64,000 nucleotides of DNA from Blautia sp. Its GTDB lineage: Bacteria > Bacillota > Clostridia > Lachnospirales > Lachnospiraceae. The notes below the pieces were generated by a model. That model saw only the letters and a program-made list of their open reading frames with translations, was not told the DNA's origin and did not search any database. The DNA is taken from contig JAMPAC010000002.1 of assembly GCA_023667395.1 (NCBI GenBank), forward strand, positions 1 to 64,000, in the 5' to 3' direction. This document shows positions 1 to 64,000 of the stretch, one piece after another. Numbering within the stretch: the stretch's first letter is position 1; each line of letters begins with the position of its first letter. A program made the position numbers and the translations under genes.

Positions 1-1
1 A

Positions 2-1651
2 CAGCACAACTTAACAGCAATGAACTCTAACAGAATGCTCGGACTGACGACAAAGTCACAGGCAAAGTCCACCGAGAGATTGTCTTCCGGTTATAAGATC
101 AACCGTGCGGCTGACGATGCAGCAGGCCTGGCGATCAGCGAGAAGATGAGGAAGCAGGTAAGGGGTCTTACCCAGGCATCCACCAACGCACAGGACGGCA
201 TCAGTGCAGTGCAGACCGCAGAGGGCGCGTTGACAGAAGTTCACGACATGCTCCAGAGAATGAACGAACTGGCAGTAAAGTCCGCTAACGGAACCAACAG
301 CGAGGATGACAGAAGCTATATCCAGAGCGAGGTTAACGCCCTGATCGAGGAGATCAACCGTGTATCCGAGACCACCAAGTTCAACGAGATTTATCTGCTG
401 AAAGGTGACGAGGAAGGCACACCCAAGGATATATATTCCTACAGGACGGAATCAACGGAAGCCAAGGCAACTTTTGGGGACGGAGTTACCGAACTGTTTG
501 TAGATGGTACTAAGGTTACGACTGAGGAAGCTTTGGCAGCTGCCTTGGATGCTAAGCCTGATGCTGTTGTTTCCACGGATGCGGGTACGAAAGCGACAGC
601 AGGAACTGATTATACAAAAACAGTTGATGGTGCGTTAATTGCGGGCAAAGATGTATATGATGCAACAGGAACAAAAATCACTACGGATGCGGCACTTAAA
701 ACAGCTATGGCAACTGGCGTGTATACGGATGCGGGAACAAAAGCGGTATTAGGTGATGTTGATACGACAACTTCGAACGCATATTTTGCAAAAAAGAATA
801 TTTATAATATAGACGGAACCATAAAGTATGCTGAGAATGCAAATGTTCCTGATGCTGACGCTACTGGAGTGACAGCGTTCTACACCACTGCACCCACAAA
901 AGCTGTTGCAGACACCGATTATACGGATAAAACCACCTACGCCTTAATTACAGGTAAAACGGTATATGGCGCTGACGGCGAAGAACTTGATGCTACCACG
1001 CTGGCGGCTGCTGGGAAAGCTGATGCGATTTATACAACCGCTCCTACAAAAGCAGGAGAAGACGATTATACCTTTACAAGAGGAACAGAAGGCAATGTAA
1101 CGCTGTATGATAAGGAGGGTAAAGAAGTCGCTGCAGCTGATCTCGCAGAGAAGCTTAAAGCTGGAGAACTGTTTACTGATAAAGCGGCGACGGATGCAGT
1201 TACAGATGCTACTATTGAGAAGTATGCAGAGAAGACTTCCATCAACGCGGATCTGATATTCAGCCTTCATGTAGGTGCTGATTCTACTGACAACAACAAG
1301 ATTCAGGTTACTATCGCCAGCATGAGCGCAGCAGGAATCGGGGTTGACGGTCTGAAAGTAGACACAGAGGATACAGCGACGGATGCAATCAATACCATTT
1401 CCGAGGCGTTAAAGCAGGTATCCAAGCAGCGTTCCGACCTTGGTGCCATCCAGAACCGTCTGGAGCACACCATCAACAATCTGGATAACGTTGTGGAGAA
1501 CACCACATCCGCAGAGTCCGCTATCCGTGATACCGATATGGCGACTGAGATGGTTAAGTATGCGAACAACAATATCCTTGCACAGGCTGGCCAGGCAATG
1601 CTGGCACAGGCTAACCAGGCAAACCAGGGCGTTCTGTCCCTGCTTGGCTAA
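2..1651 (+). CDS. Flagellin, large (5' end outside window)
   Basis: Flagellar filament subunit. The reading frame is already open at base 2 and encodes QHNLTA before the first visible ATG at base 20. Flagellins normally begin about MVVQHN, so the start lies just upstream of the window. The conserved N-terminal D0/D1 region (LSSGYKINRAADDAAGLAIS) and C-terminal D1/D0 region (ending NQGVLSLLG) are both present. Between about residues 145 and 410 is a long variable domain made of imperfect repeats (YTDAGTKA, YTTAPTKA, ALI.GK.VY). This part would be surface exposed on the filament. 549 codons are visible. A terminator follows at 1701. Confidence 0.95.
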   Translation, partial: QHNLTAMNSNRMLGLTTKSQAKSTERLSSGYKINRAADDAAGLAISEKMRKQVRGLTQASTNAQDGISAVQTAEGALTEVHDMLQRMNELAVKSANGTNSEDDRSYIQSEVNALIEEINRVSETTKFNEIYLLKGDEEGTPKDIYSYRTESTEAKATFGDGVTELFVDGTKVTTEEALAAALDAKPDAVVSTDAGTKATAGTDYTKTVDGALIAGKDVYDATGTKITTDAALKTAMATGVYTDAGTKAVLGDVDTTTSNAYFAKKNIYNIDGTIKYAENANVPDADATGVTAFYTTAPTKAVADTDYTDKTTYALITGKTVYGADGEELDATTLAAAGKADAIYTTAPTKAGEDDYTFTRGTEGNVTLYDKEGKEVAAADLAEKLKAGELFTDKAATDAVTDATIEKYAEKTSINADLIFSLHVGADSTDNNKIQVTIASMSAAGIGVDGLKVDTEDTATDAINTISEALKQVSKQRSDLGAIQNRLEHTINNLDNVVENTTSAESAIRDTDMATEMVKYANNNILAQAGQAMLAQANQANQGVLSLLG

Positions 1652-1700
1652 TGACAGGATAGCGTTGGAACGGAAATACAGTTTCATAAGTAATACCGGA

Positions 1701-1740
1701 ACCGTGGGGGAGGCGAAAGCTTTTCCCACGGTCTTTCTTT
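1701..1740 (+). terminator. Rho-independent terminator after flagellin
   Basis: Arms ACCGTGGG and CCCACGGT enclose a GGCGAAAGC-containing loop and are followed by CTTTCTTT. It lies 50 bases after the flagellin stop codon. Confidence 0.8.
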
Positions 1741-1840
1741 GCATTCGCGCGTATTCTTCTATTTACCGGACGTTGCTGAAAATACTTCAGGGCTGCTTTG
1801 AAGGTTTGCTAAAGTTTTCAAAAACATTTTTATCCCACCA

Positions 1841-1869
1841 TTGAAATATTGTGTATTTTTGCGTATAAT
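1841..1869 (+). promoter_or_regulatory. Sigma-A promoter of hicAB
   Basis: TTGAAA (1841-1846), a 17-base spacer and a perfect TATAAT (1864-1869). It is followed by AGGAGG and the hicA start at 1891, so the leader is very short. Confidence 0.75.
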
Positions 1870-1890
1870 ATTTTTATAAGGAGGATAGTA

Positions 1891-2076
1891 ATGACCCCAC
1901 GAAATATAGCTATCGGGGATTTAAACAATAATGGATACACATTCAAGCGGAATGGCGGAAACCATGATATTTATTATAATCCGGAAACAAGATATTCCAT
2001 ACCACTAAAACGTGGCCATTTTGATGAAGATGATCTCCGTTACATACGCAAAGAAATCAAGCAGGGTGAAAAGTAA
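1891..2076 (+). CDS. hicA: HicA-family mRNA interferase toxin
   Basis: A 61-residue toxin of the HicA double-stranded-RNA-binding-fold family, which cleaves mRNA during translation. The diagnostic stretch is NGYTFKRNGGNHDIYYNP, with the catalytic histidine in GGNHDIY, then IPLKRGHFDEDDLR. The ATG at 1891 is chosen because AGGAGG sits about 7 bases upstream; the longer frame from 1849 would start inside the promoter. It is followed after 33 bases by hicB, the usual toxin-first order. Family assignment is strong; activity is inferred. Confidence 0.85.
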   Translation: MTPRNIAIGDLNNNGYTFKRNGGNHDIYYNPETRYSIPLKRGHFDEDDLRYIRKEIKQGEK

Positions 2077-2109
2077 GACTTTTTTGCTGCCAGAAAAGGA
2101 GGCTGACGT

Positions 2110-2523
2110 ATGAAATATATTTATACTGCAATATTTGTACCAAATGAGAATGGAAGTAAATACTACTGCAGAGTACCGGATCTTCCCGGATGTATTACCA
2201 CCGGAAGCGATCTTGATGATGCGATTGAGATGATTACTGATGCTGCCAGCGGCTGGCTCGTCGTGGCGGAGGATGAAGGAAACGAGATTCCTGTTGCCAC
2301 CCCGCAACATAAATTAGCAATTCCTGAAAATGCCGTTTGCTCCATTATCCGCATTGACACGCTCGCATACCGGGCGGCAACAGATACCAGGGCGGTGCGG
2401 AAAAATGTTTCACTGCCTGCCTGGATGGCAGTCCTGGCGGAAAAACGAGGCGTAAACTGCTCCCAGGTACTTCAGGATGGACTTATGCAACTGCTTAACA
2501 CATCGAAATCTTTGATATCATAA
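2110..2523 (+). CDS. hicB: HicB-family antitoxin
   Basis: A 137-residue partner of HicA. The N-terminal half carries the partial RNase H-like HicB fold (YYCRVPDLPGCITTG, then a helix with DDAIEMITDAASGWL). The C-terminal segment (VSLPAWMAVLAEKRGVNCSQ, then LQDGLMQLL) looks like the ribbon-helix-helix or HTH DNA-binding part that autoregulates such operons. RBS AAAAGGAGG precedes the ATG. HicB binds and neutralises HicA in known systems. Confidence 0.85.
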   Translation: MKYIYTAIFVPNENGSKYYCRVPDLPGCITTGSDLDDAIEMITDAASGWLVVAEDEGNEIPVATPQHKLAIPENAVCSIIRIDTLAYRAATDTRAVRKNVSLPAWMAVLAEKRGVNCSQVLQDGLMQLLNTSKSLIS

Positions 2524-2541
2524 GTTCGGAATTACTTTCAG

Positions 2542-2585
2542 AAAAAGGCACATGCTTTTTCATGAGCACATGCCTTTTCTTTTTA
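2542..2585. terminator. Bidirectional terminator between hicB and uma2
   Basis: Arms AAAAGGCA and TGCCTTTT are followed by CTTTTT on the plus strand. On the minus strand the A-run gives a T-run, so it can end transcription of the convergent Uma2 gene as well. Confidence 0.7.
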
Positions 2586-3083
2586 TCAGATATTCAACAG
2601 ATCGGTAATCGCTGAGAAGTCGATCAGCAGATCATCATAGATATTTACCTTGACGGTGGCATCAAAACTGTATGCCACATTGATCAGATTCCCCTCGAAA
2701 TAGTGGACGGTCACCATCCGGCGCTTCGGATCCACGATCCAGTATTCCCGGACGCCGTAATTTTTGTAATAATATGCTTTGCGGATATAGTCATCTGATG
2801 GATTTCCCGGAGAAACAATCTCAATGATAAAATCAGGGGCGCCGTTACAACGGTTCGCGTCCAGTTTGGATTTATCACATACGATCATAATGTCTGGCTG
2901 TACGACTGTCAGAGAGGTGTCAGAAAGTTTTACGTCAAATGGGGCAGGAAATACTTTGCAATCTCCCTTTTTGCCTTTCACATAAGCGTCGAGCAGGGTG
3001 CTCAGTTCCAAAAGGATGGACTGATGGAGAGCCTCATATTCCTCTAAAGAAGTAGGGATTGGCTGTGGCTGCAATACCGACAT
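2586..3083 (-). CDS. Uma2 (DUF820) family protein
   Basis: A 165-residue member of the Uma2 family, which has a PD-(D/E)XK nuclease-like fold and no settled role. Recognisable pieces are VVQPDIMIVCD, GAPDFIIEIVSPGNPSDD, YYKNYGVREYWIVDP and the following strand. The acidic and lysine residues expected of the fold (D in QPDI, E in IEIVSP, K in RKAYYYK) are present. ATG 3083 is preferred over the GTG at 3092 because AAAGGA lies 11 bases upstream of it. A related protein is encoded at 27922. Confidence 0.85.
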   Translation of the reverse strand: MSVLQPQPIPTSLEEYEALHQSILLELSTLLDAYVKGKKGDCKVFPAPFDVKLSDTSLTVVQPDIMIVCDKSKLDANRCNGAPDFIIEIVSPGNPSDDYIRKAYYYKNYGVREYWIVDPKRRMVTVHYFEGNLINVAYSFDATVKVNIYDDLLIDFSAITDLLNI

Positions 3084-3150
3084 GGATAACACGTCCTTTC
3101 CTGGTTGATGTTTCTATTGTAGCACAGATTCCTGCTTATTTCTATCGGAA

Positions 3151-3735
3151 TCACAATTCAATATTCTTGAAAACATTATCTTTGTCATCCTGCTCGATCC
3201 CCAGATAGCGTTTGGTGATCTGATAGGAAGAATGGTTGTAAATGTTCATCAGCAGGGCGGGCGGAATCCCCTGCTGCCATGCATGGTAGCCGAATGTCTT
3301 CCGCAGGGAGTGGCAGCTTATGTGATCGCCCAGCCCTATGGACTGGGCAGCCTTTTTGATGATGCGGAAAGCCTGATAGCGCTTGATAGGCTGATTGACA
3401 CCCTTGCGGCTGGGAAACAGACAGGTATTTTCCGTGGGGGCAGGTGAAAAATACTCCCTGTATGCGGTGAGGGTGTCAATGACGGTGTTGTTTAAGGCGA
3501 TGGCGGTTGACTTGCCGGTCTTTTTCTCTTTTACCATTAGATGTTCCAGGAAACAGTCCTTTTCGAAGTCGTAGAGATCCCCCCACCTTAATGTCAGTAC
3601 ATCCGTGATGCGCAGGGCAGTGTTCAGCCCCAGGATGCAGAGGGTGTAGTTGCGGACATTCCTTTCCCTTTCCAGGTAAAAGTCCTTGAATTCGTGGAGC
3701 ATTTCCGGATCTCTGATTGGTTGTGTTGTACTCAT
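3151..3735 (-). CDS. Tyrosine-type site-specific recombinase, catalytic domain only
   Basis: At 194 residues this is much shorter than the usual 300-400-residue phage-type integrases. Catalytic residues are visible: Arg42 (ALRITD), His142 and Arg145 (HSLRKTFGYHA), His168 (NHSS) and nucleophile Tyr177 (KRYLGI). The N-terminal core-binding domain is missing, and a start near the catalytic domain resembles FimB/FimE-like invertases or solo recombinases. RBS GAAAGGAG precedes the start. No paired att sites were identified nearby. It could be a remnant of an integrated element or a DNA invertase. Confidence 0.85.
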   Translation of the reverse strand: MSTTQPIRDPEMLHEFKDFYLERERNVRNYTLCILGLNTALRITDVLTLRWGDLYDFEKDCFLEHLMVKEKKTGKSTAIALNNTVIDTLTAYREYFSPAPTENTCLFPSRKGVNQPIKRYQAFRIIKKAAQSIGLGDHISCHSLRKTFGYHAWQQGIPPALLMNIYNHSSYQITKRYLGIEQDDKDNVFKNIEL

Positions 3736-4046
3736 TTTTTCTCCTTTCGTATGAGACGACAGTGTAAATAGTTGCCGTTAAATTATAATGCAACCTTTGT
3801 TATTAAAGTGTTGTATTCAAAAAAAGGCAGGGCTCATCGACCTGTCGGGTGATGTGGTTAAGGAGATTGCGCAGAAATATGAGAATTTAGTATTGGTAGC
3901 AGTGATTTTCCCCTAAATGATGCAAAAATGATTGAAATTTGATGCCAATATGTGGAAATTCTGATGCACTTTTTGTGCATTGCCATTTTATGATTATCCT
4001 TGAAATAAGAAGTCTGATGACAGAGATATTCCAAGGAGGTTCCACA

Positions 4047-6200
4047 ATGAACATTATGAGAGAAGAAAGCATCCTGAGACGAGGTCGGAAATGGATCTGC
4101 TGTATCCTGGCGCTCCTGCTTTTCATGGCCAGCTGTCCTGCTGTCTGGGCAGCGGAGAAAAACAATGCGAACAACAGCAATGCCAGTGGGGACAGCGAGA
4201 CCAAAGATGCAGACGCCACAGGGGAAAACGAGGAAGAAATCCTTGCCCCTTATTTTATCATTCAGGGTACGGGGGATGACGCTTCCTCCGTGGAACATTT
4301 TCCTTTAAGGTCAACAGATGTGGTTTCAAATATCAACGGCATGATCGCCGAGACTTATGTGACCCAGACGTATGCAAATGAGGGCGATACGCCGATCAAT
4401 GCAAATTATGTATTTCCCACTTCCTCCAGTGTCGTCGTCCATGGCATGACGATGGTGATCGGCAATGAGAAGATAACCGCCCGGATCAAGGAAAAAGAAG
4501 AGGCGAAAGTGGAGTACGAGGAGGCCAAAAGCGAGGGAAAGGGCGCTTCCCTGATGGAGCAGAAGCGCCCCAATGTGTTCACCATGGACGTGGCAAACAT
4601 CATGCCCGGCGATGTGGTCAGTATAGAACTGCATTATACGGAACTGATCACACCCAAAGAAAATACATATGAGTTTGTCTTTCCCACTGTGGTGGGACCC
4701 CGCTATGCGCCCCCTGCCGTATCCGGCGGCGACGGTGATGGCAGCAGCGATGACAGCTGGGTGGCGAGCCCTTATCTGGCGGGCGGCGCCACGCCTCCGG
4801 GAGATTACAACATTACCGTGAATCTTTCCACAGGCGTTCCCATTGCGGAGGTTACAAGCAAATCCCATGCCATCCGCATTGATAAACCCGATGCGTCCAC
4901 TGCCCAGGTCACGCTGGCGGATCCCGATGATTATGCGGGGAACAGGGATTTTATTTTAAAATATAAGCTGACCGGGGAGGAGATCCAGAGCGGCCTGGCG
5001 CTTTCCGGTGGACAGGCTGTAAACGGGGCTGCGGAAAATTTCTTTATGCTGACGATCCAGCCCCCGGAGCGGTTTGAAACGGAGGACATTCCTCCAAGGG
5101 AATATATCTTTGTGCTGGATGTATCCGGTTCCATGTATGGTTATCCCCTGGACACCGCAAAGGATCTGATCCGGGATCTGGTATCAAACCTGAATGAAAC
5201 GGATACGTTCAACCTGATCCTGTTTGAAAACGAATCCACCCTGCTGTCGCCTGTGTCGCTTCCGGCAACCGCGCAGAATATCAAAGCGGCGACAAAGTTC
5301 ATCGATGAGCAGGAGGGCGGCGGAGGAACATCCCTGCTTCCGGCGCTGGAAGACGCAGTTTCCATACCGAAAGGGGACGACGCGGCGCGGAGCGTAGTGA
5401 TCATTACGGACGGATATATTTCCAATGAAAGTGAGATCATTTCCTATATTACCGACAACATGAACAGCGCAAGCTTTTTCTCTTTCGGTATCGGAAGTTC
5501 GGTCAACGACTACCTGATCAAGCAGATTGCGGGCTGCGGGCTGGGAGAATCCTTTATCGTGACGGACAGTGAGGACGCGGCGGAATCTGCGGACAACTTC
5601 CGTACTTATATAGAGGCTCCGCTGCTCACCGATATTTCCATTGTGTACAGAGGGTTTGACGTCTATGATGTGGAACCGGCAGTTCCCTCCATCCTGTACG
5701 CTTCCCAGCCTATTGTGCTTTTCGGCAAATGGCGCGGAAAGCCCGGCGGGACCATCACCATAACCGGCAAAGCAGGCGGCGAAGACTATGTGCAGGAGAT
5801 TCCCGTGAACAGCGTGGCGGTGGACCTGGAGAGCGAAGCCACCCGCTATCTGTGGGCGAGGACGCATCTGGACAGGATCGCGGGTTACGGAAGCATCCGG
5901 AACGATGAGTCGGTAAAGGATGAGATCACGCAGCTGGGCCTGGAGTACAATATGATCACGCCGTATACTTCCTTTGTTGCCGTGTCAGAGATCATACGGA
6001 ACACGGAGGGGGAAAGCACGGACGTGGATCAGGCGCTTCCCCTGCCCCAGAGGGTGTCCGGTCTGTCCGTGGGCGGCGGATATCGGGCCTATTCGGAACC
6101 GGGAATGGCTCTGCTGGTTCTGCCATTGGCAGCGGCGATCTTTATAAAGAGAAAATTTGCGAGAACGAAGAAGCACACTGGAATGAAAGGCACGAAATGA
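4047..6200 (+). CDS. Secreted VIT + von Willebrand A domain protein, exosortase substrate
   Basis: A 717-residue exported protein. The signal peptide covers about residues 1-35 (basic start, hydrophobic core, PAVWA cleavage region). A low-complexity linker leads to a VIT domain (about 75-205) and a VWA domain whose MIDAS motif DVSGSM lies near residue 357. The tail has an Ser-Glu-Pro-Gly motif, a hydrophobic segment (ALLVLPLAAAIFI) and a KRKFARTKK basic end, the layout of PEP-CTERM-like sorting signals. The start at 4047 follows AAGGAGG. Its stop overlaps the exosortase start by 4 bases, so this is probably the enzyme's dedicated substrate. Confidence 0.85.
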   Translation: MNIMREESILRRGRKWICCILALLLFMASCPAVWAAEKNNANNSNASGDSETKDADATGENEEEILAPYFIIQGTGDDASSVEHFPLRSTDVVSNINGMIAETYVTQTYANEGDTPINANYVFPTSSSVVVHGMTMVIGNEKITARIKEKEEAKVEYEEAKSEGKGASLMEQKRPNVFTMDVANIMPGDVVSIELHYTELITPKENTYEFVFPTVVGPRYAPPAVSGGDGDGSSDDSWVASPYLAGGATPPGDYNITVNLSTGVPIAEVTSKSHAIRIDKPDASTAQVTLADPDDYAGNRDFILKYKLTGEEIQSGLALSGGQAVNGAAENFFMLTIQPPERFETEDIPPREYIFVLDVSGSMYGYPLDTAKDLIRDLVSNLNETDTFNLILFENESTLLSPVSLPATAQNIKAATKFIDEQEGGGGTSLLPALEDAVSIPKGDDAARSVVIITDGYISNESEIISYITDNMNSASFFSFGIGSSVNDYLIKQIAGCGLGESFIVTDSEDAAESADNFRTYIEAPLLTDISIVYRGFDVYDVEPAVPSILYASQPIVLFGKWRGKPGGTITITGKAGGEDYVQEIPVNSVAVDLESEATRYLWARTHLDRIAGYGSIRNDESVKDEITQLGLEYNMITPYTSFVAVSEIIRNTEGESTDVDQALPLPQRVSGLSVGGGYRAYSEPGMALLVLPLAAAIFIKRKFARTKKHTGMKGTK

Positions 6201-7051
6201 AAAAGCCCATGGACAGAAAGAAACAGATTGGATTTCTGCGTGAAAACTGCATATTTTATCTGGTCGGCGCGCTTGTGATTCTGGGACTGAAATGCTATTA
6301 CCGCCAGGCTGACTGCGATTCCCTGTTGTGGATCCTGGCGCCGACTGCCCGCTGGGTGGAGTTCCTGAGTAAGATTCCTTTTACCTATATCTCCGGCACA
6401 GGCTATGTGAACCATGGCCTGCGCATGGTGATTGCGCCGTCCTGTTCCGGCGTCAGATTCCTGATTATAACTTTTGCAATGCTGGTATTTTCGTTTGTGC
6501 ATGCAGCGGCATCCGTGCGGACGGCGTCGGGTTCTGAAGAATTTGTTTTGGTCAGCCCTGATGCTTCCCGTTCTGTTGGAACTGTGACGGGATTTGGGAT
6601 ATTACGTTTAAAGGCAAGGGGATTGGGCTGGATCGCTGCAAGCGCGTTTTTCTCATGGATTTTTACCATATTTGTCAATGGCCTGCGGATCATCATTGCT
6701 GTTTATCTTCCCATGTATCTGGAAAAAGCGGGGTTTATGGGAGGGATGCTGACCCAGGACAGGCTCCATACCATGATCGGAGTGGCAGTATATTTTGCCG
6801 CCCTGCTTGTGCTCTACCGTCTCGTCAGTGGGCTGACCCAGGGCAGAACCGGGAGAAAAACTTCCTTTGTGCATCAATGTGTGCCTCCTGTATTCTGGTA
6901 TTTTACCCTTACGCTGGGGCTTCCTTTCATAAGCAGGGTGTACAGGGGGAGTGCAGGCGGATTTGCGGAATTTGCAGTGCTTGTGACCGGCTGCTGTGCC
7001 ATGGTCTTACTGCCCTATATTATCGTGTTTTTCCTGCGCAGGCAAAAATAG
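6197..7051 (+). CDS. Exosortase family protease/transpeptidase (XrtK-like)
   Basis: A 284-residue multi-spanning membrane protein of the exosortase/archaeosortase family. The catalytic triad motifs are visible in order: Cys in APSCSGVRFL, Arg in NGLRIIIAV and His in RLHTMIGV. Such enzymes cut C-terminal sorting signals and transfer the protein to a surface anchor. It overlaps the upstream VIT/VWA gene by ATGA, implying translational coupling and one substrate. The subfamily is uncertain; XrtK is suggested by the single-substrate arrangement. Exosortases are unusual in Gram-positive-type Clostridia. Confidence 0.8.
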   Translation: MKKPMDRKKQIGFLRENCIFYLVGALVILGLKCYYRQADCDSLLWILAPTARWVEFLSKIPFTYISGTGYVNHGLRMVIAPSCSGVRFLIITFAMLVFSFVHAAASVRTASGSEEFVLVSPDASRSVGTVTGFGILRLKARGLGWIAASAFFSWIFTIFVNGLRIIIAVYLPMYLEKAGFMGGMLTQDRLHTMIGVAVYFAALLVLYRLVSGLTQGRTGRKTSFVHQCVPPVFWYFTLTLGLPFISRVYRGSAGGFAEFAVLVTGCCAMVLLPYIIVFFLRRQK

Positions 7052-7063
7052 TAAATTTGTCTG

Positions 7064-7092
7064 TTGACATTCTCTTTTCAGGGTGCTACAAT
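7064..7092 (+). promoter_or_regulatory. Sigma-A promoter of the amt leader
   Basis: TTGACA (7064-7069), 17-base spacer, TACAAT (7087-7092). Predicted transcription start is near 7099, leaving a leader of about 265 bases before the amt start codon. Confidence 0.8.
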
Positions 7093-7105
7093 TCCATCTG
7101 TAAAG

Positions 7106-7215
7106 CAAAGGCGCTATGGGTGATTCCCGTGGTGCCTTTGTTGTTGTGTGCGCAAGCGCACATTTTGACGATGCAAAGAGGCTTCGCAAGGGAGAGCCGC
7201 CGCATCGTCATTTTT
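7106..7215 (+). promoter_or_regulatory. Structured 5' leader of amt (three hairpins)
   Basis: Three successive inverted repeats: CAAAGGC/GCCTTTG (7106-7140), TGTGCGC/GCGCACA (7147-7162) and GACGATGC/GCATCGTC (7167-7209). The last is followed by ATTTTTG and could act as a weak terminator. Together they suggest attenuation or RNA-level control of the ammonium transporter. No known riboswitch class was recognised. Confidence 0.5.
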
Positions 7216-7235
7216 GATTTAAAACAGTTTCGGAA

Positions 7236-7351
7236 CGGAACTGGAATCAAAGAACAGTTTCGGAACGGGAGTGCAGAGCGGGGGCACTGAAGTGCAGAAA
7301 CGGAACTGGAATCAAAAAAACGGAACTGGAATCAAGAAACGGAACTGGAAT
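7236..7351 (+). repeat. Intergenic repeat with four CGGAACTGGAAT units
   Basis: CGGAACTGGAAT occurs at 7236, 7301, 7321 and 7340. A longer unit containing GCAGAGC and GGGGCACTG lies between. The last unit abuts the AGGAGG of amt. The same element recurs at 17232, 19999, 23841, 39329 and 42763. Confidence 0.85.
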
Positions 7352-7363
7352 AGGAGGAGAATT

Positions 7364-9127
7364 ATGGAAGAAATTATGAGCGCTGTAAACAGTCAGATCT
7401 TCGGCGTCTGGTTCCTGATCGGGGCCGCGCTGGTGTTCTGGATGCAGGCGGGTTTTGCCATGGTGGAGACAGGTTTCACCAGGGCGAAGAACGCAGGCAA
7501 CATTATCATGAAGAACCTGATGGACTTCTGTATCGGTACGGTGGTGTTCATCCTGATCGGATTCGGACTGCTGCTGGGGGAGGATCTGGCGGGCTTTATC
7601 GGGAAGCCCGGTTTCGATATCTTTACCGCATACGAGAACTTTGACTGGTCCAATTTTGTATTCAATCTGGTATTCTGCGCCACCACCGCCACCATCGTGT
7701 CCGGTGCCATGGCGGAGAGGACTAAATTTTTATCCTACTGCGTATACTCCGCAGTGATCTCAGCCCTGATCTATCCCATTGAAGCGCACTGGATCTGGGG
7801 CGGCGGCTGGCTGTCACAGCTGGGATTCCACGATTTCGCGGGTTCCTGCGCGATCCATATGGTAGGCGGTATCTCCGCGCTGATCGGCGCGAAGATCCTG
7901 GGTCCCCGCATTGGAAAATTTACCAAAGACAAGAGCGGGAAGATTACAAAGGTCAACGCGTTTCCCGGACACAGTATTCCCTTGGGCGCCCTTGGCGTGT
8001 TCATTCTGTGGCTGGGCTGGTATGGATTTAACGGCGCGGCATGTACCAGCGTGGAGCAGCTGGGCTCCGTGTTCGTGACAACAACGATCGCTCCCGCAGT
8101 GGCTACGGTGGTATGCATGATCTTTACCTGGATCAAGTATGGCAAGCCTGATGTTTCCATGTGCCTGAACGCTTCCCTGGCGGGCCTGGTGGCGATTACC
8201 GCCCCCTGCGATGTGACGGATGCCTTTGGCGCTATTGTGATTGGCGCTGTGGCCGGTCTGCTGGTGGTATTTGGCGTATGGCTTCTGGATTACAAACTGC
8301 ACATCGACGACCCGGTGGGCGCTGTGGCGGTGCACTGTATGAACGGTATCTGGGGCACCATTGCGGTAGGCCTGTTCGCCACACCCTCCGCTCCCGGATA
8401 TTTCATTGCGGACGGCGCGGGAAATCAGCTGGTAGGCCTGTTCTATGGCGGCGGTGTGAAGCTGCTGGGCTTACAGCTGCTGGGCTTTCTCTCCGTGGCG
8501 GCCTGGACGGCGGTTACGATCACCCTTGTATTCCTTGCGATCAAAGCGTTGTTCGGACTGCGTGTCACCGAGGAGGAAGAGATCGTGGGACTGGATTCCA
8601 AGGAGCACGGCCTGGCGTCTGCCTATGCAGGATTCTCCATTATAGACGTTTCCGGCGGCGTTATGGATGTAAATGAAAATACCGACCTTGGGGAAAGCGA
8701 GTATGATGCCGCTTCTGAGACGAAGAAAAAGGCAGCGGTTCCTGTTGTGGAGGTACCCTCCGTGTCTGCTTCCGGTATTTATAAGGTGGTCATCATTGCC
8801 AAGATGAACCGATATGACACCCTGAGAAAAGCCATGAACGACCTGGGAGTGACGGGCATGACCGTTACCAATGTAATGGGCTGCGGCATCCAGAAAGGCG
8901 CGGGAGAGATGTACCGGGGCGTGGAAATGGACGCTACCCTGCTTCCCAAGATCAAGGTGGAAGTGGTAGTCAGCAAGATTCCCGTGACGGAAGTGATCGC
9001 CGCTGCAAAGAGAGCCCTGTATACCGGACATATCGGCGACGGGAAGATCTTTGTATATAACGTGGATAAGGTAATCAAGATCCGCACCGGCGAGGAGGAT
9101 TTCGCGGCTTTGCAGGATGTGGAGTAG
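7364..9127 (+). CDS. amt: Ammonium transporter fused to a PII signalling domain
   Basis: 587 residues. Residues 1 to about 420 form the Amt/Mep/Rh channel (AGFAMVETGFTRAKNAGNII, AMAERTKF, HWIWGGGWL, FHDFAGSCAIHMVGG, NGIWGT). After a linker, residues about 480-585 are a GlnB/GlnK-type PII domain (YKVVIIAKMNRYDTLRKA, T-loop QKGAGEMYRG, C-loop TGHIGDGKIFV). The position of the uridylylated T-loop tyrosine (YRGxEY in enterobacteria) is Met here, so classical uridylylation is unlikely. The fusion would let ATP/ADP/2-oxoglutarate sensing gate the channel in cis. The start at 7364 follows AGGAGG; the longer frame begins inside the repeat. Confidence 0.93.
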   Translation: MEEIMSAVNSQIFGVWFLIGAALVFWMQAGFAMVETGFTRAKNAGNIIMKNLMDFCIGTVVFILIGFGLLLGEDLAGFIGKPGFDIFTAYENFDWSNFVFNLVFCATTATIVSGAMAERTKFLSYCVYSAVISALIYPIEAHWIWGGGWLSQLGFHDFAGSCAIHMVGGISALIGAKILGPRIGKFTKDKSGKITKVNAFPGHSIPLGALGVFILWLGWYGFNGAACTSVEQLGSVFVTTTIAPAVATVVCMIFTWIKYGKPDVSMCLNASLAGLVAITAPCDVTDAFGAIVIGAVAGLLVVFGVWLLDYKLHIDDPVGAVAVHCMNGIWGTIAVGLFATPSAPGYFIADGAGNQLVGLFYGGGVKLLGLQLLGFLSVAAWTAVTITLVFLAIKALFGLRVTEEEEIVGLDSKEHGLASAYAGFSIIDVSGGVMDVNENTDLGESEYDAASETKKKAAVPVVEVPSVSASGIYKVVIIAKMNRYDTLRKAMNDLGVTGMTVTNVMGCGIQKGAGEMYRGVEMDATLLPKIKVEVVVSKIPVTEVIAAAKRALYTGHIGDGKIFVYNVDKVIKIRTGEEDFAALQDVE

Positions 9128-9148
9128 CGGATGAGGTAAAAGTAAACG

Positions 9149-9198
9149 ATACCGCTTATGCCTGATATAATATATGTATCAGCGTAGGCGGTATTTTT
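9149..9198 (+). terminator. Terminator after amt
   Basis: Arms ATACCGC...CTGATA and TATCAG...GCGGTAT are followed by TTTTT. It is about 20 bases after the amt stop. Confidence 0.8.
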
Positions 9199-9211
9199 AT
9201 AAATAGTTAAT

Positions 9212-9240
9212 TTGTAATTTGCCTAGATATCCTATATAAT
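9212..9240 (+). promoter_or_regulatory. Sigma-A promoter of the retropepsin-like pair
   Basis: TTGTAA (9212-9217), 17-base spacer, perfect TATAAT (9235-9240), 20 bases before the start codon of the next gene. Confidence 0.7.
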
Positions 9241-9260
9241 ATAAACGTGGAGGAGAGAAC

Positions 9261-9521
9261 ATGTTCAAAGCATTTGAAAAACCAGTAAAGCTGCATATTG
9301 CAGATGCATATAGCAAATATGGTAAGCCTGTTGTTTATGATGCGGATGCCATTGACACAGAGACGGATATGTTTAAAACATTGTATTTAATCTATGGCAC
9401 AATAGAAACACAGGAAGATGTTGATATGGAACTCCTGAAATCCATGGGATGTATGCATCCCGAATTATATAATCCGAATGAAGGGGCAGACTTGCTGATC
9501 GGAGGTGTTTGGCTTGAGTAA
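9261..9521 (+). CDS. Small protein of unknown function
   Basis: 86 residues with no recognised family. It is acidic and apparently soluble, with no signal peptide or membrane segment. The start is well supported by GGAGGAGA and the promoter at 9212. It overlaps the next gene by 8 bases, so the two are co-translated. Its partner is a retropepsin-like protein, so it may be a substrate, inhibitor or chaperone of that protein. This arrangement resembles small accessory operons, and base composition is more AT-rich than the flanking genes. Confidence 0.7.
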   Translation: MFKAFEKPVKLHIADAYSKYGKPVVYDADAIDTETDMFKTLYLIYGTIETQEDVDMELLKSMGCMHPELYNPNEGADLLIGGVWLE

Positions 9522-10002
9522 GGATATTGATTTGACGCGGGAAAGCGAATCGCGGTATCAAACATATTTTTCATGTAAAATACATGCAATGGGGAAAGCC
9601 AAGGAAATCAAATGCAATTTTGACACAGGTGCAGAGGTGACCATCATCGGATTGATTGCCATTGCAGATGATGAGAGAGAATATGAATATTTAAGGGAGA
9701 AAATTAAAAAAAATGGGAAGCAGATAGATGACATTAATTCATATAGCGGCCGCATAAAAGATGTATATGAATTGCCGGTTACATCGTTACAGGTTGCAGA
9801 ACATATTTTTAATAACATATCCGTATGTATATCTTTGAATTCTGAAAAGTCCGTTATAGGTATGGATATAATAGGACTGTATGATTTCACATATGATCCC
9901 GTTAGACACTTTATTACATATAACTCGGTAAGAAAATGGAAAAGAAATCCCAATGTAAAATATACTATTGCAAGGAAGATAGAAGATATTGCTGTTATAT
10001 GA
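9514..10002 (+). CDS. Retropepsin-like aspartyl protease family protein
   Basis: 162 residues. The motif FDTGAEVTIIG (near residue 35) matches the DTGA active-site signature of single-domain retropepsin-like proteases. A later strand, SVIGMDIIGLYDF, matches the second hydrophobic-Gly signature of that fold. Such enzymes act as dimers. The TTG at 9514 is preferred because GGAGG lies 8 bases upstream; the GTG at 9505 sits inside that RBS. The catalytic role is inferred from the motif; physiological substrates are unknown. Confidence 0.65.
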   Translation: MSKDIDLTRESESRYQTYFSCKIHAMGKAKEIKCNFDTGAEVTIIGLIAIADDEREYEYLREKIKKNGKQIDDINSYSGRIKDVYELPVTSLQVAEHIFNNISVCISLNSEKSVIGMDIIGLYDFTYDPVRHFITYNSVRKWKRNPNVKYTIARKIEDIAVI

Positions 10003-10005
10003 CCC

Positions 10006-10034
10006 TTGACATACGCCTCAGTGCGGCATATACT
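10006..10034 (+). promoter_or_regulatory. Sigma-A promoter of the MATE gene
   Basis: TTGACA (10006-10011), 17-base spacer, TATACT (10029-10034). It begins right after the retropepsin-like stop codon. A small palindrome CCCTTAGGG follows the -10 box and could be an operator. Confidence 0.75.
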
Positions 10035-10078
10035 CCCTTAGGGAAAGGTAAAACAGCAACGCTTTTCAGGTGAGGGAT

Positions 10079-11455
10079 ATGGAAGAGAAGACAATTTCAG
10101 AGAAAACAACGGAAAAGAATGAAATAACGGAGGGAGTTATCTGGAAACAGTTGCTCCTGTTCTTTTTCCCCATTTTGTTCGGTACATTTTTCCAACAACT
10201 CTATAACGCGGCGGATGCCATGATCCTGGGGCGGTTCGTGGGAAAGGAAGCGTTGTCGGCGGCAGGGGGCAGCACGGGCACGGTGATCAATCTGCTGGTG
10301 GGATTTTTCGTGGGTCTGTCCAGCGGCGCAACGGTGATCATTTCCCAGTATTACGGGGCGAAACGCAGGGAGATGGTGGGTTATGCGGTACATACGGCGA
10401 TCGCTTTCTGTCTGGCGGCGGGGCTGTTTTTGATGATAGTCGGTTTTGCGGCGGCGCCTGCTGTTTTAAGGGTCATGGACACTCCGGCGGAGGTACTGGA
10501 TCCGGCAATCCTCTATATCCGTATCTATTTCCTGGGCGTAATAGGGAATCTGATCTATAATGTGGGCGCGGGTATCCTGCGGGCGGTGGGGGACTCCAGG
10601 CGTCCCCTGTATTTCCTGATCGTCAGCTGCTTTACTAATATCGTGCTGGATGTGGTATTCATCGTGGTCTGCAGGCTGGGCGTGGCGGGGGCGGCTATCG
10701 CCACCATCTCTTCCCAGGCGCTGAGTGCGGTGCTGGTGGTGCTGGTGCTGATGCGGACGGACGATATGCACCATCTGGAACTGCGGGGGATCCGCCTGGA
10801 TCGCAGGATGCTCCAGAGGATCATCAGGATCGGTTTTCCTGCAGGATTACAGTCGGTCATGTACAGCCTTTCCAATATTATCATCCAGTCTGCCATCAAC
10901 GCTCTTGGGACGGATACGGTGGCGGCATGGACAGCGTACTCGAAGCTGGACTGCATTTTCTGGATGACCATTAACTCGTTTGGTATCGCCGTCACCACTT
11001 TTGTGGGACAGAATTATGGCGCCGGGAAACTGGACAGGGTGCGGAAAGGGATCCGCACCTGCCTGTATATGAGCCTGGGAGCCACGATTTTCGTGTCGCT
11101 GGTACTGTATTACGGCGCGCCGTTCCTCTGCAGGCTCTTTACCACGGACGGGGAGGTGCTCAGGATCGGTCTGGCCATGACCCGGTTCCTGGTGCCTGCC
11201 TATGTCACATACATTATCATAGAGATTATGTCCGGGGCGCTGCGGGGCGTGGGGGACTGCTGGATCCCCACGCTGATCTGCCTGGGCGGGATCTGCGTGA
11301 TCCGTGTCCTCTGGATCATGTTCGCGGTTCCCGCAAGGCCGGATATCTACACCATTATGTTCAGCTATCCCCTGACCTGGGTGGTGACCAGCGGGCTTTT
11401 CATAGGGTATTACGCGTGGTTCAGTAAGATCAGCAGGAGGCGGACAGGACATTGA
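10079..11455 (+). CDS. MATE family multidrug/sodium antiporter
   Basis: 458 residues, about 12 membrane segments in two homologous halves. Family features include LFFFPILFGTFFQQLYNAAD near the N-terminus, the GRFVGKEALSAAG loop and the second-half counterpart NALGTDTVAAWTAYSK. MATE proteins export cationic drugs or metabolites using Na+ or H+ gradients. ATG 10079 is chosen because AGGTGA sits 5 bases upstream; GTG 10070 has no good RBS. It has its own promoter and is followed by an aldo/keto reductase. The substrate cannot be predicted. Confidence 0.9.
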   Translation: MEEKTISEKTTEKNEITEGVIWKQLLLFFFPILFGTFFQQLYNAADAMILGRFVGKEALSAAGGSTGTVINLLVGFFVGLSSGATVIISQYYGAKRREMVGYAVHTAIAFCLAAGLFLMIVGFAAAPAVLRVMDTPAEVLDPAILYIRIYFLGVIGNLIYNVGAGILRAVGDSRRPLYFLIVSCFTNIVLDVVFIVVCRLGVAGAAIATISSQALSAVLVVLVLMRTDDMHHLELRGIRLDRRMLQRIIRIGFPAGLQSVMYSLSNIIIQSAINALGTDTVAAWTAYSKLDCIFWMTINSFGIAVTTFVGQNYGAGKLDRVRKGIRTCLYMSLGATIFVSLVLYYGAPFLCRLFTTDGEVLRIGLAMTRFLVPAYVTYIIIEIMSGALRGVGDCWIPTLICLGGICVIRVLWIMFAVPARPDIYTIMFSYPLTWVVTSGLFIGYYAWFSKISRRRTGH

Positions 11456-11523
11456 CCTTTATGCCGATTTGTGTTAAAAATATAGAAAACAGTCACAAAA
11501 CGGGAACAGGAGGTTACACAACT

Positions 11524-12513
11524 ATGTATCTGGCAAGTGAAACGCGATATGATGAAATGCGGTATAACCGCTGCGGGAACAGCGGTCTGATGCTTCCCGC
11601 AGTATCCCTGGGGTTATGGCATAATTTTGGTTCCAACGGGAATTTTGGGACCATGCAGGCCATGTGCCATACGGCTTTTGACAATGGCATCACCCATTTT
11701 GACCTGGCAAACAATTACGGACCCGAACCCGGTGCGGCGGAGGAAAATTTCGGACGGATCCTGAAAAAAGGGCTTGGGATTTACAGGGATGAACTGGTTG
11801 TCTCTACCAAGGCGGGCTATGATATGTGGCCCGGACCTTATGGGAACTGGGGCAGCAAGAAGTATCTGGTGGCAAGCCTGGACCAGAGCCTGAAAAGGAT
11901 GGGGCTGGATTATGTGGATATTTATTATCACCACAGGCCTGACCCTGACACACCTCTGGAGGAGACGGCTGGGGCGCTGGACGGCATCGTGAGGAGCGGC
12001 AAGGCGCTTTATGTGGGTATTTCCAATTATAATAAGGAACAGACCATCGCCATTGCAGAACTGTTCAGGAAGATGGGCACGCCCTTTATCATCAATCAGA
12101 GGAAATATTCCATGTTGGTGCGGGATATTGAGAAAGATGGATTGAAAAACTACGCGGCGGCTCATGGCATCGGCATCATCACATTCTGTCCGCTGGCCCA
12201 GGGACTGCTGACCGACCGTTATCTCCACGGGATTCCCGAGGACAGCCGCATCCGCACGGACGGTAGGTTCCTGAAAGAGAACGCCATCACGGAGGAAACG
12301 ATCACAAAAGTACAGAAGCTGGGCGAACTGGCAGCGCAGCGCGGACAGACGCTGGCGCAGATGGCTCTGTCCTGGATCCTGCGCGACGGCGATATCACCA
12401 GCGTGCTCATCGGGGCTTCCAGACCGTCCCAGATCCTGGATAATATCGGCATGGTGAAGAATACCTCTTTCAGTGATGAGGAGAGAAAAAAGATTGATGA
12501 GATCCTGGCATAG
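11524..12513 (+). CDS. Aldo/keto reductase, YghZ-like
   Basis: 329 residues, a typical NADPH-dependent TIM-barrel reductase. Visible features are DLANNYGPEPGAAEENFGRI (catalytic Tyr in NNYG), the STKAGYDMWPGPYG stretch, YVDIYYHHRPDPDTPLEE and the cofactor-binding end IGASRPSQILDN. The GPYGNWGSKKYL segment is characteristic of the E. coli YghZ (L-glyceraldehyde 3-phosphate reductase) group. Start 11524 follows ACAGGAGG; the longer frame overlaps the MATE stop. It probably detoxifies aldehydes such as methylglyoxal. Confidence 0.9.
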   Translation: MYLASETRYDEMRYNRCGNSGLMLPAVSLGLWHNFGSNGNFGTMQAMCHTAFDNGITHFDLANNYGPEPGAAEENFGRILKKGLGIYRDELVVSTKAGYDMWPGPYGNWGSKKYLVASLDQSLKRMGLDYVDIYYHHRPDPDTPLEETAGALDGIVRSGKALYVGISNYNKEQTIAIAELFRKMGTPFIINQRKYSMLVRDIEKDGLKNYAAAHGIGIITFCPLAQGLLTDRYLHGIPEDSRIRTDGRFLKENAITEETITKVQKLGELAAQRGQTLAQMALSWILRDGDITSVLIGASRPSQILDNIGMVKNTSFSDEERKKIDEILA

Positions 12514-12570
12514 ACAGTCGGAGCACATCGGGTGAATTCCGTCTGGCTGGGAAAAGAAAAATATATAAAA

Positions 12571-12609
12571 TGGCTGACACCTGCAACGATATCGTTACTG
12601 TGTCAGCCA
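12571..12609. terminator. Bidirectional hairpin terminator
   Basis: Arms TGGCTGACAC and GTGTCAGCCA, with an inner palindrome AACGATATCGTT, lie between the convergent aldo/keto reductase and short flagellin genes. T-rich tracts on either side are weak. Confidence 0.7.
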
Positions 12610-12630
12610 TTATTTCCGTTCAGGCTTCTT

Positions 12631-13392
12631 CTACTGGAACAGTCTTAAAACATGGGACTGCTGGTTCAAACGGCTTTTCAGCATCAGGTTCCTGTATTCC
12701 GTCAGCAGATCCTGTTTCTTCTTCTCGGAAATAGCCATGGGCATATCCAGATCTTCTATACGGCTCCTGGAACTTAATTGCTCCAGATGAGCGGCAGTGT
12801 TGTAATTGTAGGTGTGCTCCAGACGATTGGTATATGCGCCCACGTTGCTCCGCTGACCGGATAATTTGCTGATTGCGGCATCCACCGCGCTTAAGTCAAA
12901 ATTACCACTGGTAACATCCAGATCAGCGATTCCCAAAGCTTCCAGGGTGGCATTTTCCATGCCGATCTCCATACCGCCGCCGTCAGGGTTGGTCGCCAGA
13001 TGCAGGTCAGCCATGCTTCCGTCCAACAATTTCTGTTCGTTAAAGGATGTGTTCTTGGCAATCTGTTGAATGCCGTCCTTTAACTGATCGATTTCTGTCT
13101 GGAAAGTTTCCCTGTCGGAATCGGAATAGGTACCGTTCAGGGATCTCAGCCCAAGTTCGCGGATCCTTTGCAGATAATCCATCATGCCGTCTATGGCGCC
13201 GTCAGCTACATTCAGAGCGCCTATGCCATCCTGTGCGTTCTGCGCGCCCACACTTAAGCCGGTTTCCTGCCTTTTCAGCTTCTGGCCAATGGCCAATCCG
13301 GCTGCATCATCTGCTGCGGAATTAATCCGTTTACCGCTGGAAAGCTGGGAATAGATACTGCGGGTTCCATCTGTCACAGACATATAACTCAT
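12631..13392 (-). CDS. Short atypical flagellin
   Basis: 253 residues. The D1 signature LSSGKRINSAADDAAGLAIG is clear, as are AQDGIGALNVADGA and SGQRSNVGAYTNRLEHT. There is almost no variable central domain. The ends are odd: the N-terminus lacks the usual M.INHN..A.N segment of about 15 residues. The C-terminus reads LMLKSRLNQQSHVLRLFQ instead of the usual QA..ML.QAN..P..VL.LL. D0 packing would therefore differ from standard filament subunits. The start follows GGGAGGTGA. A TAAA box with a GATGG-like element upstream is only a weak sigma-28 match. Confidence 0.85.
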   Translation of the reverse strand: MSYMSVTDGTRSIYSQLSSGKRINSAADDAAGLAIGQKLKRQETGLSVGAQNAQDGIGALNVADGAIDGMMDYLQRIRELGLRSLNGTYSDSDRETFQTEIDQLKDGIQQIAKNTSFNEQKLLDGSMADLHLATNPDGGGMEIGMENATLEALGIADLDVTSGNFDLSAVDAAISKLSGQRSNVGAYTNRLEHTYNYNTAAHLEQLSSRSRIEDLDMPMAISEKKKQDLLTEYRNLMLKSRLNQQSHVLRLFQ

Positions 13393-13476
13393 AAAATCAC
13401 CTCCCTAGAGATATAGTCCATCGATTGTATCTATATTTTACATTTTTTGCCTGAAGATTTCAAGGGGGAAAAGAAT

Positions 13477-14346
13477 TTATCTCCCATAAAAAATCTGTGC
13501 GATGGGCGAGTCGGGGGAGAGAATGACTGTCTTGTTGCCGCCCCGCATGGAGGCTTTCACGGCGTCCAGGCTCCTGACAAAGGAGTAAAAGTCCTGCTTG
13601 GATTCGTCATTGTATGCTTCGGACAGGATCCTCATATATTCCGCCTCTCCCTCAGCGATCAGGATCTCCGCCTCTTTCTGTGCCTCGGAGAGCATCACGG
13701 TCACTTCCTGGTCGGTGGTGTTCCTGATCTTCTGCGCCTCGGACTGTCCTTCCGCAGTATAGGCAGCCGCAATATTGTTACGTTCGGAAATCATACGCTC
13801 ATAAACGGCGGCCTTGTTGTCGCTGGGCAGATCCAGCTTCTTGGTTTCAAAAGAAAGGATCTGGATGCCGTACTGATCCAGCGAAGAGCCGATATTGTCC
13901 AGGATTGCCTGGGACAATTCGCCGTTGCGGCCGGAGATCACCTCGTCCTGGCTGGTGCTGCTGATGATGTTTTTAGTGGAGTTATAAACAATGGCGTCCA
14001 GCCTGCTCTCCGCGTTGGGGATGGAGCAGTTCAGGGTTTGGGCGAATTTCAGCGGATCCGTTATGTACCACAGGATGTAGCTGTCACAGATCATGGTCTT
14101 TTTGTCGCTGGTAATGACGTCGGACGCGGACAGGTCATAGAGCAGAACCTGTTTGGGCAGTGTGTCAACGGTCTGAATAAAAGGAATCTTAAAGCTGATA
14201 CCCGCCTGGTCTACCACATGGTCGATCCTGCCGAACTGGCGCACAAGGCTGTATTCGTTTTCATGCGTGACAACGATGCTGGAAGCGCCGACGATCAGCA
14301 GGATGAACAGGACTACTATAACAAGGATTTTTCTTACTGTTTTCAT
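13477..14346 (-). CDS. hflC: HflC-like SPFH membrane protein
   Basis: 289 residues: an N-terminal membrane anchor (ILVIVVLFILLIVGASSIVV), an SPFH/prohibitin domain, then a coiled coil (RMISERNNIAAAYTAEGQSE, ...AEGEAEYMRI). With HflK it forms a large ring complex that, in E. coli, encloses FtsH and tunes membrane-protein degradation. ATG 14346 has AGGAAG 10 bases upstream; the ATG at 14352 is too close. It lies 18 bases downstream of hflK in one operon. Confidence 0.88.
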   Translation of the reverse strand: MKTVRKILVIVVLFILLIVGASSIVVTHENEYSLVRQFGRIDHVVDQAGISFKIPFIQTVDTLPKQVLLYDLSASDVITSDKKTMICDSYILWYITDPLKFAQTLNCSIPNAESRLDAIVYNSTKNIISSTSQDEVISGRNGELSQAILDNIGSSLDQYGIQILSFETKKLDLPSDNKAAVYERMISERNNIAAAYTAEGQSEAQKIRNTTDQEVTVMLSEAQKEAEILIAEGEAEYMRILSEAYNDESKQDFYSFVRSLDAVKASMRGGNKTVILSPDSPIAQIFYGR

Positions 14347-14364
14347 GATCATGTACTTCCTTTC

Positions 14365-15423
14365 CTAATTTTCCGCGTCGGAACTGCTTTTTCCGGAGGA
14401 AAGACTGCTGCCCGCGGAACTGTTGTTTTCTGATGAAGCGCCTGAGCCGGTAAAGGACTCCAGGGGATAAATGGTCTGGGTGCTGCCGTTAGGACTCTCA
14501 ATGATCACTTTCAGGTCGGGCAGGATGTCCTCCATTGCTTCATAGAACATACGCTGTCTGGTCACTACGGGATTCTTGATATATTCCTCGTACATGGCGT
14601 TGAAACGAGCCACCTGCGCCAGCGCTTCATTGATACGCTCAGTCTTCTGGGCCTCCGCGTCCTTGATGATGCCGTCCGCCTGTGCCTGTGCAAGGGGAAT
14701 CTGCTCGTTGCGGTATTTGTTGGCGTTGTTCAGGGCGGTCTCCTTACCCTGCTTTGCGGTCTCCACGGATTTAAACGCTTCCATGACCTCCGCGGTGGGG
14801 GGCTCGGAATCCTGGATGGTGATATTCACCAGCTGTATGCCGATGTCCTGGGCTTCCAGGCGGGCCAGGATCATCTCCCGGATGGATGCCTGGATCTCAT
14901 TCTTGCCTGTGGTCAGCACATCATCCACAGGGTAGCTGCTGATCACGGTACGGATGCAGCTCTGGCTGATATTCCGCAGGATCTCCAGGGGGTTTTCGGA
15001 AGCGTATATCGCTTTTACGGGATCGTTGTACCGGTATTCCACATAAAAGTCCACATCGATAAAGTTAAAGTCCGAAGTGATCATCAGGGATTCGTCGTTA
15101 TCGGCCTGGTTTGTGTCCGCGTTATAACCGATGGTAAAGCCCTGGATCGTGGTATTTACTTTTCTGACCTGCTGGATAAAAGGAATCTTAAAGTGCAGGC
15201 CGGGGTCAGTGACCGCCTGCGCGCGTCCCAATGTGATCAGGACCGCCTGTTCTTTTTCCTTGATCTCGTAAGCCGAATTAAATCCCAGAAACAGGACGGC
15301 AATCACCACAATGGCGAGAACCGCGATCCTGCCTCCGCCGGATTGTTTTCCCGGACTGCCTGCGGCGCCGCCGTCCATTGTCTCAAAGCCGTTCCTGCGA
15401 TTGCGAAATGAATCACCTTTCAT
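14365..15423 (-). CDS. hflK: HflK-like SPFH membrane protein
   Basis: 352 residues: a basic, glycine-rich cytoplasmic N-terminus, one transmembrane helix (IAVLAIVVIAVLFLGF), the SPFH domain with GLHFKIPFIQQVRKVNT, and a long helical region (AEAQKTERINEALAQVARFN). The C-terminus is Ser-rich. It is the partner of HflC encoded just downstream. ATG 15423 follows AAAGGAG with a 9-base spacing; the longer frame to 15465 starts within the promoter-proximal leader. Confidence 0.88.
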   Translation of the reverse strand: MKGDSFRNRRNGFETMDGGAAGSPGKQSGGGRIAVLAIVVIAVLFLGFNSAYEIKEKEQAVLITLGRAQAVTDPGLHFKIPFIQQVRKVNTTIQGFTIGYNADTNQADNDESLMITSDFNFIDVDFYVEYRYNDPVKAIYASENPLEILRNISQSCIRTVISSYPVDDVLTTGKNEIQASIREMILARLEAQDIGIQLVNITIQDSEPPTAEVMEAFKSVETAKQGKETALNNANKYRNEQIPLAQAQADGIIKDAEAQKTERINEALAQVARFNAMYEEYIKNPVVTRQRMFYEAMEDILPDLKVIIESPNGSTQTIYPLESFTGSGASSENNSSAGSSLSSGKSSSDAEN

Positions 15424-15474
15424 AGCATAAAACTCCTTTCTACTCGTGTAAAGCAGATCATACATAATAGTACA

Positions 15475-15503
15475 ATCATAACAGCGAAACCGGGAAAACG
15501 CAA
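15475..15503 (-). promoter_or_regulatory. Sigma-A promoter of hflKC
   Basis: On the minus strand: TTGCGT (15503-15498), 17-base spacer, TATGAT (15480-15475), about 50 bases before the hflK start. Confidence 0.55.
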
Positions 15504-15564
15504 TGGCGGAACTGTTCTCATAAACTAAAAATTTTATGAAACGAAAGTGAAAAATTTATAAGTA

Positions 15565-15593
15565 TTGCACATTGGATTCGCGTCATGTATTAT
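15565..15593 (+). promoter_or_regulatory. Promoter of the deacetylase operon
   Basis: TTGCAC (15565-15570), 17-base spacer, TATTAT (15588-15593), 40 bases before the start codon and divergent from hflKC. Confidence 0.6.
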
Positions 15594-15632
15594 TAATAGG
15601 GAAAGAAACGCCATGGAAAGGATGGGGGAAAT

Positions 15633-16448
15633 ATGAAGGTATATGTCTGCTTCCCGGAGGGGAAGGCAAAAGCGCTGACAATGAGTTATGACGACGGCAA
15701 GATCCAGGACGAGAGGCTGATCGGTATTTTTAACAAATATGGGATCAAGGGCACTTTCAACCTGAATTACGGCCTGATGGAGAGGGAACAGGAGCCTCCG
15801 CGCATTTCCAGGAACCGGATTGCGGAACTGTATCGGGGGCATGAGGTGGCGACCCATACCATGACCCATCCCACCATAGAGAGGTGTCCCCTCACGGAAG
15901 TGGCGGCGGAGATTTTGGAGGATAGAAAGGGTCTGGAAGAACTGACGGGACAGTTGGTGAGGGGGCATGCTTATCCCAACGGTTCCTACAGCGAGGAGAT
16001 CAAGCAGCTGTTCGGGCAGCTTGGGATCGCCTATGGCAGGGTGGTGCCTTCCGTGCCCGATTTCGCATTGCCTGTTGATCCCATGGAGTGGCACCCCACC
16101 TGTCACCATAATGATCCTGAACTGATGCAGAAAGCGGAATTTTTTGCCAATTTCCAGAAAAAGCAGTATCTTAAATTAATGTATGTATGGGGGCATAGCT
16201 ATGAATTTGACAACAATGACAACTGGGATGTGATTGAGAAATTCTGTGAATACATGGGCAGCCGGGACGATATCTGGTATGCCACCAATATCGAGATCAT
16301 CGATTACATGGAGGCTGCAAAACGCCTGAAGTTTTCCGCTGATAATGAAAAAGTCTGGAACCCCAGCGCCCAGAGCGTATGGCTCCAGGTGGATGACGGG
16401 AAATATGTGGAAGTAAAGGGCGGCAGCAGGGTGAATCTGAATGACTGA
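15633..16448 (+). CDS. Polysaccharide deacetylase (NodB/CE4) family protein
   Basis: 271 residues. Motif 1 is SYDDGKIQDERL, with a Ser in place of the usual Thr-Phe before the catalytic and metal-binding Asp pair. Motif 2 is the His-x3-His metal site HTMTHPT. YGIKGTFNLNYG is the typical first barrel strand. No signal peptide is visible, so it acts in the cytoplasm or on a soluble glycan derivative. A C-terminal extension of about 40 residues contains a small beta domain. It overlaps the next gene by 8 bases. Confidence 0.85.
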   Translation: MKVYVCFPEGKAKALTMSYDDGKIQDERLIGIFNKYGIKGTFNLNYGLMEREQEPPRISRNRIAELYRGHEVATHTMTHPTIERCPLTEVAAEILEDRKGLEELTGQLVRGHAYPNGSYSEEIKQLFGQLGIAYGRVVPSVPDFALPVDPMEWHPTCHHNDPELMQKAEFFANFQKKQYLKLMYVWGHSYEFDNNDNWDVIEKFCEYMGSRDDIWYATNIEIIDYMEAAKRLKFSADNEKVWNPSAQSVWLQVDDGKYVEVKGGSRVNLND

Positions 16449-17232
16449 ACCTGACGGAGGTGCTTTCGGGACGGCGTTATCCGATTTCACGTTCGAGGCT
16501 GCTTGCGGCGCGGCGATCCGGCATCTGGCGGACAGTGGCTGCACGGCGAAACAGATCATGGAGCGGCTGGATTATCCGGTATCCGGCGAGCGCGTGCGGA
16601 AAGCCTTGTATAAGCACTTATGCGACACGGGTGTCATATTGGAAGATTCTCCTGAACGAGGAGTTCCGGAGGCAAAACCGGAGTATGTTTTGGAATACAA
16701 TTCCTACGGCAAACCAAGCTATCGGAGAAAGAGTACTTCACAAACAGATGACTGCATGACTGGTTTTGATCCTGTTGAGGCGGCATGGACGGAGGCGGTC
16801 TATAGACTGGCAAGCGTTTCCCCTGAATCGGTTTTAAGCGATCCGTCAAAAAAAGCATTTGGATGGAGCGGTCAGGGAATGCGTGGGAGAGGATCCGGTA
16901 ATTCCGGGCGGGATCATGCAGCGAAATCATCCGACTGTTCAGGGAAGGGGGCGGAATTGTCCGCATTTTTGTCCCGAAAATGCAATTTTCAAAAGGGCGA
17001 GACAGCGTACATGTCCTGTGATTTCGGGGTTCCTGATTCCATGGCCGCAAAAGGGATCCCTCTGCTGAACGGGCGGCAGCGGGAATATTTGGAGGGCATT
17101 CCCTGGCCCCGCCGCAGGGTATACCACAGGCTGGATCACCGGATGCAGGAGATATTATGCAGTTTGTATGAGCAGCATGTATACGAGGGAATCTGCTATT
17201 TTATGCTGCGCAGGGAGAAACTGTATTTATAA
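16441..17232 (+). CDS. Protein of unknown function with N-terminal HTH-like segment
   Basis: 263 residues, family not recognised. The first 60 residues ([20 protein letters not shown], then [14 protein letters not shown]) look like a small helix-turn-helix unit. The middle (residues about 75-190) is low in predicted structure, with many Ser, Gly and Lys. The C-terminal 60 residues ([20 protein letters not shown] and following) are conserved-looking. It is translationally coupled to the deacetylase by an 8-base overlap. No transmembrane helix is seen. Confidence 0.65.
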
Positions 17233-17294
17233 AAACAGCCTCAGAGCAGGGGCATTGCAGTGGAGAGGCGGAACTGGAATAAGAACTGGAATAA
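17232..17294 (+). repeat. Intergenic repeat upstream of glpK
   Basis: Copy of the dispersed element: AACAGCCTC, GGGGCATTG, then CGGAACTGGAAT at 17269 and a second partial GAACTGGAATAAG. It ends directly before AGAAAGGAG of glpK. Confidence 0.8.
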
Positions 17295-17308
17295 GAAAGG
17301 AGTCCCAC

Positions 17309-18805
<1,497 letters not shown>

Positions 18806-18812
18806 CAGTAAA

Positions 18813-20000
18813 ATGCTGGTACAGAAATATAAAGACATGTTGTCGGGAAAATCCGTGATCAGGCAGCTTTCTGAATTTGCCACTGCCAGAGGGCAGGAGA
18901 TCGGGTATGAGAATGTGTTTGACTACAGTCTGGGGAATCCTTCGGTACCTGTTCCCCAGGCGTTCACGGACGCCATGGTCGAGATGCTGCAGAACGAAGA
19001 TACCCTGGCGCTCCATGGCTACAGCCCCAGCCTGGGCATCACCGCGGTGAGGGAAGCGGTGGCGGCGTCCCTGGAGAGACGGTTTGGGCTGCCTTACCGG
19101 AAAGAGCATATTTTCATGGCTTCCGGCGCAGCAGGGGCGCTGGCCCATGCGTTCCGTCTGGTGACGGAGCCGGGGGACGAGGTGCTGACTTTTGCCCCCT
19201 TTTTCCCGGAATATAATCCCTATGTAAACCTAAGCGGCGCGGTGCTGAAAGTGGTTCCGCCGGACACGGAGAATTTCCAGATCAATTTTGAAAAGTTTGA
19301 GGAAATGCTGACGGAGAAAGTCATGGCGGTGCTGGTGAACACGCCCAACAATCCCTCCGGCGTGGTGTATTCTGCGGAAACGTTGAAACAGCTGGCACAG
19401 CTGCTGAGAGAAAAATCGGTGCAGTACGGGCATGATATTTACCTGATCTCGGATGAGCCCTACAGGGAGATCGTGTTCGAGGGAGTGGAGGCGCCCTGCG
19501 TATCCGCTTTCTATGACAACACGATCATGTGCTATTCCTTTTCCAAATCATTATCCCTGCCTGGGGAGAGGATCGGTTATGTAGCCATCCATCCGGGCTG
19601 TAAGGATGCGGAGACCATGGTCAATATGTGCGGTCAGATTTCCAGGGGCATCGGGCACAACTGCCCGCCCTCCATCATACAGTTGGCGGTGGCGAAGGTA
19701 CTGGATCAGACGGCGGACCTTGGCGTCTATGAGACGAATATGAACCTGATCTATCGGGAACTGATGGAACTGGGATTCCAATGCGTAAAGCCGGGCGGAA
19801 CCTTTTATATTTTTCCCAAGGCGTTGGAGGAAGATTCCCAGGCGTTCTGTCAGAAAGCTTTGAAATATGATCTGATCCTGGTGCCTGCGGACACGTTCGG
19901 CGCGCCCGGATATTTCCGCATGGCATACTGCATCGACACGGAGAAAGTGGAGCGTTCCCTGCCCGCGTTGAGAAAATTTGTGAAAGAGACTTATATCTAA
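18813..20000 (+). CDS. PLP-dependent class I/II aminotransferase
   Basis: 395 residues, fold type I. Recognisable motifs: GYSPSLGITAVREAVA, substrate loop NTPNNPSGVVY, SDEPYREIVF and the Schiff-base lysine in SFSKSLSLPGERIGY. It resembles clostridial aspartate/aromatic aminotransferase-like proteins that begin MLVQKYKDML. The exact amino donor is unknown. Start 18813 has AGAGGAG upstream; the frame from 18777 overlaps glpK. Confidence 0.88.
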   Translation: MLVQKYKDMLSGKSVIRQLSEFATARGQEIGYENVFDYSLGNPSVPVPQAFTDAMVEMLQNEDTLALHGYSPSLGITAVREAVAASLERRFGLPYRKEHIFMASGAAGALAHAFRLVTEPGDEVLTFAPFFPEYNPYVNLSGAVLKVVPPDTENFQINFEKFEEMLTEKVMAVLVNTPNNPSGVVYSAETLKQLAQLLREKSVQYGHDIYLISDEPYREIVFEGVEAPCVSAFYDNTIMCYSFSKSLSLPGERIGYVAIHPGCKDAETMVNMCGQISRGIGHNCPPSIIQLAVAKVLDQTADLGVYETNMNLIYRELMELGFQCVKPGGTFYIFPKALEEDSQAFCQKALKYDLILVPADTFGAPGYFRMAYCIDTEKVERSLPALRKFVKETYI

Positions 20001-20092
20001 ACAGTCTCGGAACCCCGCCAGGGGAATTGGAGTGGAGAGACGGAACTGGAATAGGAAGTATATAAACAGCCTCGGAACTGGAATAGGGGGTA
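19999..20092 (+). repeat. Intergenic repeat between aminotransferase and patatin genes
   Basis: Two tandem units: AACAGTCTCGGAA...CGGAACTGGAAT (20041) and AACAGCCTCGGAACTGGAAT (20065-20084). It ends at the GGGGG of the downstream RBS. Confidence 0.8.
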
Positions 20093-20099
20093 AACGATA

Positions 20100-20948
20100 A
20101 TGTATCAGGCTGGACTGATTTTGGAAGGCGGCGGGATGAAAGGCCTGTATACCGCCGGTGTGCTGGATTTCTTTTTGGATAAGGATATCATGTGCTCCAG
20201 CGTCTACGGCGTCTCCGCAGGGGCATGCAGCATGTGCAGCTACCTGTCAAGGCAGCGCGGCAGGACGCGGGATGTCAATATCGATTATATAGACAGCAAA
20301 AATTATTGCGGCGTCAGGAGCCTTGTGACTTCCGGTGACCTGTTCAACGTCACCATGCTTTATCACCTGATACCCGATTACCTGCATCCATATGATAATG
20401 AAGCGTTCGCGGCATATGAGGGAAAGGCTTACAGTGTGGCGACCAATATTGTCACGGGCAGGCCGGAGTATTTCCGGATCCGGGATATGAAAGCAGACAT
20501 CGACAAGATCAGGGCTTCTGCATCCCTCCCGCTGGTGTCAAGAAATGTGAAGATCGACGGGAATTATTATCTGGACGGGGGTCTCAGCGATTCCATTCCC
20601 CTGCAGAAATCCGTCATGGACGGCAACAGGAAGAATATCGTGGTCATGACCAAGGAAGTGGGATATGTGCGCAGACCCTCTTCCCAGATGGGACTCATAA
20701 AAGCCCGCTATGTGAAATATCCTAAAGTAGCGGAACTGATGGCGGAACGGCACATCAACTATAATGAACAGGTGGCTTACATTGAGAGGCAGCAGGCCAA
20801 CGGCCAGGCGTTTGTGATCCGTCCCCAGCATCCCAGCGATGTGGGCAGGGTGGAAAAGGACGCGGAGAAACTGCAGGCACTGTACCAGCAGGGATACGAC
20901 GAGGCGGAGGCCTGTTATGAGGATCTTATGGCGTATTTGGAGGATTAA
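20100..20948 (+). CDS. Patatin-like phospholipase (YjjU-type)
   Basis: 282 residues. Oxyanion loop EGGGMKGLYTAGVLD, nucleophile elbow GVSAG (Ser), and the catalytic Asp in LDGGLSDSIPL give the Ser-Asp dyad of patatin-like lipases. The YjjU-type family is suggested by the DVLMDK-equivalent LDFFLDKDI and the C-terminal RPQHPSDVGRVEKD. It is expected to be an intracellular lipid acyl hydrolase. Spacing and repeat upstream suggest its own transcript or a loose operon with the aminotransferase gene. Confidence 0.88.
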   Translation: MYQAGLILEGGGMKGLYTAGVLDFFLDKDIMCSSVYGVSAGACSMCSYLSRQRGRTRDVNIDYIDSKNYCGVRSLVTSGDLFNVTMLYHLIPDYLHPYDNEAFAAYEGKAYSVATNIVTGRPEYFRIRDMKADIDKIRASASLPLVSRNVKIDGNYYLDGGLSDSIPLQKSVMDGNRKNIVVMTKEVGYVRRPSSQMGLIKARYVKYPKVAELMAERHINYNEQVAYIERQQANGQAFVIRPQHPSDVGRVEKDAEKLQALYQQGYDEAEACYEDLMAYLED

Positions 20949-20987
20949 AAAGCAGAAGCGCTGGAACCGGAACAAGCGCTTGCAAGT

Positions 20988-21044
20988 CCCGCAAAATTGC
21001 CGGGCGATTACAATCGCCCTGGGACGCAATTTTGACTTCGCGGG
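20988..21044. repeat. Nested palindrome
   Basis: Outer arms CCCGC...CGCGGG and AAAATTGC/GCAATTTT enclose an inner perfect hairpin GGGCGATT/AATCGCCC (21002-21019). It resembles the composite palindromes at 36938 and 45655. Confidence 0.6.
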
Positions 21045-21094
21045 AGGGGCTGCCTGAACTGTTACCTGTCAACAATAATTGAATGGAGAAAATT

Positions 21095-21946
21095 ATGTGG
21101 GAGATTATTAAATCGATTATTTATGGAATTGTGGAGGGGATCACGGAGTGGCTGCCCATCAGCAGCACCGGGCATCTGATCCTGGTGGAGCAGCTGATCC
21201 CTTTTCAGGGGGTCAGCGAGGACTTTTTCGGCATGTTTGACGTGGTGATCCAGCTGGGCGCCATCCTGGCAGTGGTGCTGTTGTTCTGGAAGCAGATATG
21301 GCCCTTTGCGCTGACGAAAAAAGAGCGGGAAGGGCGGACTGACATCGCTTCTTATTTTAAAAAAGATATCTGGACGCTTTGGTTTAAGATCCTTGTGTCC
21401 TGCGTGCCTGCGGCGGTCATCGGCGTGCTTTTTGACGATGTGTTCGACGCCCTGTTCTATAATCCGCCCTGTGTGGCCATTGCGCTGATCGTATTCGGTA
21501 TTGCCTTCATCCTGATTGAGAACTGGAATAAGGGCAGGAGGCCTAAAGTAAGGGCATTGTCGGAAATCACTTACCAGACCGCCCTGCTGATCGGCATTTT
21601 TCAGCTGATCGCGGCCATCTTCCCCGGGACTTCCCGTTCCGGCGCAACCATTGTGGGCGCTCTTCTGATCGGGGTATCCAGGACCGTGGCGGCGGAGTAT
21701 ACGTTTTTTCTGGCGATTCCAGTCATGTTCGGCGCAAGCCTGCTGAAAGTGGTGAAATTCGGCTTTGAATTTACTTCCCTGGAACTGATACTCTTAGGGC
21801 TCGGAACGGTGGTTTCCTTTGTGGTATCGCTGTATGTGCTCCGCTTTTTGATGGGATACATCAAGAAACATGATTTCAAGGTTTTCGGCTGGTACAGGAT
21901 TGCCCTGGGTATTGTGGTACTGCTTTATTTCTGGATTTTTTCGTAA
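21095..21946 (+). CDS. uppP: Undecaprenyl-diphosphatase
   Basis: 283 residues, integral membrane BacA/UppP family. Signature 1 is EGITEWLPISSTGH, signature 2 is PGTSRSGATIVGALL, which supply catalytic Glu, Ser, His and Arg. It recycles undecaprenyl pyrophosphate to the monophosphate carrier for peptidoglycan and other cell-wall polymers and can confer bacitracin resistance. ATG 21095 has GGAG 7 bases upstream; the ATG at 21083 is part of that RBS. Confidence 0.95.
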   Translation: MWEIIKSIIYGIVEGITEWLPISSTGHLILVEQLIPFQGVSEDFFGMFDVVIQLGAILAVVLLFWKQIWPFALTKKEREGRTDIASYFKKDIWTLWFKILVSCVPAAVIGVLFDDVFDALFYNPPCVAIALIVFGIAFILIENWNKGRRPKVRALSEITYQTALLIGIFQLIAAIFPGTSRSGATIVGALLIGVSRTVAAEYTFFLAIPVMFGASLLKVVKFGFEFTSLELILLGLGTVVSFVVSLYVLRFLMGYIKKHDFKVFGWYRIALGIVVLLYFWIFS

Positions 21947-21961
21947 AAGTTCAATAAATTG

Positions 21962-21990
21962 TTGACATTTATCGATAAACAGAATATACT
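21962..21990 (+). promoter_or_regulatory. Sigma-A promoter of the DUF6465 gene
   Basis: TTGACA (21962-21967), 17-base spacer containing the palindrome TTTATCGATAAA, TATACT (21985-21990). Confidence 0.8.
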
Positions 21991-22069
21991 GCTTGTGTCG
22001 GAGAGCGAAAAGTTTGTTTTATTAAAAAAGAATGTGGTATTGCTTCATAAATGAAGGGAGAGAAAAGTT

Positions 22070-22597
22070 ATGGCAGCAAGCAAGAAGACAGCCGCAAAGG
22101 TTGAAGCGCCTAAGACGGCGGCAGCTAAAAAAGCGGCGAACACTAAGAAAGCAGCGCCTGTTCAGACAGAGACGGAAACAATAGAGACAGTTAAGGGCGA
22201 AGAGGCAGCTGTGGAAAAAACAGCAGAAAAAGAAGAGACAGCGGAGAAGAAAGCAGCGGCCGCAAAGAAGGCAACGGAGAAGAAGACGGCAGAGGAAAAG
22301 AAGACTACTGGACGCGGAAGAAAACCGGCGGCTAAGAAAGCGGAGTTAAAGACAGAGATTCATCTTGAGTTTGGCGGAAACGCTTATTCGGTAGACTTAA
22401 AGGGTGAATTCGAGATCCAGTTCGGCGACAATGCCTATACGCCGGATAAACTGGTGAAGAGCGCAAAGGACGTATGGAAATACGACCTGAAGCAGAAAGC
22501 CGGAGACCTGGAAAACATTGAACTGTACGTAAAGCCTGAAGAGCATGCTGTTTATTATGTAATGAACAGGGAATTCCAGGGCAGTTTTTATATCTGA
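22070..22597 (+). CDS. Lys/Ala-rich protein with C-terminal DUF6465-like domain
   Basis: 175 residues. The first 95 residues are almost entirely Lys, Ala, Glu and Thr (KKAAAAKKATEKKTAEEKKT), like histone H1-type tails, and probably disordered. The last 80 residues form a compact beta-rich domain (IHLEFGGNAYSVDLKGEFEI, ...AVYYVMNREFQGSFYI), matching what I recall as DUF6465 of Lachnospiraceae. Function is unknown; the basic tail suggests nucleic acid or polyphosphate binding. It has its own strong promoter and terminator, so it is probably highly expressed. Confidence 0.75.
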   Translation: MAASKKTAAKVEAPKTAAAKKAANTKKAAPVQTETETIETVKGEEAAVEKTAEKEETAEKKAAAAKKATEKKTAEEKKTTGRGRKPAAKKAELKTEIHLEFGGNAYSVDLKGEFEIQFGDNAYTPDKLVKSAKDVWKYDLKQKAGDLENIELYVKPEEHAVYYVMNREFQGSFYI

Positions 22598-22628
22598 TCG
22601 TTAAGGCAAATAGAAAATCCGACTATTC

Positions 22629-22656
22629 AAAGGACCCGGGGGCAGGGTCCTTTTTT
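22629..22656 (+). terminator. Terminator after the DUF6465 gene
   Basis: AAGGACCC and GGGTCCTT arms around GGGGCA, followed by a run of six Ts. Confidence 0.9.
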
Positions 22657-22690
22657 ATAATTATTTTAGATTTATTTTTATGAAAATCGG

Positions 22691-22719
22691 TTGACAATAT
22701 ATGGGGTAAGTGATATTTT
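22691..22719 (+). promoter_or_regulatory. Sigma-A promoter of the hrcA operon
   Basis: TTGACA (22691-22696), 17-base spacer, TATTTT (22714-22719). The CIRCE operator starts 14 bases further on, covering the likely transcription start. Confidence 0.75.
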
Positions 22720-22733
22720 ATGGTTAGCGGATG

Positions 22734-22760
22734 TTAGCACTCCCCATGAACGAGTGCTAA
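22734..22760 (+). promoter_or_regulatory. CIRCE operator (HrcA binding site)
   Basis: Exact consensus: TTAGCACTC, nine bases, GAGTGCTAA. HrcA bound here represses the class I heat-shock operon; the repressor gene follows immediately, giving autoregulation. Confidence 0.97.
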
Positions 22761-22777
22761 TAACATGGAGGGGAGGT

Positions 22778-23827
22778 ATGGAAGTGGAACTGGACGACAG
22801 AAAAAAGAAGATCCTTCAGGCAGTGATCCGCAACTACCTGGAAACGGGAGAGCCAGTGGGCAGCAGGACCATTTCAAAATATACCGACCTGAACTTAAGT
22901 TCCGCTACCATTCGCAACGAGATGGCCGATCTGGAGGAAATGGGTTATATTTTACAACCCCATACCTCGGCAGGCCGGATACCTTCCGACAAGGGCTACC
23001 GCCTTTATGTGGATACCATGATGGAGGAAAAGGAGCGGGAAGTAGTCGAGATGAAGGAAATGCTGGTGGAGCGTCAGGACAAGATGGAGACGCTGCTGAA
23101 GCAGGTGGTCAGGGTTCTCGCCCAGAATACGCAGTATGCCACCATGATCTCCGCGCCCCAGGCAAAGCGTAATAAGCTGAAGTTCATCCAGCTTTCCCGG
23201 GTGGATGCAGGACAAATCCTGGCAGTCATTGTCATAGAGGGGAATGTGATCAAGAACAACATCCTCTCCGTGGACGAGGAGATCAGCGATGAGACGCTTT
23301 TAAAGCTGAACATTCTGCTGAATACCCATTTGAACGGTTTGTCCATTGACGAGATCAATCTGGCGATGATAGCGGTTATGAAACAGCAGGCCGGCATCCA
23401 CAGCGCCATTGTCAGCGAGGTGATCGATGCGGTGGCGGAGGCGATCCGGGCGGAGGAGGATCTGGAGATCTATACCAGCGGGACGAACAACATCCTGCGG
23501 TATCCGGAACTGGCGGATCACCAGAAAGCCAGTGAATTGATCAATGCCTTTGAAGAAAAGCAGCTGCTTGGGACGCTTCTTCAGGACAACAGTGGAGAGG
23601 GTGAGGACACCGGGATCCAGGTATATATCGGATCGGAAAGCCCGGTACAGAGTATGCGGGACTGCAGCGTGGTTACTGCTACTTATGAATTAGGGGACGG
23701 CATGAAGGGAACCATTGGTATTGTGGGTCCCAAGAGAATGGATTATGACAAGGTTGTCAGAACTCTCAGGTCTTTGCAGCAGCAGCTGGATGAGTTGTAT
23801 AAAGACGATGAGAAACAGGATAGATGA
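22778..23827 (+). CDS. hrcA: Heat-inducible transcription repressor HrcA
   Basis: 349 residues. An N-terminal winged helix (RKKKILQAVIRNYLETGEPV, then SSATIRNEMADLEEMGY) is followed by the GAF-like and dimerisation regions. It binds CIRCE and needs GroEL for folding in B. subtilis. ATG 22778 has GGAGGGG 7 bases upstream and lies right after CIRCE. The order hrcA-grpE-dnaK-dnaJ is standard for Firmicutes. Confidence 0.97.
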   Translation: MEVELDDRKKKILQAVIRNYLETGEPVGSRTISKYTDLNLSSATIRNEMADLEEMGYILQPHTSAGRIPSDKGYRLYVDTMMEEKEREVVEMKEMLVERQDKMETLLKQVVRVLAQNTQYATMISAPQAKRNKLKFIQLSRVDAGQILAVIVIEGNVIKNNILSVDEEISDETLLKLNILLNTHLNGLSIDEINLAMIAVMKQQAGIHSAIVSEVIDAVAEAIRAEEDLEIYTSGTNNILRYPELADHQKASELINAFEEKQLLGTLLQDNSGEGEDTGIQVYIGSESPVQSMRDCSVVTATYELGDGMKGTIGIVGPKRMDYDKVVRTLRSLQQQLDELYKDDEKQDR

Positions 23828-23840
23828 CAGAATAGAAAAC

Positions 23841-24013
23841 AGTCTCGGAATGGGAAGCGCAGAGCAAGGGGGCACTGGAATGCAGAGACCGGAACAAACT
23901 CCTGCAGGCAGGAGTTGAAATAGATAAAAAATAGTCTCGGAATGTAAAGCGCAGTACGGGGGCGCTGGAATGCGGAGACCGGAACAAACTCCTGCAAGCA
24001 GGAGTTGAAATAG
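23841..24013 (+). repeat. Tandem 92-base intergenic repeat between hrcA and grpE
   Basis: Two imperfect copies (23841-23923 and 23933-24013), each running from AGTCTCGGAATG through GGAATGC.GAGACCGGAAC to a hairpin ACTCCTGC/GCAGGAGT and GAAATAG. It is a longer variant of the dispersed CGGAACTGGAAT element and ends before the grpE RBS. Confidence 0.85.
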
Positions 24014-24027
24014 AAAGGAATGATAAC

Positions 24028-24681
24028 ATGACAGATCAGGAAAGAGAAGAAACGAAAGCCGCAGAATCCGCTGGGGAGGAGACCACAGCGGAAGGCGAGG
24101 CCATAGAGGAGACAGCGGCGGAGACCCCTGAAGAGGATTCCCCTGGGGAAGAAGTTCCCGGGGAGGTTTCCGAGGAAGAGCCGCCCATGAGCAGGGCGGA
24201 GAAAAAAGCCGCCAAAAAGCAGGCAAAGCACGATAAAAAAACGGACGCCTACAAAGAGCAGATCGAGCAGCTGGAAGATAAGGTAAAGCGTCAGCTGGCG
24301 GAATTTGAAAATTTCCGCAACCGCTCCGAAAAAGAAAAACATGCCATGTTTGAGACCGGAGCCAGAAGCGTGATCGAGAAGATCCTGCCAGTGGTAGATA
24401 ATTTCGAGAGAGGTCTTGCCACAGTACCGGGGGATAAGCAGGAAGATCCTTTTGTGGACGGCATGAACCGGGTTTACAAACAGCTTCTCACGGAACTGGA
24501 CAATCTCGGCGTAAAGCCCATTGAGGCAGTGGGAAAGGAATTTGACCCTAATCTCCACAACGCGGTGATGCAGACGGAGAGCGAAGAGTATGAATCCGGC
24601 ATAGTGGCGCAGGAACTCCAAAAGGGGTACACCTATCGGGACAACGTGGTTCGACACTCCATGGTTTCCGTCGTGGAGTAA
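24028..24681 (+). CDS. grpE: Nucleotide exchange factor GrpE
   Basis: 217 residues. An acidic N-terminal tail of about 55 residues is followed by the long coiled coil (EQIEQLEDKVKRQLAEFENF, RNRSEKEKHAMFETGA) and the beta-rich head (GKEFDPNLHNAVMQTESEEY, ...DNVVRHSMVSVV). It releases ADP from DnaK and acts as a thermosensor. It is in the hrcA operon, followed by dnaK after 143 bases. Confidence 0.96.
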   Translation: MTDQEREETKAAESAGEETTAEGEAIEETAAETPEEDSPGEEVPGEVSEEEPPMSRAEKKAAKKQAKHDKKTDAYKEQIEQLEDKVKRQLAEFENFRNRSEKEKHAMFETGARSVIEKILPVVDNFERGLATVPGDKQEDPFVDGMNRVYKQLLTELDNLGVKPIEAVGKEFDPNLHNAVMQTESEEYESGIVAQELQKGYTYRDNVVRHSMVSVVE

Positions 24682-24824
24682 AGGAAATTACCAGGTTCGA
24701 AAGGATTCCCCAGGCGTTTTCAGGTTTCATATGGGAGAATGCGAAGATCAGCATCCTTCTGACAAACAGCAAGGTAGTAAATATCATATAAATAAAAGAA
24801 CAAACAAATTGAGGAGGCATAAAA

Positions 24825-26705
24825 ATGAGTAAGATTATCGGTATTGACTTGGGTACAACAAACAGTTGTGTGGCAGTAATGGAAGGCGGTAAGCCTGCTG
24901 TTATCGCAAATGCAGAGGGCGCAAGAACCACACCTTCCGTAGTGGCTTTCACCAAGACCGGCGAGAGGCTGGTGGGCGAGCCCGCAAAGCGTCAGGCGGT
25001 TACCAACGCGGAGAAGACCATCTCCTCCATTAAAAGGGATATGGGTACGGACAGGGGACGTACCATTGACGAGAAGAAATATTCCCCTCAGCAGATTTCC
25101 GCTATGATCCTGCAGAAACTGAAAGCGGATGCGGAAAGCTATCTGGGTGAAAAGGTGACGGAAGCGGTTATCACCGTTCCTGCATATTTCAATGACGCGC
25201 AGCGTCAGGCAACCAAGGATGCAGGCAAGATCGCGGGTCTGGACGTAAAACGTATCATCAACGAGCCTACTGCGGCGGCGCTGGCATATGGCCTGGACAA
25301 TGAAAAAGAGCAGAAGATCATGGTATATGACCTTGGCGGCGGTACTTTCGACGTTTCCATCATTGAGATTGGCGATGGCGTGATCGAAGTTCTTGCCACC
25401 AACGGTGACACCCATCTGGGCGGCGATGATTTTGACAACAAGGTTATCCAGTGGATGCTGTCCGAGTTTAAGAAAGCGGAAGGCGTAGACCTGTCCGGCG
25501 ACAAGATGGCAATGCAGAGACTGAAAGAGGCGGCTGAGAAAGCCAAGAAAGAACTTTCCAGCGCCATGACTACCAATATCAACCTGCCTTTCATCACTGC
25601 AACGGCTGAGGGTCCCAAGCATTTTGACATGAATCTGACCCGTGCGCAGTTTGACGAACTGACAAGGGATCTGGTGGATAAGACTGCGGTTCCCGTACAG
25701 AACGCCATGAAAGATGCGGGTCTTACCAATGCGGATCTGGGTCAGGTACTGCTGGTGGGCGGTTCCACCAGGATTCCTGCGGTGCAGGATAAGGTAAGGG
25801 CGCTCACGGGCAAGGAACCCAGCAAGTCCCTGAATCCCGACGAGTGCGTGGCCATCGGCGCTTCCGTACAGGGCGGCAAGCTGGCAGGCGACGCAGGCGC
25901 AGGCGATATCCTGCTGCTGGATGTTACCCCTCTGTCCCTGTCCATTGAGACCATGGGCGGCGTGGCTACCAGACTGATCGAGAGAAACACCAGGATTCCT
26001 GCAAAGCAGAGCCAGATCTTCTCTACCGCTGCTGATAACCAGACCGCTGTGGACATCAATGTGGTGCAGGGTGAGAGACAGTTCGCGAGAGATAACAAGT
26101 CCCTTGGACAGTTCCGTCTGGATGGGATCCCTCCCGCAAGGAGAGGTATGCCTCAGATCGAAGTTACTTTTGATATTGACGCTAACGGTATTGTAAACGT
26201 ATCCGCAAAGGATCTGGGCACCGGCAAGGAGCAGCACATCACCATTACCGCAGGTTCCAATATGTCCGATGATGAGATTGAGAGGGCGGTAAAGGAAGCG
26301 GCTGAGTTCGAGGCACAGGATAAGAAGCGGAAAGAGGCCATTGAGGCCAGAAACGATGCTGACTCCTTTGTATTCCAGACGGAGAAAGCGCTGGAGGAAG
26401 TAGGCGATAAGCTGGGCGACAGCGACAAGGCTGCGGTTCAGGCGGATCTGGATGCTGTCAAGGCCATCCTGGAGAGAACCAAGGATCATGAAATGAGCGA
26501 CAGCGAGGTGGATGAACTGAAAGCGGCCAAGGAGAAACTGACCAACAGCGCGCAGGCGCTTTTCACCAAGATGTATGAAAATATGCAGGCGCAGGGAGGA
26601 GCCGGTCCCGATATGGGTGGAGCGGCGGGCCCTGATATGGGTAGCGCGTCTGCGTCCGCTTCCGCTAATGATGATGTGATCGACGGAGACTTCAGAGAAG
26701 TTTAA
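24825..26705 (+). CDS. dnaK: Chaperone DnaK (Hsp70)
   Basis: 626 residues. ATPase domain motifs [51 protein letters not shown] and [13 protein letters not shown]; interdomain linker [16 protein letters not shown]; substrate-binding domain with [20 protein letters not shown]; Gly/Ala-rich tail ending in an acidic [11 protein letters not shown]. It is shorter than E. coli DnaK in the early ATPase lobe, as in Gram-positives. RBS GAGGAGG precedes the start. Confidence 0.98.
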
Positions 26706-26725
26706 AATAAACCCGAGGTATAGGT

Positions 26726-27901
26726 ATGGCAGAGCAGAAAAGGGACTATTACGAGGTCCTTGGCGTTGATAAAAACGCAGATGACGCTACAATTAAAAAA
26801 GCATTTCGTGGATTGGCTAAGAAGTATCACCCGGATATGAATCCGGGTGATGCCGAGGCTGAGAAGAAATTTAAGGAAGCATCCGAGGCATACGCGGTAC
26901 TCAGCGATCCTGACAAGAGGAAGCAGTATGACCAATTTGGCCATGCTGCCTTTGAGGGCGGCGCGGGCGCAGGAGGATTTGACTTTAGCGGGATGGATTT
27001 TGAGGATATTTTCGGAGATCTTTTCGGCAGCTTTTTCGGAGGTGGCAGGAGCAGCAGATCGTACAGCAACGGACCCATGAAAGGGGCCAATCTGCGCACT
27101 ACCGTCCGCATTACCTTTGAGGAGGCTGTGTTCGGCTGTAATAAGGAGATCGAACTGACGGTCAAGGATACCTGCAAGACTTGTAACGGTTCCGGCGCAA
27201 GGCCGGGAACCAGTCCCGAGACCTGTAAGAGATGCGGCGGCAAGGGTCAGACGGTGGTGACGGAAACAGCCTTTTTTGGCGTTACCAGAAGCGTGAAAGT
27301 ATGTCCCGACTGTCAGGGTACCGGTAAAGTGATTCGGGAGAAATGCCCGGAGTGCTACGGCTCCGGTTACACTTCCATGAAGAAGCGCTATTCCGTGGAC
27401 ATTCCTGCGGGTATTGATAACGGTCAGTCTGTCCGTAAGCCTGGACTGGGCGATCCCGGCGCCAATGGAGGCCCTAGGGGCGATGTGCTGGTGGAGGTCA
27501 TCGTAGGCCGCCATCCCATCTTCCAGAGACGGGATATGGATCTATACTCTACCGTGCCCATGTCTTATGCGGTGGCATCCCTTGGCGGCGAGGTATTGAT
27601 CGATACTGTTGACGGCAAGGTCATCTATGACGTGAAAGCCGGTACCCAGACCGATACCAGGATCCGGTTAAAGGGCAAGGGAGTTCCTTCCTGGAGAAAC
27701 AGGGACGTCAGGGGCGACCACTATGTGACGCTGGTGGTGCAGGTGCCTGACAAACTGAGCCACGAGGCGAAAGAATTGCTGCGCCAGTTTGATGAGTTGA
27801 CAGGCGATTCCCTCCACGCCGCGAAGAACGCCACGAGCCAGGAGGACGATCCGAAAGATACCAGGGAATCCGGTGGCAGGAAGAAGAAGTTTTGGAAGTA
27901 G
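26726..27901 (+). CDS. dnaJ: Chaperone DnaJ (Hsp40)
   Basis: 391 residues. J domain with HPD at about residues 33-35 ([11 protein letters not shown]), a Gly/Phe-rich linker ([19 protein letters not shown]), four zinc-binding CxxCxGxG repeats ([32 protein letters not shown]) and the C-terminal client-binding domains. It stimulates DnaK ATPase and delivers clients. It is the last canonical gene of the heat-shock operon; a Uma2 gene follows after 20 bases. Confidence 0.98.
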
Positions 27902-27921
27902 GATAGCGGAGGACAGTTTAT

Positions 27922-28467
27922 ATGGCATTGGCTCAAGCAGTGGTCAATACAATTGAAGACATTTATGATCTTCCGGAAGGACAACGGGCAGAACTGCTGG
28001 ATGGACAAATGCATATGATGGCGCCTCCCAATACGGATCATCAGAGAATCTCGCATCTGCTGTCATGGAAGATAGAAAATTATATTCAGGGAAAAAAGGG
28101 AACCTGTCGGGTCTTTGCGGCTCCTTTCGCAGTTTTTCTGATGAAAGATGAGTTCAACTATGTGGAGCCGGATATTTCGGTGATATGCGATCAGGATAAG
28201 TTGAATGAAAAAGGCTGCAGCGGCGCACCGGATTGGGTGATAGAGATTGTTTCTCCTTCCACGAGCCGCATGGATTATGGCATAAAGCTTTTTAAATATC
28301 GTGCGGCAGGGGTGCGTGAGTACTGGATCATTAATCCGTTGAAAAAGACGGTTACGGTATATGATTTCGAGCATGAAGCAGGTACGAATCAGTATGTCTT
28401 TGATGACACGATTCCCGTGTGTATTTATAAGGATTTGAGTATTAATATGAGCGAGCTGCTTTTATAG
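27922..28467 (+). CDS. Uma2 (DUF820) family protein
   Basis: 181 residues, second Uma2 protein of the window. Motifs YVEPDISVICDQDKL, GAPDWVIEIVSPSTSRMDYG, FKYRAAGVREYWIINP and the late TVYDF strand match the PD-(D/E)XK-like fold with Asp, Glu and Lys in place. The N-terminus (YDLPEGQRAELLDGQMHMMA) is typical of the family. It is close enough to dnaJ to be co-transcribed and is followed by a strong terminator. Confidence 0.87.
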   Translation: MALAQAVVNTIEDIYDLPEGQRAELLDGQMHMMAPPNTDHQRISHLLSWKIENYIQGKKGTCRVFAAPFAVFLMKDEFNYVEPDISVICDQDKLNEKGCSGAPDWVIEIVSPSTSRMDYGIKLFKYRAAGVREYWIINPLKKTVTVYDFEHEAGTNQYVFDDTIPVCIYKDLSINMSELLL

Positions 28468-28479
28468 TGTGATATGTAG

Positions 28480-28517
28480 CGCCGCAGGATCTGTAGAGTG
28501 GATCCTGCGGCGTTTTT
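28480..28517 (+). terminator. Strong terminator closing the heat-shock transcript
   Basis: Perfect 12-bp arms CGCCGCAGGATC and GATCCTGCGGCG around a 9-base loop, then TTTTT. It marks the last GC-rich core sequence before the AT-rich island. Confidence 0.93.
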
Positions 28518-28559
28518 GTGCCCTATGGGGAAGATCATAATGTAATATGTATTTTGAAG

Positions 28560-28588
28560 TAGACAACAACAGAAATTGAAGGTATTAT
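28560..28588 (+). promoter_or_regulatory. Putative promoter of the AT-rich operon
   Basis: TAGACA (28560-28565), 17-base spacer, TATTAT (28583-28588), about 34 bases before the first start codon of the island. Confidence 0.5.
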
Positions 28589-28621
28589 GTAGTTATACTA
28601 CCAGTTTAAGGAGTGATGCCA

Positions 28622-29404
28622 ATGGGAAAGAAGGTAAATTTTTTCACAGTCGATTTATATGAATCTGTTAATAGTACACATAGAGATTATAGAGAAATCA
28701 AGGATTTGATGATAGCAATTATTAATGAAAAAGCTATTCATCTTAAGGATTTTTGGGTTCTTGATTTAACAACGGATAGTGAACTTCATTATGTGGCTGA
28801 TATTTTTTCATATAAAGAGAATAACTTATTTATGCGTGTTAGCAGTCAAAAGCCATCGGGAGGATTTTTGCATAGAGATTATAGGACAAATGTTCCAACA
28901 GGTGTCTTAGAAAGAGGCAGTGAAGATAGGGAAGGCATTGAAGTATATACATATGCGCTGTTAGACTATGAAACAGGTATCTTTTCTATTGTAAATCAAC
29001 AGAATGCTCCAAATTATAGAATTATTAATTATTTTTTTGCAAAATATAATGTAAATTATTTTATGGAATTTAAACCGATTCCCAATCCGGATGGTATCTC
29101 CAGAATATATGAAGCAGTAGATCCTCAAATTTCACAGGTAGAGGTTGAAGTCCCTGTGCCGAATGCAGAAGTTTTAGAAAGAATGTTTGGTTGGAGTGCC
29201 AAAGATATTTTAGATATACAAGGGAATGGATTAAAGGCCACAATGAAATTATCTAGAGTAGACAGAAAAGTGATTACGGATACAGCTGATGAAACGAAAG
29301 GATTAATTGATAGTATTAAATCAAGGATTACGGATTATAATAAAGCCAAAGTAAGGGCAAAAGCGTTAGGGAAAAAAATGACTGATTATAGCTTTTTCTA
29401 TTAA
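28622..29404 (+). CDS. Unknown protein paired with a ClpB-like ATPase
   Basis: 260 residues, no family recognised. It is strongly AT-rich compared with flanking genes. The first 170 residues look like a mixed alpha/beta domain (VNFFTVDLYESVNSTHRDYR, LLDYETGIFSIVNQQNAP), the rest a helical C-terminus (DETKGLIDSIKSRITDYNKA). No signal peptide or membrane helix is seen. ATG 28622 is chosen for AAGGAG 8 bases upstream. The AAA+ gene starts at or before its stop codon, so the two appear to be one functional unit, possibly an antiphage or stress module; this is inference from context. Confidence 0.7.
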   Translation: MGKKVNFFTVDLYESVNSTHRDYREIKDLMIAIINEKAIHLKDFWVLDLTTDSELHYVADIFSYKENNLFMRVSSQKPSGGFLHRDYRTNVPTGVLERGSEDREGIEVYTYALLDYETGIFSIVNQQNAPNYRIINYFFAKYNVNYFMEFKPIPNPDGISRIYEAVDPQISQVEVEVPVPNAEVLERMFGWSAKDILDIQGNGLKATMKLSRVDRKVITDTADETKGLIDSIKSRITDYNKAKVRAKALGKKMTDYSFFY

Positions 29405-30308
29405 TAGTCAATCGTAGATATACATATACGGTTAATAATTTATTTGGGTATAGAATTGATAAGATAAAGTCTCTTGAAAGTCAATTTGATGTCTCTATAC
29501 CTGAAAACACAAATATTGTAGATATTAGAGATACAAACTTTGAGCAACTAATGAAGAGTATTCGATATGAACTGGTTGGGTATAGCAGGTATAAGGATAT
29601 GTTAGAAGATGAATTAAAAAAGTTTCGAGTATTTAACAAATTAGGGCATCAACCAATATTTTCGACATTGATTATGGGTAAATCCGGTATAGGAAAAACA
29701 GAACTTGCAAGAATTTTGCATCGTAATTTATCTCCGACAGAACCATTTATAAAAATAAATTTTGGAAACTATAGTGATCAAAATGCTTTAAATAGTTTGA
29801 TAGGAAGTCCGAGAGGATATGCAGGAAGTAATAAAGGTGAATTGACAGATAAATTGTTAAAAAGTAGATCTAATGTAATTCTAATAGATGAATTTGAAAA
29901 ATCACATCAGTCAGTACAGAACTTTTTTTGCAATTATTAGAGGATGGGATGTTTTCGGATTCATTAGCAAGAGATTATGATTTGAATAAATATATAATAA
30001 TATTTACAACAAATGTCTTAAAAACACAAGCATCAAAAAAATTTTCACCTGAATTACTATCCCGGTTTAATTTGGTATATTCTTTTTCGGAATTGAGTTT
30101 GGAAGAAAAGGAAGAATATGTTAGAAAAAGATTGGAAATAATTCAGAAAGATATTAGGGACAAATTGAAAATTGATTTTGATAATGATATTATACAGAGA
30201 ATAGTCAATTTTGATTATAAAAAGTATGGGAATATGAGGGACATTAATTCTCAATTAATGAAAAGGGTAAGCGATGAATTATATCCGCTACTGTATAGAA
30301 GGGAATAA
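29392..30308 (+). pseudogene. AAA+ ATPase, ClpA/B-like, split by a frameshift
   Basis: Two overlapping frames make one AAA+ module. The first (ATG 29551 to 29940) holds Walker A GKSGIGKTELAR, pore-loop region GSPRGYAGSNKGELTD and Walker B VILIDEFEKSH. The second (29928-30308) continues with QLLEDGMFSDSLARDYD, sensor 1 IIFTTN, an arginine-finger region FSPELLSRFN and a C-domain. In ClpB the same join is seamless, so one base is gained or lost in the T7 run at about 29924-29930. The frame is also open upstream from 29392 with plausible coding but no start codon before 29551. It may be a decayed gene, a sequencing error or slippage-dependent expression. Confidence 0.75.
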
Positions 30309-30311
30309 CAG

Positions 30312-30398
30312 ATAAATATAAAAGAAAACACTTTGAGTAGGATATAGAAAGTTACATGTTCTCTCAGAGCGGATTCGAAAAAGGCGACCTGATTCTAG
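30312..30398 (+). pseudogene. Decayed 5' fragment of a second hsdR copy
   Basis: It aligns with the first 87 bases of the intact hsdR (31194 on): codons for NIKE, DIESYM, GF.KGDL are shared. The start codon is ATA, and a one-base deletion after codon 9 shifts the frame. It lies upstream of the CptIN locus, so the toxin-antitoxin genes sit between a dead and an intact hsdR start. Confidence 0.7.
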
Positions 30399-30503
30399 TG
30401 AGGTATATATCAACAGAAGAATAAAATTATGAGTATGTGGCGGGAAAGAAAAATTGGGAATAAATCATGTATGCACTGCATAAAATTTTACTGGAAAGCC
30501 CTA

Positions 30504-30532
30504 TTGACTTTCTCTTTTGTGCTTGCTAGAAT
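30504..30532 (+). promoter_or_regulatory. Sigma-A promoter of the CptI-like RNA
   Basis: TTGACT (30504-30509), 17-base spacer, TAGAAT (30527-30532). The predicted transcription start (about 30539) is a few bases before the first antitoxin repeat. Confidence 0.75.
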
Positions 30533-30544
30533 GTAGGTACAAAG

Positions 30545-30634
30545 AAAGTTTACCACTGACCGATATGTGGTATATAAATGGTCGGGTTGAAAGTTTACCG
30601 CTGACCAATATGCGGTATATAAGTGGTTGGGTTG
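30545..30634 (+). repeat. Tandem 45-base direct repeats of the antitoxin
   Basis: Both units begin AAAGTTTACC and end GGGTTG, with differences that mostly preserve base pairing. The unit count (two full) is low compared with ToxI. Confidence 0.9.
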
Positions 30635-30641
30635 AAAGTAT

Positions 30642-30671
30642 AGTCCTTCGCCGCAGGGTGAGGGACTTTTT
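30642..30671 (+). terminator. Terminator between antitoxin RNA and toxin gene
   Basis: An 11-bp stem (AGTCCTTCGCC with GGTGAGGGACT, two G-U pairs), loop GCAG, then TTTTT. In type III systems this leaky terminator sets the RNA to mRNA ratio. Confidence 0.9.
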
Positions 30672-30691
30672 ACATAGCGAGGACGGAGCAA

Positions 30692-31162
30692 ATGAAGAAA
30701 ACGGGATTTTACATTATTCAGGACAAATTTTTTGAGGATATGTCTGATCCGTATCTCAAGGGAAATAAGGCGGGGAACAGACCACATTATTATTGTTTTG
30801 AAGATACGAGTACAGGAATATGCTGGATGATACCTTTGTCCAGTCGGATTGATAAATATAAAAGAATCATAGAGAAGAAGGAAAAAGCAGGAAAACCTTG
30901 TGACATTATTCATATTGTAAAACTGGATGACAGCCGAGAAAGTGCATTTCTGATACAAGATATGTTTCCGGTAATTGAGGAATACATAGAACGGGAATAT
31001 ACTATAGCAGGAAATCATTTGATGTTGACAAGCGAGCATACAGTTAAGGAGATTGAGCAGAAAGCAAAGAAAGTTTTGGGTATGTTGAAACGTGGCATAA
31101 GGTTTACGCCAACGCAGCCGGATATTATGGTTATATTGAAAAAATTGCAGCAGAGAAAATGA
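30692..31162 (+). CDS. cptN: Type III toxin, CptN/ToxN-family endoribonuclease
   Basis: 156 residues, the size of ToxN/AbiQ/CptN toxins. The N-terminus GFYIIQDKFFEDMSDPYLKG, then NRPHYYCFEDTSTGICWMIP and LSSRIDKYKRI, matches the CptN group of Lachnospiraceae as I recall it. The conserved Ser/Lys-rich positions around SSRIDKYK are where ToxN has its active site. The toxin would cleave its own repeat RNA and, when freed, cellular mRNA; related systems abort phage infection. The gene follows the repeat-terminator unit and precedes hsdR by 31 bases. Confidence 0.85.
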   Translation: MKKTGFYIIQDKFFEDMSDPYLKGNKAGNRPHYYCFEDTSTGICWMIPLSSRIDKYKRIIEKKEKAGKPCDIIHIVKLDDSRESAFLIQDMFPVIEEYIEREYTIAGNHLMLTSEHTVKEIEQKAKKVLGMLKRGIRFTPTQPDIMVILKKLQQRK

Positions 31163-31193
31163 GTTCTCTTGTAATGGAAATGGAGAATTATAA

Positions 31194-34100
31194 ATGAACA
31201 TAAAAGAAAAACGCTTCGAACAGGACATAGAAAGCTACATGCTCTTCCAGGGAGGCTTCACAAAAGGAGACCTGAAAACATATGACAGGGAAAAAGCAAT
31301 TGATTTACCGAAGCTGATTGGTTTTGTAAAGAAAACACAGCCCAGACAATGGCAAAAATATGAAAGAAACTACGGAGCGGATGCAGAAAAGAAGTTCTAT
31401 AAGAGATTTCAGGAGAGCGTTGATACTTTTGGGCTTCTGCATGTGTTAAGACATGGCTTTGAAGACAGAGGGGCGAAGATTGAGGTTGTCGCTTTTAGGG
31501 AAAATAACAACTTAAGTCAACAGGTCATTGATGATTATAACAGTAATATTGTAACCTGCACGAGACAGTTTAAATATTCCGCCCTGAATGAAAACAGTAT
31601 CGATATGGTTCTCTCCGTAAATGGCATACCCGTTGTGGCATTGGAATTGAAAAACCAATTGACAGGCCAATCCATTTCCAATGCGAAGAAGCAGTTTATG
31701 TATGACAGAAACCCACGGGAACTGTGCTTTCAGTTTGATAAGAGATTTTTGGTCTATTTTGCGGTGGATCTGAATGAAATTGCAATGACGACCAGATTGG
31801 CGGGAAAAGAGACATCCTTTCTTCCGTTTGATCAGGGTTCTAACGGTGCGGGAAAAGTGGGCGGAGCAGGCAATCCGGGAAATCCAAATGGATATGCGAC
31901 GTCTTATTTGTGGGAACAGGTACTTACAAAAGATAATCTGCTTGAACTGGTACATAAGTTCATTCAAAGAGTGGAAGATGAAAAAGTAGTTTACAAAAAT
32001 GGAGCAGAGACGAAGAAGAAAAGTGTTAAACTACTTTTTCCGAGATATCATCAGCTGGATGTTGTCACAAAATTGATTGCGGATGTAAAAGAAAACGGTT
32101 CCGGCAGGAATTATCTGATCCAGCACAGCGCTGGATCGGGTAAGAGTAATTCGATTGCCTGGCTGGCATATGAATTGTCAGAACTTCACGATAAAAATGA
32201 TAAACCTGTTTTCACATCTGTGATCGTCATAAATGACAGGACTGTTTTGGACAGGCAGACACAAAATACTATCTTCGGGTTTGACCATGTTACGGGCACT
32301 GTAGAGAAGATAGATGATGAAAAACATTCTTCCGATCTGAAACAGGCTATTAATGATGGAAAGAAGATTATTATTACCACGTTGCAGAAATTCCCTTATA
32401 TATACGATGAAATCGATGATACCACAGACAAAAGATTCGCTGTTATTGTGGATGAAGCCCACAATTCCCAATCCGGGAGATCAGCGCAGAAACTAAAAAC
32501 AGCACTTGCGGATACGGAAGAAGCGTTAAGAGAATTTGCTGAAATAGAGGGGAAAGAGGAAGAAGAAATCAGGGATGATGAGGACAAATTGGTGGAGCAG
32601 ATGCTTACACACGGCAGGCACAAAAATCTTTCATTCTTTGCCTTTACTGCCACACCGAAAGAGTCAACGCTGGAACTGTTCGGAGAAAAACTACCTGACG
32701 GCGGCTTCAGGGCATTTCACATTTACAGTATGAAGCAGGCCATTGAGGAAGGCTTTATTCTTAATGTGCTGAAAAATTATATGACATATAAAAACTGCTA
32801 TCGTATTGCAAAAAATACCCCGGGGAATCCGGAAGTCCCTGTCACGCAGGCATTAAAGGCAATCCAGAGGTATGAATCCCTGCATCCGCATAATCTCCAG
32901 CAAAAAACGGCAATCATCATTGAAACTTTCAGGAGTGTTACAAAGAATAAAATCAACGGTAATGCAAAAGCGATGGTGGTTACCGCATCCAGATTGCACG
33001 CTATCAGATATTACCATGAATTTAAGAGATATCTGGAATTGAAAGGTTATGATGATCTTGAGATTCTGGTTGCTTTTTCCGGTATTGTAAAAGACGGGGA
33101 AGAGGAATATACAGAGGAAGGCATGAATAAACGAAAAGATGGCACTACAATCAGGGAAAGCCAATTGCCTGCGGAATTTAATAAAGATGAGTATGCCATG
33201 CTGATCGTTGCGGAAAAATATCAGACAGGATTTGACGAACCATTATTGCATACCATGTTTGTTGATAAGAAACTGAAAGGCGTGAAAGCTGTACAAACCC
33301 TGTCAAGGCTTAACAGGACTTGTGCAGGCAAGACAGATACTTTTGTCCTGGACTTTGTGAATACAGCGGAGGAGATCAAAGAAGCGTTTGAACCATATTA
33401 TGAATGTACGGAACTGGATCAGGAAATCGATGCCAACCTGATCTATGATACCAGAACCATGCTTAGGAGTTATGGATTATACAATGATGACGACATAGAA
33501 AAAATGCTGAAAATCCTCTTTAAAAAGTCTCCGCAGAATGACACTGATCTGGGGAAAATGGCAGGCGTGCTGACTCCCGTTGTGAACAGGTATAAGGAAT
33601 TGCCGAAAGACAAAAGGTTTGATTATAAGAAAGTCATCCATAATTTTAATAAATGGTACTCTTATATCACTCAGATTTCCAGAATGTTTGATATATCTCT
33701 GCAGAAAGAATATAACTTCACACAGTATCTGGAAAAGATGCTGCCTCCGGCGGTAGATGCGAAGTCGGTGGATCTGGAAGATAAATTGAAGTTGGAGTTC
33801 TATAAGCTGGAGCAGACATTTAAAGGAGATATTTCCCTGAATCCTACGGTAGAAACGTCTACATTGGAAAATCCGAAGACTTTGAGGGCTTCTGAGAAAG
33901 GGGTTCAAAAAGATGATCTGCTGGATGTTATCATCAACAGAATCAATGAAAAGTATTCAGGGGTTTTTATCGAGCGGGACAGGGTGGTGGTTGAGCAGCT
34001 TTATAACAGGTGTATCAAGTATAATGACAAGATAAGAATGCAGGCAAGGAAAAATGATGAAGAAGTATTCAATCGATCCATTTTCCCTGAGATTTTCAAA

Positions 34101-34259
34101 CAGGTTGCACAGGACTGTTATATGGAGCAGATGAAAGCATTTTCCAAATTGTTTGAAGATAAAGCCTTTTATGAATCTGTAATGGAATCTATTGCAAAGG
34201 AAGCATATAAGGGTTTGCGGAATTCCGCTTCCCAAACCACCCAAAACGCGATATACTGA
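31194..34259 (+). CDS. hsdR: Type I restriction enzyme endonuclease/translocase subunit HsdR
   Basis: 1021 residues, full length. The N-terminal PD-(D/E)XK nuclease (IDMVLSVNGIPVVALELKNQ) is followed by two RecA-like SF2 motor domains with Walker A (HSAGSGKSNS), DEAH box (VIVDEAHNSQSGRS) and motif III (FFAFTATP). Motif VI lies in VQTLSRLNRTCAGK. A helical C-terminal region would dock to HsdM. It translocates and cuts DNA only together with HsdM and HsdS, and neither gene is in this window. GC content is well below the following core gene. Confidence 0.95.
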   Translation: MNIKEKRFEQDIESYMLFQGGFTKGDLKTYDREKAIDLPKLIGFVKKTQPRQWQKYERNYGADAEKKFYKRFQESVDTFGLLHVLRHGFEDRGAKIEVVAFRENNNLSQQVIDDYNSNIVTCTRQFKYSALNENSIDMVLSVNGIPVVALELKNQLTGQSISNAKKQFMYDRNPRELCFQFDKRFLVYFAVDLNEIAMTTRLAGKETSFLPFDQGSNGAGKVGGAGNPGNPNGYATSYLWEQVLTKDNLLELVHKFIQRVEDEKVVYKNGAETKKKSVKLLFPRYHQLDVVTKLIADVKENGSGRNYLIQHSAGSGKSNSIAWLAYELSELHDKNDKPVFTSVIVINDRTVLDRQTQNTIFGFDHVTGTVEKIDDEKHSSDLKQAINDGKKIIITTLQKFPYIYDEIDDTTDKRFAVIVDEAHNSQSGRSAQKLKTALADTEEALREFAEIEGKEEEEIRDDEDKLVEQMLTHGRHKNLSFFAFTATPKESTLELFGEKLPDGGFRAFHIYSMKQAIEEGFILNVLKNYMTYKNCYRIAKNTPGNPEVPVTQALKAIQRYESLHPHNLQQKTAIIIETFRSVTKNKINGNAKAMVVTASRLHAIRYYHEFKRYLELKGYDDLEILVAFSGIVKDGEEEYTEEGMNKRKDGTTIRESQLPAEFNKDEYAMLIVAEKYQTGFDEPLLHTMFVDKKLKGVKAVQTLSRLNRTCAGKTDTFVLDFVNTAEEIKEAFEPYYECTELDQEIDANLIYDTRTMLRSYGLYNDDDIEKMLKILFKKSPQNDTDLGKMAGVLTPVVNRYKELPKDKRFDYKKVIHNFNKWYSYITQISRMFDISLQKEYNFTQYLEKMLPPAVDAKSVDLEDKLKLEFYKLEQTFKGDISLNPTVETSTLENPKTLRASEKGVQKDDLLDVIINRINEKYSGVFIERDRVVVEQLYNRCIKYNDKIRMQARKNDEEVFNRSIFPEIFKQVAQDCYMEQMKAFSKLFEDKAFYESVMESIAKEAYKGLRNSASQTTQNAIY

Positions 34260-34263
34260 TGAA

Positions 34264-35775
34264 ATGAACGATTTTATTAATACGCTTTGCAAATTATATA
34301 TCATATTCCTGACGGCGGCGCTGCCCCTTTACACGGGGGGGACCTACTGGAAGCTGGGGGATACCAAATATACGCTGTTCCGCAATGTGACGCTGATCTG
34401 CCTGGGGGCGTGGCTGGCGGTTTCTCTGCTCCGCAGCATCATTTCCCTGGCCAGCGGGACAAGGCGTTTCCCCAGGCTGAGCATCATGGATTTCTGTATG
34501 CTGGCCTACGGAGGGGCGGCGCTGGTCTCGGCGTTATGCAGTCCTTATGCCGGGACTCCCTGGACAGGCTACACGGAATGGTACATGGGCGCAGTGTCGC
34601 AGTGCATGTTTGTGGGAATTTATTTTTTTATCTCCAGATCCTGTGACGGGAGCCGTATTCCGGTTTATGTGGGGGAGGCTGGCCTAGCGGCGGTATTTCT
34701 GATCGGCTTTGCCCACCGGCTGGGATTCGATCCGATCGGGGTGATGCAGCCCTTTCATGAAAAAAGCTGGGAATACAGCCATATGATCGCCACCATAGGA
34801 AACATTAACTGGTTCTGCGGGTTCTGCAGTGTCATGGTGGGATTCCCGGTGGCATTTTTTTTAAGGAGCAAAGGGAAGCTGGAATTGTTGCTGCATTACG
34901 CAGTGAGCGTTATGGGGCTTGTGCTTTTGTGTATTCAGGGCAGCGATGCGGGTCCCCTGATTGCGGCGGTGTGTATTGGTGTCAGCCTGCTATTTGGGCT
35001 AAAGGATCAAAAGATTTTTCAGCGGGGGCTCGCCCTTGCGTCGGGAATGTGTCTGGTGATGGCGGCATATGCGAAGATTGTGAAACTGTTGGGCAAAGAG
35101 GCAATGGCCACGGTTCCCTTGGATGGCATCGGCCTGGACAGGATGGCCTGGAACGGATGGTGGGTTGTAGGGGCGGTATTCCTGATCCTGACAATAGCGA
35201 TCGGGAAATGTCCTCCAAGTGCGGCAAAGAAAGCCGGTGTGGCAATGATGTTTGCGGGCGGTCTGGCGGTGGCCGCGCTGGCGGTCGTGTATGCCCTGCG
35301 GATGCCTGGAGGGGACGACTGGGGCAGCGGCAGGGGCGGACTGTGGCGGTTTGCCTGGCAGGGCTTCGTGCAGGGCGGATTCCGGCAGAAGCTGGTGGGC
35401 GCCGGGCCGGACTGTTTTGCGGAGTATATTTATTCCACCCTGCCCGCGTCGCAGTTGACGCCCACGGAAGGGTTCTGGACAGGAACCATCTATGCCAATG
35501 CCCATAATGAGTGGCTGAATGCGCTGGTTAATCTGGGGATACTTGGCACGGCGGCGCTGGCGGGCATTTATATCGGCTGTGTGAAGCGTTACAGGAAGCT
35601 GACCCTGGGGATGCTGGTCATCGCCATGTACGGCATCAATTCCCTGATCAGCTTCCAACAGGTTTTGAGCACGCCGCTGCTTTGTATGGTGTTGGGAATG
35701 TGCGAGTATCATATGAGGAACGGTTCGCATGTCAGCCGGGGGGATTCAGACTCCATGCCTGCTTGGGAGGGTTGA
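34264..35775 (+). CDS. O-antigen ligase/Wzy-like membrane protein
   Basis: 503 residues with about 10-12 hydrophobic segments. The periplasmic-type loop with NAHNEWLNALVNLGILG near residue 420 is the O-antigen ligase (Wzy_C) signature; upstream GAGPDCFAEYIYSTLPASQL is also typical. Such proteins polymerise or transfer surface polysaccharides on undecaprenyl carriers. The ATG at 34264 lies 4 bases after the hsdR stop without a clear RBS. The jump from AT-rich to GC-rich sequence at this point suggests the island was inserted directly upstream, perhaps removing the native promoter. Confidence 0.8.
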   Translation: MNDFINTLCKLYIIFLTAALPLYTGGTYWKLGDTKYTLFRNVTLICLGAWLAVSLLRSIISLASGTRRFPRLSIMDFCMLAYGGAALVSALCSPYAGTPWTGYTEWYMGAVSQCMFVGIYFFISRSCDGSRIPVYVGEAGLAAVFLIGFAHRLGFDPIGVMQPFHEKSWEYSHMIATIGNINWFCGFCSVMVGFPVAFFLRSKGKLELLLHYAVSVMGLVLLCIQGSDAGPLIAAVCIGVSLLFGLKDQKIFQRGLALASGMCLVMAAYAKIVKLLGKEAMATVPLDGIGLDRMAWNGWWVVGAVFLILTIAIGKCPPSAAKKAGVAMMFAGGLAVAALAVVYALRMPGGDDWGSGRGGLWRFAWQGFVQGGFRQKLVGAGPDCFAEYIYSTLPASQLTPTEGFWTGTIYANAHNEWLNALVNLGILGTAALAGIYIGCVKRYRKLTLGMLVIAMYGINSLISFQQVLSTPLLCMVLGMCEYHMRNGSHVSRGDSDSMPAWEG

Positions 35776-35954
35776 GTCAACAACACTAATGCAGGTATAT
35801 GGTATGTCCGGTGAGATACGGTGCAGGACGCTGCGGTATGTGACCCTCGCAGCATTCGCAAAACGGATGCCAACGCACCCGCCTGGCGCATTGCTTGCGG
35901 GAATAATCAACAGATTGATGATGAGAAAATGGAACAGGAAAGGAACACAACAAT

Positions 35955-36941
35955 ATGAAATGGATCAGATTCCGCATTAAGACGATCACGGAGGCCGAGG
36001 ACATTATTATCAGCACCCTTTACGATATCGGTCTGGAAGGCGCGCAGATCGAGGACAAGGTACCTCTGACCGCGTTGGAAAAGGAGCAGATGTTTGTGGA
36101 CATCCTGCCTGACGGACCGGAAGACGACGGCATTGCTTACCTGAATTTTTTCGTGGAGAAAAAAGAGGACGGAACCCTCGAACTGCAGGGCGAAACGCTG
36201 GGTGTGGACGAGGCGCTGAAGAGAATCGAGGCGGAATTGGAAGACCTGAAAGTCTTCTGCGATATCGGGGACGGAACCGTGACGGTGGATGAGACGGAGG
36301 ATATTGACTGGATCAATAACTGGAAGCAGTATTTTCATCAGTTCTATATCGACGATATCCTGGTGATTCCATCCTGGGAGGATATCAAGCCCGCTGACCA
36401 GGACAAACTGATCCTCCATATCGATCCCGGCACCGCGTTTGGGACGGGGATGCATGAGACCACCCAGCTGTGCATCCGGCAGCTGCGGAAATTCATCACC
36501 CCGGAGACGGAACTTCTGGATGTGGGAACGGGTAGCGGGATCCTTGCCATCCTTTCCCTGATGTGCGGGGCAAGGCATGCAGTGGGCACAGACCTGGATC
36601 AGTGTGCCATTGAGGCCGTGGCGCAGAACTGTGAGGCAAACGGCATCGAAAGGGACAGATTTGAACTGTTGATCGGGAATATCATTACGGACAAGGCGGT
36701 GCAGGACAGGGTGGGCTATGGCCGCTATGACATTGTGGTGGCGAATATCCTTGCGGATGTGCTGGCGCCCCTGACGCCTGTGATCATCGACCAGTTAAAG
36801 CCCGGCGGGATTTATATTACTTCCGGGATCATCGACGACAAGGAACAGACGGTACGGGATGCGGTGGAGGCAGCAGGATTCGAGATTTTGGAAGTGACTT
36901 ATCAGGGCGAGTGGGTCAGCGTGACGGCGCGGAAAGTGTGA
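35955..36941 (+). CDS. prmA: Ribosomal protein L11 methyltransferase
   Basis: 328 residues. The N-terminal substrate-recognition domain (MKWIRFRIKTITEAEDIIIS) is followed by a class I SAM-dependent fold with motif I LLDVGTGSGILAILSL, DPGTAFGTGMHETT before it, and motif IV VVANILADVLAPL. It trimethylates L11 at several lysines and the N-terminus. It is commonly followed by rsmE in Firmicutes, as here. RBS GGAAAGGA lies about 11 bases upstream. Confidence 0.96.
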   Translation: MKWIRFRIKTITEAEDIIISTLYDIGLEGAQIEDKVPLTALEKEQMFVDILPDGPEDDGIAYLNFFVEKKEDGTLELQGETLGVDEALKRIEAELEDLKVFCDIGDGTVTVDETEDIDWINNWKQYFHQFYIDDILVIPSWEDIKPADQDKLILHIDPGTAFGTGMHETTQLCIRQLRKFITPETELLDVGTGSGILAILSLMCGARHAVGTDLDQCAIEAVAQNCEANGIERDRFELLIGNIITDKAVQDRVGYGRYDIVVANILADVLAPLTPVIIDQLKPGGIYITSGIIDDKEQTVRDAVEAAGFEILEVTYQGEWVSVTARKV

Positions 36942-37078
36942 GAAGAATTTCTAAGGCGTCTGAAGGACGCCGCCTAAGAAATTCTACGGCTCGCAAAGCG
37001 AGCCTTTCTCACACGGCAGAATCGCTGAAACGATTCTGCCTGGGTTCTCACGTATTGTTCGTGCCGCCGCAGGCGGCA
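36938..37078. repeat. Cluster of four hairpins (composite palindrome)
   Basis: AGAATTTCTAAGGCG/CGCCTAAGAAATTCT (36944-36985), GGCTCGC/GCGAGCC (36988-37004), GGCAGAATCG/CGATTCTGCC (37015-37040) and TGCCGCC/GGCGGCA (37062-37078). An outer GTGAGAA/TTCTCAC pair frames the first two. The same plan recurs at 45655. Some arms may also terminate prmA transcription, but there is no T-run. Confidence 0.75.
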
Positions 37079-37110
37079 TGACGGGAAGTGTGAAGTATAT
37101 CATTTTACTA

Positions 37111-37232
37111 TACTGAAAGATTTGTGCGAAATCAGAAAAATATTTCAGCATATTGAAAGATTTGCCCAAAGTCAAAAAATCTTTCACCATACTGAAAGAT
37201 TTGCTTGACATTCGACAAAACTTTCAGTATTA
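37111..37232 (+). repeat. Three tandem dyads upstream of rsmE
   Basis: TA(C/T)TGAAAGATTTG at 37111, 37151 and 37190, each followed after about 15 bases by the inverse arm (AAATATTTCA, AAATCTTTCA, AAAACTTTCAGTA). Period is 39-40 bases. The third dyad overlaps the rsmE promoter, as an operator array would. Confidence 0.7.
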
Positions 37233-37233
37233 G
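37205..37233 (+). promoter_or_regulatory. Putative rsmE promoter
   Basis: TTGACA (37205-37210), 17-base spacer, TATTAG (37228-37233), inside the third dyad. Confidence 0.6.
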
Positions 37234-37314
37234 GTGTATGATAATGCCGGAAATTGATTTTCTGCTGATGAACAGTCTTCAGGAGCAGTAAATATTATGC
37301 AGAAAGGATCCTTT

Positions 37315-38064
37315 ATGTATCAGTTTTTTGTAGACCCATCCCAGATCAACATACATGACAAATGTGTCATAATACAGGGAAGCGATGTGAACCATATCCG
37401 CAATGTGCTCCGCATGAAGCCCGGCGAGGAACTGAATGTGAGCAACGGCCAGGACGGAAAGGAGTACCGCTGTGCCGTTGAAACATTCGGGGAGGACAGG
37501 GTGGTCTGTCAGCTTCGCTTCGTGAAAGAGGACAATGTGGAACTGCCCTCCAGGGTATATCTGTTCCAGGCGCTCCCCAAAGCGGACAAGATGGAACTGA
37601 TCATCCAGAAAGCCGTGGAACTGGGTGTGTACCGCATCATTCCCGTGGCGGCGAAGCGGTGCGTGGTAAAGCTGGACGAGAAGAAAGCGGCGGCAAGGAT
37701 CACCAGATGGCAGACCATTGCCCAGGCCGCCGCCAAGCAGAGCAAGAGAGGGATCCTGCCGGAGGTGGCGGAAGTCATGGACTTTGCCCGGGCTGTAAAG
37801 CTGGCGGCGGATATGGATGTAAAACTGATCCCCTATGAACTGGCGGAGGGCATGGAGCAGACGAGGGAACGGATCGATGCGCTCCAGGCAGGACAGGATA
37901 TCGCCCTTTTTATCGGCCCCGAGGGAGGATTTGAGGAGGCGGAGATCCGGTTGGCGGCGGACAACGGAATTGTTCCCATCACCCTGGGGAAACGCATCCT
38001 GAGAACAGAGACGGCCGGCATGACGGTACTTTCCTGGATCATGTACCGCCTGGAGGGCAAATAG
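37315..38064 (+). CDS. rsmE: 16S rRNA m3U1498 methyltransferase
   Basis: 249 residues. The N-terminal PUA-like domain (YQFFVDPSQI, GSDVNHIRNVLRMKPGEELN) precedes a SPOUT methyltransferase domain with the knot motifs LFIGPEGGFEEAEIRLA and TLGKRILRTETAGMTVLSWI. It methylates N3 of U1498 in the decoding site. ATG 37315 has AAAGGA 7 bases upstream and gives the usual MYxFFV start; 37297 is an alternative in frame. Confidence 0.95.
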   Translation: MYQFFVDPSQINIHDKCVIIQGSDVNHIRNVLRMKPGEELNVSNGQDGKEYRCAVETFGEDRVVCQLRFVKEDNVELPSRVYLFQALPKADKMELIIQKAVELGVYRIIPVAAKRCVVKLDEKKAAARITRWQTIAQAAAKQSKRGILPEVAEVMDFARAVKLAADMDVKLIPYELAEGMEQTRERIDALQAGQDIALFIGPEGGFEEAEIRLAADNGIVPITLGKRILRTETAGMTVLSWIMYRLEGK

Positions 38065-38153
38065 CATACACTATATTAAGCGCTCAGAGCCTCGGAATGT
38101 TTTCCAGGTCGGCTCTATAATCGTCATAGTTTAATAAAAAAGGGGGAATCAAA

Positions 38154-39323
38154 ATGGAAGTGTATCTGGACAATTCCGCCACCACGCGGGTGTTCCCCGA
38201 AGTCGCGGAATTGATGACAAAGATCATGTGCGAAGAATACGGAAATCCTTCCAGCCTTCATATAAAGGGAATGCAGGCGGAAAATTATCTGCGCTATGCG
38301 AAAGAAATCCTGGCGCATATCATGAAAGTAAATGAAAAGGAGATTTTCTTCACCTCCGGGGGAACGGAATCGGACAACATGGCGCTGATCGGCTGCGCCA
38401 CAGCCAACAGAAGACGGGGAAACCATCTGATCACCACCCAGATCGAGCATCCTGCGGTCTTACAGACCATGCGCTATCTGGAGAGCCAGGGATATCGCGT
38501 GACGTATCTGCCGGTAAACGATTACGGGCAGATATCGCTGGAAGATTTGCAGCGTGCCATCACCCAGGACACGATCCTGGTATCCATCATGCACACAAAT
38601 AACGAAATCGGCTCCCTGCAGCCGATTGAAGAGGCGGGGACACTGATCAAGAGGGTGAATCCGAACATTCTGTTCCATGTGGACGCGGTGCAGGGATTCG
38701 GCAAGGCAAGGATCTATCCCAAGAAGATGAAGATCGACCTGTTGTCCGTCAGCGGTCACAAGATCCATGGCCCCAAGGGCATCGGCGTGCTGTATGTGGG
38801 CGAGAAAGTAAGGATACAGCCCCTGCTCCATGGCGGCGGGCAGCAGCAGAATATGCGTTCCGGCACGGATAATGTGCCTGGCGTGGCGGGACTGGCAAAG
38901 GCGGCGGAACTTCTCTACCAGCATTATGATGAGGATATGGAGCATCTGTATCGCTGCAAGAAGTACTTTATGGACGGTATCAGGAAGCTGGATGGCGTGA
39001 CGATCAACGGACTGCTTCCCGGAAAACCTGACGGGGAGGGAACAGCGCCCCATATCGTCAGCGTTTCCTTTGCGGGCGTCCGCAGCGAGGTACTGCTCCA
39101 TGCCCTGGAGGAAAAGGAGATCTACGTCTCCGCAGGAAGCGCCTGCGCGGCGCGCAAGCCCCAGCCCTCCGCCACCCTGAAAGCCATCGGCGGGGATAAG
39201 TCCCGGCTGGAGTCCACCATCCGCTTCAGCTTTTCCGTTTATACCACGGAAGAAGAATTATACTATACATTACAGACATTGTATGATAAAATTCCCATGT
39301 TGAGGAAATATACGAGGCATTAG
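38154..39323 (+). CDS. Cysteine desulfurase (IscS/NifS family)
   Basis: 389 residues, PLP enzyme. YLDNSATTRVFPEV at the N-terminus, FTSGGTESDNMALIG, the PLP lysine in SVSGHKIHGPKGIG and the catalytic cysteine loop SAGSACAARKPQPS. It converts cysteine to alanine and passes persulfide sulfur to acceptors. The direct neighbour is thiI, so it probably feeds 4-thiouridine synthesis, like B. subtilis NifZ. RBS AAGGGGG precedes the ATG. Confidence 0.93.
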   Translation: MEVYLDNSATTRVFPEVAELMTKIMCEEYGNPSSLHIKGMQAENYLRYAKEILAHIMKVNEKEIFFTSGGTESDNMALIGCATANRRRGNHLITTQIEHPAVLQTMRYLESQGYRVTYLPVNDYGQISLEDLQRAITQDTILVSIMHTNNEIGSLQPIEEAGTLIKRVNPNILFHVDAVQGFGKARIYPKKMKIDLLSVSGHKIHGPKGIGVLYVGEKVRIQPLLHGGGQQQNMRSGTDNVPGVAGLAKAAELLYQHYDEDMEHLYRCKKYFMDGIRKLDGVTINGLLPGKPDGEGTAPHIVSVSFAGVRSEVLLHALEEKEIYVSAGSACAARKPQPSATLKAIGGDKSRLESTIRFSFSVYTTEEELYYTLQTLYDKIPMLRKYTRH

Positions 39324-39328
39324 GACAG

Positions 39329-39356
39329 TTTCGAAACGGAACTGGAATAGAAAGGC
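39329..39356 (+). repeat. Short intergenic repeat between cysteine desulfurase and thiI
   Basis: ACAGTTTCGAAACGGAACTGG form of the dispersed element, with CGGAACTGGAAT at 39337-39348, ending at GAAAGG of the thiI RBS. The unit is shorter than elsewhere. Confidence 0.75.
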
Positions 39357-39364
39357 ATAGAGAA

Positions 39365-40546
39365 ATGAAGTTTACCGCATTTTTGATAAAATACGCCGAG
39401 ATCGGCATTAAGGGACGGAACAGGTATCTGTTCGAGGATGCCCTGATCCACCAGATCAAGTTCGCCCTGAAAAAGTGTGAGGGAAAATTCCTGATCCACA
39501 AGACCCAGGGGCGGATCTATGTGGATGCGGAAAGCGAATTCGACTACGACGAGGTGGTGGAACAGCTGCAGCGCGTGTTCGGGATATCCGGCATTTGTCC
39601 GGTAGTGTACGTGGAGGACGAGGGTTTTGAGAAATTATGTGACACTGTTGTCACATATTTGGCTGACGTGTATCCCGACCGGAATAAGACTTTCAAGGTG
39701 CAGGCCAGACGCGCCCGCAAGAACTACCCCAAAGAATCCATGGAGATCAACAGGGATCTGGGAGAATTTATTTTAAATGCTTATCCCGAGATGCGGGTGG
39801 ATGTCCACGAGCCCGATATCCTGTTAAATATTGAGATCCGCGAGAAGATTTATATTTATTCCGAGATCATTCCCGGTCCCGGGGGAATGCCGGTGGGCAC
39901 AGGCGGGAAAGCGATGCTGCTGCTGTCGGGCGGCATCGACTCGCCCGTGGCGGGCTATATGATCGCGAAGCGCGGCGTGAAGATCGACGCGGTGTATTTC
40001 CATGCGCCGCCCTACACCAGCGAGAGGGCGAAGCAGAAGGTGGTGGATCTGGCCAGGATCGTGTCCCGGTACACGGGACCCATTTACCTGCATGTGATCA
40101 ACTTCACGGATATCCAGCTTTATATCCATGAGAAATGTCCCCACGAGGAGCTGACCATCATCATGCGGCGTTACATGATGCGGATTGCGGAACATATTGC
40201 CAGGGAAACGGAGTGCCTGGGGCTGATCACCGGTGAGAGCATCGGGCAGGTGGCTTCCCAGACCATGAATTCCCTGATCGCCACCAACGAAGTATGCGAG
40301 CTGCCCGTGTACCGCCCGCTGATCGGTTTTGACAAGCAGGAGATCGTGGAAGTATCCGAGAAGATCGGCACTTTTGAGACATCCATCCAGCCTTTCGAGG
40401 ACTGCTGTACGATTTTTGTGGCGAAGCACCCCGTGACCAAGCCGAACCTGAACGTGATACGCCGCCATGAGCACAACCTGGATGAAAAGATCGAGGAAAT
40501 GGTCAGGACCGCGCTGGAGACGGACGAACTGATCATAGTAGAATAG
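39365..40546 (+). CDS. thiI: tRNA 4-thiouridine synthetase ThiI
   Basis: 393 residues: ferredoxin-like and THUMP RNA-binding domain (about 1-165, with KVQARRARKNYPKES), then a PP-loop adenylation domain with MLLLSGGIDSPVAGYM. There is no C-terminal rhodanese domain, so the persulfide must be delivered differently, consistent with the dedicated desulfurase next door. It makes s4U8 in tRNA and contributes to thiazole synthesis in some bacteria. Terminated at 40566. Confidence 0.95.
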   Translation: MKFTAFLIKYAEIGIKGRNRYLFEDALIHQIKFALKKCEGKFLIHKTQGRIYVDAESEFDYDEVVEQLQRVFGISGICPVVYVEDEGFEKLCDTVVTYLADVYPDRNKTFKVQARRARKNYPKESMEINRDLGEFILNAYPEMRVDVHEPDILLNIEIREKIYIYSEIIPGPGGMPVGTGGKAMLLLSGGIDSPVAGYMIAKRGVKIDAVYFHAPPYTSERAKQKVVDLARIVSRYTGPIYLHVINFTDIQLYIHEKCPHEELTIIMRRYMMRIAEHIARETECLGLITGESIGQVASQTMNSLIATNEVCELPVYRPLIGFDKQEIVEVSEKIGTFETSIQPFEDCCTIFVAKHPVTKPNLNVIRRHEHNLDEKIEEMVRTALETDELIIVE

Positions 40547-40564
40547 CGTGGGAAGAAGCGCATG

Positions 40565-40601
40565 AAAAAGGGCTCAAAGAAACATTGCTCTTTGAGCCTT
40601 T
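40565..40601. terminator. Bidirectional terminator between thiI and the HPr-like gene
   Basis: AAAGGGCTCAAAGA and TCTTTGAGCCTTT arms around AACATTGC. The minus-strand exit is TTTTT, so it best serves the HPr-like gene. Confidence 0.85.
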
Positions 40602-40626
40602 CCTGCTGTAATTACGCGAATCTATC

Positions 40627-40857
40627 TTATATGGTGTAGGGCTTCAGAACTTCCAGAACCTCGTCCGTGCCCTCTTCCGCATGGATATTCAGGTCAATGG
40701 GCTTGGAGAGATCCAGGCTGAAAATCCCCATGATAGACTTGGCGTCGATAACGTATCTTCCGGATACCAGATCAAAATCATAGTCGAATTTGGTAATATC
40801 GTTTACAAAGGATTTAACCTTGTCAATGGAATTTAAAGATATCTGCACTGTCTTCAT
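40627..40857 (-). CDS. HPr-like phosphocarrier homologue lacking the active-site His (Crh-like)
   Basis: 76 residues with the HPr fold. The region that should read GLHARPA is NSIDKVKSF, so the His15 phosphorylation site is missing. The regulatory site is kept: AKSIMGIFSLDL, with Ser in the position of Ser46. That is the pattern of Crh, which acts only as a CcpA coeffector after HPr-kinase phosphorylation. Whether it does so here is inference; Lachnospiraceae have several HPr-like paralogues. RBS AAGGAGG precedes the start. Confidence 0.8.
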   Translation of the reverse strand: MKTVQISLNSIDKVKSFVNDITKFDYDFDLVSGRYVIDAKSIMGIFSLDLSKPIDLNIHAEEGTDEVLEVLKPYTI

Positions 40858-40957
40858 GCTTGTTACCTCCTTATCATTATCTTCCCTTTGACTACATATT
40901 AATGGCTGGAGGGATAAAAGTCAAGGTAAAAGCCGTACAAAAAAAGTGAGGAATCCT

Positions 40958-42400
40958 ATGAAAAATGTAGCATTGCATAACCTTGGATGCAAAGTCAATG
41001 CCTATGAAATAGACGTAATGCAACAAATATTACAGGAAAAAGGTTATCATATTGTGCCTTTTGATCAGCCTGCGGACATTTATATCGTCAATACCTGTAC
41101 CGTCACCAATATTGCCGACCGGAAGAGCAGGCAGATGCTCCACCGGGCGAAACAGCTGAATCCCGCTGCCATTGTGGTGGCAGTGGGATGCTATGTCCAG
41201 ACAGGGCGGGAGGCGGTTGAAAAGGATGACAGCATCGACCTTGCCATCGGCAACAACCGGAAAAAGGATATTGCGGCGATCCTGGAGGAGTTCCTGGAGG
41301 GGAGGGGGGATGCCGCCTGCAGACAGGCATTCCCAGTGCAGACAACACCGGATATCAGGCATGCGGAGCATGTGGACGCCGCCCGTGGACAGGCGTCCGC
41401 GCCGGGGATATTGCAGCGGGACAAGACCCTCTATGGCGCTACCATATTGGACATCAACCGCACGGATGAGTACGAGGAAGTGACGCTGAAGCAGACCGCA
41501 GAGCATACCAGGGCCTATATCAAGATCCAGGACGGCTGCAATCAGTTCTGCTCTTATTGCGCCATCCCCTATGCCAGGGGCAGGGTGCGCAGCAGGAAAC
41601 CGGAAGATGTGATGAACGAGATCCGGGGTCTGGTGGAAGCAGGGTATAAGGAGGTAGTGTTGACGGGCATCCATATCAGTTCCTACGGCATCGATTTTCA
41701 GGGGAAAAAGGCATATTCCGGGGAAAGCGGCCTGATCGGCCTGGTGGAGCAGATCCATACCATTGAGGGGCTGGAGCGGATCCGTCTGGGTTCCCTGGAA
41801 CCCCGGATCGTGACGGAGGAGACGGCCAGGCGGCTGGGCGGGTTGCCGAAACTCTGCCCCCACTTCCACCTTTCCCTCCAGAGCGGGAGCGATACGGTGC
41901 TGAAACGGATGAATAGACGCTACACCACCGGGGAATACTATACCGGAGTGGAACGTTTGAGGAAATATTTTCCCCATCCCGCCATTACCACGGATATCAT
42001 AGTGGGTTTTCCCGGGGAGACGGAGGAGGAATTTGAGGAGACAAAACGCTTTCTGGAAAAGGTGGGCTTTTATGAAATGCATGTGTTCAAGTATTCCAGG
42101 CGGGAGGGCACGGCGGCGGCGTCCATGCCGGGGCAGGTGCCGGAACAGGTCAGGACACGGCGCAGCAACGAACTGCTGGCCATGGAGAAGCGGCAGTCCG
42201 CAGAGTTCCGCAGATATTACATAGGCAGCGAGGCGGAAGTACTTCTGGAGGAGGAAAAGGAGATCGGCGGGACAACCTGGCTGATCGGCCACACCAGGGA
42301 TTATGTCAGGGCAGCAGTGCCCAAGACCCCGGAACTACATGCCAATGATACTGTAAAAGTACGTTTCAGGAAGCAATTGACAGAAGAAATACTTGTGTGA
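40958..42400 (+). CDS. mtaB: tRNA t6A37 methylthiotransferase MtaB
   Basis: 480 residues. N-terminal UPF0004 domain (HNLGCKVNAYEIDVMQQIL with first cluster Cys), radical SAM domain with CxxxCxxC in DGCNQFCSYCAIPYARGRVR, and a C-terminal TRAM domain. The LGCKVN start and the RSRKPEDVMNEI stretch fit MtaB rather than MiaB or RimO. It makes ms2t6A37 in tRNAs reading ANN codons. ATG 40958 has GTGAGG upstream; the GTG at 40946 lies within this RBS. Confidence 0.94.
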   Translation: MKNVALHNLGCKVNAYEIDVMQQILQEKGYHIVPFDQPADIYIVNTCTVTNIADRKSRQMLHRAKQLNPAAIVVAVGCYVQTGREAVEKDDSIDLAIGNNRKKDIAAILEEFLEGRGDAACRQAFPVQTTPDIRHAEHVDAARGQASAPGILQRDKTLYGATILDINRTDEYEEVTLKQTAEHTRAYIKIQDGCNQFCSYCAIPYARGRVRSRKPEDVMNEIRGLVEAGYKEVVLTGIHISSYGIDFQGKKAYSGESGLIGLVEQIHTIEGLERIRLGSLEPRIVTEETARRLGGLPKLCPHFHLSLQSGSDTVLKRMNRRYTTGEYYTGVERLRKYFPHPAITTDIIVGFPGETEEEFEETKRFLEKVGFYEMHVFKYSRREGTAAASMPGQVPEQVRTRRSNELLAMEKRQSAEFRRYYIGSEAEVLLEEEKEIGGTTWLIGHTRDYVRAAVPKTPELHANDTVKVRFRKQLTEEILV

Positions 42401-42472
42401 CTTGAATTTTAAATACAAATGAGGTAATATAGGAAGAAGCAGAGTATTTTTTGACGGGAGAATAAGGGTAAT

Positions 42473-42736
42473 ATGCAGGATTTAGGAAATACACAGTACT
42501 TTAAAGTGGAGACAGAGCCTGAGACAGGGGTGCGTGTGGTGCTGTCTACCGTATACGAGGCATTGACGGAAAAGGGATACAATCCGGTAAATCAGATCGT
42601 GGGATACATTATGAGCGGCGATCCTACTTACATTACCAGCCACAAGAATGCCCGCAGCCTGATCATGAAAGTGGAACGCGACGAACTGGTGGAGGAACTG
42701 CTGAGGGAGTATATCCACGCGAGAGACTGGCAATAA
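42473..42736 (+). CDS. ireB: IreB family regulatory phosphoprotein
   Basis: 87 residues, DUF965/IreB family (B. subtilis YrzL). The motifs NTQYFKVE near the start and [20 protein letters not shown] and [12 protein letters not shown] in the body are near-invariant. In Enterococcus the threonines near the N-terminus are phosphorylated by the IreK kinase in cephalosporin resistance. It heads the conserved cluster ireB-ruvX-DUF1292. Confidence 0.95.
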
Positions 42737-42790
42737 CGGGGTTTCACATTGAAGTGCAGAAACGGAACTGGAAAACAGTTTTGGGACGGA
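42736..42790 (+). repeat. Intergenic repeat between ireB and ruvX
   Basis: Contains GAAGTGCAGAAACGGAACTG, as in the amt leader copy, and a following ACAGTTTTGGGACGG; ends at GGAGG of the ruvX RBS. Confidence 0.75.
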
Positions 42791-42800
42791 GGTACTCCTC

Positions 42801-43229
42801 ATGCGGATCATGGGTCTGGATTTTGGTTCTAAAACCGTGGGTGTTGCCATCAGCGACAGCCTGCTTGTGACGGCTCAGGGTATTGAGATCATCCGCCGCA
42901 AGGAGGAGAATAAACTGCGCCGGACACTGGCGAGGATTGAAGAACTGATCGTGGAATATGAGGTCACGGAGATCGTCCTGGGGCTTCCGAAGCATATGAA
43001 CGGCACGGAAGGCGCCAGGGAGGAATTGACCAGGGAATTTAAAGAGAGTCTGGAGCGCAGGACAGGTCTGCCCGTGACGCTGTGGGACGAGAGACTGACT
43101 ACCGTGGCTGCGGACAAGGCCATGGCGGAAGCGGGGATACGTTGGGAGAACCGGAAAGACTATGTGGATATGATTGCGGCGGTTTTTATTCTGCAGGGTT
43201 ATCTTGACCTCAGAAAGCGTGAAATGTGA
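42801..43229 (+). CDS. ruvX: Putative pre-16S rRNA nuclease / Holliday junction resolvase-like RuvX (YqgF)
   Basis: 142 residues, RNase H-like fold. [19 protein letters not shown] carries the first catalytic Asp; [16 protein letters not shown] and [15 protein letters not shown] supply the Glu and further acidic residues. E. coli YqgF trims the 16S 5' end; older annotation calls it a resolvase. GGAGG is 8 bases before the ATG. Confidence 0.94.
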
Positions 43230-43245
43230 AAGGCACGAAAACAAT

Positions 43246-43515
43246 ATGGCGAAATTAGAGAAGATTACTTTTAATCCGGGAGGACAGGATCCGGTAGATT
43301 TTTATGTATTGGAGCAGACCAGGATCAACGGTTCCGACTATATTCTGGTGACTGATTTTGAGGAGGGCGACGGAGAGGCCCTGATCTTAAAGGATATTTC
43401 CAAAGACGGTGAGGAGGAGAGCGTTTTCACCATCGTTTCCGATGATGATGAACTTGCGGCCATATCCGGCGTATTTGGAAGTATGCTGGAGGATGTGGAA
43501 TTTGTTCGGGATTGA
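43246..43515 (+). CDS. DUF1292 family protein
   Basis: 89 residues, strongly acidic, DUF1292 (YrzB) family: KITFNPGGQDPVDFYVLEQT, YILVTDFEEGDGEALILKD. Function is unknown. It is almost always next to ruvX and ireB in Firmicutes, as here. Start 43246 follows AAAGGCACGAAAACAAT, a weak RBS, and it lies 16 bases after ruvX. Confidence 0.9.
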   Translation: MAKLEKITFNPGGQDPVDFYVLEQTRINGSDYILVTDFEEGDGEALILKDISKDGEEESVFTIVSDDDELAAISGVFGSMLEDVEFVRD

Positions 43516-43528
43516 CCGGAGCAGGCAT

Positions 43529-43999
43529 ATGGCGGTAGACAGGGAAGCATTTCAACGATTATTAAAGGACAGAGGGCTGAAAGTGACGAAACAGAGGCTT
43601 ATGGTGCTGGAGGCGATCGCGTCATGCCCTGAGGAACACCTGACTGCGGAAGAAATATTTGAACTTGTAAAAGTAAGCTGCCCCGATATCGGGCTGGCTA
43701 CTGTTTATAGAACAATACAGCTGTTGAATGAGTTACATCTGATTGACCGGATCAATTTTGATGACGGTTTTGTGCGCTATGAGATGGGGACGGCTTCTGA
43801 GTGTGAGCAAAAGCACCATCATCATCATCTGATCTGTATGAAATGCGGCAAAGTGATCTCTTTCCGGGATGATCTGCTGGAGGAGCTGGAGGAGAAGATC
43901 ACTGCAACCACCGGGTTTTCAATCGTGAATCATGAGGTTAAACTCTACGGCGTCTGTAAAGAATGTGGAGGAAATTTAATTGAAGAAAAAAGAGAATAA
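43529..43999 (+). CDS. Fur family transcriptional regulator
   Basis: 156 residues. N-terminal winged helix (LKDRGLKVTKQRLMVLEAI, EEIFELVKVSCPDIGLATVYR) and C-terminal metal-binding domain with HHHHHLICMKCGKVISF and CKECGGNL, the two CxxC zinc sites. The sequence is compatible with Fur, Zur or PerR; the conserved His cluster cannot separate them. It overlaps the RNase J start by 20 bases. Confidence 0.92.
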   Translation: MAVDREAFQRLLKDRGLKVTKQRLMVLEAIASCPEEHLTAEEIFELVKVSCPDIGLATVYRTIQLLNELHLIDRINFDDGFVRYEMGTASECEQKHHHHHLICMKCGKVISFRDDLLEELEEKITATTGFSIVNHEVKLYGVCKECGGNLIEEKRE

Positions 44000-45653
44000 C
44001 GGCGGTTCCAGGCTGAAGGTCATACCTTTGGGCGGTCTGGAGCAGATTGGCTTGAACATTACTGCTTTCGAATATGAGGACAGTATTGTTGTGGTGGATT
44101 GTGGACTTTCCTTTCCCGCAGATGATATGCTGGGGATCGATCTGGTGATCCCTGATGTGACATATCTGAAAGACCACATTGACAAGGTGAAAGGGTTTGT
44201 GATTACCCATGGGCATGAGGATCATATCGGCGCGCTGCCCTATGTGCTCCGCGAGATTAATGTGCCCGTTTATGCGACGCGCCTTACCATGGGCATTATC
44301 GAGAATAAACTGAAAGAGCATAATCTGGTAAAGGGTACCAAGCGGAAAGTGGTAAAATTCGGACAGTCCATCAACCTGGGACAGTTCCGCATTGAATTTA
44401 TCAAGACCAACCACAGTATCGTGGACGCGGCGGCGCTTGCAATCTACTCCCCTGCGGGCGTGGTGGTGCATACGGGCGATTTTAAGGTGGATTATACCCC
44501 TGTGTTTGGCGATGCCATCGACCTGCAGCGTTTCGCGGAACTTGGGAAAAAGGGCGTGCTGGCGCTGATGTGCGATTCCACCAACGCGGAACGTCCCGGT
44601 TTTACGCCCTCGGAGAGAACCGTGGGCAAGACTTTTGATACCCTGTTTGAGGAACATAAAAATACAAGGATATTTGTGGCTACCTTTGCCTCCAATGTGG
44701 ATCGTGTGCAGCAGATCATCAACACGGCCTACAAATTTGGCAGGAAAGTCTCCGTGGAAGGCAGGAGCATGGTCAACATCATAGAGACGGCCAGGAATCT
44801 GGAATGCATCAGCATACCCGACAACACCCTGGTGGAGATCGAGCAGATGAAAAATTACCCTGACGAGCAGCAGGTCATCATCACCACCGGAAGCCAGGGG
44901 GAAAGCATGGCCGCCCTGAGCCGCATGGCCAGCGGGATGCACCGCAGGATCACCGTGGGAGCGGGAGATACGGTTATTTTCTCCTCGAATCCCATTCCCG
45001 GCAACGAGAAATCCGTGACAAAGGTCATCAACGAACTGCTGCGCAAGGGCGCGGACGTGATCTTTCAGGATGCCCATGTGTCCGGGCATGCCTGCCAGGA
45101 GGAGATCAAGCTGATCTATACCCTGATCCGCCCCAAGTATGCCATCCCCGTCCATGGCGAGTACAAGCACCTGAAAGCCCAGGCGAAGATTGCCCAGAGC
45201 CTTGGCATGGACAAGGAGAATATATTTATATTGTCTTCCGGCGATGTGCTGGAACTGGACGACAACGATGCGGAAGTCACGGGGAAGGTTCCCGTGGGCG
45301 CCATCCTGGTGGACGGGCTGGGCGTGGGCGACGTGGGAAACGTGGTGTTGCGTGACCGCCAGCATCTGGCGGAGGACGGCATCATGATCGTGGTCATGAG
45401 TCTGGATAGGGCCAGCGGTCAGCTGGTTGCGGGGCCGGATATCGTCTCCAGGGGATTTGTCTATGTGAAAGAATCGGACGAACTGATTGAAGAGGCAAGA
45501 CAGACCGTGGACGAGGCCCTGCAGAAATGCCTTGACAGGGGCATCAGCGACTGGGGGAAATTAAAGAGCGCCACCAAGGATTCCCTCAGCGATTATGTAT
45601 GGAAGAAGACGAAGAGACGGCCGATGATACTGCCGATCATCATGGAGGTCTGA
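43980..45653 (+). CDS. rnj: Ribonuclease J
   Basis: 557 residues. Metallo-beta-lactamase core with HGHEDHIGALPYVL and further metal ligands in HSIVDAAALAI and VVVHTGDFKVDYT, inserted beta-CASP domain, and C-terminal domain. It has 5'-to-3' exo- and endoribonuclease activity and replaces RNase E functions in Firmicutes. The start is TTG 43980, with GGAGG 10 bases upstream, and overlaps the fur stop, suggesting coupling. Confidence 0.95.
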   Translation: MKKKENNGGSRLKVIPLGGLEQIGLNITAFEYEDSIVVVDCGLSFPADDMLGIDLVIPDVTYLKDHIDKVKGFVITHGHEDHIGALPYVLREINVPVYATRLTMGIIENKLKEHNLVKGTKRKVVKFGQSINLGQFRIEFIKTNHSIVDAAALAIYSPAGVVVHTGDFKVDYTPVFGDAIDLQRFAELGKKGVLALMCDSTNAERPGFTPSERTVGKTFDTLFEEHKNTRIFVATFASNVDRVQQIINTAYKFGRKVSVEGRSMVNIIETARNLECISIPDNTLVEIEQMKNYPDEQQVIITTGSQGESMAALSRMASGMHRRITVGAGDTVIFSSNPIPGNEKSVTKVINELLRKGADVIFQDAHVSGHACQEEIKLIYTLIRPKYAIPVHGEYKHLKAQAKIAQSLGMDKENIFILSSGDVLELDDNDAEVTGKVPVGAILVDGLGVGDVGNVVLRDRQHLAEDGIMIVVMSLDRASGQLVAGPDIVSRGFVYVKESDELIEEARQTVDEALQKCLDRGISDWGKLKSATKDSLSDYVWKKTKRRPMILPIIMEV

Positions 45654-45654
45654 A

Positions 45655-45739
45655 AGCGAAAAGAAAATCTAAGCTTGTAAGGTACGCAAGCTAAGATTTT
45701 CCATGTTTCGCCTTGAAGAATCGCCTGTGGCGATTCTTC
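45655..45739. repeat. Composite palindrome between RNase J and ylbF
   Basis: Hairpin GAAAATCTAAGCTTG/CAAGCTAAGATTTTC (45663-45701) inside outer GCGAAA/TTTCGC arms, then GAAGAATCGCC/GGCGATTCTTC (45715-45739). As at 36938, the first stem has CTAAG in both arms and a GAATCGC hairpin follows. Confidence 0.8.
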
Positions 45740-45768
45740 CCGCAGGATTCGAAATGGAGAAGATAGAT

Positions 45769-46089
45769 ATGAATGAATTAGACGGCGCTGTGAGCGCGTA
45801 TATCACGGCTATCAAAAATACGGAAACCTATCAGAACTACGCGAAAGAGCGGGACAAGGTCAGGCAGGATCCGGAACTGAAAGCGCAGATCGACGATTAC
45901 AGGAAGCGCAATTATGAACTGCAGGCCAGCGCGGATACGGACTTCCATAAGATAGACCGGTTTGAGAGGGATTATGAAGATTTCCGGGAAAATCCGCTGG
46001 TGGATGATTTCCTTGAAGCGGAACTTGCTTTTTGCAGAATGATCCAGAGGGCGAATATGCAGGTTACGGAGGCAATCGATTTTGACTGA
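45769..46089 (+). CDS. ylbF: YlbF/YmcA family regulator
   Basis: 106 residues, all-helical YlbF family: AYITAIKNTETYQNYAKERD, DPELKAQIDDYRKRNYELQ, LVDDFLEAELAFCRMIQR. In B. subtilis YlbF, YmcA and YaaT form a complex that steers RNase Y cleavage and development. Its place next to RNase J suggests a shared role in RNA turnover. ATG 45769 has GGAGA upstream; earlier codons belong to the palindrome. Confidence 0.85.
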   Translation: MNELDGAVSAYITAIKNTETYQNYAKERDKVRQDPELKAQIDDYRKRNYELQASADTDFHKIDRFERDYEDFRENPLVDDFLEAELAFCRMIQRANMQVTEAIDFD

Positions 46090-46118
46090 CACAGGTCTGT
46101 ATTTGTGAGGAGATTATT

Positions 46119-46532
46119 ATGAAGACAAGTGTATGGAGCGTGATAGGCGCGGTGTTTGGCGTCATATTCAGGGTTTGTGTGGTTTTGTTCGCCGTCCATA
46201 TCATATATAATGGGGCAATGCTGGCCTATGACTACGGCTACCGTATTTTTACGGAACCGGCTGTTTCTGCGGGGGAAGGCAGGAATATCACCGTATCCAT
46301 CACTGCGGATATGTCTCCTGTGGATATCGGGGAACTGTTCGAGACCAAAGGCCTGGTCAGGGATGGGAAGCTTTTCGTGATACAGTATTATCTGTCGGAA
46401 TTCCAGAAAGATGTGGGACCGGGCACCTTTGAACTGAGCACGTCCATGACCGTGGAAGAAATGATGGAGGCCATGGCGGATGCCACGGAAAAACCGGAGG
46501 AATCAACGGAAGGATCATCGGCAGGAAAATAG
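46119..46532 (+). CDS. MltG/YceG-like membrane protein without catalytic domain
   Basis: 137 residues. One N-terminal transmembrane helix (VFGVIFRVCVVLFAVHIIYN) followed by an extracytoplasmic LysM-like subdomain typical of endolytic transglycosylase MltG (VDIGELFETKGLVRDGKLFV, PGTFELSTSMTVEEMM). The tail is Ser/Glu-rich. The YceG catalytic region with its active-site Glu is absent. Position before trmR and the U32 gene matches B. subtilis yrrL (mltG) synteny, so it is probably a reduced orthologue. Confidence 0.75.
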   Translation: MKTSVWSVIGAVFGVIFRVCVVLFAVHIIYNGAMLAYDYGYRIFTEPAVSAGEGRNITVSITADMSPVDIGELFETKGLVRDGKLFVIQYYLSEFQKDVGPGTFELSTSMTVEEMMEAMADATEKPEESTEGSSAGK

Positions 46533-46566
46533 AACGGACGGATGAATTTTAACCTGGAGAATTCAG

Positions 46567-47208
46567 ATGATAATTGATGAAAGAATGGCTGCCTTTATCG
46601 ATTCCTTTGATGAAGGCAACACTCCTTTTCTGGACGAAATAGAGAAAAGCGCCAGGGAGGCGCAGGTTCCCATTATACGGAAATCCACGCAGAGCCTGCT
46701 GAAATTCCTGTTGGAACTTTCAAAGCCAAAGAGCGTTCTGGAGGTAGGGACTGCTGTCGGCTTTTCTGCGCTGCTGATGAGCGAATATGCGCCGGAGGAC
46801 TGTCATATCACTACCATTGAAAAGTATGAAAAGCGGATCCCTGTGGCGAAAGAGAATTTTCGGCGGGCGGGGCGGGAGAAACGGATCACGATTTTGGAGG
46901 GCGACGCCGCAGAGATATTGAAGACCCTGGATCCGGCGTATGACCTTATTTTCATGGATGCGGCCAAAGGACAGTATATCCATTTTCTTCCGGATATCCT
47001 GCGGCTGCTGGCGGCGGGCGGTCTGCTGGTGTCCGACAATGTGCTGCAGGATGGGGACATCATGGAATCCCGGTTCGCCGTGACCAGGAGGAACCGCACC
47101 ATCCATGCCAGGATGCGGGAGTATTTGTATGAGTTAAAACATCATCCCCTGTTGAAGACGGTGATCCTGCCTGTAGGGGACGGTGTGACGCTGAGTGTAA
47201 AAAGGTGA
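46567..47208 (+). CDS. trmR: tRNA 5-hydroxyuridine O-methyltransferase
   Basis: 213 residues, class I SAM O-methyltransferase. Motif I SVLEVGTAVGFSALLM, acidic motif DCHITTIEKYEKRIPVAK, YDLIFMDAAKGQYIHFLPD and the metal-binding SDNVLQDGD. In B. subtilis, TrmR (YrrM) forms mo5U34 from ho5U34. The next gene is a U32 protein of the kind that makes ho5U, which supports the role. Stop and next frame overlap. Confidence 0.88.
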   Translation: MIIDERMAAFIDSFDEGNTPFLDEIEKSAREAQVPIIRKSTQSLLKFLLELSKPKSVLEVGTAVGFSALLMSEYAPEDCHITTIEKYEKRIPVAKENFRRAGREKRITILEGDAAEILKTLDPAYDLIFMDAAKGQYIHFLPDILRLLAAGGLLVSDNVLQDGDIMESRFAVTRRNRTIHARMREYLYELKHHPLLKTVILPVGDGVTLSVKR

Positions 47209-47234
47209 GAAGAGTTTCTGGAATGGAGTTTCCT

Positions 47235-48482
47235 ATGGAGTCTGCCTATAAAAGAAAACCTGAACTATTAATACCCGCCAGTAGTCTGGAAGTGCTGAAG
47301 ACCGCAGTGATCTTCGGCGCGGACGCGGTTTACATCGGCGGGGAAGCTTTCGGCCTGCGGGCCAAGGCGAAGAATTTTTCTTCCGGGGAGATGGCGGAGG
47401 GGATTGCCTTTGCCCATGCCCATGGGGTGAAAGTGTATGTGACCGCCAATATCCTGGCCCACAACGACGACCTGGCGGGAGCCAGGGAATATTTCGCGGA
47501 ACTGCGGGATATGGAGCCGGAACATTGTGACGCGTTGATCATCTCCGATCCGGGTATGTTTACCGTTGCAAAAGAGGTATGGCCCCGGGCGGAGATCCAT
47601 ATTTCCACCCAGGCCAATAATACCAATTATGAGACTTATCTATTCTGGTGGAGACTGGGCGCGAAGCGGGTGGTCAGCGCCAGGGAGCTTTCCCTGGAGG
47701 AACTGCGCGCCATCCGGGAGCGCATCCCGACTGAGATGGAGATAGAAAGTTTTGTCCACGGCGCCATGTGCATCTCCTATTCGGGCAGATGCCTTTTGAG
47801 CAATTATTTTACCGGGCGGGACGCCAACCGGGGCGCCTGTACCCATCCCTGCCGCTGGAAGTACGCGGTGATGGAGGAGACCCGCCCCGGGGAATATCTG
47901 CCTGTATATGAAAATGAGAGGGGAACCTTTCTCTTTAATTCCAGGGATCTCTGTATGATCGAACATCTGCCCGAACTGATGGACGCGGGCATTGACAGCC
48001 TGAAGATCGAGGGACGGATGAAGACGGCGCTCTATGTGGCCACGGTGGCGCGGACATATCGCAGGGCCATCGACGACTGTCTGGCCTCGGAGGAGACATA
48101 CCGGGGCAATATGGAGTGGTATCGGGAGGAGATCGGGAAATGCACACACAGGCAGTATACCACCGGATTTTATTTCGGAAAGCCGGATGAAAATACCCAG
48201 ATCTACGACAGCAGCACTTATATCAACGAGTATAAGTATCTGGGCATGGTGGACGGGAAAAGGGACGGTCTGGCGGGAATCGAGCAGAAAAACAAATTTT
48301 CCGTGGGGGATTCTGTCGAGATCATGAAGCCGGATGGAAGAAATGTGGCGGTGACCGTGGAAAAAATGTATGACGATGAGGGGAATGCGGTGGACAGCTG
48401 TCCCCACGCCAGGCAGAGGATCTGGCTGAAATTGTCGGTGGAACCGGAAGTCTACGATCTGCTCCGGGCGGAAGCAGTATAA
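47235..48482 (+). CDS. trhP: Peptidase U32 family protein, tRNA uridine hydroxylation (TrhP-like)
   Basis: 415 residues. PELLIPASSLEVLKTAVIFG, DAVYIGGEAFGLRAKAKNFS, the U32 signature ESFVHGAMCISYSGRCLLSN and a Cys cluster (GACTHPCRWKY) that probably ligates iron-sulfur. The C-terminal domain (PDGRNVAVTVEKMYDDEGN) is the TrhP-type beta-barrel. Such proteins use prephenate-dependent chemistry for ho5U34 formation. ATG 47235 is chosen for GGAG 6 bases upstream; 47223 and GTG 47205 are in-frame alternatives. Confidence 0.88.
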   Translation: MESAYKRKPELLIPASSLEVLKTAVIFGADAVYIGGEAFGLRAKAKNFSSGEMAEGIAFAHAHGVKVYVTANILAHNDDLAGAREYFAELRDMEPEHCDALIISDPGMFTVAKEVWPRAEIHISTQANNTNYETYLFWWRLGAKRVVSARELSLEELRAIRERIPTEMEIESFVHGAMCISYSGRCLLSNYFTGRDANRGACTHPCRWKYAVMEETRPGEYLPVYENERGTFLFNSRDLCMIEHLPELMDAGIDSLKIEGRMKTALYVATVARTYRRAIDDCLASEETYRGNMEWYREEIGKCTHRQYTTGFYFGKPDENTQIYDSSTYINEYKYLGMVDGKRDGLAGIEQKNKFSVGDSVEIMKPDGRNVAVTVEKMYDDEGNAVDSCPHARQRIWLKLSVEPEVYDLLRAEAV

Positions 48483-48527
48483 GTGTGAACGGAATGAAGA
48501 TTTTTTATGAAAAATAGAATTTAGGTA

Positions 48528-48556
48528 TTGCATTTTGGGGAAAAGTGGGTTATCTT
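48528..48556 (+). promoter_or_regulatory. Promoter of the glutamine synthetase leader
   Basis: TTGCAT (48528-48533), 17-base spacer, TATCTT (48551-48556). Predicted start near 48563, leaving about 165 bases of leader. Confidence 0.6.
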
Positions 48557-48565
48557 AGAGAAAAT

Positions 48566-48662
48566 GAAGCGTTAGCCGTATGGCTCTGGCGCTTCTGCAC
48601 ATCGGTATTTTATGAACAAAGATGTTCCAAGTAACGCAGGTTTACTTTGGGACTCTTTTTTT
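48566..48662 (+). promoter_or_regulatory. Attenuator-like leader upstream of glutamine synthetase
   Basis: Hairpin 1: GAAGCG/CGCTTC with an inner AGCC/GGCT (48566-48595). Hairpin 2: GAAC, six-base loop AAAGAT, GTTC (48614-48627). The GTTC arm of hairpin 2 is also the first part of the terminator stem that follows, so the two are mutually exclusive. The loop has A at position 1 and G at position 4, as in ANTAR-protein antiterminators. Confidence 0.55.
48624..48662 (+). terminator. Intrinsic terminator inside the glutamine synthetase leader
   Basis: An 11-bp stem (GTTCCAAGTAA with TTACTTTGGGAC, one bulge, one G-U pair) then TCTTTTTTT. It lies 65 bases before the start codon, so the gene is expressed only on readthrough. 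Confidence 0.85.
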
Positions 48663-48727
48663 GCAGAGAGCGCGTATGAATATCCGCGTGCCGGTGTGCC
48701 ATATAGAACAGGAAAGGGAGAATGAAA

Positions 48728-50839
48728 ATGAGTGAAGTGTTGAATGTGGAAGAGATTTTTGCCAGCAAGGTATTTACCCTTGGCAAAATGAAAGAGAGAC
48801 TGCCCAGAAGCGTATACAAGGAAGTGAAGAGGATCATGGAACAGGGCGGGGAACTGTCCCCCGCTGCTGCGGATGTGGTTGCCAAGGCCATGAAAGACTG
48901 GGCTGTGGAGAATGGCGCGACCCATTTTACACACTGGTTTCAGCCGCTTACGGGCATTACTGCGGAGAAACATGATTCTTTCGTGACCCATCCTGATGAT
49001 GAGGGCAGGATGCTCATGGAGTTTTCCGGCAAGGAATTGATCAAAGGCGAGCCGGATGCCTCCTCTTTCCCCTCCGGCGGACTGAGGGCTACTTTCGAGG
49101 CAAGGGGCTATACCGTGTGGGATATCACATCCCCCGCGTTCCTGAAGGAGGATGCCGTGGGCGTGATCCTCTGCATTCCCACCGCGTTCTGCTCCTATAC
49201 CGGCGAGGCGCTGGATAAGAAGACGCCCCTGCTGCGTTCCATGGAGGCTGTAAGCCAGCAGGCGCTCCGCATCGTGAGACTTTTTGGCAACACCGAGGCC
49301 ACCAAGGTGGTGGCAAGCGTGGGTCCCGAGCAGGAATATTTCCTGGTGGACAGGGCGAAGTATTTACAGCGGGAAGACCTGATCTTTACCGGACGGACGT
49401 TATTCGGCGCACCGGCTCCCAAGGGACAGGAACTGGAGGATCATTACTTCGGTACCATCCGGGAGCGGATCGGCTCCTATATGAAAGACCTGAACATAGA
49501 ACTATGGAAGCTGGGCGTGACCGCAAAGACCCAGCACAACGAAGTTGCCCCCGCCCAGCATGAACTGGCGCCCATCTATGAGACGGCCAATATTGCGGTG
49601 GATCACAACCAGCTGGTGATGGAGACCATGAAGAAAGTGGCGGGACGTCATGGCCTGACCTGTCTGCTCCACGAGAAGCCTTTTGCGGGCGTGAACGGTT
49701 CCGGCAAGCATGACAACTGGTCCATTGGCACTGATAACGGCGTGAACCTGCTGGATCCCGGCGATACGCCCAATGAGAATATACAGTTCCTGTTGGTGCT
49801 GGCGTGTATCATGAAAGCGGTGGATACCCACGCTGACCTGCTTCGCCAGAGCGCGGCTGATGTGGGAAATGATCACAGACTGGGCGCTAACGAGGCTCCC
49901 CCCGCTATTATCTCCATGTTTCTTGGCGAGCAGCTGGAGGATGTGGTAAAGCAGCTGGTGGAGACCGGCGAGGCGGCCCATCTGCTGGAGGGCGGCAAGC
50001 TGGAGACCGGCGTTTCCACCCTGACGGATGTGGAGAAAGACGCCACGGACCGCAACAGGACGTCACCTTTTGCTTTCACCGGAAATAAATTCGAGTTCCG
50101 TATGGTGGGAAGCGCGGATTCCATCGGCAGCCCCAATACGATTCTCAACGCCATTGTGGCGGAGGCATTCTGCGAGGCGGCGGATGTGCTGGAGAAAGCG
50201 GAGGACTTTGACCTGGCAGTCCATGACCTGATCAAGGAATATATGACGAAGCATCAGCGGATCGTATTCAACGGCGACGGCTATTCCGAGGAGTGGGTCA
50301 AGGAAGCCGCAAGGCGCGGCCTGCCCAACATCAAGTCCATGGTGGAGGCGGCGGCTACCCTGACCACCGACAAGGCCGTGAGGCTGTTCGAGAAGTTCGG
50401 CATTTTCACCAGGGTGGAACTGGAGTCCCGCGAGGAAGTTACCTATGAGACTTATTCCAAGTCCATCAATATTGAGGCCCTGACCATGATCGATATGGCG
50501 AAGAAGCAGATCCTGCCCGCTGTGATCAAATATACAAAGTCCCTGGCGGATACGGTGATCGCCGTGAAGGAGGCTGGTGCGGACGCCAGCGTACAGATAG
50601 AGCTGTTGAGCCAGGTATCCGCAAAGCTGGCGGAGGCAAAAGCTGCGCTGGAGAAGCTGGAGAAAGTGGAGAAAGAAGCGGCTGCCATGGGCAATGCCAA
50701 GGAGCAGGCATTCTTCTATAAGGATGTAGTGTTTGCCGCTATGGGAGAGTTAAGGGCTCCTGTGGATGAACTGGAAATGCTGGTAGACAAGGACGTATGG
50801 CCGATTCCCACTTATGGCGACCTGATCTTTGAGGTATAA
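48728..50839 (+). CDS. glnN: Glutamine synthetase type III
   Basis: 703 residues, the length of GSIII (not the 450-residue GSI). Motifs: [63 protein letters not shown] and [20 protein letters not shown]. It assimilates ammonium into glutamine with ATP. ATG 48728 has GGGAG 7 bases upstream; ATG 48722 is too close. The amt-PII gene at 7364 belongs to the same nitrogen circuit. Confidence 0.96.
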
Positions 50840-50874
50840 AAGATAAAACAGGTTATGGCTGTTTGCGACATGTC

Positions 50875-50913
50875 TGATATCCTGCCGCCTGTCCGGGGCG
50901 GCGGGATGTATCA
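50875..50913 (+). terminator. Hairpin after glutamine synthetase
   Basis: TGATATCCTGCCGCC pairs with GGCGGCGGGATGTATCA imperfectly. There is no proper T-run after it, so it may be a 3'-end stabiliser rather than a terminator. Confidence 0.45.
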
Positions 50914-50962
50914 GGCTGGTTTTCTGTGGTTGTAAAAATTTATTTTTTTTGCATAAAAAGTA

Positions 50963-50991
50963 TTGCAAACTGGAAATACTTCGTGTATAAT
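50963..50991 (+). promoter_or_regulatory. Sigma-A promoter of tRNA-Gln
   Basis: TTGCAA (50963-50968), 17-base spacer, perfect TATAAT (50986-50991), 18 bases upstream of the mature tRNA. Confidence 0.8.
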
Positions 50992-51009
50992 ACATCAAGT
51001 GATACAGAT

Positions 51010-51081
51010 AGCGCTATCGCCAAACGGTAAGGCAACGGACTCTGACTCCGTCATTTCAAGGTTCGAATCCTTGTAGCGCTG
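51010..51081 (+). tRNA. tRNA-Gln (anticodon CUG)
   Basis: Complete cloverleaf: acceptor AGCGCTA/TAGCGCT, D stem GCC/GGC, anticodon stem ACGGA/TCCGT with loop CTCTGAC (anticodon CTG, reads CAG), T arm CAAGG-TTCGAAT-CCTTG and discriminator G. CCA is not encoded. Its 3' half starts an 88-base direct repeat shared with 57310. Confidence 0.96.
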
Positions 51082-51124
51082 CGAAACAGCGGTTGCGCTG
51101 TGTAGGAGACCCCGGTGGAGAGAT
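51037..51124. repeat. Left copy of an 88-bp direct repeat (att-like)
   Basis: Identical over 88 bases to 57310-57397. It covers the tRNA-Gln from the anticodon stem to the end plus 43 bases downstream, including part of the tRNA terminator. This is the kind of duplication left by tRNA-targeted integration. The interval between the copies is 6.3 kb. Confidence 0.85.
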
Positions 51125-51142
51125 TCATCGGGGTTAAATTTT
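51109..51142 (+). terminator. Terminator of tRNA-Gln
   Basis: ACCCCGGTG and CATCGGGGT arms, then TAAATTTT. In the right repeat the stem is CCCCGGTG/CACCGGGG, paired by a compensating base. Confidence 0.8.
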
Positions 51143-51219
51143 GCCGTAAAATCAAGGGGGTGCGGGATTTGAGAATGTAAATCATAACGAGAAACTAAAA
51201 AAATGTCGTCAGTAACGTT

Positions 51220-51381
51220 TTACTGGTTTTTGGTAAAAATCTTCTTTTTTATCAGATACCGTCCGTCAAGGACCAGGGCGCGCAGCCGTCCTGCATGGAT
51301 ATGATCCAGTATTCGGTTTTTCCCATGTGCAGTAATTCCTGTGCCTGTTTTTGTCAACAGGTCTGGGCAATCTTCCAACAT
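51220..51381 (-). CDS. Small excisionase-like protein (possibly degraded)
   Basis: A 53-codon frame on the minus strand. Its C-terminal half (KNRILDHIHAGRLRALVLDG, then RYLI) resembles the recognition helix and wing of MerR/excisionase-type HTH_17 proteins. The N-terminal half is not convincing, and the RBS (AAGGAG) is 12 bases from the ATG. Excisionase-like genes next to an att site would fit an integrated element. Confidence 0.35.
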   Translation of the reverse strand: MLEDCPDLLTKTGTGITAHGKNRILDHIHAGRLRALVLDGRYLIKKKIFTKNQ

Positions 51382-51736
51382 ATCTTTTGCTGTCTCCTTT
51401 TGATTTTTTATGTAATTGTCGGCCTGATCGGTTTGGGGTGGTTTAGGCTGGTTGTTTTTGTATCTTGCAGTTTAAACTTCTTCTGCTCAGTTCTGGCGGA
51501 ACTTTCCCGTCAAGTACGCTTTGAGATCATCAGTTCTGATCTGCCATAGAGCATAATGAACGGTAAAATGGCGGTGGTTTTGAACCAGCATGACAAGGAT
51601 TATGCTGGTTCCTGAAGAGAATCAACATGGTGCCAACCGTCTATAGCGGCACCATGTTAAAAAGCAAAACTGTTATTTCTATCATTCCTCATTGATAATA
51701 TCAGGACATAGATGATATAAGAACATACATCCAGAA

Positions 51737-52072
51737 TTAAGCATAGTCCAAAAATGAATGGATCATTTGCAGTATAGCATATCGCTGTTGTTGATTTAAA
51801 CACTTCCAAAGTTGGAATATTTCCTGCTGTTCTTCAGTCAGGGCATTTTCCAGTGGGTTCTCAGAAAAAAACTGACATAGGGAGATACCAAAGCCTGTAC
51901 AAATCCGCTCTATAGAAGAAACAGATGGAATCATGTTTTTTCGATACCAGGTAGAAATTGTGGATTGAGCAATATTTGAATTTTTGGCTAAAGTGTATTC
52001 GCTCCAGTTTCTTTTTTGACGTTCATCAGTGATCTTTTGCAGAACGTCAAAGTCAGATTTTTTGTGTTCCAT
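51737..52072 (-). CDS. XRE-family helix-turn-helix regulator
   Basis: 111 residues. The HTH is TLAKNSNIAQSTISTWYRKN (about residues 24-45), followed by PSVSSIERICTGFGISLCQF, typical of Xre/SinR-like repressors of mobile elements. It has a C-terminal helical dimerisation region. It is transcribed away from the small-gene operon beginning at 52147, so it probably controls that operon and itself. RBS GGAGGTG precedes its ATG. Confidence 0.85.
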   Translation of the reverse strand: MEHKKSDFDVLQKITDERQKRNWSEYTLAKNSNIAQSTISTWYRKNMIPSVSSIERICTGFGISLCQFFSENPLENALTEEQQEIFQLWKCLNQQQRYAILQMIHSFLDYA

Positions 52073-52146
52073 GGCAACACCTCCATATATCTATCGATAA
52101 ATTTAGTTCGATTATATGAAGTAAGGGGGTTGAAAAATACTTATTA

Positions 52147-52515
52147 ATGTCGTATAATTTAAATTGTTATTTATCACTATTGATGTTTGGTTGTACTAAA
52201 TGCCACAGATGTAAGCGTAGTATGCGACATGTGAGGATTGCGGATATGGTTATAATGATAATTGCAGCATTGTTCTATATATGCCTGCCATGGTACCTTC
52301 AGTCAGCCGTATGGCTGGTAAATTTATTTATACCGGATCCCATACCGTTTTTTGATGAACTGATCATGTTTATCCCCATAGCGTATAAGATAAAGAGGAT
52401 TATCGACGTATCAGAGTTTTTAAGAAAATATGGTGTTGTGCTCGGAGTTCTTATCGGAATCGGGGTTATTGCACTGATCATATATATGATAGTTTTAGGG
52501 AGAGGAAAAATATGA
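52147..52515 (+). CDS. Small membrane protein of unknown function
   Basis: 122 residues. An N-terminal segment with C..C..C (GCTKCHRCKRSM) precedes two predicted transmembrane helices (MVIMIIAALFYICLPWYL and VVLGVLIGIGVIALIIYMIV). ATG 52147 has no close RBS; the in-frame ATG at 52222 would remove the Cys part. It is followed after one base by the next frame. Confidence 0.5.
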   Translation: MSYNLNCYLSLLMFGCTKCHRCKRSMRHVRIADMVIMIIAALFYICLPWYLQSAVWLVNLFIPDPIPFFDELIMFIPIAYKIKRIIDVSEFLRKYGVVLGVLIGIGVIALIIYMIVLGRGKI

Positions 52516-52516
52516 C

Positions 52517-52726
52517 ATGGGAAATATGACACCGGCAAATCCGAAACACAGCAAAATGTGCGCATTCTGCAAGTATTGGTACGATCCGACAAATTCCTGC
52601 ATCCAGCCGCAGTCACCTAATAGGTGGCTGTATGACAGGACAGCCAGAAGGATGTGTACCCAGAAAGGCGTGGAAGTGCCTTCATGGGCTGGAACTTCAT
52701 GCAGGTATCATGAAAGGAAAGTATAG
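52517..52726 (+). CDS. Small Cys-rich protein (type A)
   Basis: 69 residues with CAFCKYWYD near the N-terminus, a middle Cys and a late Cys, forming a likely zinc-binding site. It shares the FCK.W pattern, spacing and a late cysteine with the protein at 53021. The start has AGAGGAAAA upstream. Function unknown; such genes are frequent in clostridial mobile elements. Confidence 0.6.
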   Translation: MGNMTPANPKHSKMCAFCKYWYDPTNSCIQPQSPNRWLYDRTARRMCTQKGVEVPSWAGTSCRYHERKV

Positions 52727-52741
52727 GAAGGAGGTGATAAA

Positions 52742-52909
52742 ATGCCAGTTGGATTCATACCGATTGACTGCCCGTACTGTGGCAGGAAAGTAATGGAGGC
52801 GCCTGCGCGTTCTAATCAGCATAGCACAAGATCCTGTCCCGGATGCAAGAAGAGACTTCGTATTGACTGGGATTGGAAGACGCAGCACGCCAGCGTGGGT
52901 CTCGCGTAA
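52742..52909 (+). CDS. Small zinc-ribbon protein
   Basis: 55 residues, one compact zinc ribbon: DCPYCGRKVMEAPARSNQ then CPGCKKRLRIDWDW, that is CxxC and CxxC about 23 residues apart. The RBS AAGGAGGTGA is the best in the cluster. It starts 15 bases after the preceding Cys-rich gene. Confidence 0.65.
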   Translation: MPVGFIPIDCPYCGRKVMEAPARSNQHSTRSCPGCKKRLRIDWDWKTQHASVGLA

Positions 52910-52931
52910 AGGATTTGTGCGTGACATCCAG

Positions 52932-52974
52932 GGTTATTATACGGACTATTCTTATGTCTGTATAGTAACCCTAA
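52932..52974. other. Long hairpin in small-gene cluster
   Basis: GGGTTATTATACGGAC pairs with GTCTGTATAGTAACCC, with mismatches, around TATTCTTAT. There is no T-run. It may be an RNA processing or stability element. Confidence 0.5.
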
Positions 52975-53020
52975 GCTTTGCGCGCTGCCTTTAGCGGCAA
53001 AAAACATAGAGAGCGTAAGT

Positions 53021-53236
53021 ATGCAGAAAGGGGAAAACACATTGGGTAAAGCAGATCACAGAAAAAAGAATATATGTGTATTCTGTAAGGCATGGCTGGG
53101 AGAACCTGCGGACACCAATTATGCGACGGGGATGTCCAGGTTTTCCAATACAAAAGGGGTGTGCAAGAATGATGGGGAAATGCACTCTCCGGATGAAGTG
53201 TGCAGGGACTTTAAAAAGAATATCCTGTACTTATGA
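53021..53236 (+). CDS. Small Cys-rich protein (type A paralogue)
   Basis: 71 residues. CVFCKAWLG mirrors CAFCKYWYD of the protein at 52517, followed by KGVCKNDGEM and a late VCRDFKK. Four cysteines could bind one zinc. An in-frame TTG at 53042 has AAAGGGG 8 bases upstream and may be the true start. It overlaps the next gene by 4 bases. Confidence 0.55.
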   Translation: MQKGENTLGKADHRKKNICVFCKAWLGEPADTNYATGMSRFSNTKGVCKNDGEMHSPDEVCRDFKKNILYL

Positions 53237-53418
53237 GCCGGGTGGACAATCTTCTGGCGGCATTGATACCGATGTCCGTGGCGGGGATCAGGATGGGCGT
53301 CGATACGTTTGATATCCTGGTGTTTTTCCATCCGGTCATTACAGTGATCGCAGAGTCCGTGCTAAAAGTCCTGTCGGGCAGCGTCATATGGGTGCTGGGC
53401 ATGGTTAGAAATGAATGA
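53233..53418 (+). CDS. Small hydrophobic protein
   Basis: 61 residues with two hydrophobic stretches (LLAALIPMSVAGI and VIAESVLKVLSGSVIWVLGM). It starts in the ATGA overlap with the Cys-rich gene, so translation is coupled. No family recognised. Confidence 0.5.
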   Translation: MSRVDNLLAALIPMSVAGIRMGVDTFDILVFFHPVITVIAESVLKVLSGSVIWVLGMVRNE

Positions 53419-53457
53419 ATACAAAGGAAGGGTGTTTTGCGAGGAAAAGAGGGTTCT

Positions 53458-53985
53458 ATGAATAAAAGAGAGAAAAAGGTAGCTATAATCACAAACTATA
53501 TCGGAAACGTAAGCAATAGCTGGCCTGTATATTCATATGGGAAGATTCCCGAAACGAGGGCAGCAAATGCGTGCAGCACATATGCCGGTGCAGTACATCC
53601 AAAAGATGTGCTTGGGTTGGTTGACATTTCGATATCCGGTAACGGGAAAAAAGGGTTATTGTTTACAGAATATTATGTTTACTACAATAATGGTTTTTTT
53701 GGAAACCAGGGAAAGGTATCTTATAAAGAAGTCAATGAAAGTGGAACGATACCATCTGCCTTATTTGATGCCGCTTATAACAGGCAGGCGTTGATAGAGC
53801 TGGTGAGCGCCCTGGCGTATATTGAGGGCGGTACTGTTCAGGCAACTATCAATAGCCTGGATGAATCCATTGCTGGAGCTACGGACAAAGTACGGTCTGT
53901 ATCCGATACAATAAGCAAGGCAGCCGACTTCGTAAATGCCCTGGCGGATCTGTTTGGCGGCGGAAATGGAACAACGGGGAAATGA
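53458..53985 (+). CDS. Unknown protein
   Basis: 175 residues, not recognised. A basic N-terminus precedes an alpha/beta region (VDISISGNGKKGLLFTEYYV) that resembles PH-like or bPH_2-type beta sheets in spacing. The C-terminus is a helical, Ser/Ala-rich segment (SDTISKAADFVNALADLFGG) and a Gly tail. ATG 53458 is preferred for GAGG upstream. It overlaps the next gene by ATGA. Confidence 0.6.
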   Translation: MNKREKKVAIITNYIGNVSNSWPVYSYGKIPETRAANACSTYAGAVHPKDVLGLVDISISGNGKKGLLFTEYYVYYNNGFFGNQGKVSYKEVNESGTIPSALFDAAYNRQALIELVSALAYIEGGTVQATINSLDESIAGATDKVRSVSDTISKAADFVNALADLFGGGNGTTGK

Positions 53986-54521
53986 ACATGGTAAAAAAAC
54001 GAGCTAACGCGATTAAGGATGTTTTAGACCGGAATGGATGCAATTATGAGATAGAGAAGAAAGCAGGACAGATCACATTTTCCCTGGAAGATAAATATAA
54101 TAAACTGACATCAAGCTGCCCAACTCATTTTATTATAACAGTTAACCGCCGCGGGATTTCCGTATGCGGAGTATTGGCTGCCTATGTTCAAGAAGACTAT
54201 AGGCTGACAGTGTCCCGCTTGCTGATGCTTTTGAACAGGGACTTGCGGGAAGAGACAGAAAGCAGCGATGAGATAATGTTTGATATGGATATCAGGGAAG
54301 GTATCGTCGGGATACGGTGCACACAGGCTTTTGCCCTGTGGAGATGTCCGGATGAGTTGCATGTTGCAGCAATGATCAGTTGGCCAATATATCTTATGGA
54401 TGGCTGCGGCGGAGAGATACTGGCAGTGGCGAATGGGGAGAAATCAGCAGAAGAAGCTTATGAGGACATAGCAAATGCGGATTATAGTTCTGTGAGTGTG
54501 GGATTCCTTAAAGATATATAG
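53982..54521 (+). CDS. Unknown protein, YbjN/chaperone-like fold suspected
   Basis: 179 residues. The order of predicted elements (helix, four strands around FIITVNRRGISVCGVLAAYV, long helix VSRLLMLLNRDLREE, strands IMFDMDIREGIVGIRC) resembles YbjN or type III secretion chaperone-like folds. This is only a topology impression. Start ATG 53982 overlaps the previous stop; ATG 53988 is an alternative. It is probably the last gene of the small-gene operon. Confidence 0.55.
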   Translation: MNMVKKRANAIKDVLDRNGCNYEIEKKAGQITFSLEDKYNKLTSSCPTHFIITVNRRGISVCGVLAAYVQEDYRLTVSRLLMLLNRDLREETESSDEIMFDMDIREGIVGIRCTQAFALWRCPDELHVAAMISWPIYLMDGCGGEILAVANGEKSAEEAYEDIANADYSSVSVGFLKDI

Positions 54522-54669
54522 GTTATTGGCCTGTATCGTTGAGCGCATGTTTATATGAATATTAAGATCGGAAGATAACATATGAGCAGGGTAATACGGT
54601 ATCTATAAAAAATCTGAAGGTGATTCCCTGGGAAATATTGTAATGTCATTATTACTTTTAGGGTATGAA

Positions 54670-54699
54670 AAAGATTGTCTGTGGAGGCAGTCTTTTTTA
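54670..54699 (+). terminator. Terminator of the small-gene operon
   Basis: AAAGATTGTCT and AGGCAGTCTTT arms around GTGG, followed by TTTTT. The 150 bases before it hold no clear gene. Confidence 0.8.
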
Positions 54700-54780
54700 T
54701 TTTCAGGGCAGAAGACCGGAATCTGTAAAACCGTCAAATGACAATCATATATTATCCCCTGTAGCATAACAACCAGATAT

Positions 54781-54802
54781 CCGGTATCCACACTGATACC
54801 GG
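54781..54802. other. Short hairpin before the DUF932 remnant
   Basis: Perfect CCGGTATC/GATACCGG with a 6-base loop, immediately before AAAGGAGGTG. It may modulate translation of the downstream frame or be an operator. Confidence 0.5.
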
Positions 54803-54827
54803 AATCACACAAAGGAGGTGCTTGCAA

Positions 54828-55245
54828 TGGGTACAGTATTCAAAATTTGAAAAGCAGCAGGGACGACAGCAGCCAGGTTCGTCCTCTGGCTGGCAGGAAA
54901 ACTGGAACGTGGTCCGGAAAGAGATCGTGACCCTGGACGGCGACTCCGCAATCCCCGGATTCCGGGCAAATGTGTGTGACATGGACGGGAGCGTCCTTGG
55001 GATTGTGACGGACAGGTACAGGGTGGTGCAGAACGCGGAGGCGTGCTATTTTACGAACGAGCTGCTGGGGGAGGGCGTCCGCTATGAGACGGCTGGGAGC
55101 CTCCAGGGCGGCAGGAGGACCTGGGTCCTGGCGAGACTCCCCATCTGTACATCATCAACGGGGAGGAGGTCACGCCCTACCTTGTGTTCATGAATGCCCC
55201 TGACGGCAGCGGCGCCATATTTTCCGGAGGACATTTGCTATCCGG
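54828..55245 (+). pseudogene. DUF932 (phage/plasmid-like protein) remnant
   Basis: A GGAGGTG-led ATG at 54828 opens a frame that stops after 7 codons. The coding signal continues in the frame 54822-55193: QENWNVVRKEIVTLDGDSAI, VTDRYRVVQNAEACYFTNEL and GGRRTWVLARLP match DUF932/TIGR03299 proteins of plasmids and phages. A one-base loss near 55140 moves the rest (HLYIINGEEVTPYLVFMNAP) to another frame. At least two frameshifts plus a 3' truncation are present. Confidence 0.7.
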
Positions 55246-55425
55246 ATGTACGAGAAAGGCGAGTGGACGAAAGAAATAGCTGCCTATATCGGAGATCTGG
55301 AATCTGCTACCGAGAAATATTATATTGCTGTGAGGAAGAAGCGTGTTGTGGAAAGTAAAGTACAACAGATTGTGGAACTGCCAGAGATTTTCCAGATGGA
55401 AGGGGAGTCAGTACGACGTCCCTGA
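55246..55425 (+). other. Short orphan reading frame
   Basis: 59 codons (MYEKGEWTKEIAAYIGDLES...), plausible coding composition but no RBS. The segment near 55365-55400 recurs in the reduced copy at about 57465. Probably a fragment of a larger gene joined to the DUF932 remnant by deletion. Confidence 0.3.
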
Positions 55426-55484
55426 TCTGTAGTAGGGCTGTTTATCAAAAATTTGGATATACAGGTGGCAAAAAAGAATCAAAA

Positions 55485-55866
55485 ATGGTATACTTAAAGA
55501 TACAGTGGCATTCAGCCTTTGTGTCTGCTATGGGGCTGGATTTTGAACCCGACAGAACTGGCTTGATTTTTGAGAAGGAATATAATTTGAACACCAGGCT
55601 CTTGGATATTGATACCTTTTACAAGACGCTGGCATATGCCTGTCTTTATAAAGCTTATGGAAAAACAGTGGATGCCATAAAAGCGGACGATATTACATTA
55701 TCCATTGTGAGGGAGACGAAACCGACAGGACTTAAAGATGCGCATTGCGGAAGCTGTGTCTGCATTGAGGGAATTTGGCCATAAGGATGAAGAAATCAGG
55801 CCGGCGATTATTAAGAGATATAATTTATCTATGGAAGAAGCAGAAAGCTATTTGCAGGAGGCATAG
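55485..55866 (+). pseudogene. Rpn/PD-(D/E)XK nuclease-transposase family remnant
   Basis: The first frame (to 55784) carries the middle of a family common in Lachnospiraceae: EYNLNTRLLDIDTFYKTLAY, KTVDAIKADDITLSIVRETK. From about 55742 another frame gives its C-terminal end: SALREFGHKDEEIRPAIIKR, NLSMEEAESYLQEA. The section between is missing, so an internal deletion with frameshift joined the two ends. Family assignment is from memory of such proteins and is moderate. Confidence 0.6.
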
Positions 55867-55971
55867 TATTTTCGATACAAAATATAAATTTAAAGGTAAT
55901 TAATAGGCCGCCAGAGCAAGGATGGCGTCAGAAAACCGAAAATCTAACATTTATAAGGAGAAAGTGATGCT

Positions 55972-56262
55972 ATGGTAGTAACTGAATCTGTAACAATACA
56001 GGTGCCGATCGGAATGTCAAAATATTTGAAATCTGTGAACTCAGAAACGGAACTTGCCAGAAATGCGCTTTTGTTGTATCCATATATATTAAATCAGACC
56101 ATATCGCATGGCGGTGCGGCAGAGATTTTAGGAATTAGAAAATCAGAATTAATTGATATTTATGACAAGCTGGGATTTTCGTATTTAGATAGGACGATTG
56201 ATGAACTTGATTCGGAGTTGGAGACTTTCAGACGGCTGAAAAAAGAGGAGGAGGCGGAATGA
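55972..56262 (+). CDS. UPF0175 family putative antitoxin
   Basis: 96 residues, UPF0175-like: LARNALLLYPYILNQTISHG, AAEILGIRKSELIDIYDKLG. The C-terminal part is an HTH-like helix pair. UPF0175 genes normally precede a DUF3368 PIN-like gene, as here with a 4-base overlap, and the pair is thought to act as toxin-antitoxin. RBS AAGGAG. A truncated duplicate occurs at 57734. Confidence 0.8.
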   Translation: MVVTESVTIQVPIGMSKYLKSVNSETELARNALLLYPYILNQTISHGGAAEILGIRKSELIDIYDKLGFSYLDRTIDELDSELETFRRLKKEEEAE

Positions 56263-56752
56263 TTGTTGTATCGGATACAACGCCTCTGATTTCGTTGTTG
56301 AAAATAGACCGTATTGATTTGCTTGAAAAATTATTTGGACAGGTTCTGATACCGCAGGCGGTATTTGATGAATTGACTGTAGATGAACGTTTTAAACTCG
56401 AAGCTGATCAGATCAGGCAAAGGCAGTTTATCATAATCAAGGCTATAAAAAATCCTCAATTTGCCAATATACTGAAAAGAGCAACCGGGTTGATCAGGGT
56501 GAAAGTGAAGCCATAATATTGACAGATGAACTGGATGCTGATGTACTGCTGATGGATGAAGCAAAAGGAAGATTAATATCTTTTCAGATGGGATTTAAGA
56601 TTATGGGAACAATCGGTGTACTTATGGCGGCTTATGAAGAAAAGGAGTTGACCGCAGACGAAGTAAGGACATGTGTCAGGGGACTTCAAAATGCCGGAAG
56701 GCATATTAGCCAGAGACATTACAAGATGCTGCTTGATAAACTGAGTGACTGA
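56259..56752 (+). pseudogene. DUF3368 PIN-like toxin, frameshifted
   Basis: The N-terminal half (56259-56516: VVSDTTPLISLLKIDRIDLL with the first catalytic Asp, VLIPQAVFDELT) and the C-terminal half (56519-56752: LTDELDADVLLMDEAKGRL, GTIGVLMAAYEEKEL) form one DUF3368 protein. Near 56486 one base is missing: ACCGGGTTGATCAG should read with an extra G to continue as LDQGESEAIILTDE. The Asp/Glu set of a PIN nuclease would otherwise be complete. Confidence 0.75.
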
Positions 56753-56781
56753 TCCTGTTCTGTTTTTGATTCCCGCGAGTA

Positions 56782-57039
56782 ATGCATAAAGTAATCGTTA
56801 ATTCTACTCAGAGCATTGTGCTCCGTGAAATTAGATGTTCGGCAGAAATAAGTATGGATTATGGTTTTGGCGGCGCAGTAACAGGGTTTGCTGCGAACAT
56901 GGACTTGGTGCAGCATTATTGCAGGACGTTTCATGCAGAGCATATTGGGATGTTGCATAAGTATCAGATTTTCATTGATGAGGAGCCCGCGCAGGAGCCG
57001 GTGGTGTATGATTATGAATGGACAGATGAAGAAATATAA
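56782..57039 (+). CDS. Unknown small protein
   Basis: 85 residues, not recognised. It has a beta-rich start (KVIVNSTQSIVLREIRCSAE) and an acidic end (EPVVYDYEWTDEEI). There is no good RBS. It overlaps the following frame by 26 bases. It may be a fragment. Confidence 0.35.
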   Translation: MHKVIVNSTQSIVLREIRCSAEISMDYGFGGAVTGFAANMDLVQHYCRTFHAEHIGMLHKYQIFIDEEPAQEPVVYDYEWTDEEI

Positions 57040-57199
57040 AGAAAGCCTTGACAGAACGCCCGGTCCCATCATGCCAAGCCAGCTTCCAAAGGTAAAGTTG
57101 GATATGCGAGGATTGGTAAAATATGCAAAAGACAGAGGCATTGCGCCGATTGATTTGACGCAGGAGGAAAAAGAGCGATTTATGATGCCTGTGGTTTAG
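57014..57199 (+). CDS. Unknown small protein
   Basis: 61 residues. PGPIMPSQLPKVKLDMRGLV, then KYAKDRGIAPIDLTQEEKER, looks like short clostridial proteins with a conserved KLDM.GL.KYA motif. No clear RBS, overlaps the frame ending at 57039. ATG 57026 is an alternative start. Confidence 0.45.
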   Translation: MNGQMKKYKESLDRTPGPIMPSQLPKVKLDMRGLVKYAKDRGIAPIDLTQEEKERFMMPVV

Positions 57200-57309
57200 A
57201 AGATAAGATTCAAACAGACTATGGAGGAGCCAAAGAATCGCTAGGTCAATTTCCCTGATCTTCATCCTGTAACCCTTGATTTTACTAAGGAAATCACCCT
57301 TGAAATGAT

Positions 57310-57397
57310 GGACTCTGACTCCGTCATTTCAAGGTTCGAATCCTTGTAGCGCTGCGAAACAGCGGTTGCGCTGTGTAGGAGACCCCGGTGGAGAGAT
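57310..57397. repeat. Right copy of the 88-bp direct repeat with tRNA-Gln 3' half
   Basis: Identical to 51037-51124. It contains the anticodon loop, T arm and acceptor 3' strand of tRNA-Gln (57310-57354) but no 5' half, so it is not a functional tRNA. The upstream neighbour sequence is unrelated to a tRNA. Confidence 0.85.
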
Positions 57398-57933
57398 CAC
57401 CGGGGCCGATTTTTGCCGTAAAATTGCGGAATTTTCCCGTCAAGTACTCTTTGAGATCATCAGGTTATAGAACTGCCAGCGATTTTTCAAACGGAAGAAG
57501 CGTCAGATCGCCAGTGAAATAGGAAAGCTATTTAAAGGAAATGATATCGCGGAATACAAGTTGGCAGAAGATTATCTTGATATTGATACTTTTTACAAGA
57601 CGCTGGCATGTGCCTGTCTTTATAAAGCTTATGGGAAAACAGTGGATGCCATAGAAGTAATTAATAGGTCGCCGGAGCAAGGATGGTGTCAGAAAATTGA
57701 AAATCTAATATTTGTAGGGAGAGCGTAATGCTATGGTAGTAACTGAATCTGTAACAATACAGGTGTCGCTCGGAATGTCAAAATATTTGAAGTCTGTGAA
57801 TGCAGAAACAGAACTTGCCAGAAATGCGCTTTTGTTGTATTGGGTACAACACCTCTGATTTCGCTGCTGAAAATAGACCGTATTGATTTGCTTGAAAAAT
57901 GATTTGGGCAGGTTCTGATACCGCAGGCGGTAT
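57398..57933 (+). pseudogene. Deleted second copy of the tRNA-Gln island
   Basis: Segments similar to the first copy follow in the same order: 57426-57463 matches about 51495-51532, about 57465-57510 resembles 55366-55412, 57579-57653 matches 55606-55680. Then 57656-57840 matches 55894-56080 (start of the UPF0175 gene) and 57841-57933 matches 56270-56362 (start of DUF3368). All intervening sequence is deleted, and no gene remains intact. Confidence 0.75.
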
Positions 57934-58192
57934 AGGAGAAAAACGCAATTATGAGGATGGTTATTGATACAAAAACATGCTGTGATTTTGATTAGCAATG
58001 AGGAGTTTCACTATGTAGAGTTGCGACATAAGTTTGGATTTATGGATAAGATGCGGGACATTGTCCATCCGGATACATGGAGATGGATTTTATCTGCGGA
58101 TGAAAGTTGAATTACTGCTTGTAACATTCTATGAATTGTGGTAAAGTGATGAAAGCAAATCATAGTATCAAAAAAAGGAAGGAGTGTATGTA

Positions 58193-59059
58193 GTGTTAGA
58201 AGCAACCTTTAGTCCGCTGGTTCCAACAGCTGAAAGCGAAGAATTTTACAAAAATTTTTATTACCAATACAGCCTGATACAGGTTAACGATATAATTATC
58301 AGATATACACTCGAATGTTTGTCGGAGAATCAAAAGACCAGATTGATTGATCTTCTTGACAATTTCAATGAAGACCAAAAAGATGCGGTAACATTTGTTT
58401 TAGCGGCTGGAATTATGAACCCAGCTGTAATGAGGCGCAGGAAAGAAAACCGAGGCATCTCCACAGAGTTATTCAGCAGTTTGAAATCAAAGGAAATAGA
58501 TGCTTTAGATTGGTATGAAAAGGCAATCGAGTTTCTGATGATATATGCAGCGTGTGAACAGGCCATGAAAGAATATCTTGTACCCAGAGGAAATTCCTCC
58601 GATTCAATAAAAGAAGTTAACATCGTAACAAAACTTTTTAAACAATTGCAAGATGATGGTTTACGGGAAAAGTTTATATCGGAATTATCAGAAAGTTCGT
58701 CAGAAATCCTTAAGTCGCAGAATGTGTTAGGGTCAGCCTGGCAATATTATACCCATATCAGGAATACATTAACCCACGCGGGAGGACGAACGACTGATAG
58801 GGCAAGAAAGATTATGGAGGATTCCATAGCAAAGAATAAAAAGGAATTTGCAGATATTAGCGCTGCCATGTTTCTTGAACTTGATGTGCCGGATGAGGAC
58901 AATTTTTTCCAGAACCCTTTAGGAGATGATATTGTGGAACTTTCTGACAGGCATATGAATTTTTTCCGTAACATGGCAGTTTTAATTGTAGAAAGCCTAG
59001 AGCGGACGCTTCATCCCAGTGAATATAAGATTGAAGATTTTGATCCATATAAACTGTAA
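58193..59059 (+). CDS. HEPN-motif protein of unknown function
   Basis: 288 residues, almost all helical. Near residue 190 is HIRNTLTHAGG, containing Arg-Asn-x3-His, the catalytic signature of HEPN RNases found in many toxins and defence proteins. A preceding helix (LMIYAACEQAMKEYLVPRG) is typical of HEPN four-helix bundles. The gene stands alone, with no antitoxin partner beside it, next to the tRNA-Gln island. The GTG at 58193 is chosen because GGAAGGAG is 8 bases upstream. AT-rich relative to flanks. Confidence 0.65.
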   Translation: MLEATFSPLVPTAESEEFYKNFYYQYSLIQVNDIIIRYTLECLSENQKTRLIDLLDNFNEDQKDAVTFVLAAGIMNPAVMRRRKENRGISTELFSSLKSKEIDALDWYEKAIEFLMIYAACEQAMKEYLVPRGNSSDSIKEVNIVTKLFKQLQDDGLREKFISELSESSSEILKSQNVLGSAWQYYTHIRNTLTHAGGRTTDRARKIMEDSIAKNKKEFADISAAMFLELDVPDEDNFFQNPLGDDIVELSDRHMNFFRNMAVLIVESLERTLHPSEYKIEDFDPYKL

Positions 59060-59095
59060 GGTTTTCATATGAATGGGTTGTAAAAATTTCTACTG

Positions 59096-59131
59096 AAAAA
59101 TCGCTGCGGTCATAAGACCGCAGCGATTTTT
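59096..59131. terminator. Strong terminator after the HEPN gene
   Basis: AAAAATCGCTGCGGT and ACCGCAGCGATTTTT, a perfect 15-bp stem with a 6-base loop, usable in both directions. Confidence 0.92.
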
Positions 59132-59197
59132 GGGTTTGCACGCCATGAGCACCCCTGTTATAGCGGGTTCTTCGTAAAAAATTGTGTAAGGTTATTG

Positions 59198-59226
59198 TTG
59201 TAACAATACAGAAAGTGCGCTATACT
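59198..59226 (+). promoter_or_regulatory. Putative promoter upstream of the CPBP gene
   Basis: TTGTAA (59198-59203), inside the dyad ATTGTTGTAACAAT, 17-base spacer, TATACT (59221-59226). The 185 bases to the gene contain only short broken frames. Confidence 0.5.
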
Positions 59227-59410
59227 ATCAATATGGCGAAGCGGTATCATTTTTATGGAACGAGATGGAAAAATTGAAGATTTTTTACCTTAAGGAAATA
59301 TTGCAAATCTGGCTAAAGAATATGGTTTTTCTCGGTTTTGATAAGGATTGTCTGCCTGTGCCAAGAGAAAGCAGTGAATTGTAACAAATACACAAAGGAG
59401 AACACACTTC

Positions 59411-60412
59411 ATGGAAGAACCATTAAAAACAACAAGACGCCACTTCTCCCGGCTGGGCGGGATGTTCGTCCTGGGGACGGTCATCATTTATGCGATGCAG
59501 CTTATTTCTACCATCCTGGTAAGGATATACCGTCCGGAATGGCTGCAGGATGGGAATATCAACCTCACGCTGTCCATGGTGCCCATGTACCTGGTCGGAA
59601 TGCCGGCCCTGATCGCATTGGTGAAAAGGGTTCCGGCGGAGACGGTGGAAAAGAAAAGGATGAGATGGTGGCAGTTCCTGGCGGCGGCGATCATGTGCTT
59701 CGGGCTGATGTACGCATCCAATCTGGTAGGGACGATCATTTCCACCATCATCGGCGTGCTTAAGGGAAGCATGGTGCAGAATGCCCTCCTGGACATCGTC
59801 AGTTCCATCAGCCTGTTTTTTATGATCCTGTACATGGTGATCTGTGCGCCGTTCATGGAGGAATATGTGTTCCGTAAGCTGATCGTGGAGCGGACGGTAA
59901 AGTACGGACAGGGCGTGGCGGTAGTGGTATCAGGGCTGATGTTCGGGCTGTTCCACGGCAACCTGAACCAGTTTGCCTATGCCTTTACACTGGGATGTTT
60001 CCTGGCGTTCCTCTATGTAAAGACGGGAAAATTGAAGATCACCATCGCCATACATATGCTGATCAATTTTATGGGCAGTGTGGTCAGCCTGAAGATCACG
60101 GAGCTACTGGATCTGGACAGGTATATGGAGATCGTGGCGGACGGAATGGATATGAACGCCTTAATGGCATACATGTCTGAAAACGCGGTGGGTTGGATTC
60201 TGTACATGCTGCTGGCGCTCTTTGTCCTTGCATCCATGTTGACTGCGCTGATCATGTTCATTGTGTGTATTGCCACGAAAAAATTCAGGTTTGAACCAGG
60301 GCGGGTGGTCATCCCCAAAGGGAAGCGCTTCCGCACGGTGATCCTGAATGTGGGAATGCTCATATACTGCATTTTCTGGATCGTGATGATCGTGTTCCAA
60401 TTGTTTCAGTAA
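59411..60412 (+). CDS. CPBP family intramembrane glutamic endopeptidase
   Basis: 333 residues with about 8 membrane helices. The Abi/CPBP motifs are EEYVFRKLI (EExxxR), FGLFHGNLNQ (FxxxH) and HMLINFMG (HxxxN). These form the Rce1-like catalytic site. Roles of bacterial members include CAAX-like processing, bacteriocin self-immunity and anti-sigma factor cleavage; none can be chosen here. AAAGGAG precedes the ATG, and the thioesterase gene follows after 14 bases. Confidence 0.88.
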   Translation: MEEPLKTTRRHFSRLGGMFVLGTVIIYAMQLISTILVRIYRPEWLQDGNINLTLSMVPMYLVGMPALIALVKRVPAETVEKKRMRWWQFLAAAIMCFGLMYASNLVGTIISTIIGVLKGSMVQNALLDIVSSISLFFMILYMVICAPFMEEYVFRKLIVERTVKYGQGVAVVVSGLMFGLFHGNLNQFAYAFTLGCFLAFLYVKTGKLKITIAIHMLINFMGSVVSLKITELLDLDRYMEIVADGMDMNALMAYMSENAVGWILYMLLALFVLASMLTALIMFIVCIATKKFRFEPGRVVIPKGKRFRTVILNVGMLIYCIFWIVMIVFQLFQ

Positions 60413-60426
60413 AAGGAGTTTGCGTT

Positions 60427-61143
60427 ATGTATACATTTGACAGCAGGATAAGGTACAGCGAGACGGACAGCGAGGGAAAGCTTACCATGGCTTCCCTGCT
60501 CAATTATTTCCAGGACTGTTCCACATTCCATTCCGAGGACATAGGTCTGGGGGTAGGTTATCTGAAAGAGATGCATCAGGTGTGGGTGCTCTCTTCCTGG
60601 CAGATCGTGGTGGAACGTTACCCGGAATTGTGCGAGCGTGTTATCATCGGTACGCAGCCCTATGATATGAAGGGGTTCCTGGGGTACAGGAATTTCACCA
60701 TGATGACGGAGGGCGGGGAGTATCTGGCCAAAGCAAACTCCATCTGGAGCCTGTTGGATCTGGATAAGGGGAAGCCCGCAATGGTAAGTGAGGAGATGAC
60801 ACGGAAATATGGAATAAGTGAAAAGCTGGATATGGAGTATGCGCCCAGGAAGATCGCCGTGCCCGGGGACGGCGTATCCGGCGAGGCCATTGTGGTGAAA
60901 CAGCATCATCTGGACACCAATCATCATGTGAACAACGGGCAGTTCGTGGATATGGCCATGGATTTCCTGCCAGAGGATTTTGTGATCGGGCAGCTGCGCG
61001 CGGAATACAAGAAGCAGGCGTTCCTGGATGATAGATTGCTGCCCTATGTGGCAGCCAGTGAGGATAAAGTTGTGGTGTCCCTGACGGACGAAAAAGGAGC
61101 GCCGTATGTAGTGGTAGAGTTTTCAGGAAAGGATAAAGTATGA
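60427..61143 (+). CDS. Acyl-ACP thioesterase
   Basis: 238 residues, double hot-dog fold of the bacterial FatA/FatB-like family. YTFDSRIRYSETDSEGKLTM, LLNYFQDCSTFHSEDIGLGV, and the active-site strand with TNHHVNNGQFVDMAMDF containing the conserved Asn and His. It releases free fatty acid from acyl-ACP. It ends in an ATGA overlap with cvfB. Confidence 0.9.
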   Translation: MYTFDSRIRYSETDSEGKLTMASLLNYFQDCSTFHSEDIGLGVGYLKEMHQVWVLSSWQIVVERYPELCERVIIGTQPYDMKGFLGYRNFTMMTEGGEYLAKANSIWSLLDLDKGKPAMVSEEMTRKYGISEKLDMEYAPRKIAVPGDGVSGEAIVVKQHHLDTNHHVNNGQFVDMAMDFLPEDFVIGQLRAEYKKQAFLDDRLLPYVAASEDKVVVSLTDEKGAPYVVVEFSGKDKV

Positions 61144-61976
61144 TTAATTTAGGAGAGAGACAGGTATTGTATATTGTAAAGCAGGTAGACTTCGGCGTGT
61201 ATCTGTCGCCGGAGCGGGACAGTCAGGAAGAAAAAGTGCTGCTTCCTGCGAAGCAGGTGCCCCGGGACAGCAATATCGGGGATTCCGTGGAGGTGTTTGT
61301 CTACCGTGATTCCAGGGACCGGCTGATCGCCACGGTCAGGGAGTCGAAGCTGGAAATGGGTCAGGTGGCGGAACTGACGGTGGCCCAGGTGGGGAGGATA
61401 GGCGCGTTCCTGGATTGGGGACTGGAAAAAGATCTGTTCCTGCCTTTCAAACAGCAGAGGGGTCCGGTAAAGGAGGGGGACAAAGTGTTAGTCTCGCTCT
61501 ACATTGACAAGAGCGACAGGCTTTGTGCCACCATGAATGTATACAAAAATCTGCGCACGGACAGCGCCTACAAGGTGGACGATAAGGTCACGGGCAGGGT
61601 GTATGAGATGAGCGATAACTTCGGCGCCTTTGTGGCGGTGGACAATATTTACTCCGCCCTGATCCCGAAAAAGGAGTTGTTTGGCAGGGTGGAACTGGGG
61701 GATGAAGTGACCGCAAGGGTGACCCAGGTGCGGGAAGACGGAAAGCTGACCCTGAGCATCCGCGATAAGGCGTATCGGCAGATGGATGTGGATGCCCAGG
61801 ATCTGTTAGACCTGCTTGACAGTCATGACGGGGTGCTGCCTTTTACGGATAAAGCTGCACCTGAAGTCATCACCCATGAGACTGGCATGAGTAAGAATGA
61901 ATTCAAGCGCGCGGTAGGCCGCCTTCTGAAAGAGGGCAAGATCGAGATCAGGGAAAAAGTCATTCGAAAGCTCTGA
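61140..61976 (+). CDS. cvfB: CvfB/YitL family S1 RNA-binding protein
   Basis: 278 residues: three S1-type OB folds followed by a winged helix (MSKNEFKRAVGRLLKEGKIE), the layout of Staphylococcus CvfB, a virulence-gene regulator that binds RNA. The third S1 unit is clearest (GRVYEMSDNFGAFVAVDNIY, VTARVTQVREDGKLTLSIRD). Translational coupling to the thioesterase gene is shown by the ATGA overlap. Confidence 0.9.
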   Translation: MINLGERQVLYIVKQVDFGVYLSPERDSQEEKVLLPAKQVPRDSNIGDSVEVFVYRDSRDRLIATVRESKLEMGQVAELTVAQVGRIGAFLDWGLEKDLFLPFKQQRGPVKEGDKVLVSLYIDKSDRLCATMNVYKNLRTDSAYKVDDKVTGRVYEMSDNFGAFVAVDNIYSALIPKKELFGRVELGDEVTARVTQVREDGKLTLSIRDKAYRQMDVDAQDLLDLLDSHDGVLPFTDKAAPEVITHETGMSKNEFKRAVGRLLKEGKIEIREKVIRKL

Positions 61977-62095
61977 GGAAATTGTTAAGAATTCAGAAAA
62001 TCCGCAGGAAGTACTGGCAAAAAGGCGATGGATGTGTTATGCTGTACTTATCCGGTATTATCGGTATGAGTTCGCGGTGAAAGGGGGCATTTACT

Positions 62096-62287
62096 ATGGA
62101 TATTGCTGGTCTGTCAATGAATCTGAGCGCGGTTTCCACCATGTCGAAAGTCGGTACGGCGGTGCTCAGCCAGACATTGGATACCAACGAAGCGCTGGGC
62201 CAGGGGCTGGTGGAAATGATAGATGCGGCTGCCATGGAAAGGAGCGTCAATCCGGCAGTTGGGGCAAACTTCGATATGCGTGTCTGA
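62096..62287 (+). CDS. yjfB: YjfB family putative motility protein
   Basis: 63 residues: MDIAGLSMNLSAVSTMSKVG at the start and a helical remainder. The family is small and is linked to motility because B. subtilis yjfB is under sigma-D. It matches the flagellated lifestyle shown by the two flagellins. RBS AAAGGGGG. No convincing sigma-28 promoter was found; TGGCAA with a 17-base spacer and TATGCT would be a sigma-A candidate. Confidence 0.8.
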   Translation: MDIAGLSMNLSAVSTMSKVGTAVLSQTLDTNEALGQGLVEMIDAAAMERSVNPAVGANFDMRV

Positions 62288-62441
62288 TCGTGGGCAAAAG
62301 ACATGAAACTGCCTGAAGGTAAAGCTTTGGGCAGTTTTTTTGTGAAATTTCATAAAAACCTATTGCTTTTTTATGTCGTTTTTTGTACTCTTTATATGAA
62401 AGCTTTTTTAAGAATACAAAAGCGGAGAAAGCGGGGGCGCC

Positions 62442-63527
62442 ATGATTTCAAATCAGATACTGCAGAACACCATAGAAGGACTCAAAGGAATAGCAAGGGT
62501 AGAATTTTGTGTCATGGATACGGACGGCAAGAGCGTCGCGTCCACTACTGATATGAAAAACTGTTCCAAAGCCGCGGTGGAGTTTGCGGCGTCGCCTGCG
62601 GATTCCCAGGAGATACAGGGCTATCAGTATTTTAAGATCTTTGACGAACAGCAGCTGGAGTATGTGCTGGTGGCTGCGGGGGTCGGGGAAGACGTCTATA
62701 TGATAGGTAAGATGGCGGCGTTTCAGCTGCAGAATCTTCTGGTGGCGTACAAGGAGCGTTTTGACAAGGATAATTTTGTCAAGAACCTGCTGTTGGATAA
62801 CCTTCTGCTGGTGGATATCTACAGCCGTTCCAAGAAGCTGCACATCCAGACCGATGCGCCCAGGGCGGTTCTGGTCATAGAATCCGGGAACGGTAAGGAT
62901 AATAATGTGCTGGAACTGGCAAGGACGCATCTTGGCAGCAACAGCAAGGATTTCGTCACCGCTGTGGATGAAAATGATGTGATCGTGGTCAAGGAACTTT
63001 TGGACAGCGATCCCGCCAGGGAAATCGACAAGGCGGCGAAGTCGCTGGGACATTTTCTGGAAAAGGAAGGGATCCAGGATCTTCGGATCGCCTATGGCAC
63101 TGTGATCCAGGAGATCAAGGAGGTCAGCCGCTCCTATAAAGAGGCCAAGATGGCGCTGGATGTGGGTAAGATCTTTTTTGATGAGAGAGAGATCGTCGCC
63201 TACAGCGAACTGGGGATCGGCCGTCTGATCTACCAGCTTCCCATACCGTTGTGTAAGATGTTCATCAGGGAGATTTTTGGCGGCAAGAGTCCTGATGAAT
63301 TTGATGAGGAGACGCTGACTACCATCCATAAGTTTTTTGAGAACAGCCTGAATGTCTCGGAGACTTCCAGACAGCTGTTCATTCACAGAAATACGCTGGT
63401 ATACCGCCTGGACAAACTTCAGAAGAGTACCGGGCTGGATCTGCGCGTGTTTGAGGACGCCATCACTTTCAAGATCGCGCTGATGGTGGTGAAGTATATG
63501 AAGTATATGGAAAATACAGACTTTTAG
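62442..63527 (+). CDS. CdaR/PucR-type transcriptional regulator
   Basis: 361 residues. The C-terminal HTH (NSLNVSETSRQLFIHRNTLV, YRLDKLQKSTGLDLRVFEDA) is the PucR/CdaR HTH_30. The N-terminal 130 residues are a putative sensory domain (VEFCVMDTDGKSVASTTDM), and a GGDEF-like middle domain lies around residues 140-260 (RIAYGTVIQEIKEVSRSYKE). CdaR proteins sense sugar diacids; the ligand here is unknown. Confidence 0.87.
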   Translation: MISNQILQNTIEGLKGIARVEFCVMDTDGKSVASTTDMKNCSKAAVEFAASPADSQEIQGYQYFKIFDEQQLEYVLVAAGVGEDVYMIGKMAAFQLQNLLVAYKERFDKDNFVKNLLLDNLLLVDIYSRSKKLHIQTDAPRAVLVIESGNGKDNNVLELARTHLGSNSKDFVTAVDENDVIVVKELLDSDPAREIDKAAKSLGHFLEKEGIQDLRIAYGTVIQEIKEVSRSYKEAKMALDVGKIFFDEREIVAYSELGIGRLIYQLPIPLCKMFIREIFGGKSPDEFDEETLTTIHKFFENSLNVSETSRQLFIHRNTLVYRLDKLQKSTGLDLRVFEDAITFKIALMVVKYMKYMENTDF

Positions 63528-63557
63528 GGAAACGGCTTATAACAGGAAAGGAATTAC

Positions 63558-64000
63558 ATGGCAAATAAAGTAATGCAGAAAAAACGGCGGGAACAGATGA
63601 TAGCGAGGAACGGTGTCATCTACTTGGACAATGTGAGTAAATCATATTCCACGGGATCGCCCGCCCTGAATGGGATATCATTGAGCATTGAGAGAGGAGA
63701 ATTTGTATTCATCGTCGGGGACAGCGGTTCCGGCAAATCCACACTGATCAAATTATTGCTGCGGGAACTGACCGCTACCAGCGGCAATGTCTATGTGCTG
63801 GGGCATGACCTGGGTCGGCTGCGCCACGGGCAGATCCCGAAATTCCGCAGGAACCTGGGAGTGGTATTCCAGGATTTCCGTCTGCTGAACGACAGGAACG
63901 TATATGAGAATGTGGCGTTCGCGCAGCGTATCGTGGAGACCCCGGGCAGCGAGATCAGGAGGAATGTGCCCGCGATCCTTGCCACGGTGGGGCTTGCGGG
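63558..64000 (+). CDS. ftsE: Cell division ATP-binding protein FtsE (3' end outside window)
   Basis: 147 codons visible. The N-terminus has a basic extension (KVMQKKRREQMIARNG), then IYLDNVSKSYSTGSPALNGI, Walker A GDSGSGKSTLIKLLLRELTA and Q-loop GVVFQDFRLLNDRNVYENVA. Walker B and signature motif lie beyond the window edge. FtsE with FtsX activates peptidoglycan hydrolases at division; the LLRELTATSGNVYVLGHDLG stretch is typical. RBS GGAAAGGA. Confidence 0.9.
   Translation, partial: MANKVMQKKRREQMIARNGVIYLDNVSKSYSTGSPALNGISLSIERGEFVFIVGDSGSGKSTLIKLLLRELTATSGNVYVLGHDLGRLRHGQIPKFRRNLGVVFQDFRLLNDRNVYENVAFAQRIVETPGSEIRRNVPAILATVGLA

What the first reader, a model, noticed from the sequence alone, without database searches (positions are those of the whole stretch)
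30504..31162. Type III toxin-antitoxin (CptIN-like) locus with covarying pseudoknot repeats
Promoter, two 45-nt tandem repeats, an 11-bp terminator and a 156-residue ToxN/CptN-like gene are arranged exactly as in type III systems. Between the repeats, CCAC/GTGG becomes CCGC/GCGG, a compensatory change, and the second stem also stays pairable. With only two repeats the RNA supply is low, so terminator leakage must be finely set.
Basis: partly seen in the sequence, partly recalled or inferred. Interest (0 to 1): 0.75.

Follow-up and report, generated by a model that had tools for sequence, protein, structure and literature searches.

The report
CptIN RNA–toxin pair in gut bacterium
This stretch is a known kind of bacterial toxin-antitoxin module (CptIN), in which a small RNA made of two tandem knots silences an RNA-cutting protein; the one less ordinary detail is that its two knots differ, in an order shared by most of the close relatives examined.

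Summary
[quoted passage not shown] The toxin matches solved CptN of Eubacterium rectale (117 of 152 aligned residues identical; 17 of 17 inspected positions identical) and the NCBIfam CptIN model (183 bits, cut-off 90). The first processed repeat (30546-30590) is letter for letter the 45-nt antitoxin shown in print to neutralise that toxin. Both pseudoknot stems covary across relatives.

Two corrections. The compensatory change between the repeats is not local: 58 of 63 distinct two-repeat relatives (window included) carry the same A-U-then-G-C order, 5 are homogeneous, none reversed. Two repeats is the usual number (63 of 69), so 'low RNA supply, finely set leakage' has no support.

Less ordinary: the two repeats keep separate, position-fixed sequences although synonymous sites of the toxin are heavily diverged, and other CptI subfamilies also hold unlike tandem units, though several are homogeneous. 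Whether the non-identity matters is open. The module sits beside an orphan HsdR-like gene in a dnaJ-prmA gap of variable length.

The parts
30504..30532 (+). sigma-A-type promoter, TTGACT-17-TAGAAT, TG before the -10
   Evidence: similar sites before unit 1 in 69 of 69 near relatives with enough flank
30546..30590 (+). CptI unit 1 (type A), 45-nt H-type pseudoknot; stems ACCAC/GUGGU and CCGA/UCGG; cuts by CptN after GA at both ends are inferred from the homologue
   Evidence: identical to the E. rectale CptI single repeat (primer CptI-WT of PMC4627078); covariation
30591..30635 (+). CptI unit 2 (type B), 5 differences from unit 1; stems ACCGC/GCGGU and CCAA/UUGG
30642..30671 (+). intrinsic terminator between antitoxin and toxin gene (11-bp stem, T tail)
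30680..30688 (+). ribosome-binding site (AGGACGGAG)
   Evidence: read from the sequence
30692..31162 (+). cptN, 156-aa endoribonuclease toxin
   Evidence: NF047359 183 bits, PDB 4rmo E 1.5e-78, 17 of 17 inspected residues identical

Best explanation
A CptIN type III toxin-antitoxin module. One promoter makes an RNA of two 45-nt pseudoknots; most transcripts stop at the terminator (antitoxin only), a minority read through into cptN. CptN cuts the RNA at GA/AAG boundaries and is held inactive in a 2:2 ring with the products. If transcription stops or the RNA is lost, CptN is freed and cuts cellular RNA, arresting growth; this favours retention of the module and possibly defence. Shown here by sequence: family membership, architecture, the two pseudoknots by covariation, identity of unit 1 to a tested antitoxin. 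Shown in print for the E. rectale homologue (PMC4627078): toxicity, neutralisation, RNA ending at A45 with a cyclic phosphate, the 2:2 complex, plasmid stabilisation. Inferred: activity of this copy, start site, read-through ratio, trigger.
For: NCBIfam CptIN equivalog 183 bits against cut-off 90; 4rmo_A E 1.5e-78; 117 of 152 residues identical, with S51 S52 R53, D81, S85, Y104, I106 and the hydrophobic-pocket residues named in the paper identical; unit 1 identical 45 of 45 to the tested repeat; loop-2 positions named in the paper (A27, A29, U30, A31, A33, G35) kept in unit 1. Both stems covary in 61 distinct units of alignment A3: 85.9% of cells paired against 75.0% shuffled and at most 37.2% when slid, 67 cells changed on both sides against 21.6 shuffled. 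45 of 295 related genomes hold a match over the family cut-off, 0 of 14 control genomes.
Against: No expression or toxicity data for this copy. No Rfam family matched it at the gathering score; only three matches far below gathering, E 2.4 or worse, in 30400-30800. Pfam and PADLOC give no family for the toxin. One of the five covariation measures, number of further pair types, does not exceed shuffles (18 against 17.2, 189 of 500). Unit 2 has G at position 33 of loop 2, where the paper names A33 contacts, so its antitoxicity is not assured. The primer has U at position 6 where the paper's text speaks of C6; not resolved.
Confidence: 0.96

Rival explanations
1. The module is present but silent or decayed here (a relic), with repeats and gene only apparently intact.
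For: Neighbours are decayed: an hsdR 5' remnant at 30303-30392 and an AAA gene split over two frames. cptN copies with stop codons inside occur among the relatives.
Against: Open frame of 156 aa, all 17 inspected residues kept, promoter, terminator and ribosome site intact, repeat 1 equal to that of E. rectale.
Confidence: 0.04
2. It belongs to the ToxIN or TenpIN family rather than CptIN.
For: The TenpIN model gives a weak match (16 bits, E 0.011).
Against: TenpIN cut-off is 90 bits and CptIN scores 183; the solved CptN homologue and the 45-nt unit fit CptIN.
Confidence: 0.01
3. The A/B difference between the two repeats (a sub-question, not a rival to CptIN) is inherited by descent with no function of its own: the repeats diverged once under pairing constraint and are interchangeable.
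For: On the midpoint-rooted toxin tree all 57 A/B rows lie in one 65-row part (support 87/80, not starred) and three homogeneous rows outside it; the labels are clustered (9 changes in all, 11.7 in shuffles, as low in 0 of 200). Homogeneous or nearly homogeneous arrays exist in other subfamilies (L011, L012, L186, L028, L197, L181). Cross-pairing between near-clade repeats is only slightly worse than native (7.08 and 7.30 of 8 against 7.98 and 8.00). A single A repeat suffices in E. rectale (PMC4627078).
Against: For 467 locus pairs whose four-fold sites differ by 50-80%, repeat 1 differs between loci by 1.15 nt on average but repeat 1 from repeat 2 by 4.49; no reversed order among 63; single arrays need 6 changes for 6 rows and homogeneous ones 4 for 6, so loss recurs without founding a larger clade; other subfamilies hold unlike units too.
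Confidence: 0.7

Closest known systems
CptIN of Eubacterium rectale (PDB 4RMO; PMC4627078)
   Same: Toxin 117 of 152 aligned residues identical, all 17 inspected residues identical; repeat 1 identical over 45 nt; two repeats
   Different: Host and neighbourhood. Whether the E. rectale locus also carries a B-type second repeat was not seen: the parts of the paper I read give one repeat sequence, and I did not fetch that locus by name
ToxIN (Pectobacterium, Bacillus; AbiQ of Lactococcus)
   Same: Operon layout: repeats, terminator, endoribonuclease gene; toxin cuts its own antitoxin into pseudoknots
   Different: Units 34-36 nt repeated 2.8-5.5 times; ToxIN complexes hexameric (review PMC5086642: passages, section 3); no ToxN family among matches here
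TenpIN
   Same: Type III layout (review PMC5086642, passages)
   Different: 16 bits against a 90-bit cut-off

Membership tests
CptIN (type III toxin-antitoxin) | Toxin of the CptN sequence family | tested here: met
   NF047359 183 bits, cut-off 90; 4rmo_A E 1.5e-78
CptIN (type III toxin-antitoxin) | Ser-Ser-Arg triad, D81/S85/Y104 adenine site and named pocket residues | tested here: met
   17 of 17 positions inspected identical; residue names from PMC4627078; the triad's numbers 51-53 are my reading of the chain, and positions 29, 30, 33 my own choice
CptIN (type III toxin-antitoxin) | Upstream tandem repeats of about 45 nt folding as H-type pseudoknots | tested here: met
CptIN (type III toxin-antitoxin) | One promoter; terminator between repeats and toxin gene | tested here: met
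   as pattern matches only; not shown experimentally
CptIN (type III toxin-antitoxin) | Toxin is toxic and neutralised by the cognate RNA; RNA cut to monomers | not testable with these tools
   shown in print for the E. rectale homologue only (PMC4627078)
CptIN (type III toxin-antitoxin) | 2:2 heterotetramer | not testable with these tools
   no structure prediction was run
ToxIN | Match to a ToxN family model | tested here: not met
   no Pfam family and only CptIN and TenpIN in NCBIfam at E up to 1 (filters drop most matches above about 0.1)
TenpIN | NCBIfam TenpIN model over cut-off | tested here: not met
   16 bits, cut-off 90

The most novel reading that the evidence does not exclude
CptI arrays are under selection to keep two non-identical pseudoknots in fixed order: the two units are not interchangeable, either because unlike repeats resist slippage and recombination that would delete one, or because they differ in affinity or role (for example a tight A unit and a weaker, regulatory B unit, often with G33 in loop 2). 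In twelve loci of the group L158-L200 the two units appear to have wholly different stems but the same fold.
Probability: 0.27. Interest if true: 0.5.

Novelty: new member of a known kind. Interest (0 to 1): 0.3.

Why it matters
As a locus it is one more, well-formed CptIN. Its use is that repeat 1 equals a repeat with a solved structure while repeat 2 is a natural five-point variant, compensated in both stems and long kept beside it: a ready-made test of whether tandem antitoxin repeats are interchangeable, which bears on how type III arrays avoid losing repeats and how toxin and RNA stay matched.

Tried and rejected
HsdR as a partner gene: of 109 other CptN-bearing loci (own-genome copies left out, duplicates among the rest) only L084 has an HsdR-like match within its fetched flank, at 26% identity. 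Rejected as a conserved pair; many loci have short flanks, so this is a weak negative.

Phage carriage: no relative in the viral contigs or the phage records; six plasmid records carry distant CptN relatives, 31-48% identical. PHROG phrog_33519 matches the toxin (5e-35), so phage-linked members have been recorded.

Avoidance of mispairing between repeats as the reason for A/B: in the near clade cross-pairing is 7.08 and 7.30 of 8 core pairs against 7.98 and 8.00 native; not supported there. In the 46-nt subfamily it is 6.07 and 7.36 against 7.29 and 7.07.

The script matched one unit per locus and gave no numbers; replaced. In the 46-nt subfamily 3 of 14 loci show a compensated pair and 11 have two or more pairs broken in one repeat under my column frame, so there the difference is not mainly compensatory.

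Rows dropped: of 205 loci held at the time, 172 were given to the RNA model and 142 of these had matches; with the window, 143, of which 10 had no toxin start by my rule and left the de-replicated counts (of these L109, L110, L151, L155 are A-then-B, L083 and L100 have one unit, L003, L158, L159, L193 are not near-clade). L007 and L179 visibly have repeats but were missed by the model. Four-fold comparisons used 783 of 1953 locus pairs; the rest failed my filters. Covariation was counted on A3 only, not on A2 or A4. The sets (58 of 63; 57 A/B, 6 homogeneous) differ: L149, not in the first set, is in the second, and L073 left for its short flank (inferred from the filters).

Literature: the listings showed me no paper on position-fixed unlike repeats in type III antitoxins; the founding family paper (doi 10.1093/nar/gks231, recalled) is not held, so this is no claim that it is unpublished.

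Full report
What is there. The region holds a promoter (30504-30532), two 45-nt repeats (30544-30588, 30589-30633), a terminator (stem-loop 30642-30667 and T tail) and a 156-aa gene (30692-31162). Promoter-like sites with 9-11 of 12 matches lie in the 60 nt before unit 1 in 69 of 69 near relatives with enough flank, and 61 of 69 have TTTT between the last unit and the toxin start found by my rule (no shuffle control).

Identity. The protein scores 183 bits on NCBIfam NF047359 'CptIN family toxin' (cut-off 90) and 16 bits on TenpIN (cut-off 90). Its best solved relative is 4rmo_A, CptN toxin, E 1.5e-78. Aligned to that chain, 117 of 152 residues are identical, and all 17 positions I inspected are the same: the Ser-Ser-Arg triad, D81, S85, Y104, I106, the pocket residues named in PMC4627078, and three of my own choice. 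Pfam and PADLOC gave no family for it. PMC4627078 (abstract, methods, results and discussion sections read) gives the primer that encodes a single E. rectale repeat; its reverse complement occurs in the window once, at 30546, without mismatch. That fixes the frame: the mature unit runs AAG...UUGA, with cuts after GA at 30545, 30590 and 30635, inferred from the homologue.

Pseudoknot. In the published numbering I take stem 1 as 7-11 with 22-26 and stem 2 as 15-18 with 37-40, which fits the loops named in the paper (L1 G13, L2 A27-G35). Unit 1 to unit 2 changes five positions: 10 and 23 (A-U to G-C), 17 and 38 (G-C to A-U), and 33 (A to G). Random placement of five transitions yields two compensated pairs with none broken in about 0.09% of trials. 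On alignment A3 (84 units, 61 distinct), fitted to a model that contained stem 1 only, both stems covary: 85.9% of cells paired, 75.0% when shuffled, at most 37.2% when slid; 67 cells changed on both sides against 21.6; covariation score 0.344 against 0.185; all five stem-2 pairs and four of five stem-1 pairs have a change on both sides; the number of pair types (18 against 17.2) does not exceed shuffles. The outer pairs 10-29 and 17-45 of that alignment are unpaired in 30 and 42 units, so the common core is four pairs each. The sequences are related, which the shuffles do not allow for.

The change between repeats is old. Among 82 near-clade two-repeat loci with both units readable (duplicates included) 76 have A-U in unit 1 and G-C in unit 2 at pair 10-23, six are homogeneous, none reversed. 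De-replicated on toxin sequence: 58 of 63, four G-C/G-C, one A-U/A-U, none reversed; clustering toxins at 90% identity leaves 23 of 28. At pair 17-38 unit 1 is G-C in 58 of 63; unit 2 is A-U in 45, G-U in 15 and G-C in 3. Unit 2 has G33 in 27 of 63, unit 1 in 4 of 63. For the 467 locus pairs whose four-fold sites differ by 50-80%, unit 1 differs by 1.15 nt, unit 2 by 1.92, unit 1 against unit 2 by 4.49 (783 of 1953 pairs passed my filters). Of 1134 pair cells in these units one is unpaired.

How far beyond the near clade. In a second subfamily (46-nt units, 14 loci) unit 1 and unit 2 differ by 9-13 nt in 13 loci and not at all in one; 26 of 28 units are nearest to a foreign unit in the same position, one ties, one is not. 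There the changes are mostly not compensatory in my frame (3 of 14 with a compensated pair). Among 15 other loci 7 have at least one compensated pair and 8 none; L011, L012, L186, L197 and L181 are homogeneous or nearly so. In a third group (12 of 13 loci long enough, L158 to L200) the upstream unit has stems unrelated to those of the downstream unit but can form the same kind of pseudoknot; mononucleotide shuffles reached its score in 0 of 60 (10 loci) or 1 of 60 (2 loci).

Tree. On 69 near-clade toxins (57 A/B, 6 homogeneous, 6 single) single arrays need 6 changes for 6 rows and homogeneous ones 4 for 6; the labels together need 9 changes against 11.7 in shuffles, as low in 0 of 200, so they are clustered. 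With midpoint rooting three homogeneous rows on long branches (L149, L108, L143) fall outside the 65-row part that holds all A/B rows (support 87/80, not starred). A/B may thus have arisen within this clade, with repeat loss or homogenisation recurring at tips. That fits selection for two unlike repeats but also recent neutral loss; I cannot separate them. Simple avoidance of mispairing is not supported in the near clade.

Repeat number. 63 of 69 near loci with enough upstream sequence have two units, 6 have one, none three; 7 of 76 were skipped for short or masked flank. Two is the norm; a single repeat neutralised the toxin in E. rectale tests (PMC4627078). The claim of finely set leakage has no support beyond the general type III layout.

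Setting. The module lies in an 8.1-kb stretch between dnaJ (coding to 27898) and prmA (from 35955); dnaK, dnaJ and prmA score over their NCBIfam cut-offs, rsmE over one subfamily cut-off, and the ORF at 34192 matches nothing at E 1e-20. Of 61 genomes of the genus searched for each gene, 45 (own included) have both whole on one contig: the gap runs from 92 bp to 13.6 kb, median 2.6 kb (coordinates copied by hand). The nearest relative by DnaJ score, G038, has 1.7 kb there and is not in the list of CptIN-positive genomes (its handle suggests it was among the 295 searched). Next to cptN is a 1021-aa HsdR-like gene (TIGR00348 182 bits, cut-off 284.55; HSDR_N and helicase domains); I saw no hsdM or hsdS beside it in the ORFs of 24000-38000, though not all of these were searched against families. 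Its 5' end has a decayed partial copy upstream of the CptIN promoter, 30303-30392 against 31185-31275. The AAA gene before it matches PADLOC PDC-M37B but is split over two frames. So CptIN is one cargo of what looks like a defence island; its HsdR-like neighbour is not shared with its relatives. A defence role is inferred from neighbours only; the E. rectale homologue did not block over 200 coliphages but did stabilise a plasmid (PMC4627078).

Verdict. A clear, ordinary new member of CptIN, with a noteworthy inherited asymmetry between its two antitoxin units that deserves a simple swap experiment.

Noticed in passing
window 30303-30392 and 31185-31275: A decayed copy of the start of the hsdR-like gene (leader plus about 80 coding bp) lies just upstream of the CptIN promoter, so the module is flanked by direct copies of the hsdR start; suggests insertion or recombination there.
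   Followed up: partly
window 29551-30308: AAA gene (ClpA-like, PADLOC PDC-M37B) is split between two overlapping frames near a run of T; either a pseudogene or an assembly error.
   Followed up: no
window 27898-35955: Variable gap between dnaJ and prmA (92 bp to 13.6 kb in 45 genomes of the genus), here with Uma2, the AAA gene, CptIN and an orphan HsdR-like gene.
   Followed up: partly
L179 (G000:C164:1360-2310), minus strand: A second type III-like locus in the same genome: toxin with 56.5 bits on the CptIN model (below the 90 cut-off), preceded by three repeats spaced 45 nt with GCAATGT/ACATTGC arms, the middle copy 71% identical; not found by my CptI model.
   Followed up: partly
L158, L159, L164, L165, L183, L187, L188, L192, L193, L194, L198, L200: CptIN-type loci whose two tandem pseudoknots appear to have entirely different stems; my RNA model matched only one unit in each.
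   Followed up: partly
window 30400-30800: No Rfam 15 family recognises the CptI antitoxin at its gathering score, although the structure is solved and the repeat recurs in many Lachnospiraceae contigs.
   Followed up: no
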